38,064 nt of DNA from Oscillatoriales cyanobacterium CG2_30_44_21 (GTDB lineage: Bacteria; Cyanobacteriota; Cyanobacteriia; Pseudanabaenales; Pseudanabaenaceae): the NCBI GenBank assembly GCA_001873375.1, contig MNZA01000242.1, forward strand, positions 1 through 38,064. Direction: 5' to 3'. The notes beneath the pieces were generated by a model. It worked only from the letters and a program-made list of their open reading frames with translations, ran no database searches and had not been told where the DNA came from. Positions 1-38,064 of this stretch are shown here, in pieces (position 1 is the first letter of the stretch; the number at the start of each line of letters is the position of its first letter). The position numbers and the translations under genes were made by a program.

Positions 1-2239
1 CTGGCAATAATCTAGCGTAGTAAACTTTTTTACCATTGCTTTTACTCAAATCTTTCTTCATTTTCGCATCATTTTTTCTCTTTGCGTAAGTCCTATTACT
101 AAAACTTTGATGATTTTGATAGTTCTGTTCGGTCAGATTTTTATAATTGATGACTTGGGCAGTCTTGCTGGCAAGTTCGCAGTTGGCGGGCAGACAGATC
201 CTAAAGGTGGAACCCATCCCTAGCTCACTGCTCACAAATATATTGCCGCCCATCATTTGACAGAGGCGCTGGCTAATCGCTAGTCCTAGCCCTGTGCCGC
301 CATATTGGCGAGTCGTGGAATTATCGGCTTGGGTAAAGGGTTGAAATAGATTTTGGAGATTTTCGGAGCTAATCCCGATCCCTGTGTCATTGATCAAAAA
401 GACCAGAACTTCTCCCTGTGCCGAAAAGCTACGGCTAACTTTGACGGTGATTTTTCCCGATTTGGTAAATTTGCAGGCATTGCTCAATACGTTTAGCAGA
501 ACTTGACGCAGGCGAGTCATATCGGCTCGAATATAGCCAAGCTCTTGGTCACAACTGACATCTAGCTGATTATTGTTTTTGATTAATAGCGGCTGAATCG
601 TACTACTAACTTCATGCACCAGTCCCCACACATCAAAATCATCGAAGTAAATCTCCAATTTACCCGCTTCGATTTTGGTCATATCGAGAATGTCATTGAT
701 TAAAGCCAGCAGATGATGACCAGAGCGATAAATCTTTTGGAGGTCTGCTTCAAAATCCTCCAGACCCAATAGAGCCGCATCTTCTTGCAACATTTCGCTA
801 TAGCCAATGATCGCATTGAGGGGGGTGCGGAGTTCATGGCTCATATTTGCCACAAAGGTGCTTTTGGTACGGCTAGCTTCTAGGGCGCGATCGCGGGCAA
901 GGGCGAGTTCTTCATTCATGGTACGCAGAGCTTCTTCGTCATGTTTACGCCGCATCAGTGATCCCAATTGCTTGGCGATCGCGTTGATCAGTCCCACCAA
1001 ATGCTGATCGCCATCATTGGGAGATTGGGTAAAAAACAGGACGATCGCCACCACGCTCGATTCATCGCTGACAGGAATTGCCAAACCTGACTTCAGCCCA
1101 CAGTCGAGGGCGGCATATTTACGCAAAAAGTTTGCCTCCGACTCGATGCTGAAGTCCCAGATCCACTCAGGCTTTTGCCGTTCCCAGACTCGTCCAGGGA
1201 AGCCCAGCCCTGTGGCAAAGGAAATTTTTTCACTAATATTGCGAAAGTTTTCTAGTCCATCAATACTGCTATACCAAGCAGGGCTGCATACCAGCGTTGT
1301 ATTGTCTTCTGTCGGTATCCAAGCTTCTCCATATTCCCAGCCTGTAAACTGACAGATTTTGCTGAGGGCGATTTCTAAGGCTGACTGAAAGTCATTCGCC
1401 GCGCTGATGTCTAGGGTCAAGGACTGCAATAGTTGCGACTCTTCTTCCGCCCGTTTGCGCTGCGAAATGTCTTGGACAGTGCCTTCAAAACCGACTAGAG
1501 TTCCTTGCGGATTACGGACAGCGCGGACATTTTCGGAGATCCAGATTTTTGTGCCATCGCAGCGATAGGCTTGCGACTCAAAGTTGGTGATCGTATCTTG
1601 ATTTTGCAAAACGTCGATAAATTCTTGACGGCGCGAGGCATTTACATAGATCTGGCTAGCAATATTGGTCACGTCATGAATTAAGGATTCGGCGGAAGGA
1701 AATCCGTAGATCTTGGCTAGCATGGGATTGGCGATTGTGTAGCGCCCATCTAGGGTTGTCCGAAAGATGCCTTCGACAGCATTTTCAAAAATAATCCGAT
1801 ATTTTGCCTCTGCACTTTCGAGATCGTTACGCAGCTTGGAGGTTCTTAACTTTAGGATCTGATGAATTTCTGCGGCTTGGGCGACTACACGCTTGAGGTC
1901 TTCCACCTCATAGGGCTTGGTAATAAACTTAAAGACCTGCGATTGGTTAATCGCTTCGACTAGATCAGAAACATTAGTATATGCCGTTAAGATAATTCTC
2001 AAAGTATCAGGATAGGATTCGGCAACTTGACTGAGTAACTCTGTACCAGTCATCATCGGCATCCGTTGATCAGAGATAATCACCCCAATATCCGCTTCTT
2101 GCTCCAGAATGATCAGCGCCTCAAATCCATTTTTGGCTTGCAAAACTTGATATTTTTGATGGAAGATGCGCTGAAGTAATTCGCGGTTATCAACTTCATC
2201 ATCAACAATTAGCAACTTGATCTTTTGAGGGCGATTCAT
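1..2239 (-). CDS. Hybrid sensor histidine kinase: N-terminal response-regulator receiver, PAS, GAF, HisKA/HATPase_c; C-terminus truncated by window edge
   Basis: Reverse strand from ATG at 2239 is open to the window edge (absent from ORF track because no stop). Reads MNRPQKIKLLIVDDEVDNRELLQRIF...IISDQRMPMMTGTELL...; PAS-like ...YRIIFENAVEGIFRTTLDGRYTIANPML...; H-box FVANMSHELRTPLNAIIGYSEML; N/G boxes VLSNACKFTKSGKI...DTGIGI...GGTGLGLAIS. Confidence 0.93.
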   Translation of the reverse strand, partial: MNRPQKIKLLIVDDEVDNRELLQRIFHQKYQVLQAKNGFEALIILEQEADIGVIISDQRMPMMTGTELLSQVAESYPDTLRIILTAYTNVSDLVEAINQSQVFKFITKPYEVEDLKRVVAQAAEIHQILKLRTSKLRNDLESAEAKYRIIFENAVEGIFRTTLDGRYTIANPMLAKIYGFPSAESLIHDVTNIASQIYVNASRRQEFIDVLQNQDTITNFESQAYRCDGTKIWISENVRAVRNPQGTLVGFEGTVQDISQRKRAEEESQLLQSLTLDISAANDFQSALEIALSKICQFTGWEYGEAWIPTEDNTTLVCSPAWYSSIDGLENFRNISEKISFATGLGFPGRVWERQKPEWIWDFSIESEANFLRKYAALDCGLKSGLAIPVSDESSVVAIVLFFTQSPNDGDQHLVGLINAIAKQLGSLMRRKHDEEALRTMNEELALARDRALEASRTKSTFVANMSHELRTPLNAIIGYSEMLQEDAALLGLEDFEADLQKIYRSGHHLLALINDILDMTKIEAGKLEIYFDDFDVWGLVHEVSSTIQPLLIKNNNQLDVSCDQELGYIRADMTRLRQVLLNVLSNACKFTKSGKITVKVSRSFSAQGEVLVFLINDTGIGISSENLQNLFQPFTQADNSTTRQYGGTGLGLAISQRLCQMMGGNIFVSSELGMGSTFRICLPANCELASKTAQVINYKNLTEQNYQNHQSFSNRTYAKRKNDAKMKKDLSKSNGKKVYYARLLP

Positions 2240-2304
2240 GGTGGTGATGGCGAACTGGTTTTCGCATTGAGCATAGTTGATTGATCTAAAAATTACTGCT
2301 TCTT

Positions 2305-2349
2305 GTTTTCAAGCAAAGAAATGGCGCAGCCATTTCTTTGCTTGAAAAC
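2305..2349. repeat. Palindrome, 21-bp arms, loop gca (AAATGGC subfamily)
   Basis: gttttcaagcaaagaaatggc-gca-gccatttctttgcttgaaaac. Confidence 0.95.
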
Positions 2350-2396
2350 CCAGAGATTGTTCCGCCCGCGTAGCGGGCGGAACAATCTCTGGGTTT
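2346..2396. repeat. Palindrome, 24-bp arms, loop gta (CCGCCCGC subfamily)
   Basis: aaacccagagattgttccgcccgc-gta-gcgggcggaacaatctctgggttt. Confidence 0.95.
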
Positions 2397-2434
2397 AGCT
2401 ATTTCCAACGCCTTGGGCGTTGGAAATAGCTAAA
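2394..2434. repeat. Palindrome, 19-bp arms, loop ttg
   Basis: tttagctatttccaacgcc-ttg-ggcgttggaaatagctaaa. Confidence 0.95.
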
Positions 2435-2498
2435 TCAGTTTCATAATGGAAATTGCGGCATCTGCCTAAGAGATAAGTGATTTAAGCAAAATATAATT

Positions 2499-3416
2499 AT
2501 GAAAATTATTGTGACTGGTGCTACAGGTTTTGTTGGGACAAAATTAGTGGAGCAATTGCAAAAAAGAGGCGATCGCGTCATTGTATTGGCGCGTAACCCT
2601 GACAAGGCGATCCGTCAATTTGCGAAGGCGACTTCTCCCGTAGAAGTAATTAGTTACGATCCATTTGAATTGGGCGAATGGGGCAAGGTAATTTCGGGAT
2701 GTGATGCGGTGATTAATCTGGCGGGGGAACCTCTTGCGGGTGTTCGGTGGACAGAAGCCCGAAAAAAACAGATTCGAGATAGTCGTATTTTAACCACAAA
2801 TGTCTTAGTTAAGGCGATCGCGATCGCCGAGATTAAGCCGCAGGTGTTGATCAGTGCCTCGGCGATCGGCTATTACGGCACAAGTCTCGATAAGTCTTTT
2901 GATGAATATAGCTATGTGGGCAATGACTTTCTTGCCAAGATCTGCCAAGACTGGGAAGCCGAGGCGGATGCGGTCAAGGACTTGGGCGTGCGCTTAGTCA
3001 AGCTGCGGACAGGAATTGTTTTGGGTATGGGTGGGGCGATAGGTAAGATGTTGCCAATTTTTCAGGTGGGCGGCGGCGGCAAGATTGGCAGTGGCAAGCA
3101 ATGGTTTTCATGGATTCATCGCGATGATCTGGTGAACTTGATTATTGAGGCGATCGTTAATCCACAAATTGCCGATGCGCTCAATGGCACCGCTCCCCAG
3201 CCTGTCACCAATGAAAAATTTACAGTTGCCTTTGCAAAGGCGATTAATCGTCCTGCCTTTTTGCCAGTCCCCGCCGCCGCCTTGATCTTGGTATTTGGAG
3301 AAGGCGCAACGGTTTTACTCGATGGACAGAAAGTACTGCCCAAAAAAGCCGAGCTAAATCAGTTTCAGTTCAAATATCCTGATATTGACTCCGCCCTAAA
3401 GCAAATTTTCAACTAA
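2499..3416 (+). CDS. TIGR01777-type NAD-dependent epimerase/SDR family protein (YfcH-like)
   Basis: MKIIVTGATGFVGTKLVEQL Rossmann motif; VINLAGEPLAGVRWTEARKKQIRDSRI and SASAIGYYG motifs typical of the family. Confidence 0.92.
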   Translation: MKIIVTGATGFVGTKLVEQLQKRGDRVIVLARNPDKAIRQFAKATSPVEVISYDPFELGEWGKVISGCDAVINLAGEPLAGVRWTEARKKQIRDSRILTTNVLVKAIAIAEIKPQVLISASAIGYYGTSLDKSFDEYSYVGNDFLAKICQDWEAEADAVKDLGVRLVKLRTGIVLGMGGAIGKMLPIFQVGGGGKIGSGKQWFSWIHRDDLVNLIIEAIVNPQIADALNGTAPQPVTNEKFTVAFAKAINRPAFLPVPAAALILVFGEGATVLLDGQKVLPKKAELNQFQFKYPDIDSALKQIFN

Positions 3417-3454
3417 AAGAGAGTGGCAGCGCTTTGCGCTGCCACTCTCTTTTA
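3414..3454. terminator. Palindrome, 19-bp arms, loop ttt, overlapping the stop codon of 2499..3416
   Basis: taaaagagagtggcagcgc-ttt-gcgctgccactctctttta; positions 3414-3416 are the TAA stop. Confidence 0.75.
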
Positions 3455-3459
3455 AGTAG

Positions 3460-3606
3460 AGAACTTACGCAGAAATAGATTAAGCCCTCACCCCTAGCCC
3501 CTCTCCCGCAGGAGAGGAGAACAAGAAAAAATTAGAATTTTACGCCCCTTCTCCTGCGGGAGAAGAGGTTGGGGGATGAGGGTAAATTTTACTTTGCGTA
3601 AGTTCT
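3460..3606. mobile_element. MITE-like element, TIR agaacttacgca/tgcgtaagttct
   Basis: 12-bp perfect TIR (3460-3471, 3595-3606); interior ccctcacccctagcccctctccc...aacaagaaaaaatt...ccccttctcctgcgggagaag...gggggatgaggg similar to 19806-19928. Confidence 0.65.
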
Positions 3607-3628
3607 AAAGCAGTTAAGCACAAGCAAA

Positions 3629-3653
3629 GTTCCGCCCGCTACGCGGGCGGAAC
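3629..3653. repeat. Palindrome, 11-bp arms, loop tac (bare CCGCCCGC core)
   Basis: gttccgcccgc-tac-gcgggcggaac. Confidence 0.9.
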
Positions 3654-3690
3654 AATTACACCGAGCTACTTAGTTGAAAGCGTTTCTTAG

Positions 3691-3743
3691 CGCTAAAGGA
3701 TTAGAGGTGTGGCGCGAAGCGGCGCACCTCTAATCCTTTAGCG
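3691..3743. repeat. Imperfect palindrome, ~25-bp arms, loop gaa
   Basis: cgctaaaggattagaggtgtggcgc-gaa-gcggcgcacctctaatcctttagcg; two non-Watson-Crick positions near the loop. Confidence 0.85.
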
Positions 3744-3779
3744 TATAGTTTTAGCCATATCCGCATTTGCAGGTTTTTT

Positions 3780-4361
3780 GTGAAAAGGTTTAACATCAAC
3801 GACATAATCGATGGCTACGCTCAAGGCTACTTCTTGATGTCAGATGGTGATGGGCAGCCGATTGAGTGGTATTACTCTAATGCTCGCACCTTGATTCCCC
3901 TCGATGAACGCTTTCGTTATCCCAAGTCATTGCGCCGCGCCATCAACCAAAATCGCTTTGAAGTCAAAATCGATAGCGCCTTTGAAGAAGTAGTTAGTGG
4001 CTGTGCCGATCGCGAGACAACTTGGATCTCGCGGGATTTGCGATCGCTCTACACAGATTTACATAGGGCAGGATGGGCGCATAGCTTTGAGACTTGGTTT
4101 GAGGGCAAGCTCGCAGGCGGGATCTTGGGGATTACGATTCAGGGCTTGTTTATTGGCGAGTCAATGTTTTTTCGAGTTCCTGAAAGCTCCAAAGTGGCGA
4201 TGGTAAAGCTAGTGGAACATTTGCGATCGCGGGGCTATGGTTTATTTGACGCACAATTAATGAATCCCCACTTAGAAAGATTTGGCGCTTACGAAGTCGA
4301 TGACCAAACCTATCAATCACTTTTAAAAAAAGCTCTATCTAAACTTTGCTACTTTAAATAG
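3780..4361 (+). CDS. aat: Leucyl/phenylalanyl-tRNA--protein transferase
   Basis: GTG start; YFLMSDGDGQPIEWYYSNARTLIPL...ETTWISRDLRSLYTDLHRAGWAHSFETW...GESMFF...LFDAQLMNPHLERFGA motifs. Confidence 0.92.
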   Translation: MKRFNINDIIDGYAQGYFLMSDGDGQPIEWYYSNARTLIPLDERFRYPKSLRRAINQNRFEVKIDSAFEEVVSGCADRETTWISRDLRSLYTDLHRAGWAHSFETWFEGKLAGGILGITIQGLFIGESMFFRVPESSKVAMVKLVEHLRSRGYGLFDAQLMNPHLERFGAYEVDDQTYQSLLKKALSKLCYFK

Positions 4362-4362
4362 A

Positions 4363-4397
4363 TTAGCAATGGCGCGGCGCAGCCGCGCCATTGCTAA
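4363..4397. repeat. Palindrome, 16-bp arms, loop gca, 1 nt after aat stop
   Basis: ttagcaatggcgcggc-gca-gccgcgccattgctaa. Confidence 0.92.
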
Positions 4398-4428
4398 ATA
4401 GATAAATGGCGTAGCCATTTATCTATTT
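4396..4428. repeat. Palindrome, 15-bp arms, loop gta; contains murG stop codon
   Basis: aaatagataaatggc-gta-gccatttatctattt; shares 2 bp with previous palindrome. Confidence 0.92.
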
Positions 4429-5540
4429 GAAAACCCAGCGATCAAGCTGACAATTTGGGCGATCGCCTTTGTATCTTGGCTTTGTTGCATATTCTGAATA
4501 AATTCATCACGCCGCGTGTCTAAGTCTGCGATCGCGGCGAGCAAACTCTCACTGGTTAAATTTTCTTCAAGCAGCACAGCACTATATCCCCGCGCTGCAA
4601 AAGACTGAGCATTGAGGATCTGATCCCCGCGACTTGAGGCTTTGGAGAGAGGGATTAACAAATTTGGCTTGCGGAGTGTCAGAAACTCAAAAACAGCATT
4701 AGCGCCCGATCTCGAAACCACTAGATCGGCGATCGCCAAAATATCGGCTAGTTCTTTACCCAAATATTCAAACTGCCGATAGTGGGGATGTCCACTGAGG
4801 CTGTCGTCCAGATTGCCTTTACCGCAAGCATGAACCACCTGATATTTAGTCGTAATCTTATCTAAATTTGTCCGAATTGCCTGATTAATCTTTGCCGAGC
4901 CAGTACTGCCGCCCACCACAAATAAAACTGGTAAATCCGCCGTAAACCCGCACAATTCTCGCCCTCGACTTGCCACACCCTCCAAAATTTCAGGACGGAT
5001 TGGCAAACCTGTATGGATTACTTTGGCAGCATATTTGGCTAAGTTCTTAACTGTTTCGGGAAAGGTAACACAAACTTTATTGGCAAAAGGAATCGATAAA
5101 CGGTTCGCCAGCCCCGAAGAAAAGTCTGATTCATGGATAATCATCGGCACTCGATGCAACCAACTCGCCAAAATCACAGGCACAGTCACAAACCCGCCTT
5201 TAGAAAATACAACTTGGGGTTTGATCTTGGCGATCGCGAAATAAGCATCAAATACACCCTTAATCACCTTAAACGGATCGATAAAGTTCTCCCAAGAAAA
5301 GTAACGGCGCAACTTTCCCGATGAGATTCCGTAATAGGAGAGTCCAACTTCAGCGACTAATTTCTTTTCAATTCCATTTTTAGAACCGATGTAAACAATC
5401 TCCCATCCATCCGCTTCCAAACTAGGTAATAGGGCAATATTTGGACTAACATGACCCGCAGTCCCCCCACCCGTCAAGACAATCTTGGGCTTGGTTGCAT
5501 TTAATTTTGACTGAACGCTATTTTTCCTAATTGCTGCCAC
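4419..5540 (-). CDS. murG: UDP-N-acetylglucosamine--N-acetylmuramyl-(pentapeptide) pyrophosphoryl-undecaprenol N-acetylglucosamine transferase
   Basis: LTGGGTAGHVSPNIAL, HESDFSSGLANRL, VVGGSTGSAKIN, VSRSGANAVFEFLTLRKPNLLIPL motifs. Confidence 0.93.
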   Translation of the reverse strand: MAAIRKNSVQSKLNATKPKIVLTGGGTAGHVSPNIALLPSLEADGWEIVYIGSKNGIEKKLVAEVGLSYYGISSGKLRRYFSWENFIDPFKVIKGVFDAYFAIAKIKPQVVFSKGGFVTVPVILASWLHRVPMIIHESDFSSGLANRLSIPFANKVCVTFPETVKNLAKYAAKVIHTGLPIRPEILEGVASRGRELCGFTADLPVLFVVGGSTGSAKINQAIRTNLDKITTKYQVVHACGKGNLDDSLSGHPHYRQFEYLGKELADILAIADLVVSRSGANAVFEFLTLRKPNLLIPLSKASSRGDQILNAQSFAARGYSAVLLEENLTSESLLAAIADLDTRRDEFIQNMQQSQDTKAIAQIVSLIAGFSNR

Positions 5541-5592
5541 AAATTATTTTCTCTAAATAAATTTTTTTGGAAGTAAGTAGCTGGAAACTAGA

Positions 5593-5625
5593 GTTTGTTC
5601 CGCCCGCGTAGCGGGCGGAACAAAC
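5593..5625. repeat. Palindrome, 15-bp arms, loop gta
   Basis: gtttgttccgcccgc-gta-gcgggcggaacaaac. Confidence 0.92.
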
Positions 5626-5716
5626 CTTTTTCGCGGCATCATCATTCATCGCTTTCTTAGTTAAGCTTTGATATTGTAGAACTTTGCAAGTAAAGTAGAC
5701 ACATCCAAAATTAGTT

Positions 5717-6583
5717 ATGAATGTGACAACTAATAATTATCGAAAACTGCTTGAACAAGGTGTAAATGCTTGGAATAAGTGGAGAGAGAGCCAACCAGAT
5801 CAACGGGCAATCGATCTGAGCGAAATTCAGCTTGAGAGTTTAGATCTAGCGGGAATTGACTTTAGTATGATCAATTTACGGGGAGCAAAACTTTATGATG
5901 TAAGTCTCATAGGCGCAAGTTTACGCGGCACTGACTTGAGCATGGCGAGTATGCGAGGAGTGGATCTGAGCCGATCAAATTTAAGTTCGGCGCACCTCAG
6001 CATGACTAGTCTGAGTGAGGCAAATCTGACGCAAGCAAATTTGAGTGGTGCTGACCTGCGCGGCGCAAACTTGCGTCTCGCCAAATTAGACCATGCAGAC
6101 CTATCCAGAGCCAAGTTAAATATGTCCAGCCTGAGCGAAGCGCGGATGGTAGGAGCAATTTTGATCGGTGCAAATTTGAGTCGGGCTGACTTGAAACAGG
6201 CAACGCTGGCGGGTACTGATTTTAGTCGCGCTAATTTGAGCGAGGCGGACTTATCCCACAGCAACCTAAATGTATCCACCTTGGTCGGTACAGACTTGAT
6301 TGGCGCGACTCTGGTGGACGCGGATCTCAGTGAATCCAATCTATGCCGAGCCAATTTAATTGGGGCAAATCTGTATCGAGCCAATCTCAGCAGTTGTGAT
6401 CTAATTAGTGCAGATTTGCGAGGTTCTAATTGCAGTGAAGCCTATTTTATTGGGGCGGACTTGAGCCGCGCCGATCTCAGTCGAGCCGAGTTCACTAAGG
6501 CAAATCTCAGTAAAGTCAACTTTACTGGAGCCAACATGGAAACTACAAATTTTCAAGATGCAATCATGCCCGATGCTTGGTAG
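5717..6583 (+). CDS. Pentapeptide repeat protein
   Basis: Long run of A(D/N)LxxA repeats (ANLTQANLSGADLRGANLRLAKL...). Confidence 0.95.
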   Translation: MNVTTNNYRKLLEQGVNAWNKWRESQPDQRAIDLSEIQLESLDLAGIDFSMINLRGAKLYDVSLIGASLRGTDLSMASMRGVDLSRSNLSSAHLSMTSLSEANLTQANLSGADLRGANLRLAKLDHADLSRAKLNMSSLSEARMVGAILIGANLSRADLKQATLAGTDFSRANLSEADLSHSNLNVSTLVGTDLIGATLVDADLSESNLCRANLIGANLYRANLSSCDLISADLRGSNCSEAYFIGADLSRADLSRAEFTKANLSKVNFTGANMETTNFQDAIMPDAW

Positions 6584-6593
6584 CGCGGCTAAC

Positions 6594-6642
6594 CCAAAAA
6601 ACACTGATTCGCCCGCTTCGCGGGCGAATCAGTGTTTTTTGG
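6594..6642. terminator. Palindrome, 23-bp arms, loop ttc, between convergent genes; candidate bidirectional terminator
   Basis: ccaaaaaacactgattcgcccgc-ttc-gcgggcgaatcagtgttttttgg; T/A runs in outer arms. Confidence 0.8.
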
Positions 6643-6649
6643 TTTGGCA

Positions 6650-7069
6650 TTAAAGGAGGCTGGCTGTGAACAGGCTGCCGATACAAGTCATGCTGACCGC
6701 CCACATCGGCGATCGCAACCAAGGCAAATTCACAATATAAAATAAGCTGAACAATAATCTAGCAGCTAAAAAAACAAGCACATACAAAGAAGTTTTATCG
6801 GAAGCAGAATTGCTGACATAAGTAGTCAAAGCGGCGGCGACAAATAAGGCAAATACTTCAAAGGAATTTTGGTGCGCCCAAGTGGCTCTCTTGGCATAGT
6901 TGGGCAACCGATCAAACATCGCTCGCGGTGCATTCATATCTATGCCAATGCTCACCCTTGCATAAGCAACCACCATGTAAGGTAAGTAAATCAGTCCTGC
7001 GGCGATCGCAATTCCATACAACAATATTTGTGATGGCGCAACTTGTGATAAAAAAACTGGCAATTCCAT
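6650..7069 (-). CDS. MAPEG family membrane protein
   Basis: ~139 aa, four hydrophobic segments; AxRATWAHQNSFEVFALFVAAAL motif typical of cyanobacterial MAPEG proteins. Confidence 0.8.
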   Translation of the reverse strand: MELPVFLSQVAPSQILLYGIAIAAGLIYLPYMVVAYARVSIGIDMNAPRAMFDRLPNYAKRATWAHQNSFEVFALFVAAALTTYVSNSASDKTSLYVLVFLAARLLFSLFYIVNLPWLRSPMWAVSMTCIGSLFTASLL

Positions 7070-7199
7070 AGTGATTGAATAGCGATCTAGAATCTAGATC
7101 AAGTTTGGTTAACTTTTGTTAATTAGATTTTATACCAATGTCGCGATCGCCAGTTTGGTTACAGCACGAAGCGCTTACTTGCACCCCAGAGAGGTTTTT

Positions 7200-7224
7200 C
7201 AAAGCGCGGCTTCGCCGTGCTTTG
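7200..7224. repeat. Palindrome, 11-bp arms (one G/T), loop ttc
   Basis: caaagcgcggc-ttc-gccgtgctttg. Confidence 0.75.
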
Positions 7225-7299
7225 GTGGAGAATCGCCGCCACTCACTTTTGGGAGTTACTCTATATAAATAGCCAAATTCAAAATAATAATAAATAATA

Positions 7300-9033
7300 A
7301 TGAACAAGTCACCGCAAATTACCTATCGCTTGAGCATTCCCGAACCAGAAAATCATTTGCTAGAAGTTGAACTAGCGATCGCCAATTGGCAAAATGACAC
7401 CCTCGACTTGAAGCTGCCAGTATGGACACCAGGATCTTATTTGGTTAGGGAATATGCCAAAAACGTACAGGAATTTACAGCTCTTGATGATTCGGGAGAG
7501 TTACTAAAATGGCAAAAAATTAGTAAAAATCACTGGCAAATCAAATGTCAAAATCAGTCCCCTAACTTCACTATTCGCTATCGTGTTTTTGGCAATGAGC
7601 TAACCGTGCGGACAAATCACATCGATAGCACCCATGCTTTTTTGACAGGCGCAGCCGTATTTATGGAAGTTGCCACTCAAGAGGCACTTCAACCCTACAC
7701 AATTGAAGTGGTCAATCTTAGGGAAAACTGGCAAGTCGCCACGGCTCTGCCGAAGGTTCCCAATAGTTCTCATACCTTTTATGCCAAGGACTTTGACACT
7801 CTAGTTGATAGCCCCTTAGAAATCGGATTGCAAGAACGCTATGAATTTGAAGTGCTAGACAAGAAGCATCGCCTAATTGTGTGGGGACGGCACAATGCAG
7901 ATATGCAGCGAGTGGTTAAGGATACAGCCGCGATCGTGGCAGTGGAATCGGAAATGTTTGGCGGACTGCCCTACGATCGCTATGACTTCATTCTCCATGC
8001 TGGCAATGGATATGGCGGACTAGAGCATAAAGACTGCACGGTACTCTTCTACAATCGCCTTGGATTTAGAAAAGAAGAGAGCTATTTGCAATTTATGAAT
8101 CTGGTCGCCCATGAATTTTTCCATACTTGGAATGTGAAACGGATTCGTCCCAAGGCACTGGAAAAATTTGACTACGATCAAGAAAATTACACAGGTTCCC
8201 TTTGGTTTAGCGAAGGAACCACCAGCTATTACGATCAACTCTTTCCACTTAGGGCAAAGCTATACGATGCTAAGCATTATTTGAAACTGGTGAGCAAGAG
8301 CATTACCCGACTGCAAACCACCTTTGGGCGCAATGTGCAGTCTCTCTACGATTCCAGTTTTGACACATGGATCAAGCTCTATCGTCCTGATGCAAATACC
8401 CATAATAGCCAGATTTCTTACTATCTCAAAGGCGAAATGGTATCGATGCTATTGGACTTATTGATTCGCCATAAAACCAATAACCTGCGATCGCTAGATC
8501 GAGTAATGCAGGTCATGTGGGAACGCTTTGGCAAAACTGAAATTGGCTTTGAAGAAGCAGAACTTCATCAAGTAATTGAGAGTGTCGCAGGCTTAGATTT
8601 GTCTAGCTTCTGGAAAGATTATCTCTATGGAACCAGAGAGCTAGATTACAACTATTACCTTGAGCCTTTCGGTCTGGAGCTACACCATAGCCGCCAAGAT
8701 TTTCCATTTATCGGCATGACTCTCAAAGCAAAAAGCGCGATCGCGGAAATTGAGAAAGTGGAAGTCGGTTCACCTGCTCAAAAAGCGGGAATTAGTGCAG
8801 GTGACTTGTTACTGGCGATCGATGAAATTCGCGTTACGGCGGAGAACTTTCATGAGAGGTTACGAGACTTTGCCGCCCAAGAAGCAATCACCGTTACTAT
8901 TTTTCATCAAGATTTATTGAAGACGGTCAAAGTTACTTTACAAGAACCGATCAACAATCATTTTGAGCTAGTCCAAATAGCCAACGCATCACCAAATCAA
9001 GAGCTAAATTTGCAAATGTGGCTAAATGCCTAA
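7300..9033 (+). CDS. M61 family glycyl aminopeptidase with C-terminal PDZ domain
   Basis: HEFFHTWNVKRIRP zinc motif, GLEHKDCTVL, WFSEGTTSYYDQL, PDZ-like GSPAQKAGISAGDLLLAIDEI. Confidence 0.93.
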   Translation: MNKSPQITYRLSIPEPENHLLEVELAIANWQNDTLDLKLPVWTPGSYLVREYAKNVQEFTALDDSGELLKWQKISKNHWQIKCQNQSPNFTIRYRVFGNELTVRTNHIDSTHAFLTGAAVFMEVATQEALQPYTIEVVNLRENWQVATALPKVPNSSHTFYAKDFDTLVDSPLEIGLQERYEFEVLDKKHRLIVWGRHNADMQRVVKDTAAIVAVESEMFGGLPYDRYDFILHAGNGYGGLEHKDCTVLFYNRLGFRKEESYLQFMNLVAHEFFHTWNVKRIRPKALEKFDYDQENYTGSLWFSEGTTSYYDQLFPLRAKLYDAKHYLKLVSKSITRLQTTFGRNVQSLYDSSFDTWIKLYRPDANTHNSQISYYLKGEMVSMLLDLLIRHKTNNLRSLDRVMQVMWERFGKTEIGFEEAELHQVIESVAGLDLSSFWKDYLYGTRELDYNYYLEPFGLELHHSRQDFPFIGMTLKAKSAIAEIEKVEVGSPAQKAGISAGDLLLAIDEIRVTAENFHERLRDFAAQEAITVTIFHQDLLKTVKVTLQEPINNHFELVQIANASPNQELNLQMWLNA

Positions 9034-9122
9034 GTTTGATATAGCTGATATGAGCAGCGTGCCGCCCATATCAGCTATGCCTTACAGTCCCTTACTGACG
9101 ATGCGATCGCATTGCTTGAGCC

Positions 9123-9515
9123 ATGACACCAATTATTGCCCCTGAGCTTGAGTCTGTTCAACAAATTCAAGAAGTTCAAAAAGAAATATTTTATCCTTCT
9201 GAGGATGGTGAACCCTTGGCAGAAACTTCTGTTCATGCTGATGCAATCATTGCAACGGTGGATGTTTTACGAAATTATTTAGCCGAAAAGCTTGCAGAGC
9301 GATCGCCTGTTGTGCTTGCTGATCAATTTTTATATTACGCACAGGGTTTTCCGAGATTGCGGGTTGCACCCGATGTGATGGTGATTTTTGATATTCCCCA
9401 ACAGCCCTATGACAATTACAAAATTTGGGAAACAGGCAAAATACCCAGCGTAATTTTTGAGATAGAGGCTCAAAAATTACGCGATCACTTGTCATCATTG
9501 GGAATCGAAGCATAG
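9123..9515 (+). pseudogene. Uma2 family (DUF820) nuclease-like ORF, apparently internally deleted
   Basis: Uma2-like N-terminal half (LVADQFLYYAQG, RVAPDVMVIF, GKIPSVIFEI) passes directly into a Uma2-type tail (EAQKLRDHLSSLGIEA); the usual middle (YEQLGVxEYWLFDP-like) is missing. Confidence 0.65.
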
Positions 9516-10047
9516 TAAAATCAATCCAAGTTTCTAGAGGTTTTAAGGCTATGACTTCTACGGCGAAAAACTATGCTGGTCAAAATTTGCGAGGGCGATC
9601 GCCGCATCATAATATTAAGGCAGTAAACATTTTGTGAAAAACAACCCCTATGATCCAGCCCTCTCAGCAAGATCCAAATCTTTCAGGGCTAACAACAAAG
9701 ACTGGCAAGCGACCTGAAGTAACTAATTTATTTAGGTTGTATTCTTTATTGTGATGAAGCAGAAGATATTTACCAATAAAACATTAAAATTGTTTTTTAG
9801 AAAATGTTAGATAGATATTTAGATCAATTAAGATAAATCACAAATCAGCATATGTGGCATAGATTTTATTTGCCCATTTCATACCGACTAAAAGGGAATA
9901 GACACATTTATTGCATTCTAGCTAACCATAATTTATTGGATATAGTTCTTAGCCCCAAAATATAAGGTTTTAAGATACTAGCAATCGCCTCGTGTAGATC
10001 GATCGCGGTATTATTTACTTGGTTTCAAACCACATTGGAAAAACCTT

Positions 10048-11031
10048 ATGGATATACTGATTAGCTTTGCGATCGGCGCGAGTGTACTTTTTAGCTTTGG
10101 AAGCTCGTCATTTAAGATCATCAACCAAGGCGAAGAAGCATTAGTCGCCTCCTTTGGTAAGTACAAACGCAAGTTACCTGCGGGTCCGCACTTTATTGTT
10201 CCTTTCATTGATAGCGTCTCCTATCGAGGCTCGATTAAAGAACAGGTTCTAGATATTGAACCGCAGCAATGCATCACCCGTGACAACGTATCGATTACGG
10301 CGGATGCGGTAGTGTACTGGCGCATCGTTGATATGGAAAAAGCATTTTATCGCGTTGATAACTTGCGCCAAGCGATGACAAATATTATCTTGACGCAGAT
10401 TCGTGCTGAGCTTGGCAACCTAGAACTAGACGAAACTTTCACCGCCCGCAATAAAATCAATGAGATCCTGTTGCAAGACCTTGACGAAGCGACTGATCCT
10501 TGGGGTGTTAAGGTAACTAGAGTAGAACTGCGCGATATCTTGCCAGCTAAGGCGGTGCAGGAGTCGATGGAGTTGCAAATGACAGCCGAACGCCGCAAAC
10601 GAGCCGCAATTCTTACTTCTGAAGGTGAACGCGAAGCCGCCATTAACAAAGCTAGGGGCTTGGCAGATTCGCAATTGTTAGACGCAGAAGCTTCGCAAAA
10701 GGCGGCGATTTTGGAAGCGGAAGGTCAAAAACAATCACGGATTTTACGGGCTGAGGCGGAGCGTCAAGAACAGGTACTAAAGGCGCAGGGTACGGCTCAG
10801 GCGATGCAGGTACTACTGCAATCGATGAAGGGCAATCCGCAAGCTCAAGATGCTTTGCAATTTTTGCTAGCTCAGAGCTATATCTCGATGGCAACCACTG
10901 TTGGCTCTAGTGACAGCAGCAAAGTCATGTTTATGGATCCGCGATCACTACCTTCGACCTTGGAAGGTTTAAAGTCAATCGTGGATATGCCAGAAGCTGG
11001 CGATGCACCAAATGGTAATTGGAATAAATAA
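10048..11031 (+). CDS. SPFH/Band 7 (stomatin/prohibitin-like) protein
   Basis: N-terminal hydrophobic segment, [73 protein letters not shown]. Confidence 0.93.
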
Positions 11032-11033
11032 AC

Positions 11034-11064
11034 AACAAGGGTGCGGCTAAGCCGCGCCCTTGTT
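11034..11064. repeat. Palindrome, 14-bp arms (one T/G), loop taa, after SPFH gene
   Basis: aacaagggtgcggc-taa-gccgcgcccttgtt. Confidence 0.88.
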
Positions 11065-11110
11065 ATAGCAAGTAAAGAAATGGCTACGCCATTTCTTTAC
11101 TTGCTATAAC
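11062..11110. repeat. Palindrome, 23-bp arms, loop tac (AAATGGC subfamily)
   Basis: gttatagcaagtaaagaaatggc-tac-gccatttctttacttgctataac; shares 3 bp with previous palindrome. Confidence 0.95.
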
Positions 11111-11183
11111 TGGATTCGTATTAGACTAGGTAGACAAGGCGCAAGCCAAGTTTCACCTTTGAAAGACTTTCGGATAAACCACT

Positions 11184-12770
11184 ATGTTTTGGGCGGATAA
11201 ATTTGCAGCAGATGCAAGCGGCGATCGCATTATAGTTAACGATTCCAAAACCCCCTCTGGGCGCGTCCATGTCGGCTCATTGCGCGGGGTTGTGATTCAC
11301 GATGCCATTTATCGCGCCCTCAAACACGCGGGAAAACCCGTCACTTTTACCTATGGTGTCGATGATTACGATGCGCTGGACACCGTACCGCATTATTTAG
11401 ATCAAGCCAAGTTTGCTCCCTACTTAGGGCAGCCCCTCTGCAACGTGCCGTCTCCTGAAGACTCAGCCACCGACTATGCCAAATACTTCATGGGCGAGTT
11501 TCTAGAAGTATTTGAGCATTTGGGTGTGCGTCCTGAAATTTATTACCTGCGCGATCTCTATCGTTCAGGTAAGATGAATCCTTATATTGATTTGTTTTTG
11601 AATAACGCTCACCTCGTTCGTGAGTCCTATAAGGAAGTTAGCAAAGCCGATCGCCCTGATAATTGGCGACCCTTTCAGACCATTTGCGAAAACTGCGGCA
11701 AGATCGCCACTACCGTTGTCACCGATTACCAAGATGGCAAGGTTTTTTATACCTGTCAGCCTAAAGCGATGAACTATGTAGAAGGTTGTGGACATTCAGG
11801 TTGGATGTCACCCTTTGATGGCAATGGTAAGTTGCCTTGGAAAGTGGAATGGGTGGCTAAGTGGGAAGTTGTCGGCGTATCGATTGAACTGGCTGGCAAA
11901 GATCATTCTCAAAAGGGCGGCTCCCGTGATGTTGCCAATTCCATTTGTCGCAAGATTCTAAAGAAAAATCCACCTACCCATGCGCCCTACGAATTTATTT
12001 TGGTAAATGGAACTAAGATGAGTTCTTCTAAGGGAGTTGGCTCAAGTGCTAAAGAGATCGCCGATCTGTTGCCTCCTGAATTATTACGCTTCTTGATGTT
12101 GCGAACTCAGCCCCGCAGTGTGATTAATTTCTCACCCAATTACGAGACGGTGACTCGCCTCTTCCGTGACTACGATACCTTGATCGATAAATATCAAGCA
12201 GATACGGTCAAAGATGAGAAAGCTCTTGAAGAACTAGTTCCTCTAATTTATTCGCAACTAAATACCGAAGAAAAGGTTGAAGGCTATCAAGCTTTTGATT
12301 TCAGCACTCTAATTTCGCTGCTGCAAATCCCTCACCTTGATCTGGAAACTGAGATTGCGGCGAGAAGTGCTAACCCATTGAGCGATCGCGATTGGAAAGT
12401 AGTCCGCGATCGGATTAGGGTCGGCAAGAAGTGGCTACAGGACTATGCCGATGAAGAGGAGAAGCTAGTACTGTATCTGGACTCTATGCCAGACAAGGCA
12501 AATAACCTCACGGCGGAGCAGGTGACTTATCTAGAAACTTTGGCGGTGAATCTGGCGGGTGATCTGAACTGGGAAGGCGAAGAATTGCAAACTTTGCTAT
12601 TTAGCACTTCCAAGCAAATTGATGTTTCGCAAAAGAGCGCCTTTGCTGCCGTTTATTACACCTTCTTAAATAAAGAGCGAGGCCCCAAAGCGGGGAGTTT
12701 ACTTTCCTATCTCGATAAGTCTTTTGTGATTCAGCGTATTAAGAACGCGATCGCCCTGCACAAAACCTAA
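11184..12770 (+). CDS. lysS: Lysyl-tRNA synthetase, class I type
   Basis: TPSGRVHVGSLRG (HxGH-type class I signature), Cys cluster CENCGK...YTCQPK, KMSSSKG motif; architecture matches class I LysRS rather than class II. Confidence 0.88.
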   Translation: MFWADKFAADASGDRIIVNDSKTPSGRVHVGSLRGVVIHDAIYRALKHAGKPVTFTYGVDDYDALDTVPHYLDQAKFAPYLGQPLCNVPSPEDSATDYAKYFMGEFLEVFEHLGVRPEIYYLRDLYRSGKMNPYIDLFLNNAHLVRESYKEVSKADRPDNWRPFQTICENCGKIATTVVTDYQDGKVFYTCQPKAMNYVEGCGHSGWMSPFDGNGKLPWKVEWVAKWEVVGVSIELAGKDHSQKGGSRDVANSICRKILKKNPPTHAPYEFILVNGTKMSSSKGVGSSAKEIADLLPPELLRFLMLRTQPRSVINFSPNYETVTRLFRDYDTLIDKYQADTVKDEKALEELVPLIYSQLNTEEKVEGYQAFDFSTLISLLQIPHLDLETEIAARSANPLSDRDWKVVRDRIRVGKKWLQDYADEEEKLVLYLDSMPDKANNLTAEQVTYLETLAVNLAGDLNWEGEELQTLLFSTSKQIDVSQKSAFAAVYYTFLNKERGPKAGSLLSYLDKSFVIQRIKNAIALHKT

Positions 12771-12982
12771 AAACAAATAAGGAAAATGGGTCGTTGCAGG
12801 ACAAAGTATGAATTAGATAGAGGAAAGGACAGAAGGGTCATGAAGATAGTGAATCAGCAATCGCACAGAGTAACGCAACATATCCAAAGACTTGGAATAA
12901 CAGGAGGTTTTACGGTGCAGTCTCGCCAGATAGTGACGTAGCCGAGAGTTTTCACCTTCAACTCGAGTCATGTATGTCTTGC

Positions 12983-13078
12983 TACTCCCTTCCCAGCGAG
13001 AAATTAGACGTTGCGGCGCTTCGCGCCGCAACGATAATCCTTGGTTTTAATGTCTAATTTTATAGCGGGAAGGGAGTA
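12983..13078. mobile_element. ~96-bp inverted-repeat-bounded (MITE-like) segment at the breakpoint of the IS1-family remnant
   Basis: tactcccttcccagcgagaaattagac (12983-13009) versus the reverse complement of 13052-13078, tactcccttcccgctataaaattagac: 12/12 outer and 9/9 inner bases match, with 6 differing between. Contains palindrome cgttgcggcgc-ttc-gcgccgcaacg. Confidence 0.6.
13009..13033. repeat. Palindrome, 11-bp arms, loop ttc, inside the IS1-remnant breakpoint element
   Basis: cgttgcggcgc-ttc-gcgccgcaacg. Confidence 0.9.
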
Positions 13079-13224
13079 TGATTTTGCTTAACTCCATTCT
13101 TGCGTATGTGTTCTGACCCGCACTTTGGACATTTCATCTCTCTTGCTTGAACTCATACTTTATTGTGCAACGCCTAATTTTATTATCACCAAGCACTGTA
13201 TGCGCAGCGACTCTTTACTTGGTA

Positions 13225-13608
13225 TTACTCATGAACTGTGCCATCAGGCATTGTTGCGCCAGCTAGTTTTGCGTGATCTAACTTGGCTAAGCTCAGGTCG
13301 GCGTGAAACAAATTTGCACCAGTGAGATTAGCACGGCTGAGATCGGCTCTAGTCAAAATAGCCCCACGCAGATCAGCTTTTTCTAGATTGGCGCGACTCA
13401 GATCTGCCCACCCCAAGTCGGCACCCCGCAGATCAGCGCCGCTAAGATTGACATGAATTAAAATTGATTCACTTAAATTTGCGCCATGCAAACAGGTTCC
13501 TTGCAAATCACCATCGTTGAGACGGGTCTGCTCAAAGCTGCGATCGCCATTGGTATAGCGTTCAAGTAGTTCTTTTGCAGTCACCGCTGCGTGGGAGGGA
13601 AAAGTCAT
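13225..13608 (-). CDS. Pentapeptide repeat protein
   Basis: ANLSESILIHVNLSGADLRGADLGWADLSRANLEKADLRGAILTRADLSRANL repeats. Confidence 0.92.
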   Translation of the reverse strand: MTFPSHAAVTAKELLERYTNGDRSFEQTRLNDGDLQGTCLHGANLSESILIHVNLSGADLRGADLGWADLSRANLEKADLRGAILTRADLSRANLTGANLFHADLSLAKLDHAKLAGATMPDGTVHE

Positions 13609-13719
13609 GGCAGTTATCTCAAATTACAGATATTGTGGCATCTGGGTTCAAAGTCGCTCTAACAGCAATGGCATCGCAAAGCGTTGTTGTTGCTGTTAGA
13701 GTGCAAAGCGCTAGAGGAT

Positions 13720-14025
13720 CTAAGTCATGATTGGTCCAGAGCGATCGCGTTTTCGCGGCAAGAATCTCACTGAAACTCGCTTTAAGTTAAATTTATCCTC
13801 AAGCTCGTGGACATAATCGACCCCTTCACCTGAATGTTCGCGATCGTCAAGGGTTTCTAGTAAGTTTAAGATGGCATCATCTAAGCCTGGTGGTCCGATG
13901 AACAGGTGCATGAGAGTTTCGCAGTTATCATCGTCGGGATAGATAGGAATGTAATAAATGTAGGGGGTATCCATAATTTCTGGTGTAAATTTTAGTCCGC
14001 CGTATAGTTTTTCAAGGATTAGCAA
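13720..14025 (-). CDS. Conserved hypothetical protein (acidic, 101 aa)
   Basis: Intact ORF, protein-like composition (PYIYYIPIYPDDDNCETLMHLFIGPPGLDDAILNLLETLDD); no confident family. Confidence 0.55.
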   Translation of the reverse strand: MLILEKLYGGLKFTPEIMDTPYIYYIPIYPDDDNCETLMHLFIGPPGLDDAILNLLETLDDREHSGEGVDYVHELEDKFNLKRVSVRFLPRKRDRSGPIMT

Positions 14026-14082
14026 TGCTTTGCGCTACTAATCCTGATGTATCCAGTTTTAGCAGTTATCATTATGAAACTG

Positions 14083-14125
14083 ATTTTGAAATTTTCAGCG
14101 CCTAGGGCGCTGAAAATTTCAAAAT
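14083..14125. repeat. Palindrome, 20-bp arms, loop tag
   Basis: attttgaaattttcagcgcc-tag-ggcgctgaaaatttcaaaat. Confidence 0.93.
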
Positions 14126-14199
14126 TGATTTTTTGATTATGCCAAGCTGCTGACTACATTTAAGCTAATTGCAACAAACATACAACATTGCATTACATC

Positions 14200-14236
14200 G
14201 CTTTGTGCATCGCGGCGGAGCCGCAATGCACAAAGC
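14200..14236. repeat. Palindrome, 17-bp arms (one mismatch), loop gga
   Basis: gctttgtgcatcgcggc-gga-gccgcaatgcacaaagc. Confidence 0.88.
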
Positions 14237-14288
14237 CCCAAGGTGGTTCCCGCCCGCGTAGCGGGCGGAACCACCTTGGGGCTTTGTG
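14229..14288. repeat. Palindrome, ~28-bp arms with 1-nt bulge, loop gta (CCGCCCGC subfamily)
   Basis: cacaaagccccaaggtggttcccgcccgc-gta-gcgggcggaaccaccttggggctttgtg; shares cacaaagc with previous palindrome. Confidence 0.92.
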
Positions 14289-14313
14289 TTGAGTTACTTG
14301 CAGTAGTTGCTCG

Positions 14314-14364
14314 CAAGAATAATTTTGAAAGCGCTGCGAAGCAATGCTTTCAAAATTATTCTTG
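14314..14364. repeat. Imperfect palindrome, loop gaa; paralogue of 15915-15971
   Basis: caagaataattttgaaagcgctgc-gaa-gcaatgctttcaaaattattcttg. Confidence 0.88.
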
Positions 14365-14580
14365 GTTCGAGTTTGAGCGCAAAGCACTGTAAAGAGTAAA
14401 CTAGCAATCTACAATAGAAAAACCAATATACGCCAAATTAGCAAAGCGTAGCTGTAGTCCATTGCCTTAGAACAAGTCAAAAAAACTGAGTGGTGCTTTG
14501 CGCCGCCACTAGTATTTGGGCTTTATGTGCTAACAAAACTAACGCCAGCTATAGGTAGCTAGGCACACTAAAAACCAAAA

Positions 14581-14615
14581 AGGTCGTGCCGCCCATGTAG
14601 CGGGCGGCACGACCT
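14581..14615. repeat. Palindrome, 14-bp arms, core altered (CCGCCC subfamily)
   Basis: aggtcgtgccgccc-atgtagc-gggcggcacgacct. Confidence 0.88.
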
Positions 14616-14677
14616 AGGGCTTTTAGTTTATGCCTAGATGCGATCACCTTTGCCATCTAAGTGCGATTAATTTAATC

Positions 14678-15850
14678 ATGCTCAACCCAGATCCCAACTC
14701 GATTCAACTTACTCAAGACGATTACGAACGCTATTCGCGTCACCTGATTTTGCCTGAGGTTGGTGTAGATGGACAAAAGCGACTCAAAGCCGCAAGCGTA
14801 CTGTGTATCGGTACGGGAGGCTTAGGTTCGCCTTTGTTGTTATATCTCGCCGCCGCAGGTGTGGGACGCATCGGTATTGTTGACTTTGATGTAGTCGATA
14901 CATCCAATCTTCAGCGTCAAGTCATCCACAGCACTAGCTCGGTCGGTACACCCAAGATCGAATCCGCTAAGGCAAGGATCTTGGAAATCAATCCCTATTG
15001 CCAGATTGACCTCTATAACACCCACCTGTCTTCGACCAATGCTCTCGAAATCGTGGCTCCCTACGATATCGTTGTCGATGGCACGGATAATTTCCCCACC
15101 CGCTACCTAGTCAATGATGCTTGCGTGTTGCTAGACAAGCCCAATGTCTATGGTTCGATTTTCCGATTTGAAGGACAGGCGACGGTCTTTAACTATGAAG
15201 GTGGTCCCAATTATCGCGATCTCTATCCAGAGCCACCACCTCCAGGGCTAGTTCCTTCCTGCGCTGAGGGCGGCGTACTGGGGATTTTGCCAGGAATTAT
15301 TGGCGTGATCCAAGCAACGGAGACGGTCAAGATTATCCTTGGTCAAGGAAATACGCTAAGTGGTCGCTTATTACTTTACGATGCCTTAAAAATGACTTTC
15401 CGCGAACTGAAGCTTCGCCCTAACCCAGTCCGTCCTGTCATCGAGCAATTGATTGACTATCAAATGTTCTGCGGTATCACTCAACAAAAACAAACTGAAA
15501 TGGAAACGCAACAATCAATTCCTGAAATGACGGTTACGGAACTCAAAGAGATCATTGATGCGGGTGCGTCAGATTATGTAATCGTCGATGTCCGAAATCC
15601 TAATGAATGGGAAATTGGCAAAATTCCCAATACGGTTCTTGTGCCATTGCCAGACATTGAGAATGGTAATGGTGTGGATAAGGTCAAGTCTCTGCTTGGA
15701 GATAAGAAGTTAATTGTCCATTGCAAGATGGGTGGGCGATCGCTGAAGGCGCTGGGCATTTTAAAGCAAGCGGGCGTTGACGGGATCAATGTTCAAGGCG
15801 GCATTAATGCATGGAGCGATCTGGTCGATCCAACGGTTCCCAAATATTAA
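14678..15850 (+). CDS. moeB: MoeB/ThiF-type sulfur-carrier adenylyltransferase with C-terminal rhodanese domain
   Basis: ERYSRHLILPEVGVDGQKRLKAASVLCIGTGGLGSPLLLYLAAAGVG; DGTDNFPTRYLVNDAC; C-terminal VIVDVRNPNEWEIGKIP...VHCKMGGRS. Start set at MLNPDPN inside ORF 14630..15850. Confidence 0.92.
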   Translation: MLNPDPNSIQLTQDDYERYSRHLILPEVGVDGQKRLKAASVLCIGTGGLGSPLLLYLAAAGVGRIGIVDFDVVDTSNLQRQVIHSTSSVGTPKIESAKARILEINPYCQIDLYNTHLSSTNALEIVAPYDIVVDGTDNFPTRYLVNDACVLLDKPNVYGSIFRFEGQATVFNYEGGPNYRDLYPEPPPPGLVPSCAEGGVLGILPGIIGVIQATETVKIILGQGNTLSGRLLLYDALKMTFRELKLRPNPVRPVIEQLIDYQMFCGITQQKQTEMETQQSIPEMTVTELKEIIDAGASDYVIVDVRNPNEWEIGKIPNTVLVPLPDIENGNGVDKVKSLLGDKKLIVHCKMGGRSLKALGILKQAGVDGINVQGGINAWSDLVDPTVPKY

Positions 15851-15854
15851 AACC

Positions 15855-15893
15855 AAAAGTTGTTCCGCCCGCGTAGCGGGCGGAACAACTTTT
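15855..15893. terminator. Palindrome, 18-bp arms, loop gta, followed by T-rich tract after moeB
   Basis: aaaagttgttccgcccgc-gta-gcgggcggaacaactttt then tcggtttt. Confidence 0.8.
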
Positions 15894-15914
15894 TCGGTTT
15901 TGCTGATACTAAAG

Positions 15915-15971
15915 AACCAAGAATAATTTTGAGAGCGTTGCGAAGCAACGCTCTCAAAATTATTCTTGGTT
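15915..15971. repeat. Palindrome, perfect 27-bp arms, loop gaa
   Basis: aaccaagaataattttgagagcgttgc-gaa-gcaacgctctcaaaattattcttggtt. Confidence 0.95.
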
Positions 15972-15986
15972 TGGGTTTTGTAATCG

Positions 15987-17237
15987 CTAAGCCATGACAT
16001 TTTTGAAGAAGGCGATCGCATCTTTAAGAGAAGCGACAAAGGTATCGATTTCGGCTTTGGTGTTGTAGAAATAGACACTTGCCCTTGCCGTGCCGCTAAT
16101 TCCTAAAAAGCGATGTAGGGGCTGAGTGCAATGATGTCCTGAACGGATAGCGATGCCATCTTGATCGAGCATCGCCGAAAGATCATTGGCATGAATACCG
16201 TGGGCGATCGTGAAGGCGGCTAGCCCAGCGCGGTGATGTCTGGGTCCATAAACTTGAATATCAGGAATTTGATCAAGCTGATCCATCATGTATTCGATTA
16301 GTTCTTGCTCGTAAGCATGAATCTTATCCATACCGATCGCCATTAAATAATCCACCGCCGCACCAAGGGCGATCGCTTCGCCAATGGCAGGAGTACCCGC
16401 TTCAAACTTGTGCGGTAAATCGGCATAGGTAGAACTTTGCAAATAGACATCGGCAATCATTTCGCCACCACCCATAAATGGAGGCATCTCTAACAATAAA
16501 TCGCGCTTACCATAGAGAAATCCAATTCCAGTGGGCGCACACATCTTATGTCCCGAAGCCACTAACCAATCGCAGTCAAGCGCTTGCACATCAATCGGCA
16601 TATGCGGAACACTTTGGCAAGCATCTAGCAGTACCTTCGCGCCCTGTGCATGGGCGAGGGGAATCATCTCTTCCACAGGACTGACACAGCCAAGGGTATT
16701 AGAAACATGAACAATGGAAACGAGTTTAGTTTTATCGTTCAAAAGAGATTTGAACTGCTCTAGGCTAATCTCGCCTGTGGCGGTTGGTTCGAGGAACTTT
16801 AAAACTGCGCCTGTGCGTTGGGAAATTAATTGCCAAGGCACAATATTACTGTGATGTTCCATTACAGAAAGAATTATTTCATCTCCAGACTTTAGATTTG
16901 CCCAGCCCCAAGTGTAAGCAACGAGGTTGATCGCTTCGCTAGCATTGCGGGTATAGATGATTTCTTGAGAAGACTGAGCATTGATAAACTTGGCGACTTT
17001 ATCCCGCGCTCCTTCGTAGGCATCTGTCGCTCTGGCGCTGAGGGTATGAGCGCCACGATGCACATTGGCATTGTCATGCTCGTAGTAATATTTCCATGCA
17101 GCAATCACAGATTTTGGCTTTTGGGAACTTGCGGCATTGTCAAAGTAAATCAGAGGCTTACCATTTATCTCTTGATTTAAAATCTCAAAGTCTGCTCTAA
17201 CTTTTTCTGCTAGAGTCTTTTCATAGGTTAATGTCAT
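15987..17237 (-). CDS. sufS: SufS family cysteine desulfurase
   Basis: [81 protein letters not shown]. Confidence 0.95.
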
Positions 17238-17344
17238 TGGGATTGCTAAGTTTTAACACCATAACTGCTAATTGCATCTTAACAGTTAGCGCTTAGTTTC
17301 GTATTTACCGTGCTTTGCGCCGATTCTGGTTTTAAGTAACTAAA

Positions 17345-17389
17345 CCCAAAGGTTGTTCCGCCCGCTATGCGGGCGGAACAACCTTTGGG
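17345..17389. repeat. Palindrome, 21-bp arms, loop tat (CCGCCCGC subfamily)
   Basis: cccaaaggttgttccgcccgc-tat-gcgggcggaacaacctttggg. Confidence 0.95.
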
Positions 17390-17426
17390 GTTTTAATTAA
17401 GCCTAGCTAATTACTTAAAAAATATT

Positions 17427-17780
17427 GTGAACTCTTCTGAAAACTACGCAAATCTGATCAGCGAGCTATCGCAAAGGTTGCAGTCATTACAATCAGCGAT
17501 CGCGCCCTGCCATAACCATGCGCCAAATTTAGTCAAGGATTGGCAGCGATCGCATGGAGAAATTCAAACTTTTTTTCAAACCCAAATTGTAAATACCGCC
17601 CTAGAAATAACATCACACAATTTGTCTGTGCAGGTAGAGATTGATAAACAATTGAAAATGCTCGGTGTGGATCTGACGATGCTGCAAACTGCGCGTAGTC
17701 CTGACACTTGGCAAAAAAGACATCAACAATCCTGCGATCGCCTCACAAAGTTACAGAGCTACTGCAAAATGCAAGATTAA
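17427..17780 (+). CDS. PatD-like protein (heterocyst frequency control family)
   Basis: ~117 aa helical protein; VQVEIDKQLKMLGVDLTMLQTARSPDTWQKRHQQSCDRLTKLQSYC resembles remembered PatD family C-terminus. Confidence 0.5.
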   Translation: MNSSENYANLISELSQRLQSLQSAIAPCHNHAPNLVKDWQRSHGEIQTFFQTQIVNTALEITSHNLSVQVEIDKQLKMLGVDLTMLQTARSPDTWQKRHQQSCDRLTKLQSYCKMQD

Positions 17781-17825
17781 AAACATTAAAGGTGGCGCGA
17801 AGTGCCGCCTTTAATGTTTTTAATC
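17775..17825. terminator. Palindrome, 24-bp arms with two G/T pairs, loop gaa; contains stop codon of 17427..17780
   Basis: gattaaaaacattaaaggtggcgc-gaa-gtgccgcctttaatgtttttaatc. Confidence 0.8.
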
Positions 17826-17934
17826 ACCGTAGCCATAAAAATTGCCATAACTTAGCTAGATTTTAAAGCGGCATACCCTTACTATACGTAATAGATATTA
17901 AAATAAACATAGTAAAAACTCTATACAATAATCA

Positions 17935-19806
17935 ATGATCCTAGAAACAGCTTGGCTACTTCCTTGCTACGGCTTAATAGGCGCAGGGCTAACACTTCCT
18001 TGGTCACTGAGGATCGTGCGGCGTACTGGACCTCGCCCTGCCGTATACCTAAATATGTTAATGACCATCTTGGCTTTAGTGCATAGCTGTTGGTTATTAA
18101 CATCCGTTTGGGGCGCTCCTGCTCAGCAGTTTGAGTTTACTTGGTTCCATTCCCTTGACTTGACTATTGGCTGTTCTTTGGAGATCTCCACAATCAGCGC
18201 AGGTGCATCGGTGCTGATTGCCACGATGAGCTTAATCTCCCAAGTTTACGGGCTAGGATCATTGGAGACTGATTGGGCGATCGCCAGATTTTGTGCGCTA
18301 ATTGGCTTTTTTGAGGCAGCGATCACAGGCATTGCGTTTAGTGATTCATTATTTTTTAGCTACGCTTTGTTAGAAATGCTGACCCTTTCCACATACTTAT
18401 TAGTGGGTTTTTGGTATGCACAGCCCCTAGTAGTGACGGCGGCAAGAGATGCATTTTGGACAAAGCGAGTCGGTGATTTATTTTTATTAATGGCAGTGGT
18501 AGCTCTTGCTAACCTCACCGATAGCCTCAACTTTTCCGATCTCAAAACATGGGCAGATGCTCCAGAAACGATCGCCTACTTTGCCGAACATCAACAATTT
18601 GGCACATTATTAGGACTAGCCCTGATTGCAGGCCCCCTTGGTAAATGCGCTCAGTTCCCCTTGCACCTCTGGCTCGATGAAGCGATGGAAGGTCCCAATC
18701 CCGCTTCGATTTTACGAAACTCGGTGGTGGTAGGAGCAGGAGCCTATGTGTTGATTAAGTTTCAACCTGTCCTGTCCCTATTTCCTGGCGCGTCAGAGGT
18801 GTCGGTAATTTTAGGCGCGATCACGGCGATCGGTGCTTCTTTGGTGGCGATCGCCCAAATCGATATGAAACGCGCCTTGTCTCACTCCACTAGCGCCTAT
18901 CTGGGCTTAGTATTTATCGCTGTAGGAATGCAGCAGTCTGACCTAGCGCTAGGAATTTTATTTAGTCATGGCATCAGCAAGTCCTTGCTGTTTTTGAGTT
19001 CAGGCGCAGTGATGATGACCACAATGACTCAAGATCTCACCGAAATGGGCGGGATCAAAACCCGTATGCCCGCGACTTTAGTTGCTTTTGTGATCGGTTC
19101 TCTCGGCTTAGTGGCTCTGGTTCCCTTTGGCGGCTTTTGGACAATGCTGCGTTGGCAAGAAACTTTTTGGAATAGTGATCCTTGGCTAATTGCGATCGCC
19201 TTACTGGTCAACAGCGTCACTGCTTTTGGCTTAATGCGCCTCTTTGCCCTCGTATTTTTGGGTGCCCCCCAGCCCAAAACCCGCCGCACCCCTGAAGTCG
19301 GCTGGCAAGTAGCCATCCCGCTAGTTACCCTAACGATCATTACTTTGCTAGTGCCGATCCTGTTGCCATCATGGAAATTTGTGGATATTGACCTCGATAC
19401 AGTCGATATCTGGGGAACTGCGGTACTTGTCGCTTCAGGATTATTAGGATTTGGACTAGGTGCTTATATTTACGCCAAACCTTACGAATCGGGAAGCTCG
19501 GTATCAATGCCACCGCTAGTCACAAGGCGGGCATGGAAAGAAGTTCAAGACTTACTAGCCTACGATCTCTACGTGCAGGCAATCTATAAATACACGGTGG
19601 TTCTATTTGTGGGCGGTGGTTCCAAGGTTCTATCTTGGATTGATCGTTATTTAGTTGATGGTTCCGTTAATTTTGTGGGCTTCGCCTCCATCTTTAGTGG
19701 TGAGAGCTTGAAATACACGGTCACAGGTCGCTTGCAGCAGTATGTTTTGACGATTGTAGTCGGCTTAATCTTAATTGGATTTGCGGCTTTTTATGGATTG
19801 AATTAG
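17935..19806 (+). CDS. ndhF: NAD(P)H-quinone oxidoreductase subunit F, NdhF3/NdhF4 (CO2-uptake) type
   Basis: Multi-TM; LLEMLTLSTYLLVGFWYAQPLVVTAARDAFWTKRVGDLFLLMAVVALANLTDSLNFSDL; GPLGKCAQFPLHLWLDEAMEGPNPASILRNSVVVGAGAYVL. Confidence 0.92.
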   Translation: MILETAWLLPCYGLIGAGLTLPWSLRIVRRTGPRPAVYLNMLMTILALVHSCWLLTSVWGAPAQQFEFTWFHSLDLTIGCSLEISTISAGASVLIATMSLISQVYGLGSLETDWAIARFCALIGFFEAAITGIAFSDSLFFSYALLEMLTLSTYLLVGFWYAQPLVVTAARDAFWTKRVGDLFLLMAVVALANLTDSLNFSDLKTWADAPETIAYFAEHQQFGTLLGLALIAGPLGKCAQFPLHLWLDEAMEGPNPASILRNSVVVGAGAYVLIKFQPVLSLFPGASEVSVILGAITAIGASLVAIAQIDMKRALSHSTSAYLGLVFIAVGMQQSDLALGILFSHGISKSLLFLSSGAVMMTTMTQDLTEMGGIKTRMPATLVAFVIGSLGLVALVPFGGFWTMLRWQETFWNSDPWLIAIALLVNSVTAFGLMRLFALVFLGAPQPKTRRTPEVGWQVAIPLVTLTIITLLVPILLPSWKFVDIDLDTVDIWGTAVLVASGLLGFGLGAYIYAKPYESGSSVSMPPLVTRRAWKEVQDLLAYDLYVQAIYKYTVVLFVGGGSKVLSWIDRYLVDGSVNFVGFASIFSGESLKYTVTGRLQQYVLTIVVGLILIGFAAFYGLN

Positions 19807-19928
19807 AAGATAATTTGCAGAAGTTATCAAGACCCTAACCCCTCTCCCAAATAGGGAGAGGGGAACAAGAAATTTAATTACTCCCCTTCTCCCGTTCTGG
19901 GAGAGGGGGATGAGGGCAAATTATCTTC
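19806..19928. mobile_element. MITE-like element with terminal inverted repeats gaagataatttgc/gcaaattatcttc
   Basis: 13-bp perfect TIR (19806-19818, 19916-19928); interior ccctaacccctctccc...gggagaggggaacaagaaat...ctccccttctccc...gggagagggggatgaggg. Confidence 0.65.
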
Positions 19929-19966
19929 AAATAGAACAAATTTAATATCTATCTCTTTAACAAATT

Positions 19967-21475
19967 ATGCTTAGTATCCTCATCTGGCTACCGATCGCGG
20001 GAGCAGTCATAGTCGCACTATTTGGCACGACAGTTGGCTCGAAGCAATTACGCAATCTTTCTCTAGTAACGGCGATCGCCAATTTTGGCTGGTCATTGCT
20101 TTTATTGACCAAATTTGACATTGGCACTTCCACAATGCAAATTAGAGAATCTCTATCATGGCTCGATCAAATAGGGCTTAGCTATCGCTTGGGAATAGAC
20201 GGGCTATCTTTTCCCTTAGTTTTATTGAATGGTTTATTACTAATCATCGCTGTGTATATCAGCAACGATGTGCAGCGTCCACGCCTCTATTTCCCACTAT
20301 TATTACTGTTAGGCGGCGGTATTAATGGAGCATTTCTTTCGGAAAATCTATTATTATTCTTTCTATTTTTTGAAGTAGAACTAATTCCGCTCTATCTGCT
20401 AATTGGTATTTGGGGCGGTGAAAAACGTGGATATGCTGCGACTAAGTTCTTAATCTATACAGCGATTTCAGGAGTTCTGATTCTTGCTGCTTTCTTTGGA
20501 ATGGCAGCCTTGGGCAGTGGTGAAGGCATTGCCTTGACATTTAACTATCTCGACCTTGATTTAAGTCACGTCTCCAAGACCACGCAGGGAATTTTGCTGC
20601 TCTTGCTATTAATTGGATTTGGTATCAAAATTCCCATTGTCCCTCTGCATACATGGCTTCCCGATGCTCACGTTGAAGCTTCCACACCAGTCTCGACTCT
20701 GCTGGCTGGGGTACTACTCAAGCTGGGAACCTATGGACTATTGCGTTTTGGTTTGGGATTACTCCCTGAAGCTTGGCAAGCGATCGCACCATTTTTGGCA
20801 GGCTGGGCAGTGGTCAGCGTCATTTACGGATGCATGACTGCGATTACCCAAACTGACATGAAAAAGATGGTCGCCTATAGTTCCGTTGGTCACATGGGTT
20901 ACATTCTGTTGGCTCTGGCGGCGGCAACGCCTTTGTCACTGGTGGGAGCCACTTTCCAGATGGTCAGTCATGGCTTAATTTCCGCTTTGTTGTTTATTCT
21001 GGTTGGCATCGTTTACAAAAAAACAGGAACTCGCAACATCAACTCTCTCAATGGGTTACTCAATCCAGAACGAGGCTTGCCCGTCACTGGCTCGCTGATG
21101 ATCCTCGCCGCAATGGCAAGTGCAGGCACTCCAGGAATGGTCGGCTTTATCGCTGAGTTTGTAATTTTCCGCAGTAGTTTTGCAGTCTTTCCAGTGCAAA
21201 CCCTACTTTGCATGATTGGGACGGGCTTAACCGCAGTTTACTTCTTGATCATGATTGACCGTGTCTTCTTCGGTCGCTTGGGCGTAGAGATTGGGTTGAA
21301 TCAAGAATCAATGAGTAAATTTCCCTTTGCCAAATGGCAAGAAAAATTTCCTGCGATCGCCCTTGCCCTGATTATTGTATTTTTTGGCCTACTACCAAAT
21401 TTCGCCACAGGGTTGATTGAAAATTCTGCCCAAGCGATCGCGCCCAATCAGATTAAATTAGCCAGCCGCAATTAG
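19967..21475 (+). CDS. ndhD: NAD(P)H-quinone oxidoreductase subunit 4 (NdhD3/NdhD4 type)
   Basis: FFEVELIPLYLLIGIWGGEKRGYAATKFLIYT, PIVPLHTWLPDAHVEASTPVSTLLAGVLLKLGTYGLLRFG, MKKMVAYSSVGHMGYI. Confidence 0.93.
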   Translation: MLSILIWLPIAGAVIVALFGTTVGSKQLRNLSLVTAIANFGWSLLLLTKFDIGTSTMQIRESLSWLDQIGLSYRLGIDGLSFPLVLLNGLLLIIAVYISNDVQRPRLYFPLLLLLGGGINGAFLSENLLLFFLFFEVELIPLYLLIGIWGGEKRGYAATKFLIYTAISGVLILAAFFGMAALGSGEGIALTFNYLDLDLSHVSKTTQGILLLLLLIGFGIKIPIVPLHTWLPDAHVEASTPVSTLLAGVLLKLGTYGLLRFGLGLLPEAWQAIAPFLAGWAVVSVIYGCMTAITQTDMKKMVAYSSVGHMGYILLALAAATPLSLVGATFQMVSHGLISALLFILVGIVYKKTGTRNINSLNGLLNPERGLPVTGSLMILAAMASAGTPGMVGFIAEFVIFRSSFAVFPVQTLLCMIGTGLTAVYFLIMIDRVFFGRLGVEIGLNQESMSKFPFAKWQEKFPAIALALIIVFFGLLPNFATGLIENSAQAIAPNQIKLASRN

Positions 21476-21478
21476 AGC

Positions 21479-21517
21479 ATTCAATGAGAAAACGGCTGTG
21501 CCGTTTTCTCATTGAAT
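21479..21517. terminator. Palindrome, 18-bp arms, loop tgt, filling the ndhD-ffh convergent gap
   Basis: attcaatgagaaaacggc-tgt-gccgttttctcattgaat. Confidence 0.82.
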
Positions 21518-21518
21518 A

Positions 21519-22946
21519 TTACAATTCGCCAAATCCCTTCTTCTTTTTCTTCTTCTTGCCATAGGCAGGATTACCTGATGGCGCTTGGTTGCCTCCCATA
21601 CCAGGAAAACCACCGCCGCCCATATTTGGCATCCCTGGGAAGTTGGGCATCTTGCCCTGTCCCATTTGCTGCATCAAAGTTCTCATCTTCTGAAAGTCGG
21701 CAACCAGCTTGGTCACGTCTTGAAGCTTATGCCCTGAACCGCCAGCAATCCGTTGTTTACGACTGGGACTCTTGGAAATTAGATCGGGATCTTTGCGTTC
21801 CTGTTTAGTCATAGAACTAATCATCGACTCACAACGCTTAAGTTGCTTCTCAGCTTCTTGAATTTGGGCATCATTGATTTTCATGCCAGGAAGCATCTTC
21901 AACATCCCACCAAAGGAACCCATATTTTTCATCATGCGGGTGTTTTTCAGGAAGTCGTCAAAGTCAAACTTGGCGCTCATGATTTTTTCTTGAAGCTGCG
22001 CTGCATCGGTGAGGTCAATTTCTTCTTGAGCTTTCTCCACCAGAGTCAGCACATCACCCATGCCCAAAATCCGCGAAGCCATACGCTCAGGATAGAAGGG
22101 TTGTAACGCCTCAACCTTTTCACCAACACCGATAAATTTAATCGGCTGTCCTGAAATTTGTCGCACTGATAGCGCCGCACCACCGCGAGTATCGCCATCC
22201 ATCTTCGTCAAGATCGCACCCGTAATCCCAATCTCATCATGGAAAGTACGGGTCAAAGTTGCCGCTTCTTGCCCTGTCATCGCATCGACAACCAGCAGCA
22301 CTTCATCGGGATTAATCGCATCCTTGACCCGCTTGAGTTCATCCATCATCTCGCGATCAATCTGCAAGCGCCCCGCCGTATCCACAATCACGGTATTAAC
22401 GCCTAATTCCCTCGCCTTTGCCAAACCTTGACGCGCAATCTCCACAGGGTCAGCATCAGCCCCCATTTCAAAGACTGGCACATTGATTTGCTTACCAAGG
22501 GTGAGCAACTGGTCGATCGCCGCAGGACGATATACGTCAGTGGCAACCAGTAACGCGGTGCGATCGAGTTTGCGTAAGTGCAGAGCTAATTTAGCGGTAG
22601 CAGTAGTTTTACCCGTACCCTGCAAACCTGCCATCAAAATTACAGTTGGGGCATTAGCAGCCTCGGCAAGTGGCACATTTGCCTCACCCATCGTCCTTAC
22701 CAATTCGTCATAAACGATCTTGATAAATTGCTGATCGGGGCGCACACCTGCAATTACATCAGCACCTTGAGCCTGTTTAGAGATTTCTTCGACAAATTCT
22801 TTGACAACTTGCAGGTTGACATCTGCCTCTAAGAGCGCCCTGCGTACTTCACGGATCGCGCCTTGGATATTGGAGTCAGAGATTTTGTCCTGTCCGCGTA
22901 ACTTTTTCCAAGCCGCCTCAAATTTATCGGCGATTTCATCAAACAT
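21519..22946 (-). CDS. ffh: Signal recognition particle protein Ffh/SRP54
   Basis: GLQGTGKTTATAKLALHL, DTAGRLQID, TKMDGDTRGGAALSV, Met-rich M domain ending GYKKKKKKK-like tail. Confidence 0.97.
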   Translation of the reverse strand: MFDEIADKFEAAWKKLRGQDKISDSNIQGAIREVRRALLEADVNLQVVKEFVEEISKQAQGADVIAGVRPDQQFIKIVYDELVRTMGEANVPLAEAANAPTVILMAGLQGTGKTTATAKLALHLRKLDRTALLVATDVYRPAAIDQLLTLGKQINVPVFEMGADADPVEIARQGLAKARELGVNTVIVDTAGRLQIDREMMDELKRVKDAINPDEVLLVVDAMTGQEAATLTRTFHDEIGITGAILTKMDGDTRGGAALSVRQISGQPIKFIGVGEKVEALQPFYPERMASRILGMGDVLTLVEKAQEEIDLTDAAQLQEKIMSAKFDFDDFLKNTRMMKNMGSFGGMLKMLPGMKINDAQIQEAEKQLKRCESMISSMTKQERKDPDLISKSPSRKQRIAGGSGHKLQDVTKLVADFQKMRTLMQQMGQGKMPNFPGMPNMGGGGFPGMGGNQAPSGNPAYGKKKKKKKGFGEL

Positions 22947-23014
22947 ATCTAGTTTTGCTTTGGCTGTTTTTGGTTCTACCTACTAATTTACCGTTAAAAT
23001 CATCATATTAAGCG

Positions 23015-23602
23015 ATGAGTCTCCAAGCCATGATCCAAGCTTTAGCTAAGTCTGATCAAGAACATATTGTTAGGCAGTTCGTAACGTGGGAGCAGTTCCA
23101 AGCGTTGGAATCTGCTTTTGCCGATATTGATGGAGTGCGGCTGATTTATTGTGAGGGAGTTTTAGAAATTGTGGGTATTGGACGGCTTCATGAAATGATC
23201 TGTACTTTGCTTGGGATGTTGCTAGGTCAATATTTCATGCTCAAGCGTATTCGGTTTGTTTCTACTGGCGCATATACACAGTCATTGCAAGGACGCACCA
23301 AGTTTCAGGCTGACTTGTCCTACAACTTTGATATAGAAAAAGAGATTTCGGATTTGTGTATTGAGGTGGTGGTGACGAGTGGTAATGTCGCTAAGCTCAG
23401 GAAATATCAGTTGCTAGAGGTTCCTGAAGTTTGGTTTTGGGAAGAAGGGAAGATTAGTATTTTTTGCTTGCAGGATGGGGATTATGTGCAGAGTTCCTAT
23501 AGTTTATGTTTGCCTGATTTGGATATTGAACATTTGGAGCAATGTCTGTTAATGGATTCTCAGCTAGATGCGATGTTGGCTTTGGGCGAAAGGTATAAAT
23601 AA
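23015..23602 (+). CDS. Uma2 family endonuclease-like protein
   Basis: VTWEQFQALESAFADIDGVRLIYCEGVLEIVGIGRLHEMI...QADLSYNFD...LCIEVVVTSG...VPEVWFWEEGKISIFCLQDGDYV. Confidence 0.8.
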   Translation: MSLQAMIQALAKSDQEHIVRQFVTWEQFQALESAFADIDGVRLIYCEGVLEIVGIGRLHEMICTLLGMLLGQYFMLKRIRFVSTGAYTQSLQGRTKFQADLSYNFDIEKEISDLCIEVVVTSGNVAKLRKYQLLEVPEVWFWEEGKISIFCLQDGDYVQSSYSLCLPDLDIEHLEQCLLMDSQLDAMLALGERYK

Positions 23603-23642
23603 TAATCAGATAAACTAAAAATAAATCAAATGGCATAAATTT

Positions 23643-24026
23643 ATGACAGCCTACGCCTTAAACTTACCCGATCGCTTAAAGCATGAAGTCGAGCAGTTAG
23701 CCCAGAGTCAGGGAATTTCGCTGGATCAGTTTGTGCTGTGGGCGGTCACAGAAAAAGTCGGTACGCTCAAAGCATCATTTTCTCTAATTGCTTATCGTCA
23801 AGGGGCGAGTGGACAGATTTTTCCTGTGGTTAAGGGAACGGGAGTAAGAGTGCAAACATTAGCGATCGCTGCTCACAAGTGGGGTATGAGTGTTGCTCAA
23901 ATTGCTGATGAATATGATTTATCCGAAGAGCAGGTAACGGAAGCTTTGAGATTTTATGCAGTAAATAAGGAGCAGGTTGATTTGGCGATCGCTTCTGAGC
24001 AAGAATTAGAGGCTATTCATGGCTAA
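23643..24026 (+). CDS. DUF433 family antitoxin
   Basis: PVVKGTGVRVQTLAIAAHKWGMSVAQIADEYDLSEEQVTEALRFYAVNKEQVD; overlaps downstream DUF5615 ORF by 8 bp. Confidence 0.82.
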   Translation: MTAYALNLPDRLKHEVEQLAQSQGISLDQFVLWAVTEKVGTLKASFSLIAYRQGASGQIFPVVKGTGVRVQTLAIAAHKWGMSVAQIADEYDLSEEQVTEALRFYAVNKEQVDLAIASEQELEAIHG

Positions 24027-24375
24027 ATTAAAGCTTCATTTAGATGCTGACACTTCTAAAAAGGCTTTGCATAAGGCTCTAATAGACAAAGGGCATGATG
24101 TGACTCGTACTCCAAATAGTTGGATGCCTTTTGATGCTAGTGATGAGGTGCAGTTAAACGAATCTACTGCTCAGGGTAGAGCCATATTTACGTTCAATGT
24201 GAAGGATTTTATATCGCTCAACCAGAACCAGCCTCAGCATGGTGGGATAATTCTTGCGGCTCAGAATAGCTGGACGCTTTCGGAGTTGATAGTGGCGTTA
24301 GATGCTTTGTTATCTGAAGAAAAGACGGAAAATTGGATAGGGCAAGTACGTTGGCTCAATCAGTGGCGAAGTTAG
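24019..24375 (+). CDS. DUF5615 family PIN-like toxin
   Basis: LHLDADTSKKALHKALIDKGHDVTRTPN...IFTFNVKDFISLNQ...HGGIILAAQ. Confidence 0.82.
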   Translation: MAKLKLHLDADTSKKALHKALIDKGHDVTRTPNSWMPFDASDEVQLNESTAQGRAIFTFNVKDFISLNQNQPQHGGIILAAQNSWTLSELIVALDALLSEEKTENWIGQVRWLNQWRS

Positions 24376-24421
24376 CTTTATTTTTTACTTGCCTAAAACT
24401 AATACGAATTCACGTTACTTA

Positions 24422-24901
24422 TTAGGTAAAAGCCATAAGAAAAAAATACAAGGCAAAACCAATAGGGTTTGCGCCAAACACAAAGACAGTTAGAAATATT
24501 GCCCCTCTGTTGATATTCTTGTATTTTCCCAATTTATGCGGTAAGTCAGTCATTAATGTTACGAGAACAACATAATTTATAAGGGGAACAAATAATAACA
24601 AAAAGTTCTAGCTTGGGGCTTCTACTGCCTGAATTAAAAGGATAAGTTGTAAAATGGGAATCCAAGCTAACCAAGTATTCTCCAAATTTAATTTCTTGGC
24701 AATAATTTGTAAACAAGCTGCTAAGTAGACGTGAGTCACTAGAACTCCAATCCCAATAAATGTGATTTCTGTCGAACTCAAATTGCCAAAAAATTCTTCT
24801 GACTGGGATGCTCCATAGACAGATCCTATAGAAAAAGGGTCTAGGCAAACTACAGCTAAAAAAGCCGAGATAAACAACAGTGGAACAACAAATAATTTCA
24901 A
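24422..24901 (-). pseudogene. DUF5684-like membrane protein interrupted by a single in-frame TAG
   Basis: KLNLENTWLAWIPILQLILLIQAVEAPS-[TAG 24610..24608]-NFLLLFVPLINYVVLVTLMTDLPHKLGKYKNINRGAIFLTVFVFGANPIGFALYFFLMAFT-stop(24424..24422); 480 nt, same frame throughout. Confidence 0.65.
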
Positions 24902-24987
24902 AATCTATTAAAAATCTTAAATGTACAGATTTAAGTTTAGCTAATAATGCTCCCAATAAGATCGCTTTTTGATGGGTTGTGATTTAG

Positions 24988-25027
24988 GCGATCGCGGTTT
25001 GTTGAGATTGAGTTGAGGCGCGATCGC
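24988..25027 (+). repeat. HIP1-bounded 40-bp repeat, copy 1
   Basis: gcgatcgcggtttgttgagattgagttgaggcgcgatcgc. Confidence 0.92.
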
Positions 25028-25162
25028 GACTTTTTAGTTGGTATGATGACATAAAGATAACGACCGTCTATCGGAGATAATCTCAAAATAACAAAATCAA
25101 CTTTATACGCAACAGCTAAAGTCTTAGCAGGTAATAAAATTGAAATTCAATCTGCAAATTTT

Positions 25163-25390
25163 TTGGTAGGACAAACCGTTGAAGTTATTATTCTAGTTCC
25201 AGAAGTTCCCTCTAATTTACCTGTCGACGAAGAACAAAATTTGACTTTAGAACAACGCCTTGATTTTCTCAAATTACCGATCGCTGAACGTAGACAGATA
25301 CTTGAAAGTCAAGCTGAGGAAATGATTACCCACTATCAACAAGAAACTGATTGGAAGGAATTAATGGCAGGTGACATCGTTGACTATTAA
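25163..25390 (+). CDS. Probable antitoxin partner of downstream MazF
   Basis: Overlaps MazF start by 20 nt; PIAERRQILESQAEEMITHYQQETDWKELMAGDIVDY tail is typical of cyanobacterial small antitoxins. Coding similarity seems to extend upstream in frame to an ATA codon at 25088. Confidence 0.6.
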   Translation: MVGQTVEVIILVPEVPSNLPVDEEQNLTLEQRLDFLKLPIAERRQILESQAEEMITHYQQETDWKELMAGDIVDY

Positions 25391-25745
25391 TCCTGAAACA
25401 CCCAAGCGTGGAGAAATTTGGCTCGTTAACTTTGATCCTACAGGTGGCTCTGAAATCAAAGAAATTCGTCCTGCAATTATCATTAGCTCAGATGCAGCAG
25501 GAAAATTACCGATTAAACTCGTTGCACCAATTACTGATTGGAAGCCATATTTTGCTAACAACTTTTGGCACGTTAAAATCGAGCCAAACACAGAAATTGG
25601 ACTTACAAAGGCTTCTGCAATTGACGCTCTTCAGCTTAGGGGTATGGACTTGCAGAGATTTATTCGCAAACTTGGCAATATATCCGATGCTAAGATGACA
25701 GAAATAGCGGCTGCTATTCTCACTATTATTGAATATGAAATTTAG
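25371..25745 (+). CDS. MazF/PemK-type endoribonuclease toxin
   Basis: PKRGEIWLVNFDPTGGSEIKEIRPAIIISSDAAGKLPIKLVAPIT; ...TKASAIDALQLRGMDLQRFIRKLGNIS. Confidence 0.92.
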   Translation: MTSLTINPETPKRGEIWLVNFDPTGGSEIKEIRPAIIISSDAAGKLPIKLVAPITDWKPYFANNFWHVKIEPNTEIGLTKASAIDALQLRGMDLQRFIRKLGNISDAKMTEIAAAILTIIEYEI

Positions 25746-25755
25746 CAACGTTATA

Positions 25756-25795
25756 GCGATCGCAGTTTGTTGAGATTGAGTTGAGGGGCGATCGC
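25756..25795 (+). repeat. HIP1-bounded 40-bp repeat, copy 2
   Basis: gcgatcgcagtttgttgagattgagttgaggggcgatcgc. Confidence 0.95.
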
Positions 25796-26251
25796 TTATT
25801 CCCAAAAATCAATATTTACAATTGAGTTAATATCTCGACCTAACTCCCATTCGTTAGGGAAATTAAAACCTTTTGACTGATATTCTTTACGAGTATGCTT
25901 TAAAGCAAATCGCCAAGCATCACTAAAATGTCCATCCCAATAGCTTTTGAGACTGGGATAATTATTCAGTAATACCTCAATTTGTAAACGTTGCTCTCGG
26001 ATTGTATTTTCCCACCCATTAAAGCAGTCAGGCATATTCACATACATCCGTTTGAGTAAATGTGCAAGCAAAGTTGCAAGACGGCTTTCTAATTCCTTCC
26101 TTTGCGATCGCCCCAAGTCCTCAATCTCCTCTACCAAATTTTCAATATCTAGATGCTCAAAATCTCCAGCCTTCAACTGAGTTATCGTCTCTTGAATCCA
26201 AAGTAGATAGTCAGATTCATATAAGGATTTTCTGGCAATTGTCTGAGTCAT
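25796..26251 (-). CDS. DUF29 family protein
   Basis: LYESDYLLWIQETITQLKAGDFEHLDIENLVEEIEDLGRSQRKELESRLATLLAHLLK, canonical DUF29 motif. Confidence 0.93.
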   Translation of the reverse strand: MTQTIARKSLYESDYLLWIQETITQLKAGDFEHLDIENLVEEIEDLGRSQRKELESRLATLLAHLLKRMYVNMPDCFNGWENTIREQRLQIEVLLNNYPSLKSYWDGHFSDAWRFALKHTRKEYQSKGFNFPNEWELGRDINSIVNIDFWE

Positions 26252-26310
26252 TGATTTGTAACTCCTGTGGCAAACCCAACAGTATCATTATCGTGCATAA
26301 AACAATTATA

Positions 26311-26349
26311 GTGATCGCAGTTATTGAGATTGAGTGGAGAGGCGATCGC
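26311..26349 (+). repeat. HIP1-bounded repeat, copy 3 (diverged, 39 bp)
   Basis: gtgatcgcagttattgagattgagtggagaggcgatcgc. Confidence 0.88.
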
Positions 26350-26351
26350 AC

Positions 26352-26618
26352 TTACTCGTAATGAGTCCATATTCTGATTATCTTAACGGTTTTCTCTGAC
26401 TCAATTACCTCATAAACAAGGCGGTGTTGGACATCAATTCTGCGTGAATATGCATCTGAAAAATCTCCAACCAGCTTTTCATAGGGTGGTGGGTTCTGAA
26501 ACGGATTGATTTGAATTACGGACAAAAGCTCAGCAACTTTTCCTTTTAGATTACTTGCAGCTATTTTCTTCGCATCTTTTTGAGATTGCTTGATGTATAC
26601 TAACTTCCACATCACCAT
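26352..26618 (-). CDS. Txe/YoeB family toxin
   Basis: WKLVYIKQSQKDAKKIAASNLKGKVAELLSVIQINPFQNPPPYEKLVGDFSDAYSRRIDVQHRLVYEV. Confidence 0.9.
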   Translation of the reverse strand: MVMWKLVYIKQSQKDAKKIAASNLKGKVAELLSVIQINPFQNPPPYEKLVGDFSDAYSRRIDVQHRLVYEVIESEKTVKIIRIWTHYE

Positions 26619-26938
26619 TCTAATGTCTCGCTACAATCATGAATAGAAGTTGACAAACCTTCAACTATTGATTCACGCATTTTAGGGATTGAGAGTAAAT
26701 ATATTGTTTCTTGAATACCGCGCCATGCATCTTCAGAAATTAAAACAGCGTTAGAATTGATGTCTGAAACTTTTATATCACTCATTTTGACTTGTTGACG
26801 CTGTTTGAGAAATATGCAAAAGTTAAGAACTTCCTCAACCAGTGAGTCAGGCGCTTGTTCGAGTTCTTTGCTAAGTTTGTCTCTAACCGTCATTTGGCTA
26901 TCCAAAAATTTCGATATTAATTTAGTAATGGCGCTCAA
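26612..26938 (-). CDS. Antitoxin with DUF2281-like N-terminus and YefM/Phd-like C-terminus
   Basis: N-terminus DKLSKELEQAPDSLVEEVLNFCIFLKQRQ (DUF2281-like); C-terminus NAVLISEDAWRGIQETIYLLSIPKMRESIVEGL (YefM-like); 7-bp overlap with YoeB ORF. Confidence 0.75.
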   Translation of the reverse strand: MSAITKLISKFLDSQMTVRDKLSKELEQAPDSLVEEVLNFCIFLKQRQQVKMSDIKVSDINSNAVLISEDAWRGIQETIYLLSIPKMRESIVEGLSTSIHDCSETLEW

Positions 26939-27006
26939 AGCGAGAAGTTTCTCTCGATAACTATACCTATTTTAGTTAAGAAAAATACAAAATATAGGTA
27001 TTTGAG

Positions 27007-27046
27007 GCGATCGCAGTTTGTTGAGATTGAGTTGAGGGGCGATCGC
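27007..27046 (+). repeat. HIP1-bounded 40-bp repeat, copy 4 (identical to copy 2)
   Basis: gcgatcgcagtttgttgagattgagttgaggggcgatcgc. Confidence 0.95.
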
Positions 27047-27100
27047 CTTGATACAGATTTATCGCAGAGTTGTATGTACACTTGTACATATTATAATTAG

Positions 27101-27367
27101 ATGAAGTATCAATGGGACAAAAACAAAGCCGCATCAAACCTTCAAAAACATGGAATTGAGTTCGCTGATGCAGTAGCAGTGTTTTCAGACGATCTTGCAA
27201 TTACAATTCCAGACAACAGATTTGATGAAGATCGATTTGTCTCTATTGGTGTGGATGCCTTTGGCAGAGTCTTAGTTGTTGTTTTCACATGGCGTGGTGA
27301 AGACATTCGCCTAATTTCAGCACGATTAGCAGAGTGCCTCGAACGTAAACAATATGAAGAGGATTAA
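27101..27367 (+). CDS. brnT: BrnT family toxin
   Basis: MKYQWDKNKAASNLQKHGIEFADAVAVFSDD...FVSIGVDAFGRVLVVVFTWRGEDIRLISARLAECLERKQYEE. Confidence 0.93.
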   Translation: MKYQWDKNKAASNLQKHGIEFADAVAVFSDDLAITIPDNRFDEDRFVSIGVDAFGRVLVVVFTWRGEDIRLISARLAECLERKQYEED

Positions 27368-27372
27368 AAAAT

Positions 27373-27636
27373 ATGCAACCAGAATATGACTTCAGCAAAG
27401 GCAAACGTGGCGCGATCAAACCAGTTGTCAAAGGAAAAACTCGTATTACAATTCGGCTAGATGATCAGATCTTAGAATGGTTTCGAGCAGAAGCTAACAA
27501 CAAAGGTGGCGATAATTATCAAACATCAATCAATGAAGCCTTACGCCAACATATCCGCCAACAAACTCAAGAACCACTAGAAAGTACATTGCGTAGAGTA
27601 TTAAGAGAAGAACTTGCTCAAAGTCAATCCAGTTAG
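27373..27636 (+). CDS. brnA: BrnA-type antitoxin
   Basis: KGKTRITIRLDDQILEWFRAEANNKGGDNYQTSINEALRQHI; 5 bp after brnT. Confidence 0.9.
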   Translation: MQPEYDFSKGKRGAIKPVVKGKTRITIRLDDQILEWFRAEANNKGGDNYQTSINEALRQHIRQQTQEPLESTLRRVLREELAQSQSS

Positions 27637-27728
27637 AATCTTTCTTGTTTACGATTGCGAGTGGTTAGGCGATCGCTTTGTAATCAATGAGGTGAGAATG
27701 GGGAGGAGAGAGATGGAAGAAGGATCAA

Positions 27729-27821
27729 TTAGAGCCTGACGGAAAAATCAATGATAGATTTGCCTTGAGATTTATAGGTTTGAATGACGGTCAACAAAGC
27801 GGCAGTATTATGTAAACCATC
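27729..27821 (-). pseudogene. Transposase C-terminal fragment, possibly IS66 family
   Basis: Minus strand reads DGLHNTAALLTVIQTYKSQGKSIIDFSVRL-stop, resembling IS66-type C-terminal helix; no ORF start retained. Confidence 0.4.
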
Positions 27822-27907
27822 TTACCTTTCTCCTTGTCTCTCTCTTTATTTTATACCTCACGCCTTAGCTGACCATTGCCCTTAGGCGGGCAGTAATTAC
27901 TTATATT

Positions 27908-29053
27908 TTAAGCCAGTAATAAAGCTTCGGCGAGTTCCTTGTCCATCTGCTCAGCGCTAGCGATCGCCTCAGTCATGATCTGTCTAGGCGAAAGCCCGTT
28001 GTGATAGGCAGCCAGCCAGTGCTGCGCCTCATTGCCTTGATCAAGAATTTTTTGCAAAGGCGACAAGAAACACCACACGCCGTGCTCCTTTGCCCTTGGC
28101 TTTAATTCGGCAAATAGATCGGCAATCCATTCCCTCGCTGTAAGCTGTGCGCCTGTCTGCCAATGGGTTAGGACTGCATCAAGACTATTGTGAGCGGCAG
28201 CAATTTCATTTTGATCCGCGATCGCGGCTAACTCTTCAGGCGTAAATTTACTGGCGTTAGGCGCAAGAGGGTCAAGGCTCGAACCAATTCCTGCTTCGAG
28301 AAACTGATGTAAGCGCATTTCTAAAAGCGTGGTAATCGCCAGTAAAGCTATAGGATCAATGATTAGGTCGGAAATTCGTAATTCTAAACGATTGAGATTG
28401 TAGGGGCGATTGTCGCCATTGGGACGCACCGATGACCAGAGATGGCGGACATTCTGCATCGTTCCTAACTGTAACTGCTGTTCTGTCCATTCCACAAAAT
28501 GCCGATGGTTGCGAAATAGGGGAACCAACTTAGGTGTTTTAGGAAACATCTGCCAACGGGAAGAGTGAAAGCCAGTTGCCTTGCCATCTAGAAATGGAGA
28601 CGCGGCACTCAAAGCCAGATATAACGGTGCTTCGAGGCGAATCAGACGACAGGCGGCAATCAAATTTTCGAGATCGGGAATGCCAACATTGATATGAATA
28701 CTGGCAGTGACGACATCTGTGCCGTAGGTTTGCTCAATGTAAGTATGGTAAGGATTTTGAGGATCGGAGCGACAGAATTGATCCACGCCGCCCAGAGCTA
28801 AGGTACTGCCAGGCATCAATGTGTAGTCACCCAGCGATCGCAAATAACTGCGGAGTTTTTGGCGTGGCTCTACCAAGGCCATTAGCAAAGGCTCGTACTT
28901 ATGAAAAGGCGGCGTAATATATTCCACATTGCGGCTATCGGGTTCACGCACAAATCCATTCAGGTTTGCCACAATGCGATCGCTAAAACCCACCACATCC
29001 CCCGTTGGTGTAGAGGTGTAGATTTCTACTTCAAAGCCTTTTGATAAAAGCAC
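27908..29053 (-). CDS. gshA: Glutamate--cysteine ligase, cyanobacterial type
   Basis: MLLSKGFEVEIYTSTPTGDVVGFSDRIVANLNGFVREPDSRNVEYITPPFHKYEPLL...TASIHINVGI...SSRWQMFPKTPKLVPLFRNHRHFVEWTEQQL. Confidence 0.9.
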   Translation of the reverse strand: MLLSKGFEVEIYTSTPTGDVVGFSDRIVANLNGFVREPDSRNVEYITPPFHKYEPLLMALVEPRQKLRSYLRSLGDYTLMPGSTLALGGVDQFCRSDPQNPYHTYIEQTYGTDVVTASIHINVGIPDLENLIAACRLIRLEAPLYLALSAASPFLDGKATGFHSSRWQMFPKTPKLVPLFRNHRHFVEWTEQQLQLGTMQNVRHLWSSVRPNGDNRPYNLNRLELRISDLIIDPIALLAITTLLEMRLHQFLEAGIGSSLDPLAPNASKFTPEELAAIADQNEIAAAHNSLDAVLTHWQTGAQLTAREWIADLFAELKPRAKEHGVWCFLSPLQKILDQGNEAQHWLAAYHNGLSPRQIMTEAIASAEQMDKELAEALLLA

Positions 29054-29134
29054 GGGAGATTTCCTTTTACTATATTCACTATCACTAGCCTACCGCGCAA
29101 TGTGATCAATTTACATCGCTTTGCGCTCAAACCC

Positions 29135-29195
29135 GAACCCAGAAAAGAATTTGAAAGTTTGGCGAAGCCAAACTTTCAAATTCTTTTCTGGGTTC
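29135..29195. repeat. Palindrome, perfect 29-bp arms, loop gaa (longest in window)
   Basis: gaacccagaaaagaatttgaaagtttggc-gaa-gccaaactttcaaattcttttctgggttc. Confidence 0.95.
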
Positions 29196-29249
29196 ACTTG
29201 ATTAGCAATTTTTGTTCTGCCCGAATAGCGAACGAAACAAACTCTGGGT

Positions 29250-30449
29250 TCAACTTTTCATGCGCTCTTTCATATCCATCGCTGCGATCGCATAGCCACC
29301 ATCCGCGCCATCAATAAAATGCACCTGACGACCATCGCGTTCAAAAACTAGACAGGTCATCAAAGCCCGATCAGAAATGTGATAGCCATAGACCAATCGC
29401 CCTTCTTGAAACTTCTTTTCTAAAATATCGATTAGGCGATCGCGTTGTCTGCTATTTCCTGAAATGACCATTCGCAAAATATCGTCAAATTTTTTAAAGT
29501 CTGTCGATTCCGTTACGATTTGCTTGTAATCTCCCCAGTTAAAACCGCCGAGCTTAATATTAAACCTCATCAAAACTGTCCCCAACAGATTAATCAAGCG
29601 TAACTTCCATAGATGCAGATATTGCTTTAGCCAACTAGCGGAGTTGTTAAAAACTTTCGTTTCCGATGATAGGCTCTTGGCACGGAAGGCGAGTTGTAGA
29701 TTAACGGAAGTGACAGGATGGCATTCTGCATCTTCTCCATAAATCCGTTCAATCTGTTTGATGATTTCGCGATAAGAATTATCAACTTGGCTTTGACTAG
29801 GAGCCGTTACCATCACGATCAAGCTCACAATCTCTTCATGACGAGAGGGGATATCGCGCCAGCGACATTCTAAACCAGAAAAATCCGCGATCGCGTTAGA
29901 AACATCACTTCTAGGACGGTACAAATCTCTAGTTGCCACATTTTTGATTAAGCTCGTGGCGTAGCTAATTCCACCTCCCCTAAGAATGGCTTGACTATAG
30001 TTTTCTGAAATCCGCACCTTAGAGATCATAATTTCATGGACTGAGGCAATTTCGGACATTGGCACAATTCCCGTCCGCATCTCCAGATTAAACTCATCTC
30101 TTGCCATTTTTTCCACCGCGCTCAAAGCTTGCTCTGCTCCCCACGCAAACCTTGATGGAATTAGCAACGACGCACCATCGCCGCCAAAAACAAACGGGAT
30201 TTCCAATTCATCAACTAGATTTAAAATCACGATAATTGAACAGGCTCCCAACAGATTTACATCTTTATAACGACCTGACTGAATCGCCTTGGTCGAGCCA
30301 ACAATGTCACTAACAATCACCAACCAATCATCGGGAACTTTTTGAAAATTTTCGATGTAAGTAATGTCAGAAAAATTTTCAAGAGTAGGTAGCTCGGCAT
30401 AGAAGTTGTCAGTGGTTATTTCGCTTTGCCAAACTCGGTTAGTACTCAC
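29250..30449 (-). CDS. DUF3095 family protein (nucleotide-cyclase-like)
   Basis: FSDITYIENFQKVPDDWLVIVSDIVGSTKAIQSGRYKDVNLLGACSIIVILN...FVFGGDGASLLIP. Confidence 0.87.
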   Translation of the reverse strand: MSTNRVWQSEITTDNFYAELPTLENFSDITYIENFQKVPDDWLVIVSDIVGSTKAIQSGRYKDVNLLGACSIIVILNLVDELEIPFVFGGDGASLLIPSRFAWGAEQALSAVEKMARDEFNLEMRTGIVPMSEIASVHEIMISKVRISENYSQAILRGGGISYATSLIKNVATRDLYRPRSDVSNAIADFSGLECRWRDIPSRHEEIVSLIVMVTAPSQSQVDNSYREIIKQIERIYGEDAECHPVTSVNLQLAFRAKSLSSETKVFNNSASWLKQYLHLWKLRLINLLGTVLMRFNIKLGGFNWGDYKQIVTESTDFKKFDDILRMVISGNSRQRDRLIDILEKKFQEGRLVYGYHISDRALMTCLVFERDGRQVHFIDGADGGYAIAAMDMKERMKS

Positions 30450-30535
30450 GTTTTTAGACTATGTATCCTTTATTCAATATATCTTATCAATTGGCTAATT
30501 CCAGTCACAACAGCCAGTTGGCTGTAAAAATAGAT

Positions 30536-30576
30536 AAAAGCATAAAAGTACAGCTTGGCTGTACTTTTATGCTTTT
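30536..30576. repeat. Palindrome, 19-bp arms, loop ttg
   Basis: aaaagcataaaagtacagc-ttg-gctgtacttttatgctttt. Confidence 0.93.
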
Positions 30577-30696
30577 TACGACTTACTCGCACCATTTTCG
30601 CCAAGATGTGATAACGTATTGGCACTTTTAGGCTGCCCAACGTAGCCCGATCGCTGCCCAACCATTTGCCCTAAGATCGCATCCCAGATCGCCATT

Positions 30697-33600
30697 ATGT
30701 ACATTAAAAATGTAGAACTGACTAGATTTAAATCCTTTGGCTCCACCGTGTCGATCCCATTGTTGCGTGGGTTTACAGTGGTTTCAGGACCCAATGGATC
30801 GGGTAAATCAAATATTTTGGACGCTTTACTATTTGCGCTCGGGTTGGCGGGTTCAAAGGGGATGCGGGCGGATCGCTTGCCAGATTTGGTGAACCAAGCC
30901 CATAGCAAAACTGGGCGCATGGTGGAGGCGAGTGTGATCGTCACTTTTGCGCTAGAAGAGGCGGAAATGGCGGCGTTACAGAGTGAGGGCGTGATTCCTA
31001 AGGCGGAGGGGCAGACCGAGGGTGAATGGACGGTGATGCGGAAGTTGCGGGTGACGAGTCAGGGGACTTATACTTCCACCTATTACATTAATGGAACTCC
31101 TTGTAATTTGAGTGAACTCCATGAGCAGTTAGCCAAGTTCCGTATTTATCCTGAAGGCTATAATGTGGTGCTACAAGGGGATGTCACGGGCATTATCTCC
31201 ATGAATTCTCGGGAGCGGCGGGAGATTATTGATGAATTGGCTGGGGTAGGGGAGTTCGATCGCAAGATTTCTACAGCCAAGGACAAGCTCGATGATGTGA
31301 AGGCGCAGGAGGAGCGTTTCCGCATTGTTGAGCAGGAATTGATTGCCAATAAGGAGAAGTTAAAAGGCGATCGCGTCAAGGCGGAAAAATATAAGGCGCT
31401 GCGATTGGAATATGAACGCATGGAAGCTTCGGAGGCGGTGCTGCAACAGCGCGAGATCACCTATCAGCAATCTTTGCGTAATGTCGAGTTAATTAACAAT
31501 CGTGAACAATGTGCAAATATCGAGAAGTCCTTAGGGGAACTCTCGCAGGTAATTGAAACGGGAACGGTGCAGCTTAATGAACTCAGCGATCGCGTGCATA
31601 CGCTCGGCGAAGAGGAATATCTGGCGGTATCGAGCAACCTATCGGCACAACAAGCGGAATTGCGCGGTTTGCAACGGCAACAGCAAACTCTGACCAGTTC
31701 CTACCAAAACAATCAAAATCACATTATCAGTACCCAAGAAGATATTGATCGGTTGCTGTCAGAATCAACTCAGTTAGAATCGCAAAAGCAACTTCAGGAA
31801 GATGCCGCGATTACGGCGGAGAAATCGCGGCATCAACAGTCGGCAATTGTTTCGCAATATCGCAAGGAAGTACAGGCGATCGCTTCGGCATCTTCGGAAT
31901 GGGTGCGCCAGCAAACCCAATTACGTCAAGATGTCGATCAATCTCAAGCGGAACTCGATCCGCAAAAGCAGGAACAGACTCGGATTAAGGAAGTATTAAA
32001 TCAGCGATCGCTACAGTTGGAATCGCAGGAGAAAGAACTCAAAGAAATTGTGGCGGGTGAAGGGCGCTACAGCGTGGATATGCTTTCTAATCAATCTTTG
32101 GAAGATGCACTGCGATTGCAAGAGGCTGAAGTTAGCGGAGCGGAGTCCTTGGTGCAAACCCTTGCCAAAAATCTGGCAGAAGCTCAATTAGAAGTGCAAT
32201 TGCAAAATGAAACTATAGATCGCCTCAATCAAGAGCAGAGGGTAAAATCGCGGCAACTGGATAAACTGGAAGCACAGGTACAGGCAAGCCGTGAAGTTCA
32301 AGGTACAAGAGCTTCACAGGTAATTATTGAAGCGGATATGTCAGGGGTCTATGGACTGGTCGCTCAATTGGGACTGGTGGAACCACGCTATCAGTTGGCA
32401 TTGGAAATTTGTGCGGGTGGTCGATTAGGAAATCTAGTTGTGGAGAGCGATGAAGTTGCTTCTGAAGCGATCGCCTTACTTAAGCGAGAAAGGGCAGGGA
32501 GAGCGACTTTTTTACCCTTGAATAAGTTACAGGCGGCGCGATTCCCATCCCGCACCGAAGCTCAAAAATTAGGGGCGATCGACTATGCCTTTAATCTTGT
32601 CACCTACGAAGACCGCTATCAGGATGTCTTCTCCTTTGTGTTTGGCAATACGCTGGTATTTGAGAACCTCAACCAAGCGCGGTTCCACATCGGCAAATAT
32701 CGCATGGTGACATTGGAAGGGGAAATCTTAGAAACATCAGGGGCAATGACAGGGGGTAGTGCGCCCTTACATAGCAGTCTCCATTTTGGTAATGCCAAAC
32801 CTGCGGAGTCTTCGGAAACCAAGCAATTGCGCGATCGCCTTTTGGAAATCGATCAAATGTTGGCGCGGCTCAATCAACGTTTGCGCGGTGCATTGACGGG
32901 CATTGCCAAGTATGAGGAGCAGTTGCAATCGGCACGGACGGCTCAGCGCGAGTCCCAACTTCAGCGCGATCGCATTTATGAACAAATCGAACGCAACAGC
33001 CGCGACCGCTCTCGCTTGCAGGATCAAATTCAGAAAACCCGCGCCGCCATGGAAATTGGGCAAGGGCAATTAAATAATTTGGATGGCAATATTGCCGAAC
33101 TAGAAGCCAAACTCTATGTCAAACGCGCCGAATTAACGGAACTAGAAAAGTCTGGAACCCATACCCGTTGGCTACAGGCGCAAGAAAGTTTGCAGGGTCA
33201 AGAGGCTCTATTAAATGCGGCGGAAATTGAACTGCGAACCGCTAAGCAAAGGGCTGGTGAATTAGAAAATCAACATAAGCTTGCCCTTGAAAAAATGGCA
33301 CAACGACAAAGCCGTCTGCAAGAGCTGCGCAGTAGTCAAGCTGAATTGATTAACAGTACATCGCAAGTGCAAATGCAAATCAAGCAAACTGAACAGGCGA
33401 TCATTACCTATCAATCGCGCTTAGAAGTCCTAGAACAAACCATCGGTGCCGCCAAACAGGAACGGGATGCGGCGGAGCGATCGCTAAGAACTCAGCAGCA
33501 GCAATATCAACAACAGGAATGGCAGTTACAAAAGAATCGCGAACGTCAAGTTGAACTAACTCAACAAATCGCTCAATTTACTGAGCAATTAGAACTAATT

Positions 33601-34284
33601 GAACTCCCTGACATTGTTCCTGAAGTTCCTGAAACCATGACCCTCGAACAGTTGCAACTAGAGCAGCGCCGTCTCCTCAAGCGCATCCAGTCGATGGAGC
33701 CTGTAAATATGATGGCGATCGCCGAATATGAAGCAACATCGGAACGTCTCGAAGAACTCAGTAGCCGCTTGGAAACCCTCAACCAAGAACGCACCGAACT
33801 ATTAATCAGAATTGAGAACTTCACCACCTTGCGTCAACGCGCCTTCATGCAAGCCTTTGATGCTGTAAATGGACATTTCAAAGAAATCTTCTCCGAACTA
33901 TCCGATGGCGATGGCTTCTTACAATTGGAAAATCCCAACGCGCCCCTCAGTGGCGGCTTAACCCTCGTTGCCCATCCCAAGGGCAAACAAGTTCAAAATC
34001 TCTCATCCATGTCTGGTGGCGAAAAATCTCTCACGGCTCTCAGCTTTATCTTTGCATTGCAGCGCTATCGCCCTTCCCCTTTCTATGCCTTCGATGAAGT
34101 CGATATGTTCCTTGATGGCGCAAATGTGGAACGGCTCTCAAAAATGGTACGCAAGCAAGCTAGTTTGGCGCAATTTATCGTGGTCAGTCTACGCCGCCCG
34201 ATGATCGAAGCCTCCGAGCGAACCATCGGCGTAACCCAAGCAAGGGGCGCACATACGCAGGTGTTAGGTTTAGAACTGCGGTAA
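30697..34284 (+). CDS. smc: Chromosome segregation protein SMC
   Basis: 1195 aa; MYIKNVELTRFKSFGSTVSIPLLRGFTVVSGPNGSGKSNILDALLFALG; long coiled coils; hinge; LSSMSGGEKSLTALSFIFALQRYRPSPFYAFDEVDMFLDGANV. Confidence 0.98.
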   Translation: MYIKNVELTRFKSFGSTVSIPLLRGFTVVSGPNGSGKSNILDALLFALGLAGSKGMRADRLPDLVNQAHSKTGRMVEASVIVTFALEEAEMAALQSEGVIPKAEGQTEGEWTVMRKLRVTSQGTYTSTYYINGTPCNLSELHEQLAKFRIYPEGYNVVLQGDVTGIISMNSRERREIIDELAGVGEFDRKISTAKDKLDDVKAQEERFRIVEQELIANKEKLKGDRVKAEKYKALRLEYERMEASEAVLQQREITYQQSLRNVELINNREQCANIEKSLGELSQVIETGTVQLNELSDRVHTLGEEEYLAVSSNLSAQQAELRGLQRQQQTLTSSYQNNQNHIISTQEDIDRLLSESTQLESQKQLQEDAAITAEKSRHQQSAIVSQYRKEVQAIASASSEWVRQQTQLRQDVDQSQAELDPQKQEQTRIKEVLNQRSLQLESQEKELKEIVAGEGRYSVDMLSNQSLEDALRLQEAEVSGAESLVQTLAKNLAEAQLEVQLQNETIDRLNQEQRVKSRQLDKLEAQVQASREVQGTRASQVIIEADMSGVYGLVAQLGLVEPRYQLALEICAGGRLGNLVVESDEVASEAIALLKRERAGRATFLPLNKLQAARFPSRTEAQKLGAIDYAFNLVTYEDRYQDVFSFVFGNTLVFENLNQARFHIGKYRMVTLEGEILETSGAMTGGSAPLHSSLHFGNAKPAESSETKQLRDRLLEIDQMLARLNQRLRGALTGIAKYEEQLQSARTAQRESQLQRDRIYEQIERNSRDRSRLQDQIQKTRAAMEIGQGQLNNLDGNIAELEAKLYVKRAELTELEKSGTHTRWLQAQESLQGQEALLNAAEIELRTAKQRAGELENQHKLALEKMAQRQSRLQELRSSQAELINSTSQVQMQIKQTEQAIITYQSRLEVLEQTIGAAKQERDAAERSLRTQQQQYQQQEWQLQKNRERQVELTQQIAQFTEQLELIELPDIVPEVPETMTLEQLQLEQRRLLKRIQSMEPVNMMAIAEYEATSERLEELSSRLETLNQERTELLIRIENFTTLRQRAFMQAFDAVNGHFKEIFSELSDGDGFLQLENPNAPLSGGLTLVAHPKGKQVQNLSSMSGGEKSLTALSFIFALQRYRPSPFYAFDEVDMFLDGANVERLSKMVRKQASLAQFIVVSLRRPMIEASERTIGVTQARGAHTQVLGLELR

Positions 34285-34288
34285 ACTT

Positions 34289-34462
34289 TCAAAATTTTCT
34301 CTGGATTTTAAGTCGCGATCGCCCATGACTTAAAACCCAATCGACAGCATCCGCAATATCCTGCTCACTCCAATCCAAACCAACAAGCTTAGAACGTACT
34401 GCTTCAGCACAGTGGATTCTTACAGGAATCCAAAAGCGCTGTATAAATAAGTAGATCAACAT
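34289..34462 (-). CDS. Hypothetical protein, convergent with smc
   Basis: MLIYLFIQRFWIPVRIHCAEAVRSKLVGLDWSEQDIADAVDWVLSHGRSRLKIQRKF; the longer ORF start (34543) would read through palindrome 34474-34524, so an internal Met is preferred. Confidence 0.35.
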   Translation of the reverse strand: MLIYLFIQRFWIPVRIHCAEAVRSKLVGLDWSEQDIADAVDWVLSHGRSRLKIQRKF

Positions 34463-34473
34463 AATTAAAACCC

Positions 34474-34524
34474 AAAACCAGAAGTTGTTCCGACCGCCAT
34501 GCGGTCGGAACAACTTCTGGTTTT
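34474..34524. repeat. Palindrome, 24-bp arms, loop cat (compensated CCGACCGC variant)
   Basis: aaaaccagaagttgttccgaccgc-cat-gcggtcggaacaacttctggtttt. Confidence 0.95.
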
Positions 34525-34597
34525 TTAGGTTATACCAATTCACAAAAGTGTGACTACAATTTTGTGAATTGAAAACTAAACCCAGTATGGTTTTTAG

Positions 34598-34628
34598 AAT
34601 AAAGAAATGGCTACGCCATTTCTTTATT
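34598..34628. repeat. Palindrome, 14-bp arms, loop tac (AAATGGC subfamily), upstream of cobK
   Basis: aataaagaaatggc-tac-gccatttctttatt. Confidence 0.92.
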
Positions 34629-34663
34629 TGGTATTACTTAGTAAGTATTTTGACGCACTCACC

Positions 34664-35416
34664 ATGACAAAAATCCTGATTCTGGGCGGCACAGGTGACG
34701 CGGTAAAGCTTGCCGCCAAGCTTGCCGACATCCCCAATCTTGAAATAATTAGTTCCCTTGCGGGACGAACCAAACAACCATCGGCGCTGGTGGGACAGGT
34801 GCGAATTGGTGGATTTGGCGGTGCTTTAGGGCTAGCTAATTATTTACAAGAAAATTCTATCCATCTGCTCATTGATGCGACCCATCCCTGCGCGGGACAA
34901 ATTACGATCAATGGCGCGATCGCCGCTAGCTCTACAAATACGCCCCATCTAATGCTAGTGCGTCCGCAATGGGACAAAGTAGCGGGAGATAACTGGATTG
35001 AAGTGCCAACAGTAGATGCGGCGGCACAAGCTATTCCTGAGTTCGTTAAACGGGTATTTATTACTTCAGGTCGCCAGCAACTAGAGCCATTTTTGAAGCG
35101 ATCGCCAGAAACTTGGTATCTGATCCGTTCCATTGACCCGCCCGATCTGCAACTGCCCCATAGCCAAGTGTTACTTGATCGAGGCCCCTTTGGCTTGGAA
35201 CAAGAACTTAAGTTGTTAAAGGAATATCAAATTGAGGCGATCGTTAGTAAAAACAGTGGCGGTGCTGCAACCTATGCCAAGATCATAGCAGCGCGTAAAT
35301 TAAGGCTTCCGGTGATCATGGTGCAGCGCCCTATGATGCCAGAGGGGAACAAAGTTACTAATATCGAAGAGGCGATCGCATGGGTTGGCAAGTTCCATCT
35401 TGGCAAAGATGGCTAA
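34664..35416 (+). CDS. cobK: Precorrin-6A reductase (CobK/CbiJ family)
   Basis: MTKILILGGTGDAVKLAAKLADIPNLEIISSLAGRTKQP...RIGGFGGALGLANYL...DATHPCAGQIT...VSKNSGGAATYAKIIAARKLRLPVIMVQRP. Confidence 0.85.
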   Translation: MTKILILGGTGDAVKLAAKLADIPNLEIISSLAGRTKQPSALVGQVRIGGFGGALGLANYLQENSIHLLIDATHPCAGQITINGAIAASSTNTPHLMLVRPQWDKVAGDNWIEVPTVDAAAQAIPEFVKRVFITSGRQQLEPFLKRSPETWYLIRSIDPPDLQLPHSQVLLDRGPFGLEQELKLLKEYQIEAIVSKNSGGAATYAKIIAARKLRLPVIMVQRPMMPEGNKVTNIEEAIAWVGKFHLGKDG

Positions 35417-38022
35417 AACCAAAAAGGCTAGCTATTTTAGAGGCTTGTTTAATCGGTTTATTGGCAGGTATCGCGGCGGTATTGCTCAAACAGGGCATTG
35501 GCTGGCTGGGGGGATGGCGAATCTATATTTCTAATGATCTGCCCACTTGGTTGGCTTTGCCTGTGATTGGCATGGCGGGCGGATTTTTATCAGGATTTTT
35601 AGTCGAAAACTTTGCCACGGAAGCATCGGGTAGTGGCATCCCTCAAGTCAAAGCCGCCTTGAGCTATGTGCCGATCGCCCTCAATTTAAGGGTGGCGATC
35701 GTCAAAGTCTCCAGTACGATCTTGTCGCTCGGTTCAGGACTAGCCCTTGGTCGTCAGGGACCCACTGTCCAAATTGGGGCAGCGATCGCAGGACAGGTCA
35801 GCCAATGGATTCCTAACTCACCTGAGTATCAACGTCAGCTAATTGCCGCAGGAGCCGCCGCAGGACTCGCCGCAGGTTTTAACGCCCCGATCGCAGGCGT
35901 ATTATTTGTGATCGAAGAACTTTTGCATGATGTTTCCAGCTTGACCCTTGGAACTGCCATCCTTGCTTCATTTATTGGCGCTACCGTTTCAAGGTTGCTC
36001 ACTGGGCAGAGCCTAGCCCAAACTATTCCTCAAGTACAGTTTACGCCCCAAGAAATTCCTTTCTTACTGATTTTAGGGCTTGCCGCAGGTTGGTTAGCGG
36101 CATTATTTAATCACGGCGTACTGGCGGCGATTCAATGGAATCGCCAAACTTTCAAAATCAAGCTGTCTTGGCGCATTGCGATCGCAGGAGGTTTATCTGG
36201 ACTAGCGATCGCGATGCTACCGATTGACTTTCGCGATAGTACGGGGCTGCAACTGTTTTTGGCAATGGGGCAGTCGGACTGGCAAGTGACCGCTAGTGCT
36301 TTTGCGGTTAGGTTCATCCTTGCTTTGATCGCCTGTAGCTCCGAAGCCCCTGGGGGACTATTCATTCCCAGTTTGATTTTGGGAGCAGCTTTAGGATCAT
36401 TAGTTGGCAATTTAGAGCAGTCGCTATTGGGAACAGGAACGCTCTCAACTTACGCCTTGTCGGGAATGGGTGCTTTTTTTGGGGCAGTTGCCAAGGTTCC
36501 AATTACCGCTTTTGTGATCGTCTTTGAGATCACGATGGATTTTAATATCATTCTTCCCTTGATGATTACCAGTGTGGTTGCCTATCTCTGTGCTGAGAAA
36601 TTCGCTCCAGGTTCTCTGTATACCCACTTACTAGAGCTAAAGGGGATTTATTTAAAAACAGACACAGGATCGGAAGACATTTGGAATGGAATGGATGCGG
36701 CGGATGTGATGCAGCGAGATGTGGAAGTTCTGTCTGATCAGATGACGATCGCCGAAGCGATGCAGACCTTTGGGCGATCGCATCATCGGGGATTTCCTGT
36801 GATCAGCAATCAGCAGCATCTAGTGGGGATTATCACCCAAATGGACTTGGTAAAGGTGTCTGAACGTCAACTTTCCAATGAATTGGCGATCGCCGAAATC
36901 ATGACTCCCAAGCCAATCAGCGTCAGCCCCGAAGAGGGACTCTCTCAGGTTTTATATCTGTTGTCCTATTACAAACTGTCCCGTCTGCCAGTAATTGATC
37001 GCCATAAGCTAGTCGGCATCATTACTCGCAGTGACATCCTGCGGGCGCAGGCTAAGCGCTTGCGCGGCGTGAGTTCCCAAACTTCTAAACCCTCCTATTT
37101 GGTTTATCAACAAAGGGGAACCGCTACGGGTCGGGGAAAATTGCTGTTACCGCTTCACAATTTGCAAACGGCAACCTATCTAATTGATATCGCCTTAGCG
37201 ATCGCCTCTGAACATAATTACGAATTGGAATGCTTACATATCATCGCGATCGCTTCCCATCTGCCACCGTCCGAAACCAGCGTGGACTTGAGCCATAGCT
37301 TGGCTTTGTTTAAGCAAGCTGCTACAGCCGCCAAACTCAAGCAAGTTCCCTTGCATACACAGGTGCGAGTAGCCCATGATACGGGGCAAGCAATTCTGGA
37401 AGTCATCGGTGATCGCAAAACAAATTTATTGATCATCGGTTGGGCTGGAAACTCTTCATCCCCAGAACGCATTTTTGGCAATACTGTCGATACGGTGGTC
37501 AGGCAAGCCGATTGTGATGTGATGCTAGTCAAATTTAGCGATCGACTCCAAAACGCCAATCCCTTCAATCAAGAATTCCGCAAACCGCAAGTTAGTTTCA
37601 ATCGTTGGCTGATTCCGATCGCGGGTGGTCCCAATGCTGAAGGAGCGATGCAGCTATTGCCATCATTGCTTTCGCTTGCGGACAATCCTGAAGCCTGTCT
37701 ATGTCAAATTTTTGCCCCAGATACAGAAGAAAATACACCTAAAAAGTCAGGAAAACCAGCCAAGAATTTAGAAAAGTATGCCGATTATCTCTTTAAAACT
37801 AAGAAATTCTCGGCGGGAGTGATATCTGTGTGTTCCAAGTCAATCGCCGATGCGATCGTTGATCTCGCCAATCAGGAACGCAGTGACGTAATTTTGTTAG
37901 GGGCAAGTCGTGAAAGTATGTTGCAGCATATTGTGCAGGGCAATATTCCTGACGCGATCGCTCGCAATAGCGACAAAACCATCATTATTTTTAAAAGAGC
38001 CACATCACAAATTTCAAATTAG
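35380..38022 (+). CDS. ClC family chloride channel/transporter with two CBS domains and C-terminal UspA-like domains
   Basis: GSGIPQVKAAL, ALGRQGPTVQIGAAIAGQ, AGFNAPIAGVLFVIEELLHD, GGLFIPSLILGA; CBS pair DVMQRDVEVLSDQMTIAEAMQTF...IMTPKPISVSPEEGLSQVLYLLSYYKLSRLPVID; Usp-like LPLHNLQTATYLIDIALAIASEHNYELECLHII... and IVDLANQERSDVILLGASRESMLQHIVQGNIPDAIARNSDKTIIIFK. Confidence 0.94.
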   Translation: MGWQVPSWQRWLKPKRLAILEACLIGLLAGIAAVLLKQGIGWLGGWRIYISNDLPTWLALPVIGMAGGFLSGFLVENFATEASGSGIPQVKAALSYVPIALNLRVAIVKVSSTILSLGSGLALGRQGPTVQIGAAIAGQVSQWIPNSPEYQRQLIAAGAAAGLAAGFNAPIAGVLFVIEELLHDVSSLTLGTAILASFIGATVSRLLTGQSLAQTIPQVQFTPQEIPFLLILGLAAGWLAALFNHGVLAAIQWNRQTFKIKLSWRIAIAGGLSGLAIAMLPIDFRDSTGLQLFLAMGQSDWQVTASAFAVRFILALIACSSEAPGGLFIPSLILGAALGSLVGNLEQSLLGTGTLSTYALSGMGAFFGAVAKVPITAFVIVFEITMDFNIILPLMITSVVAYLCAEKFAPGSLYTHLLELKGIYLKTDTGSEDIWNGMDAADVMQRDVEVLSDQMTIAEAMQTFGRSHHRGFPVISNQQHLVGIITQMDLVKVSERQLSNELAIAEIMTPKPISVSPEEGLSQVLYLLSYYKLSRLPVIDRHKLVGIITRSDILRAQAKRLRGVSSQTSKPSYLVYQQRGTATGRGKLLLPLHNLQTATYLIDIALAIASEHNYELECLHIIAIASHLPPSETSVDLSHSLALFKQAATAAKLKQVPLHTQVRVAHDTGQAILEVIGDRKTNLLIIGWAGNSSSPERIFGNTVDTVVRQADCDVMLVKFSDRLQNANPFNQEFRKPQVSFNRWLIPIAGGPNAEGAMQLLPSLLSLADNPEACLCQIFAPDTEENTPKKSGKPAKNLEKYADYLFKTKKFSAGVISVCSKSIADAIVDLANQERSDVILLGASRESMLQHIVQGNIPDAIARNSDKTIIIFKRATSQISN

Positions 38023-38046
38023 GAAATGGCAAAGCCATTTCCTAAT
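38018..38046. repeat. Palindrome, 13-bp arms, loop aaa (AAATGGC subfamily); contains stop codon of ClC gene
   Basis: attaggaaatggc-aaa-gccatttcctaat. Confidence 0.9.
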
Positions 38047-38064
38047 CCCTTCCCATTGAAAAAT

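Follow-up and report, generated by a model that had tools for sequence, protein, structure and literature searches.

The perfect palindrome at positions 34474-34524 of the window (the whole stretch of 38,064 nucleotides from Oscillatoriales cyanobacterium CG2_30_44_21 that we analysed) forms the centre of a miniature transposable element, about 104 nt long, that is restricted to Pseudanabaena. We consider it likely that the arms of this non-autonomous element, which has the ends TAAGTAGCT and AGCTACTTA and inserts at TA, are kept matched at the level of the DNA by template switching or by an equivalent flipping of the hairpin. Since hairpins flip their loops and copy their arms, matched changes can arise in them without selection on an RNA fold.

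The palindrome at 34474-34524 and its element

The palindrome reads AAAACCAGAAGTTGTTCCGACCGC-CAT-GCGGTCGGAACAACTTCTGGTTTT; its 24 perfect pairs enclose a 3-nt loop (24-3-24), and its RNA folding z-score is -11.55. The earlier note had described a C-to-A change in one arm of this copy that is matched by G-to-T in the other. Comparison with the family core bears this out: the matched exchange is the sole difference between the two and yields a compensated C:G to A:T pair at 34493/34505. The change, at pair 5, reflects one event and is present in this copy alone among 109 distinct copies. The copy is eroded, with the left end of the element kept at 34448 and the right end gone, and the TA at 34448-34449 is consistent with a TA target duplication. 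The features at this locus are:

34448..34473, plus strand: left end of the miniature element, TAAGTAGATCAACATAATTAAAACCC, with one mismatch to the family end TAAGTAGCTC (by-eye alignment to full-length copies of genome G300)
34474..34524, no strand: perfect palindrome with 24-nt arms, CAT loop and the compensated pair 34493/34505 (sequence, RNA folding z-score)
34525..34534, plus strand: what is left of the right part; the terminal repeat AGCTACTTA on this side is absent, and another repeat (ACCAATTCACAAAAGTG...) comes next

A search with the family core at up to three mismatches gave seven matches (none expected from shuffles), and nine related palindromes are present in the window. Those away from the smc locus, none with an assigned strand, are:

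2345..2398: further copy of this palindrome, with a GTA loop (family D1)
3615..3674: copy with a TAC loop and one eroded arm; right end AGCTACTTA retained at 3664-3672
5574..5636: copy, loop GTA; left end TAAGTAGCT retained at 5574-5582
6592..6645: related palindrome GATTCGCCCGC-TTC-GCGGGCGAATC, which may belong to another palindrome family of the window's genome
14233..14286: copy, loop GTA, inner register broken (TTCCCGCCCGC)
14572..14625: copy with a matched T-to-G / A-to-C change; CCCAT faces GCGGG, so that the two innermost pairs are broken
15848..15901: copy, loop GTA
17341..17394: copy, loop TAT

The matched T-to-G and A-to-C changes that had likewise been reported at 14581-14615 are present in the sequence; the same copy also has the left arm CCCAT instead of CCCGC, which breaks the two innermost pairs and which the earlier note omitted.

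Further repeats accompany these copies in the window. A second palindrome family (AAATGGC-TAC/GTA-GCCATTT), with outer arms that are variable but complementary, occurs at 2310-2344, 4396-4437, 11069-11103 and 34600-34630; the copy at 34600 includes the ATG (34607) of the open reading frame called as cbiJ, whose true start is probably the ATG at 34663. Members of a third family (CAAGAATAATTTTGAAAGC... with a GAA/TTC loop), widespread in the genus, lie at 14314-14374, 15918-15978 and 29140-29200. The region 24983-27046, low in GC and with few long open reading frames, contains four direct repeats of about 45 nt that are bounded by HIP1 (GCGATCGC...GTTTGTTGAGATTGAGTTGAGG...GCGATCGC).

The extent of the element was read from G300, a member of the genus whose genome is a single contig. 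When its copies are aligned outward from the loop, conservation drops sharply about 51 nt away, and the ends TAAGTAGCT...AGCTACTTA have a spacing of 104 in 111 of 153 facing pairs. The G300 stretches contain 65 full copies; full copies read TAAGTAGCTCAACTTAATTAAAACC...GGTTTTTAGTTTACTTATGTCTAGCTACTTA, are preceded by T (98%) and followed by A (100%), and have random flanks beyond. At all four loci for which a related empty site was found, one duplicated TA fits the junctions, while joins without duplication or with TAA fit none. The sharp ends, the conserved T and A flanks and the TA duplicated at four sites therefore identify a miniature element that inserts at TA. G299, a second member of the genus, shares most copies with G300; three differences between them touch core copies or ends, and none of these is a clean insertion. 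One filled site in genome G312 is empty in a related segment of G300. A small contig of G312 (L057, contig C74) carries a full element whose flanks nearly match both a filled G300 site (L186) and an empty one in L177, for which transfer, contamination or a repeated segment are possible reasons.

Insertion into palindromic targets was considered as a general rule and discarded, as just two of 138 cases conform, one of them an assembly fold-back (L011). At two loci (L170:17768 and L098:9935) the element is inserted at the loop TA of another repeat's palindrome (TTTTCAAATGAG-TA-CACACTCATTTGAAAAC), which gives nested hairpins.

The window's genome (3.5 Mb in 272 contigs) holds about 176 core copies within three mismatches. 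Five of 44 sampled copies were found to be full length, one of which is an assembly artefact; since so few are complete, the family looks older and eroded in this genome. Within the genus, 23 of 26 genomes are positive, with one to about 120 copies each. Among 294 genomes sampled across the phylum, those with the pattern belong to the genus itself or to one further genus, in which the pattern takes a variant form, at one site by the per-strand count and with two loci listed. A cyanobacterium outside the genus (genome G014, loci L031 and L033) has a similar palindrome, TGCCGCCCGC-GCA-GCGGGCGGCA, in two copies, which could be a relative or of independent origin. Among named records, matches are confined to plasmids of Pseudanabaena galeata CCNP1313 and Pseudanabaena sp. 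ABRG5-3, on which basis we assume the genus to be Pseudanabaena; the phage collection yielded no match.

We also looked for the enzyme that moves the element. An IS630-type parent was rejected after inspection of 30 DDE_3 (PF13358) loci from four genomes, none of which has TAAGTAGC at both ends, and a non-exhaustive search of the DNA fetched recognised no longer element that combines these ends with a transposase. The autonomous partner may be extinct. Mobilisation as a REP by a RAYT was discarded as well, since PF01797 has no match in the window's genome and the control was found in Escherichia coli.

Covariation among the copies and the RNA fold

The covariation set comprises 109 distinct 35-nt copies. 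Across it, 96.3% of the cells pair, and 13 of the 16 pairs have changed on both sides. The covariation score is 0.390, compared with 0.116 for shuffled sets (0 of 500) and at most 0.085 when the partner position is slid. In the tree-based control, 64 co-changes fall on the same branch, 53 of them from one Watson-Crick pair to another, against a null mean of 5.8 (maximum 14 in 2000) and four to six with slid partners. Arm forms that differ yet remain complementary (GTACC, GTCCC, GCACC, GTGCC) occur elsewhere in the genus.

The earlier note had taken the matched changes as a sign that the fold itself is preserved, a reading that would have lost its basis had no excess of covarying pairs survived the phylogeny of the copies. 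The excess is present (64 against 5.8 expected). As the covariation is genuine and withstands the control for phylogeny, complementarity is preserved; selection on the fold as the main cause is unsupported, given the loop inversions, the rate of double changes, the lack of a G-U excess and a gene context unlike that of terminators.

If the stem worked as a structured RNA, in the main as a rho-independent (bidirectional) terminator or a stabiliser of mRNA 3' ends, selection on transcript pairing would have fixed the matched changes. The locus in the window fits such a role: the palindrome sits between the co-directional smc homologue and cbiJ, is followed by a T run on both strands and scores as a terminator on both. 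The copy could thus act as a terminator by position, and selection for the hairpin may operate at such particular sites, but this would be a use of the element and not the cause of covariation throughout the family. Across the family, copies lie between tandem (45), convergent (26) and divergent (31) genes, close to the 53, 19 and 28% expected from intergenic bases (chi-square about 4, p about 0.14 by our own arithmetic), so that no terminator-like enrichment is seen. Selection at the RNA level also predicts that G-U mismatches outnumber A-C mismatches on the sense strand; with 28 against 23 there is no such signal. A search of Rfam gave no match at the gathering score, and neither the loop inversions, which selection for pairing is unable to create, nor the near-instant double changes described below are predicted by pairing of a transcript. 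Palindromes of the genus outside the core family show a strong excess between convergent genes (142 convergent, 227 tandem and 53 divergent, against 19, 53 and 28% of intergenic bases), and they are probably genuine terminators. Taken together, we regard RNA-level selection as an unlikely explanation for the matched changes in the core family.

Directly after the smc stop codon, most members of the genus carry a long perfect palindrome, and the palindromes found there belong to families that differ by species (L067-L092), as if a terminator slot after smc were repeatedly refilled; this counts in favour of the terminator reading. At one of these loci (L069, genome G296), downstream of smc, an adjoining open frame that starts MRIIHTSDWHLGRK resembles, by eye, an SbcD-like hairpin nuclease subunit.

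Loop inversion and matched arm changes in G299 and G300

G299, a draft assembly, and G300 were aligned over 740 kb, in which they differ by 0.50% substitutions. Of 342 informative palindromes (stem score of at least 12, loop of 3-8), 108 have an inverted centre in one genome relative to the other, and 81 of these show no other change; ten of the 81 exact inversions amount to a one-base difference and are possibly point changes, while most loop inversions would need three simultaneous point changes. About a third of the palindromes are inverted in most stem-length classes, and each of the common loops is affected (GTA/TAC 28 of 86, GAA/TTC 26 of 63, TAA/TTA 10 of 26, AAA/TTT 10 of 22), irrespective of the sequence of the arms. 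Other palindrome families invert as much as the core family, and stem mismatches near the loop move together with the inverted loop. The 723 kb outside the called palindromes contain only nine changes of this kind, and weaker palindromes account for several of these. A two-state model gives about 0.5 inversions per palindrome, compared with 0.005 substitutions per site, and thus an inversion rate about 100 times the per-site substitution rate. Inversions are also seen between three further pairs of genomes (G304/G308, G301/G294 and G311/G302). These measurements come from G299 and G300 and not from the window's genome, whose closest relative in the set is about 90% identical at smc. The relatives of the third palindrome family (CAAGAATAATTTTGAAAGC) in G299 and G300 likewise flip their loops.

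Differences that coincide with palindromes might reflect errors of assembly. G299 and the window's genome are drafts whose contigs often end at these repeats, and one locus of the window's genome (L011; genome G000, contig C46, 22000-24080) is a fold-back chimera, with a palindrome of 567-nt perfect arms that runs to the contig end. Ambiguity at the level of k-mers or of the assembly is nevertheless unlikely to have produced the inversions, because inversion is equally frequent (17 of 57) for perfect stems of 12-15 nt, which are resolved by flanks that lie within one k-mer, and because the single-contig G300 alone has both orientations (GTA 26 and TAC 27 among 61 oriented elements), including in elements identical at every other base. 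Ambiguity in the assembly graph cannot, moreover, give changes in the arms. We therefore judge artefacts to be a most improbable source of these differences.

The arms changed in a concerted manner as well. Among 6550 arm pairs compared, 85 single changes and 15 compensatory doubles were found; about 0.09 doubles would be expected if single changes were independent, and the observed rate is about 160 times as high. As evidence these doubles are few; some lie in diverged loci, and six of the 15 are in otherwise unchanged palindromes.

Ectopic gene conversion between dispersed copies would replace both arms at once and would thereby create compensatory pairs. The roughly 176 copies in the window's genome are possible donors, and for two of the six clean doubles (L109/L178 and L130/L190) copies with the same arms exist elsewhere in the sample. 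For the other four, no second copy of the arms exists in the 1.4 Mb of sampled sequence. A loop flip alters neither the flanks nor the arms, and conversion cannot explain the inversions because single-copy palindromes invert too (10 of 43). Conversion consequently appears quite improbable to us as the general cause, though a shade less so than an assembly artefact.

A probable DNA-level route and its significance

The reading that we favour places the upkeep of the hairpin, once the element has inserted, at the level of the DNA. During replication the nascent strand (or the hairpin template) would briefly switch to the opposite arm. A switch across the loop would leave the centre inverted (GTA to TAC or the reverse), and one across a mismatched pair would rewrite one arm to match the other, so that a point mutation in one arm would sometimes be reverted and sometimes be copied across, giving a compensatory pair such as that at 34493/34505. 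Loop inversion and compensatory change are described as footprints of template switching (PMC8794818). Our inference is that such switching supplies the molecular route and also produced the change in the copy at 34474-34524.

The resemblance to template-switch mutation and quasipalindrome correction (PMC8794818, and studies of E. coli that it and PMC7202029 cite) includes loop inversion with intact arms and homogenisation of the arms; multi-base compensatory change and independence of sequence are shared too (PMC8794818). The two differ in scale: the rRNA study lists 69 cases of 'loop inversion only' in a very large data set (PMC8794818), whereas in Pseudanabaena about a third of the palindromes are inverted between genomes 0.5% apart.

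With MITEs that duplicate TA (IS630/Tc1-mariner type, among them the cyanobacterial Nezha, as cited in PMC10969869 and PMC3733652) the element shares a length of about 100 nt, the lack of coding capacity, terminal inverted repeats, a short target duplication, mainly intergenic dispersal and a high copy number. It differs from them in having only 9-nt terminal repeats together with a long internal hairpin, in that no transposase with the same ends was found and in its confinement to one genus in the sample; the comparison with Nezha is one of architecture. Short extragenic palindromes in high copy number with complementary stem variation are likewise described for REP/REPIN sequences with RAYT (PMC3733652, PMC3116915), including the GTAG-tagged cyanobacterial REPs. 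In contrast to these, the Pseudanabaena element has a long stem and TA-bounded ends instead of a GTAG/CGTC end tag, and the window's genome has no Y1/RAYT gene.

It is a tentative idea, to which we give somewhat less than even credence, that short hairpins in Pseudanabaena flip genome-wide at no less than 100 times the per-site substitution rate, so quickly that both orientations may coexist within one culture. A lineage-specific lack of hairpin processing (an ExoI-type nuclease was not found) or a dedicated structure-dependent activity would then make every palindrome self-correcting, and covariation would be no proof of RNA structure there. In the family search of three genomes, ExoVII was present whereas ExoI was absent, which gives at most a hint here.

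The template-switch mechanism is already known; what surprises is how fast it seems to act genome-wide. Compensatory change is standard evidence for a conserved RNA structure, but in this one genus strong covariation that withstands correction for phylogeny is seen in hundreds of palindromes and is explained by flipping and arm copying at the DNA level; the loop inversions serve as an internal marker of the flipping process. To this the genus adds a miniature transposon of its own, whose copies disperse such hairpins. Pseudanabaena thus offers a natural and countable system to test the extent to which hairpins are built and maintained by template switching, an issue that work on rRNA had brought up (PMC8794818), and it carries a warning that structured RNAs in palindrome-rich genomes should not be called from covariation alone.
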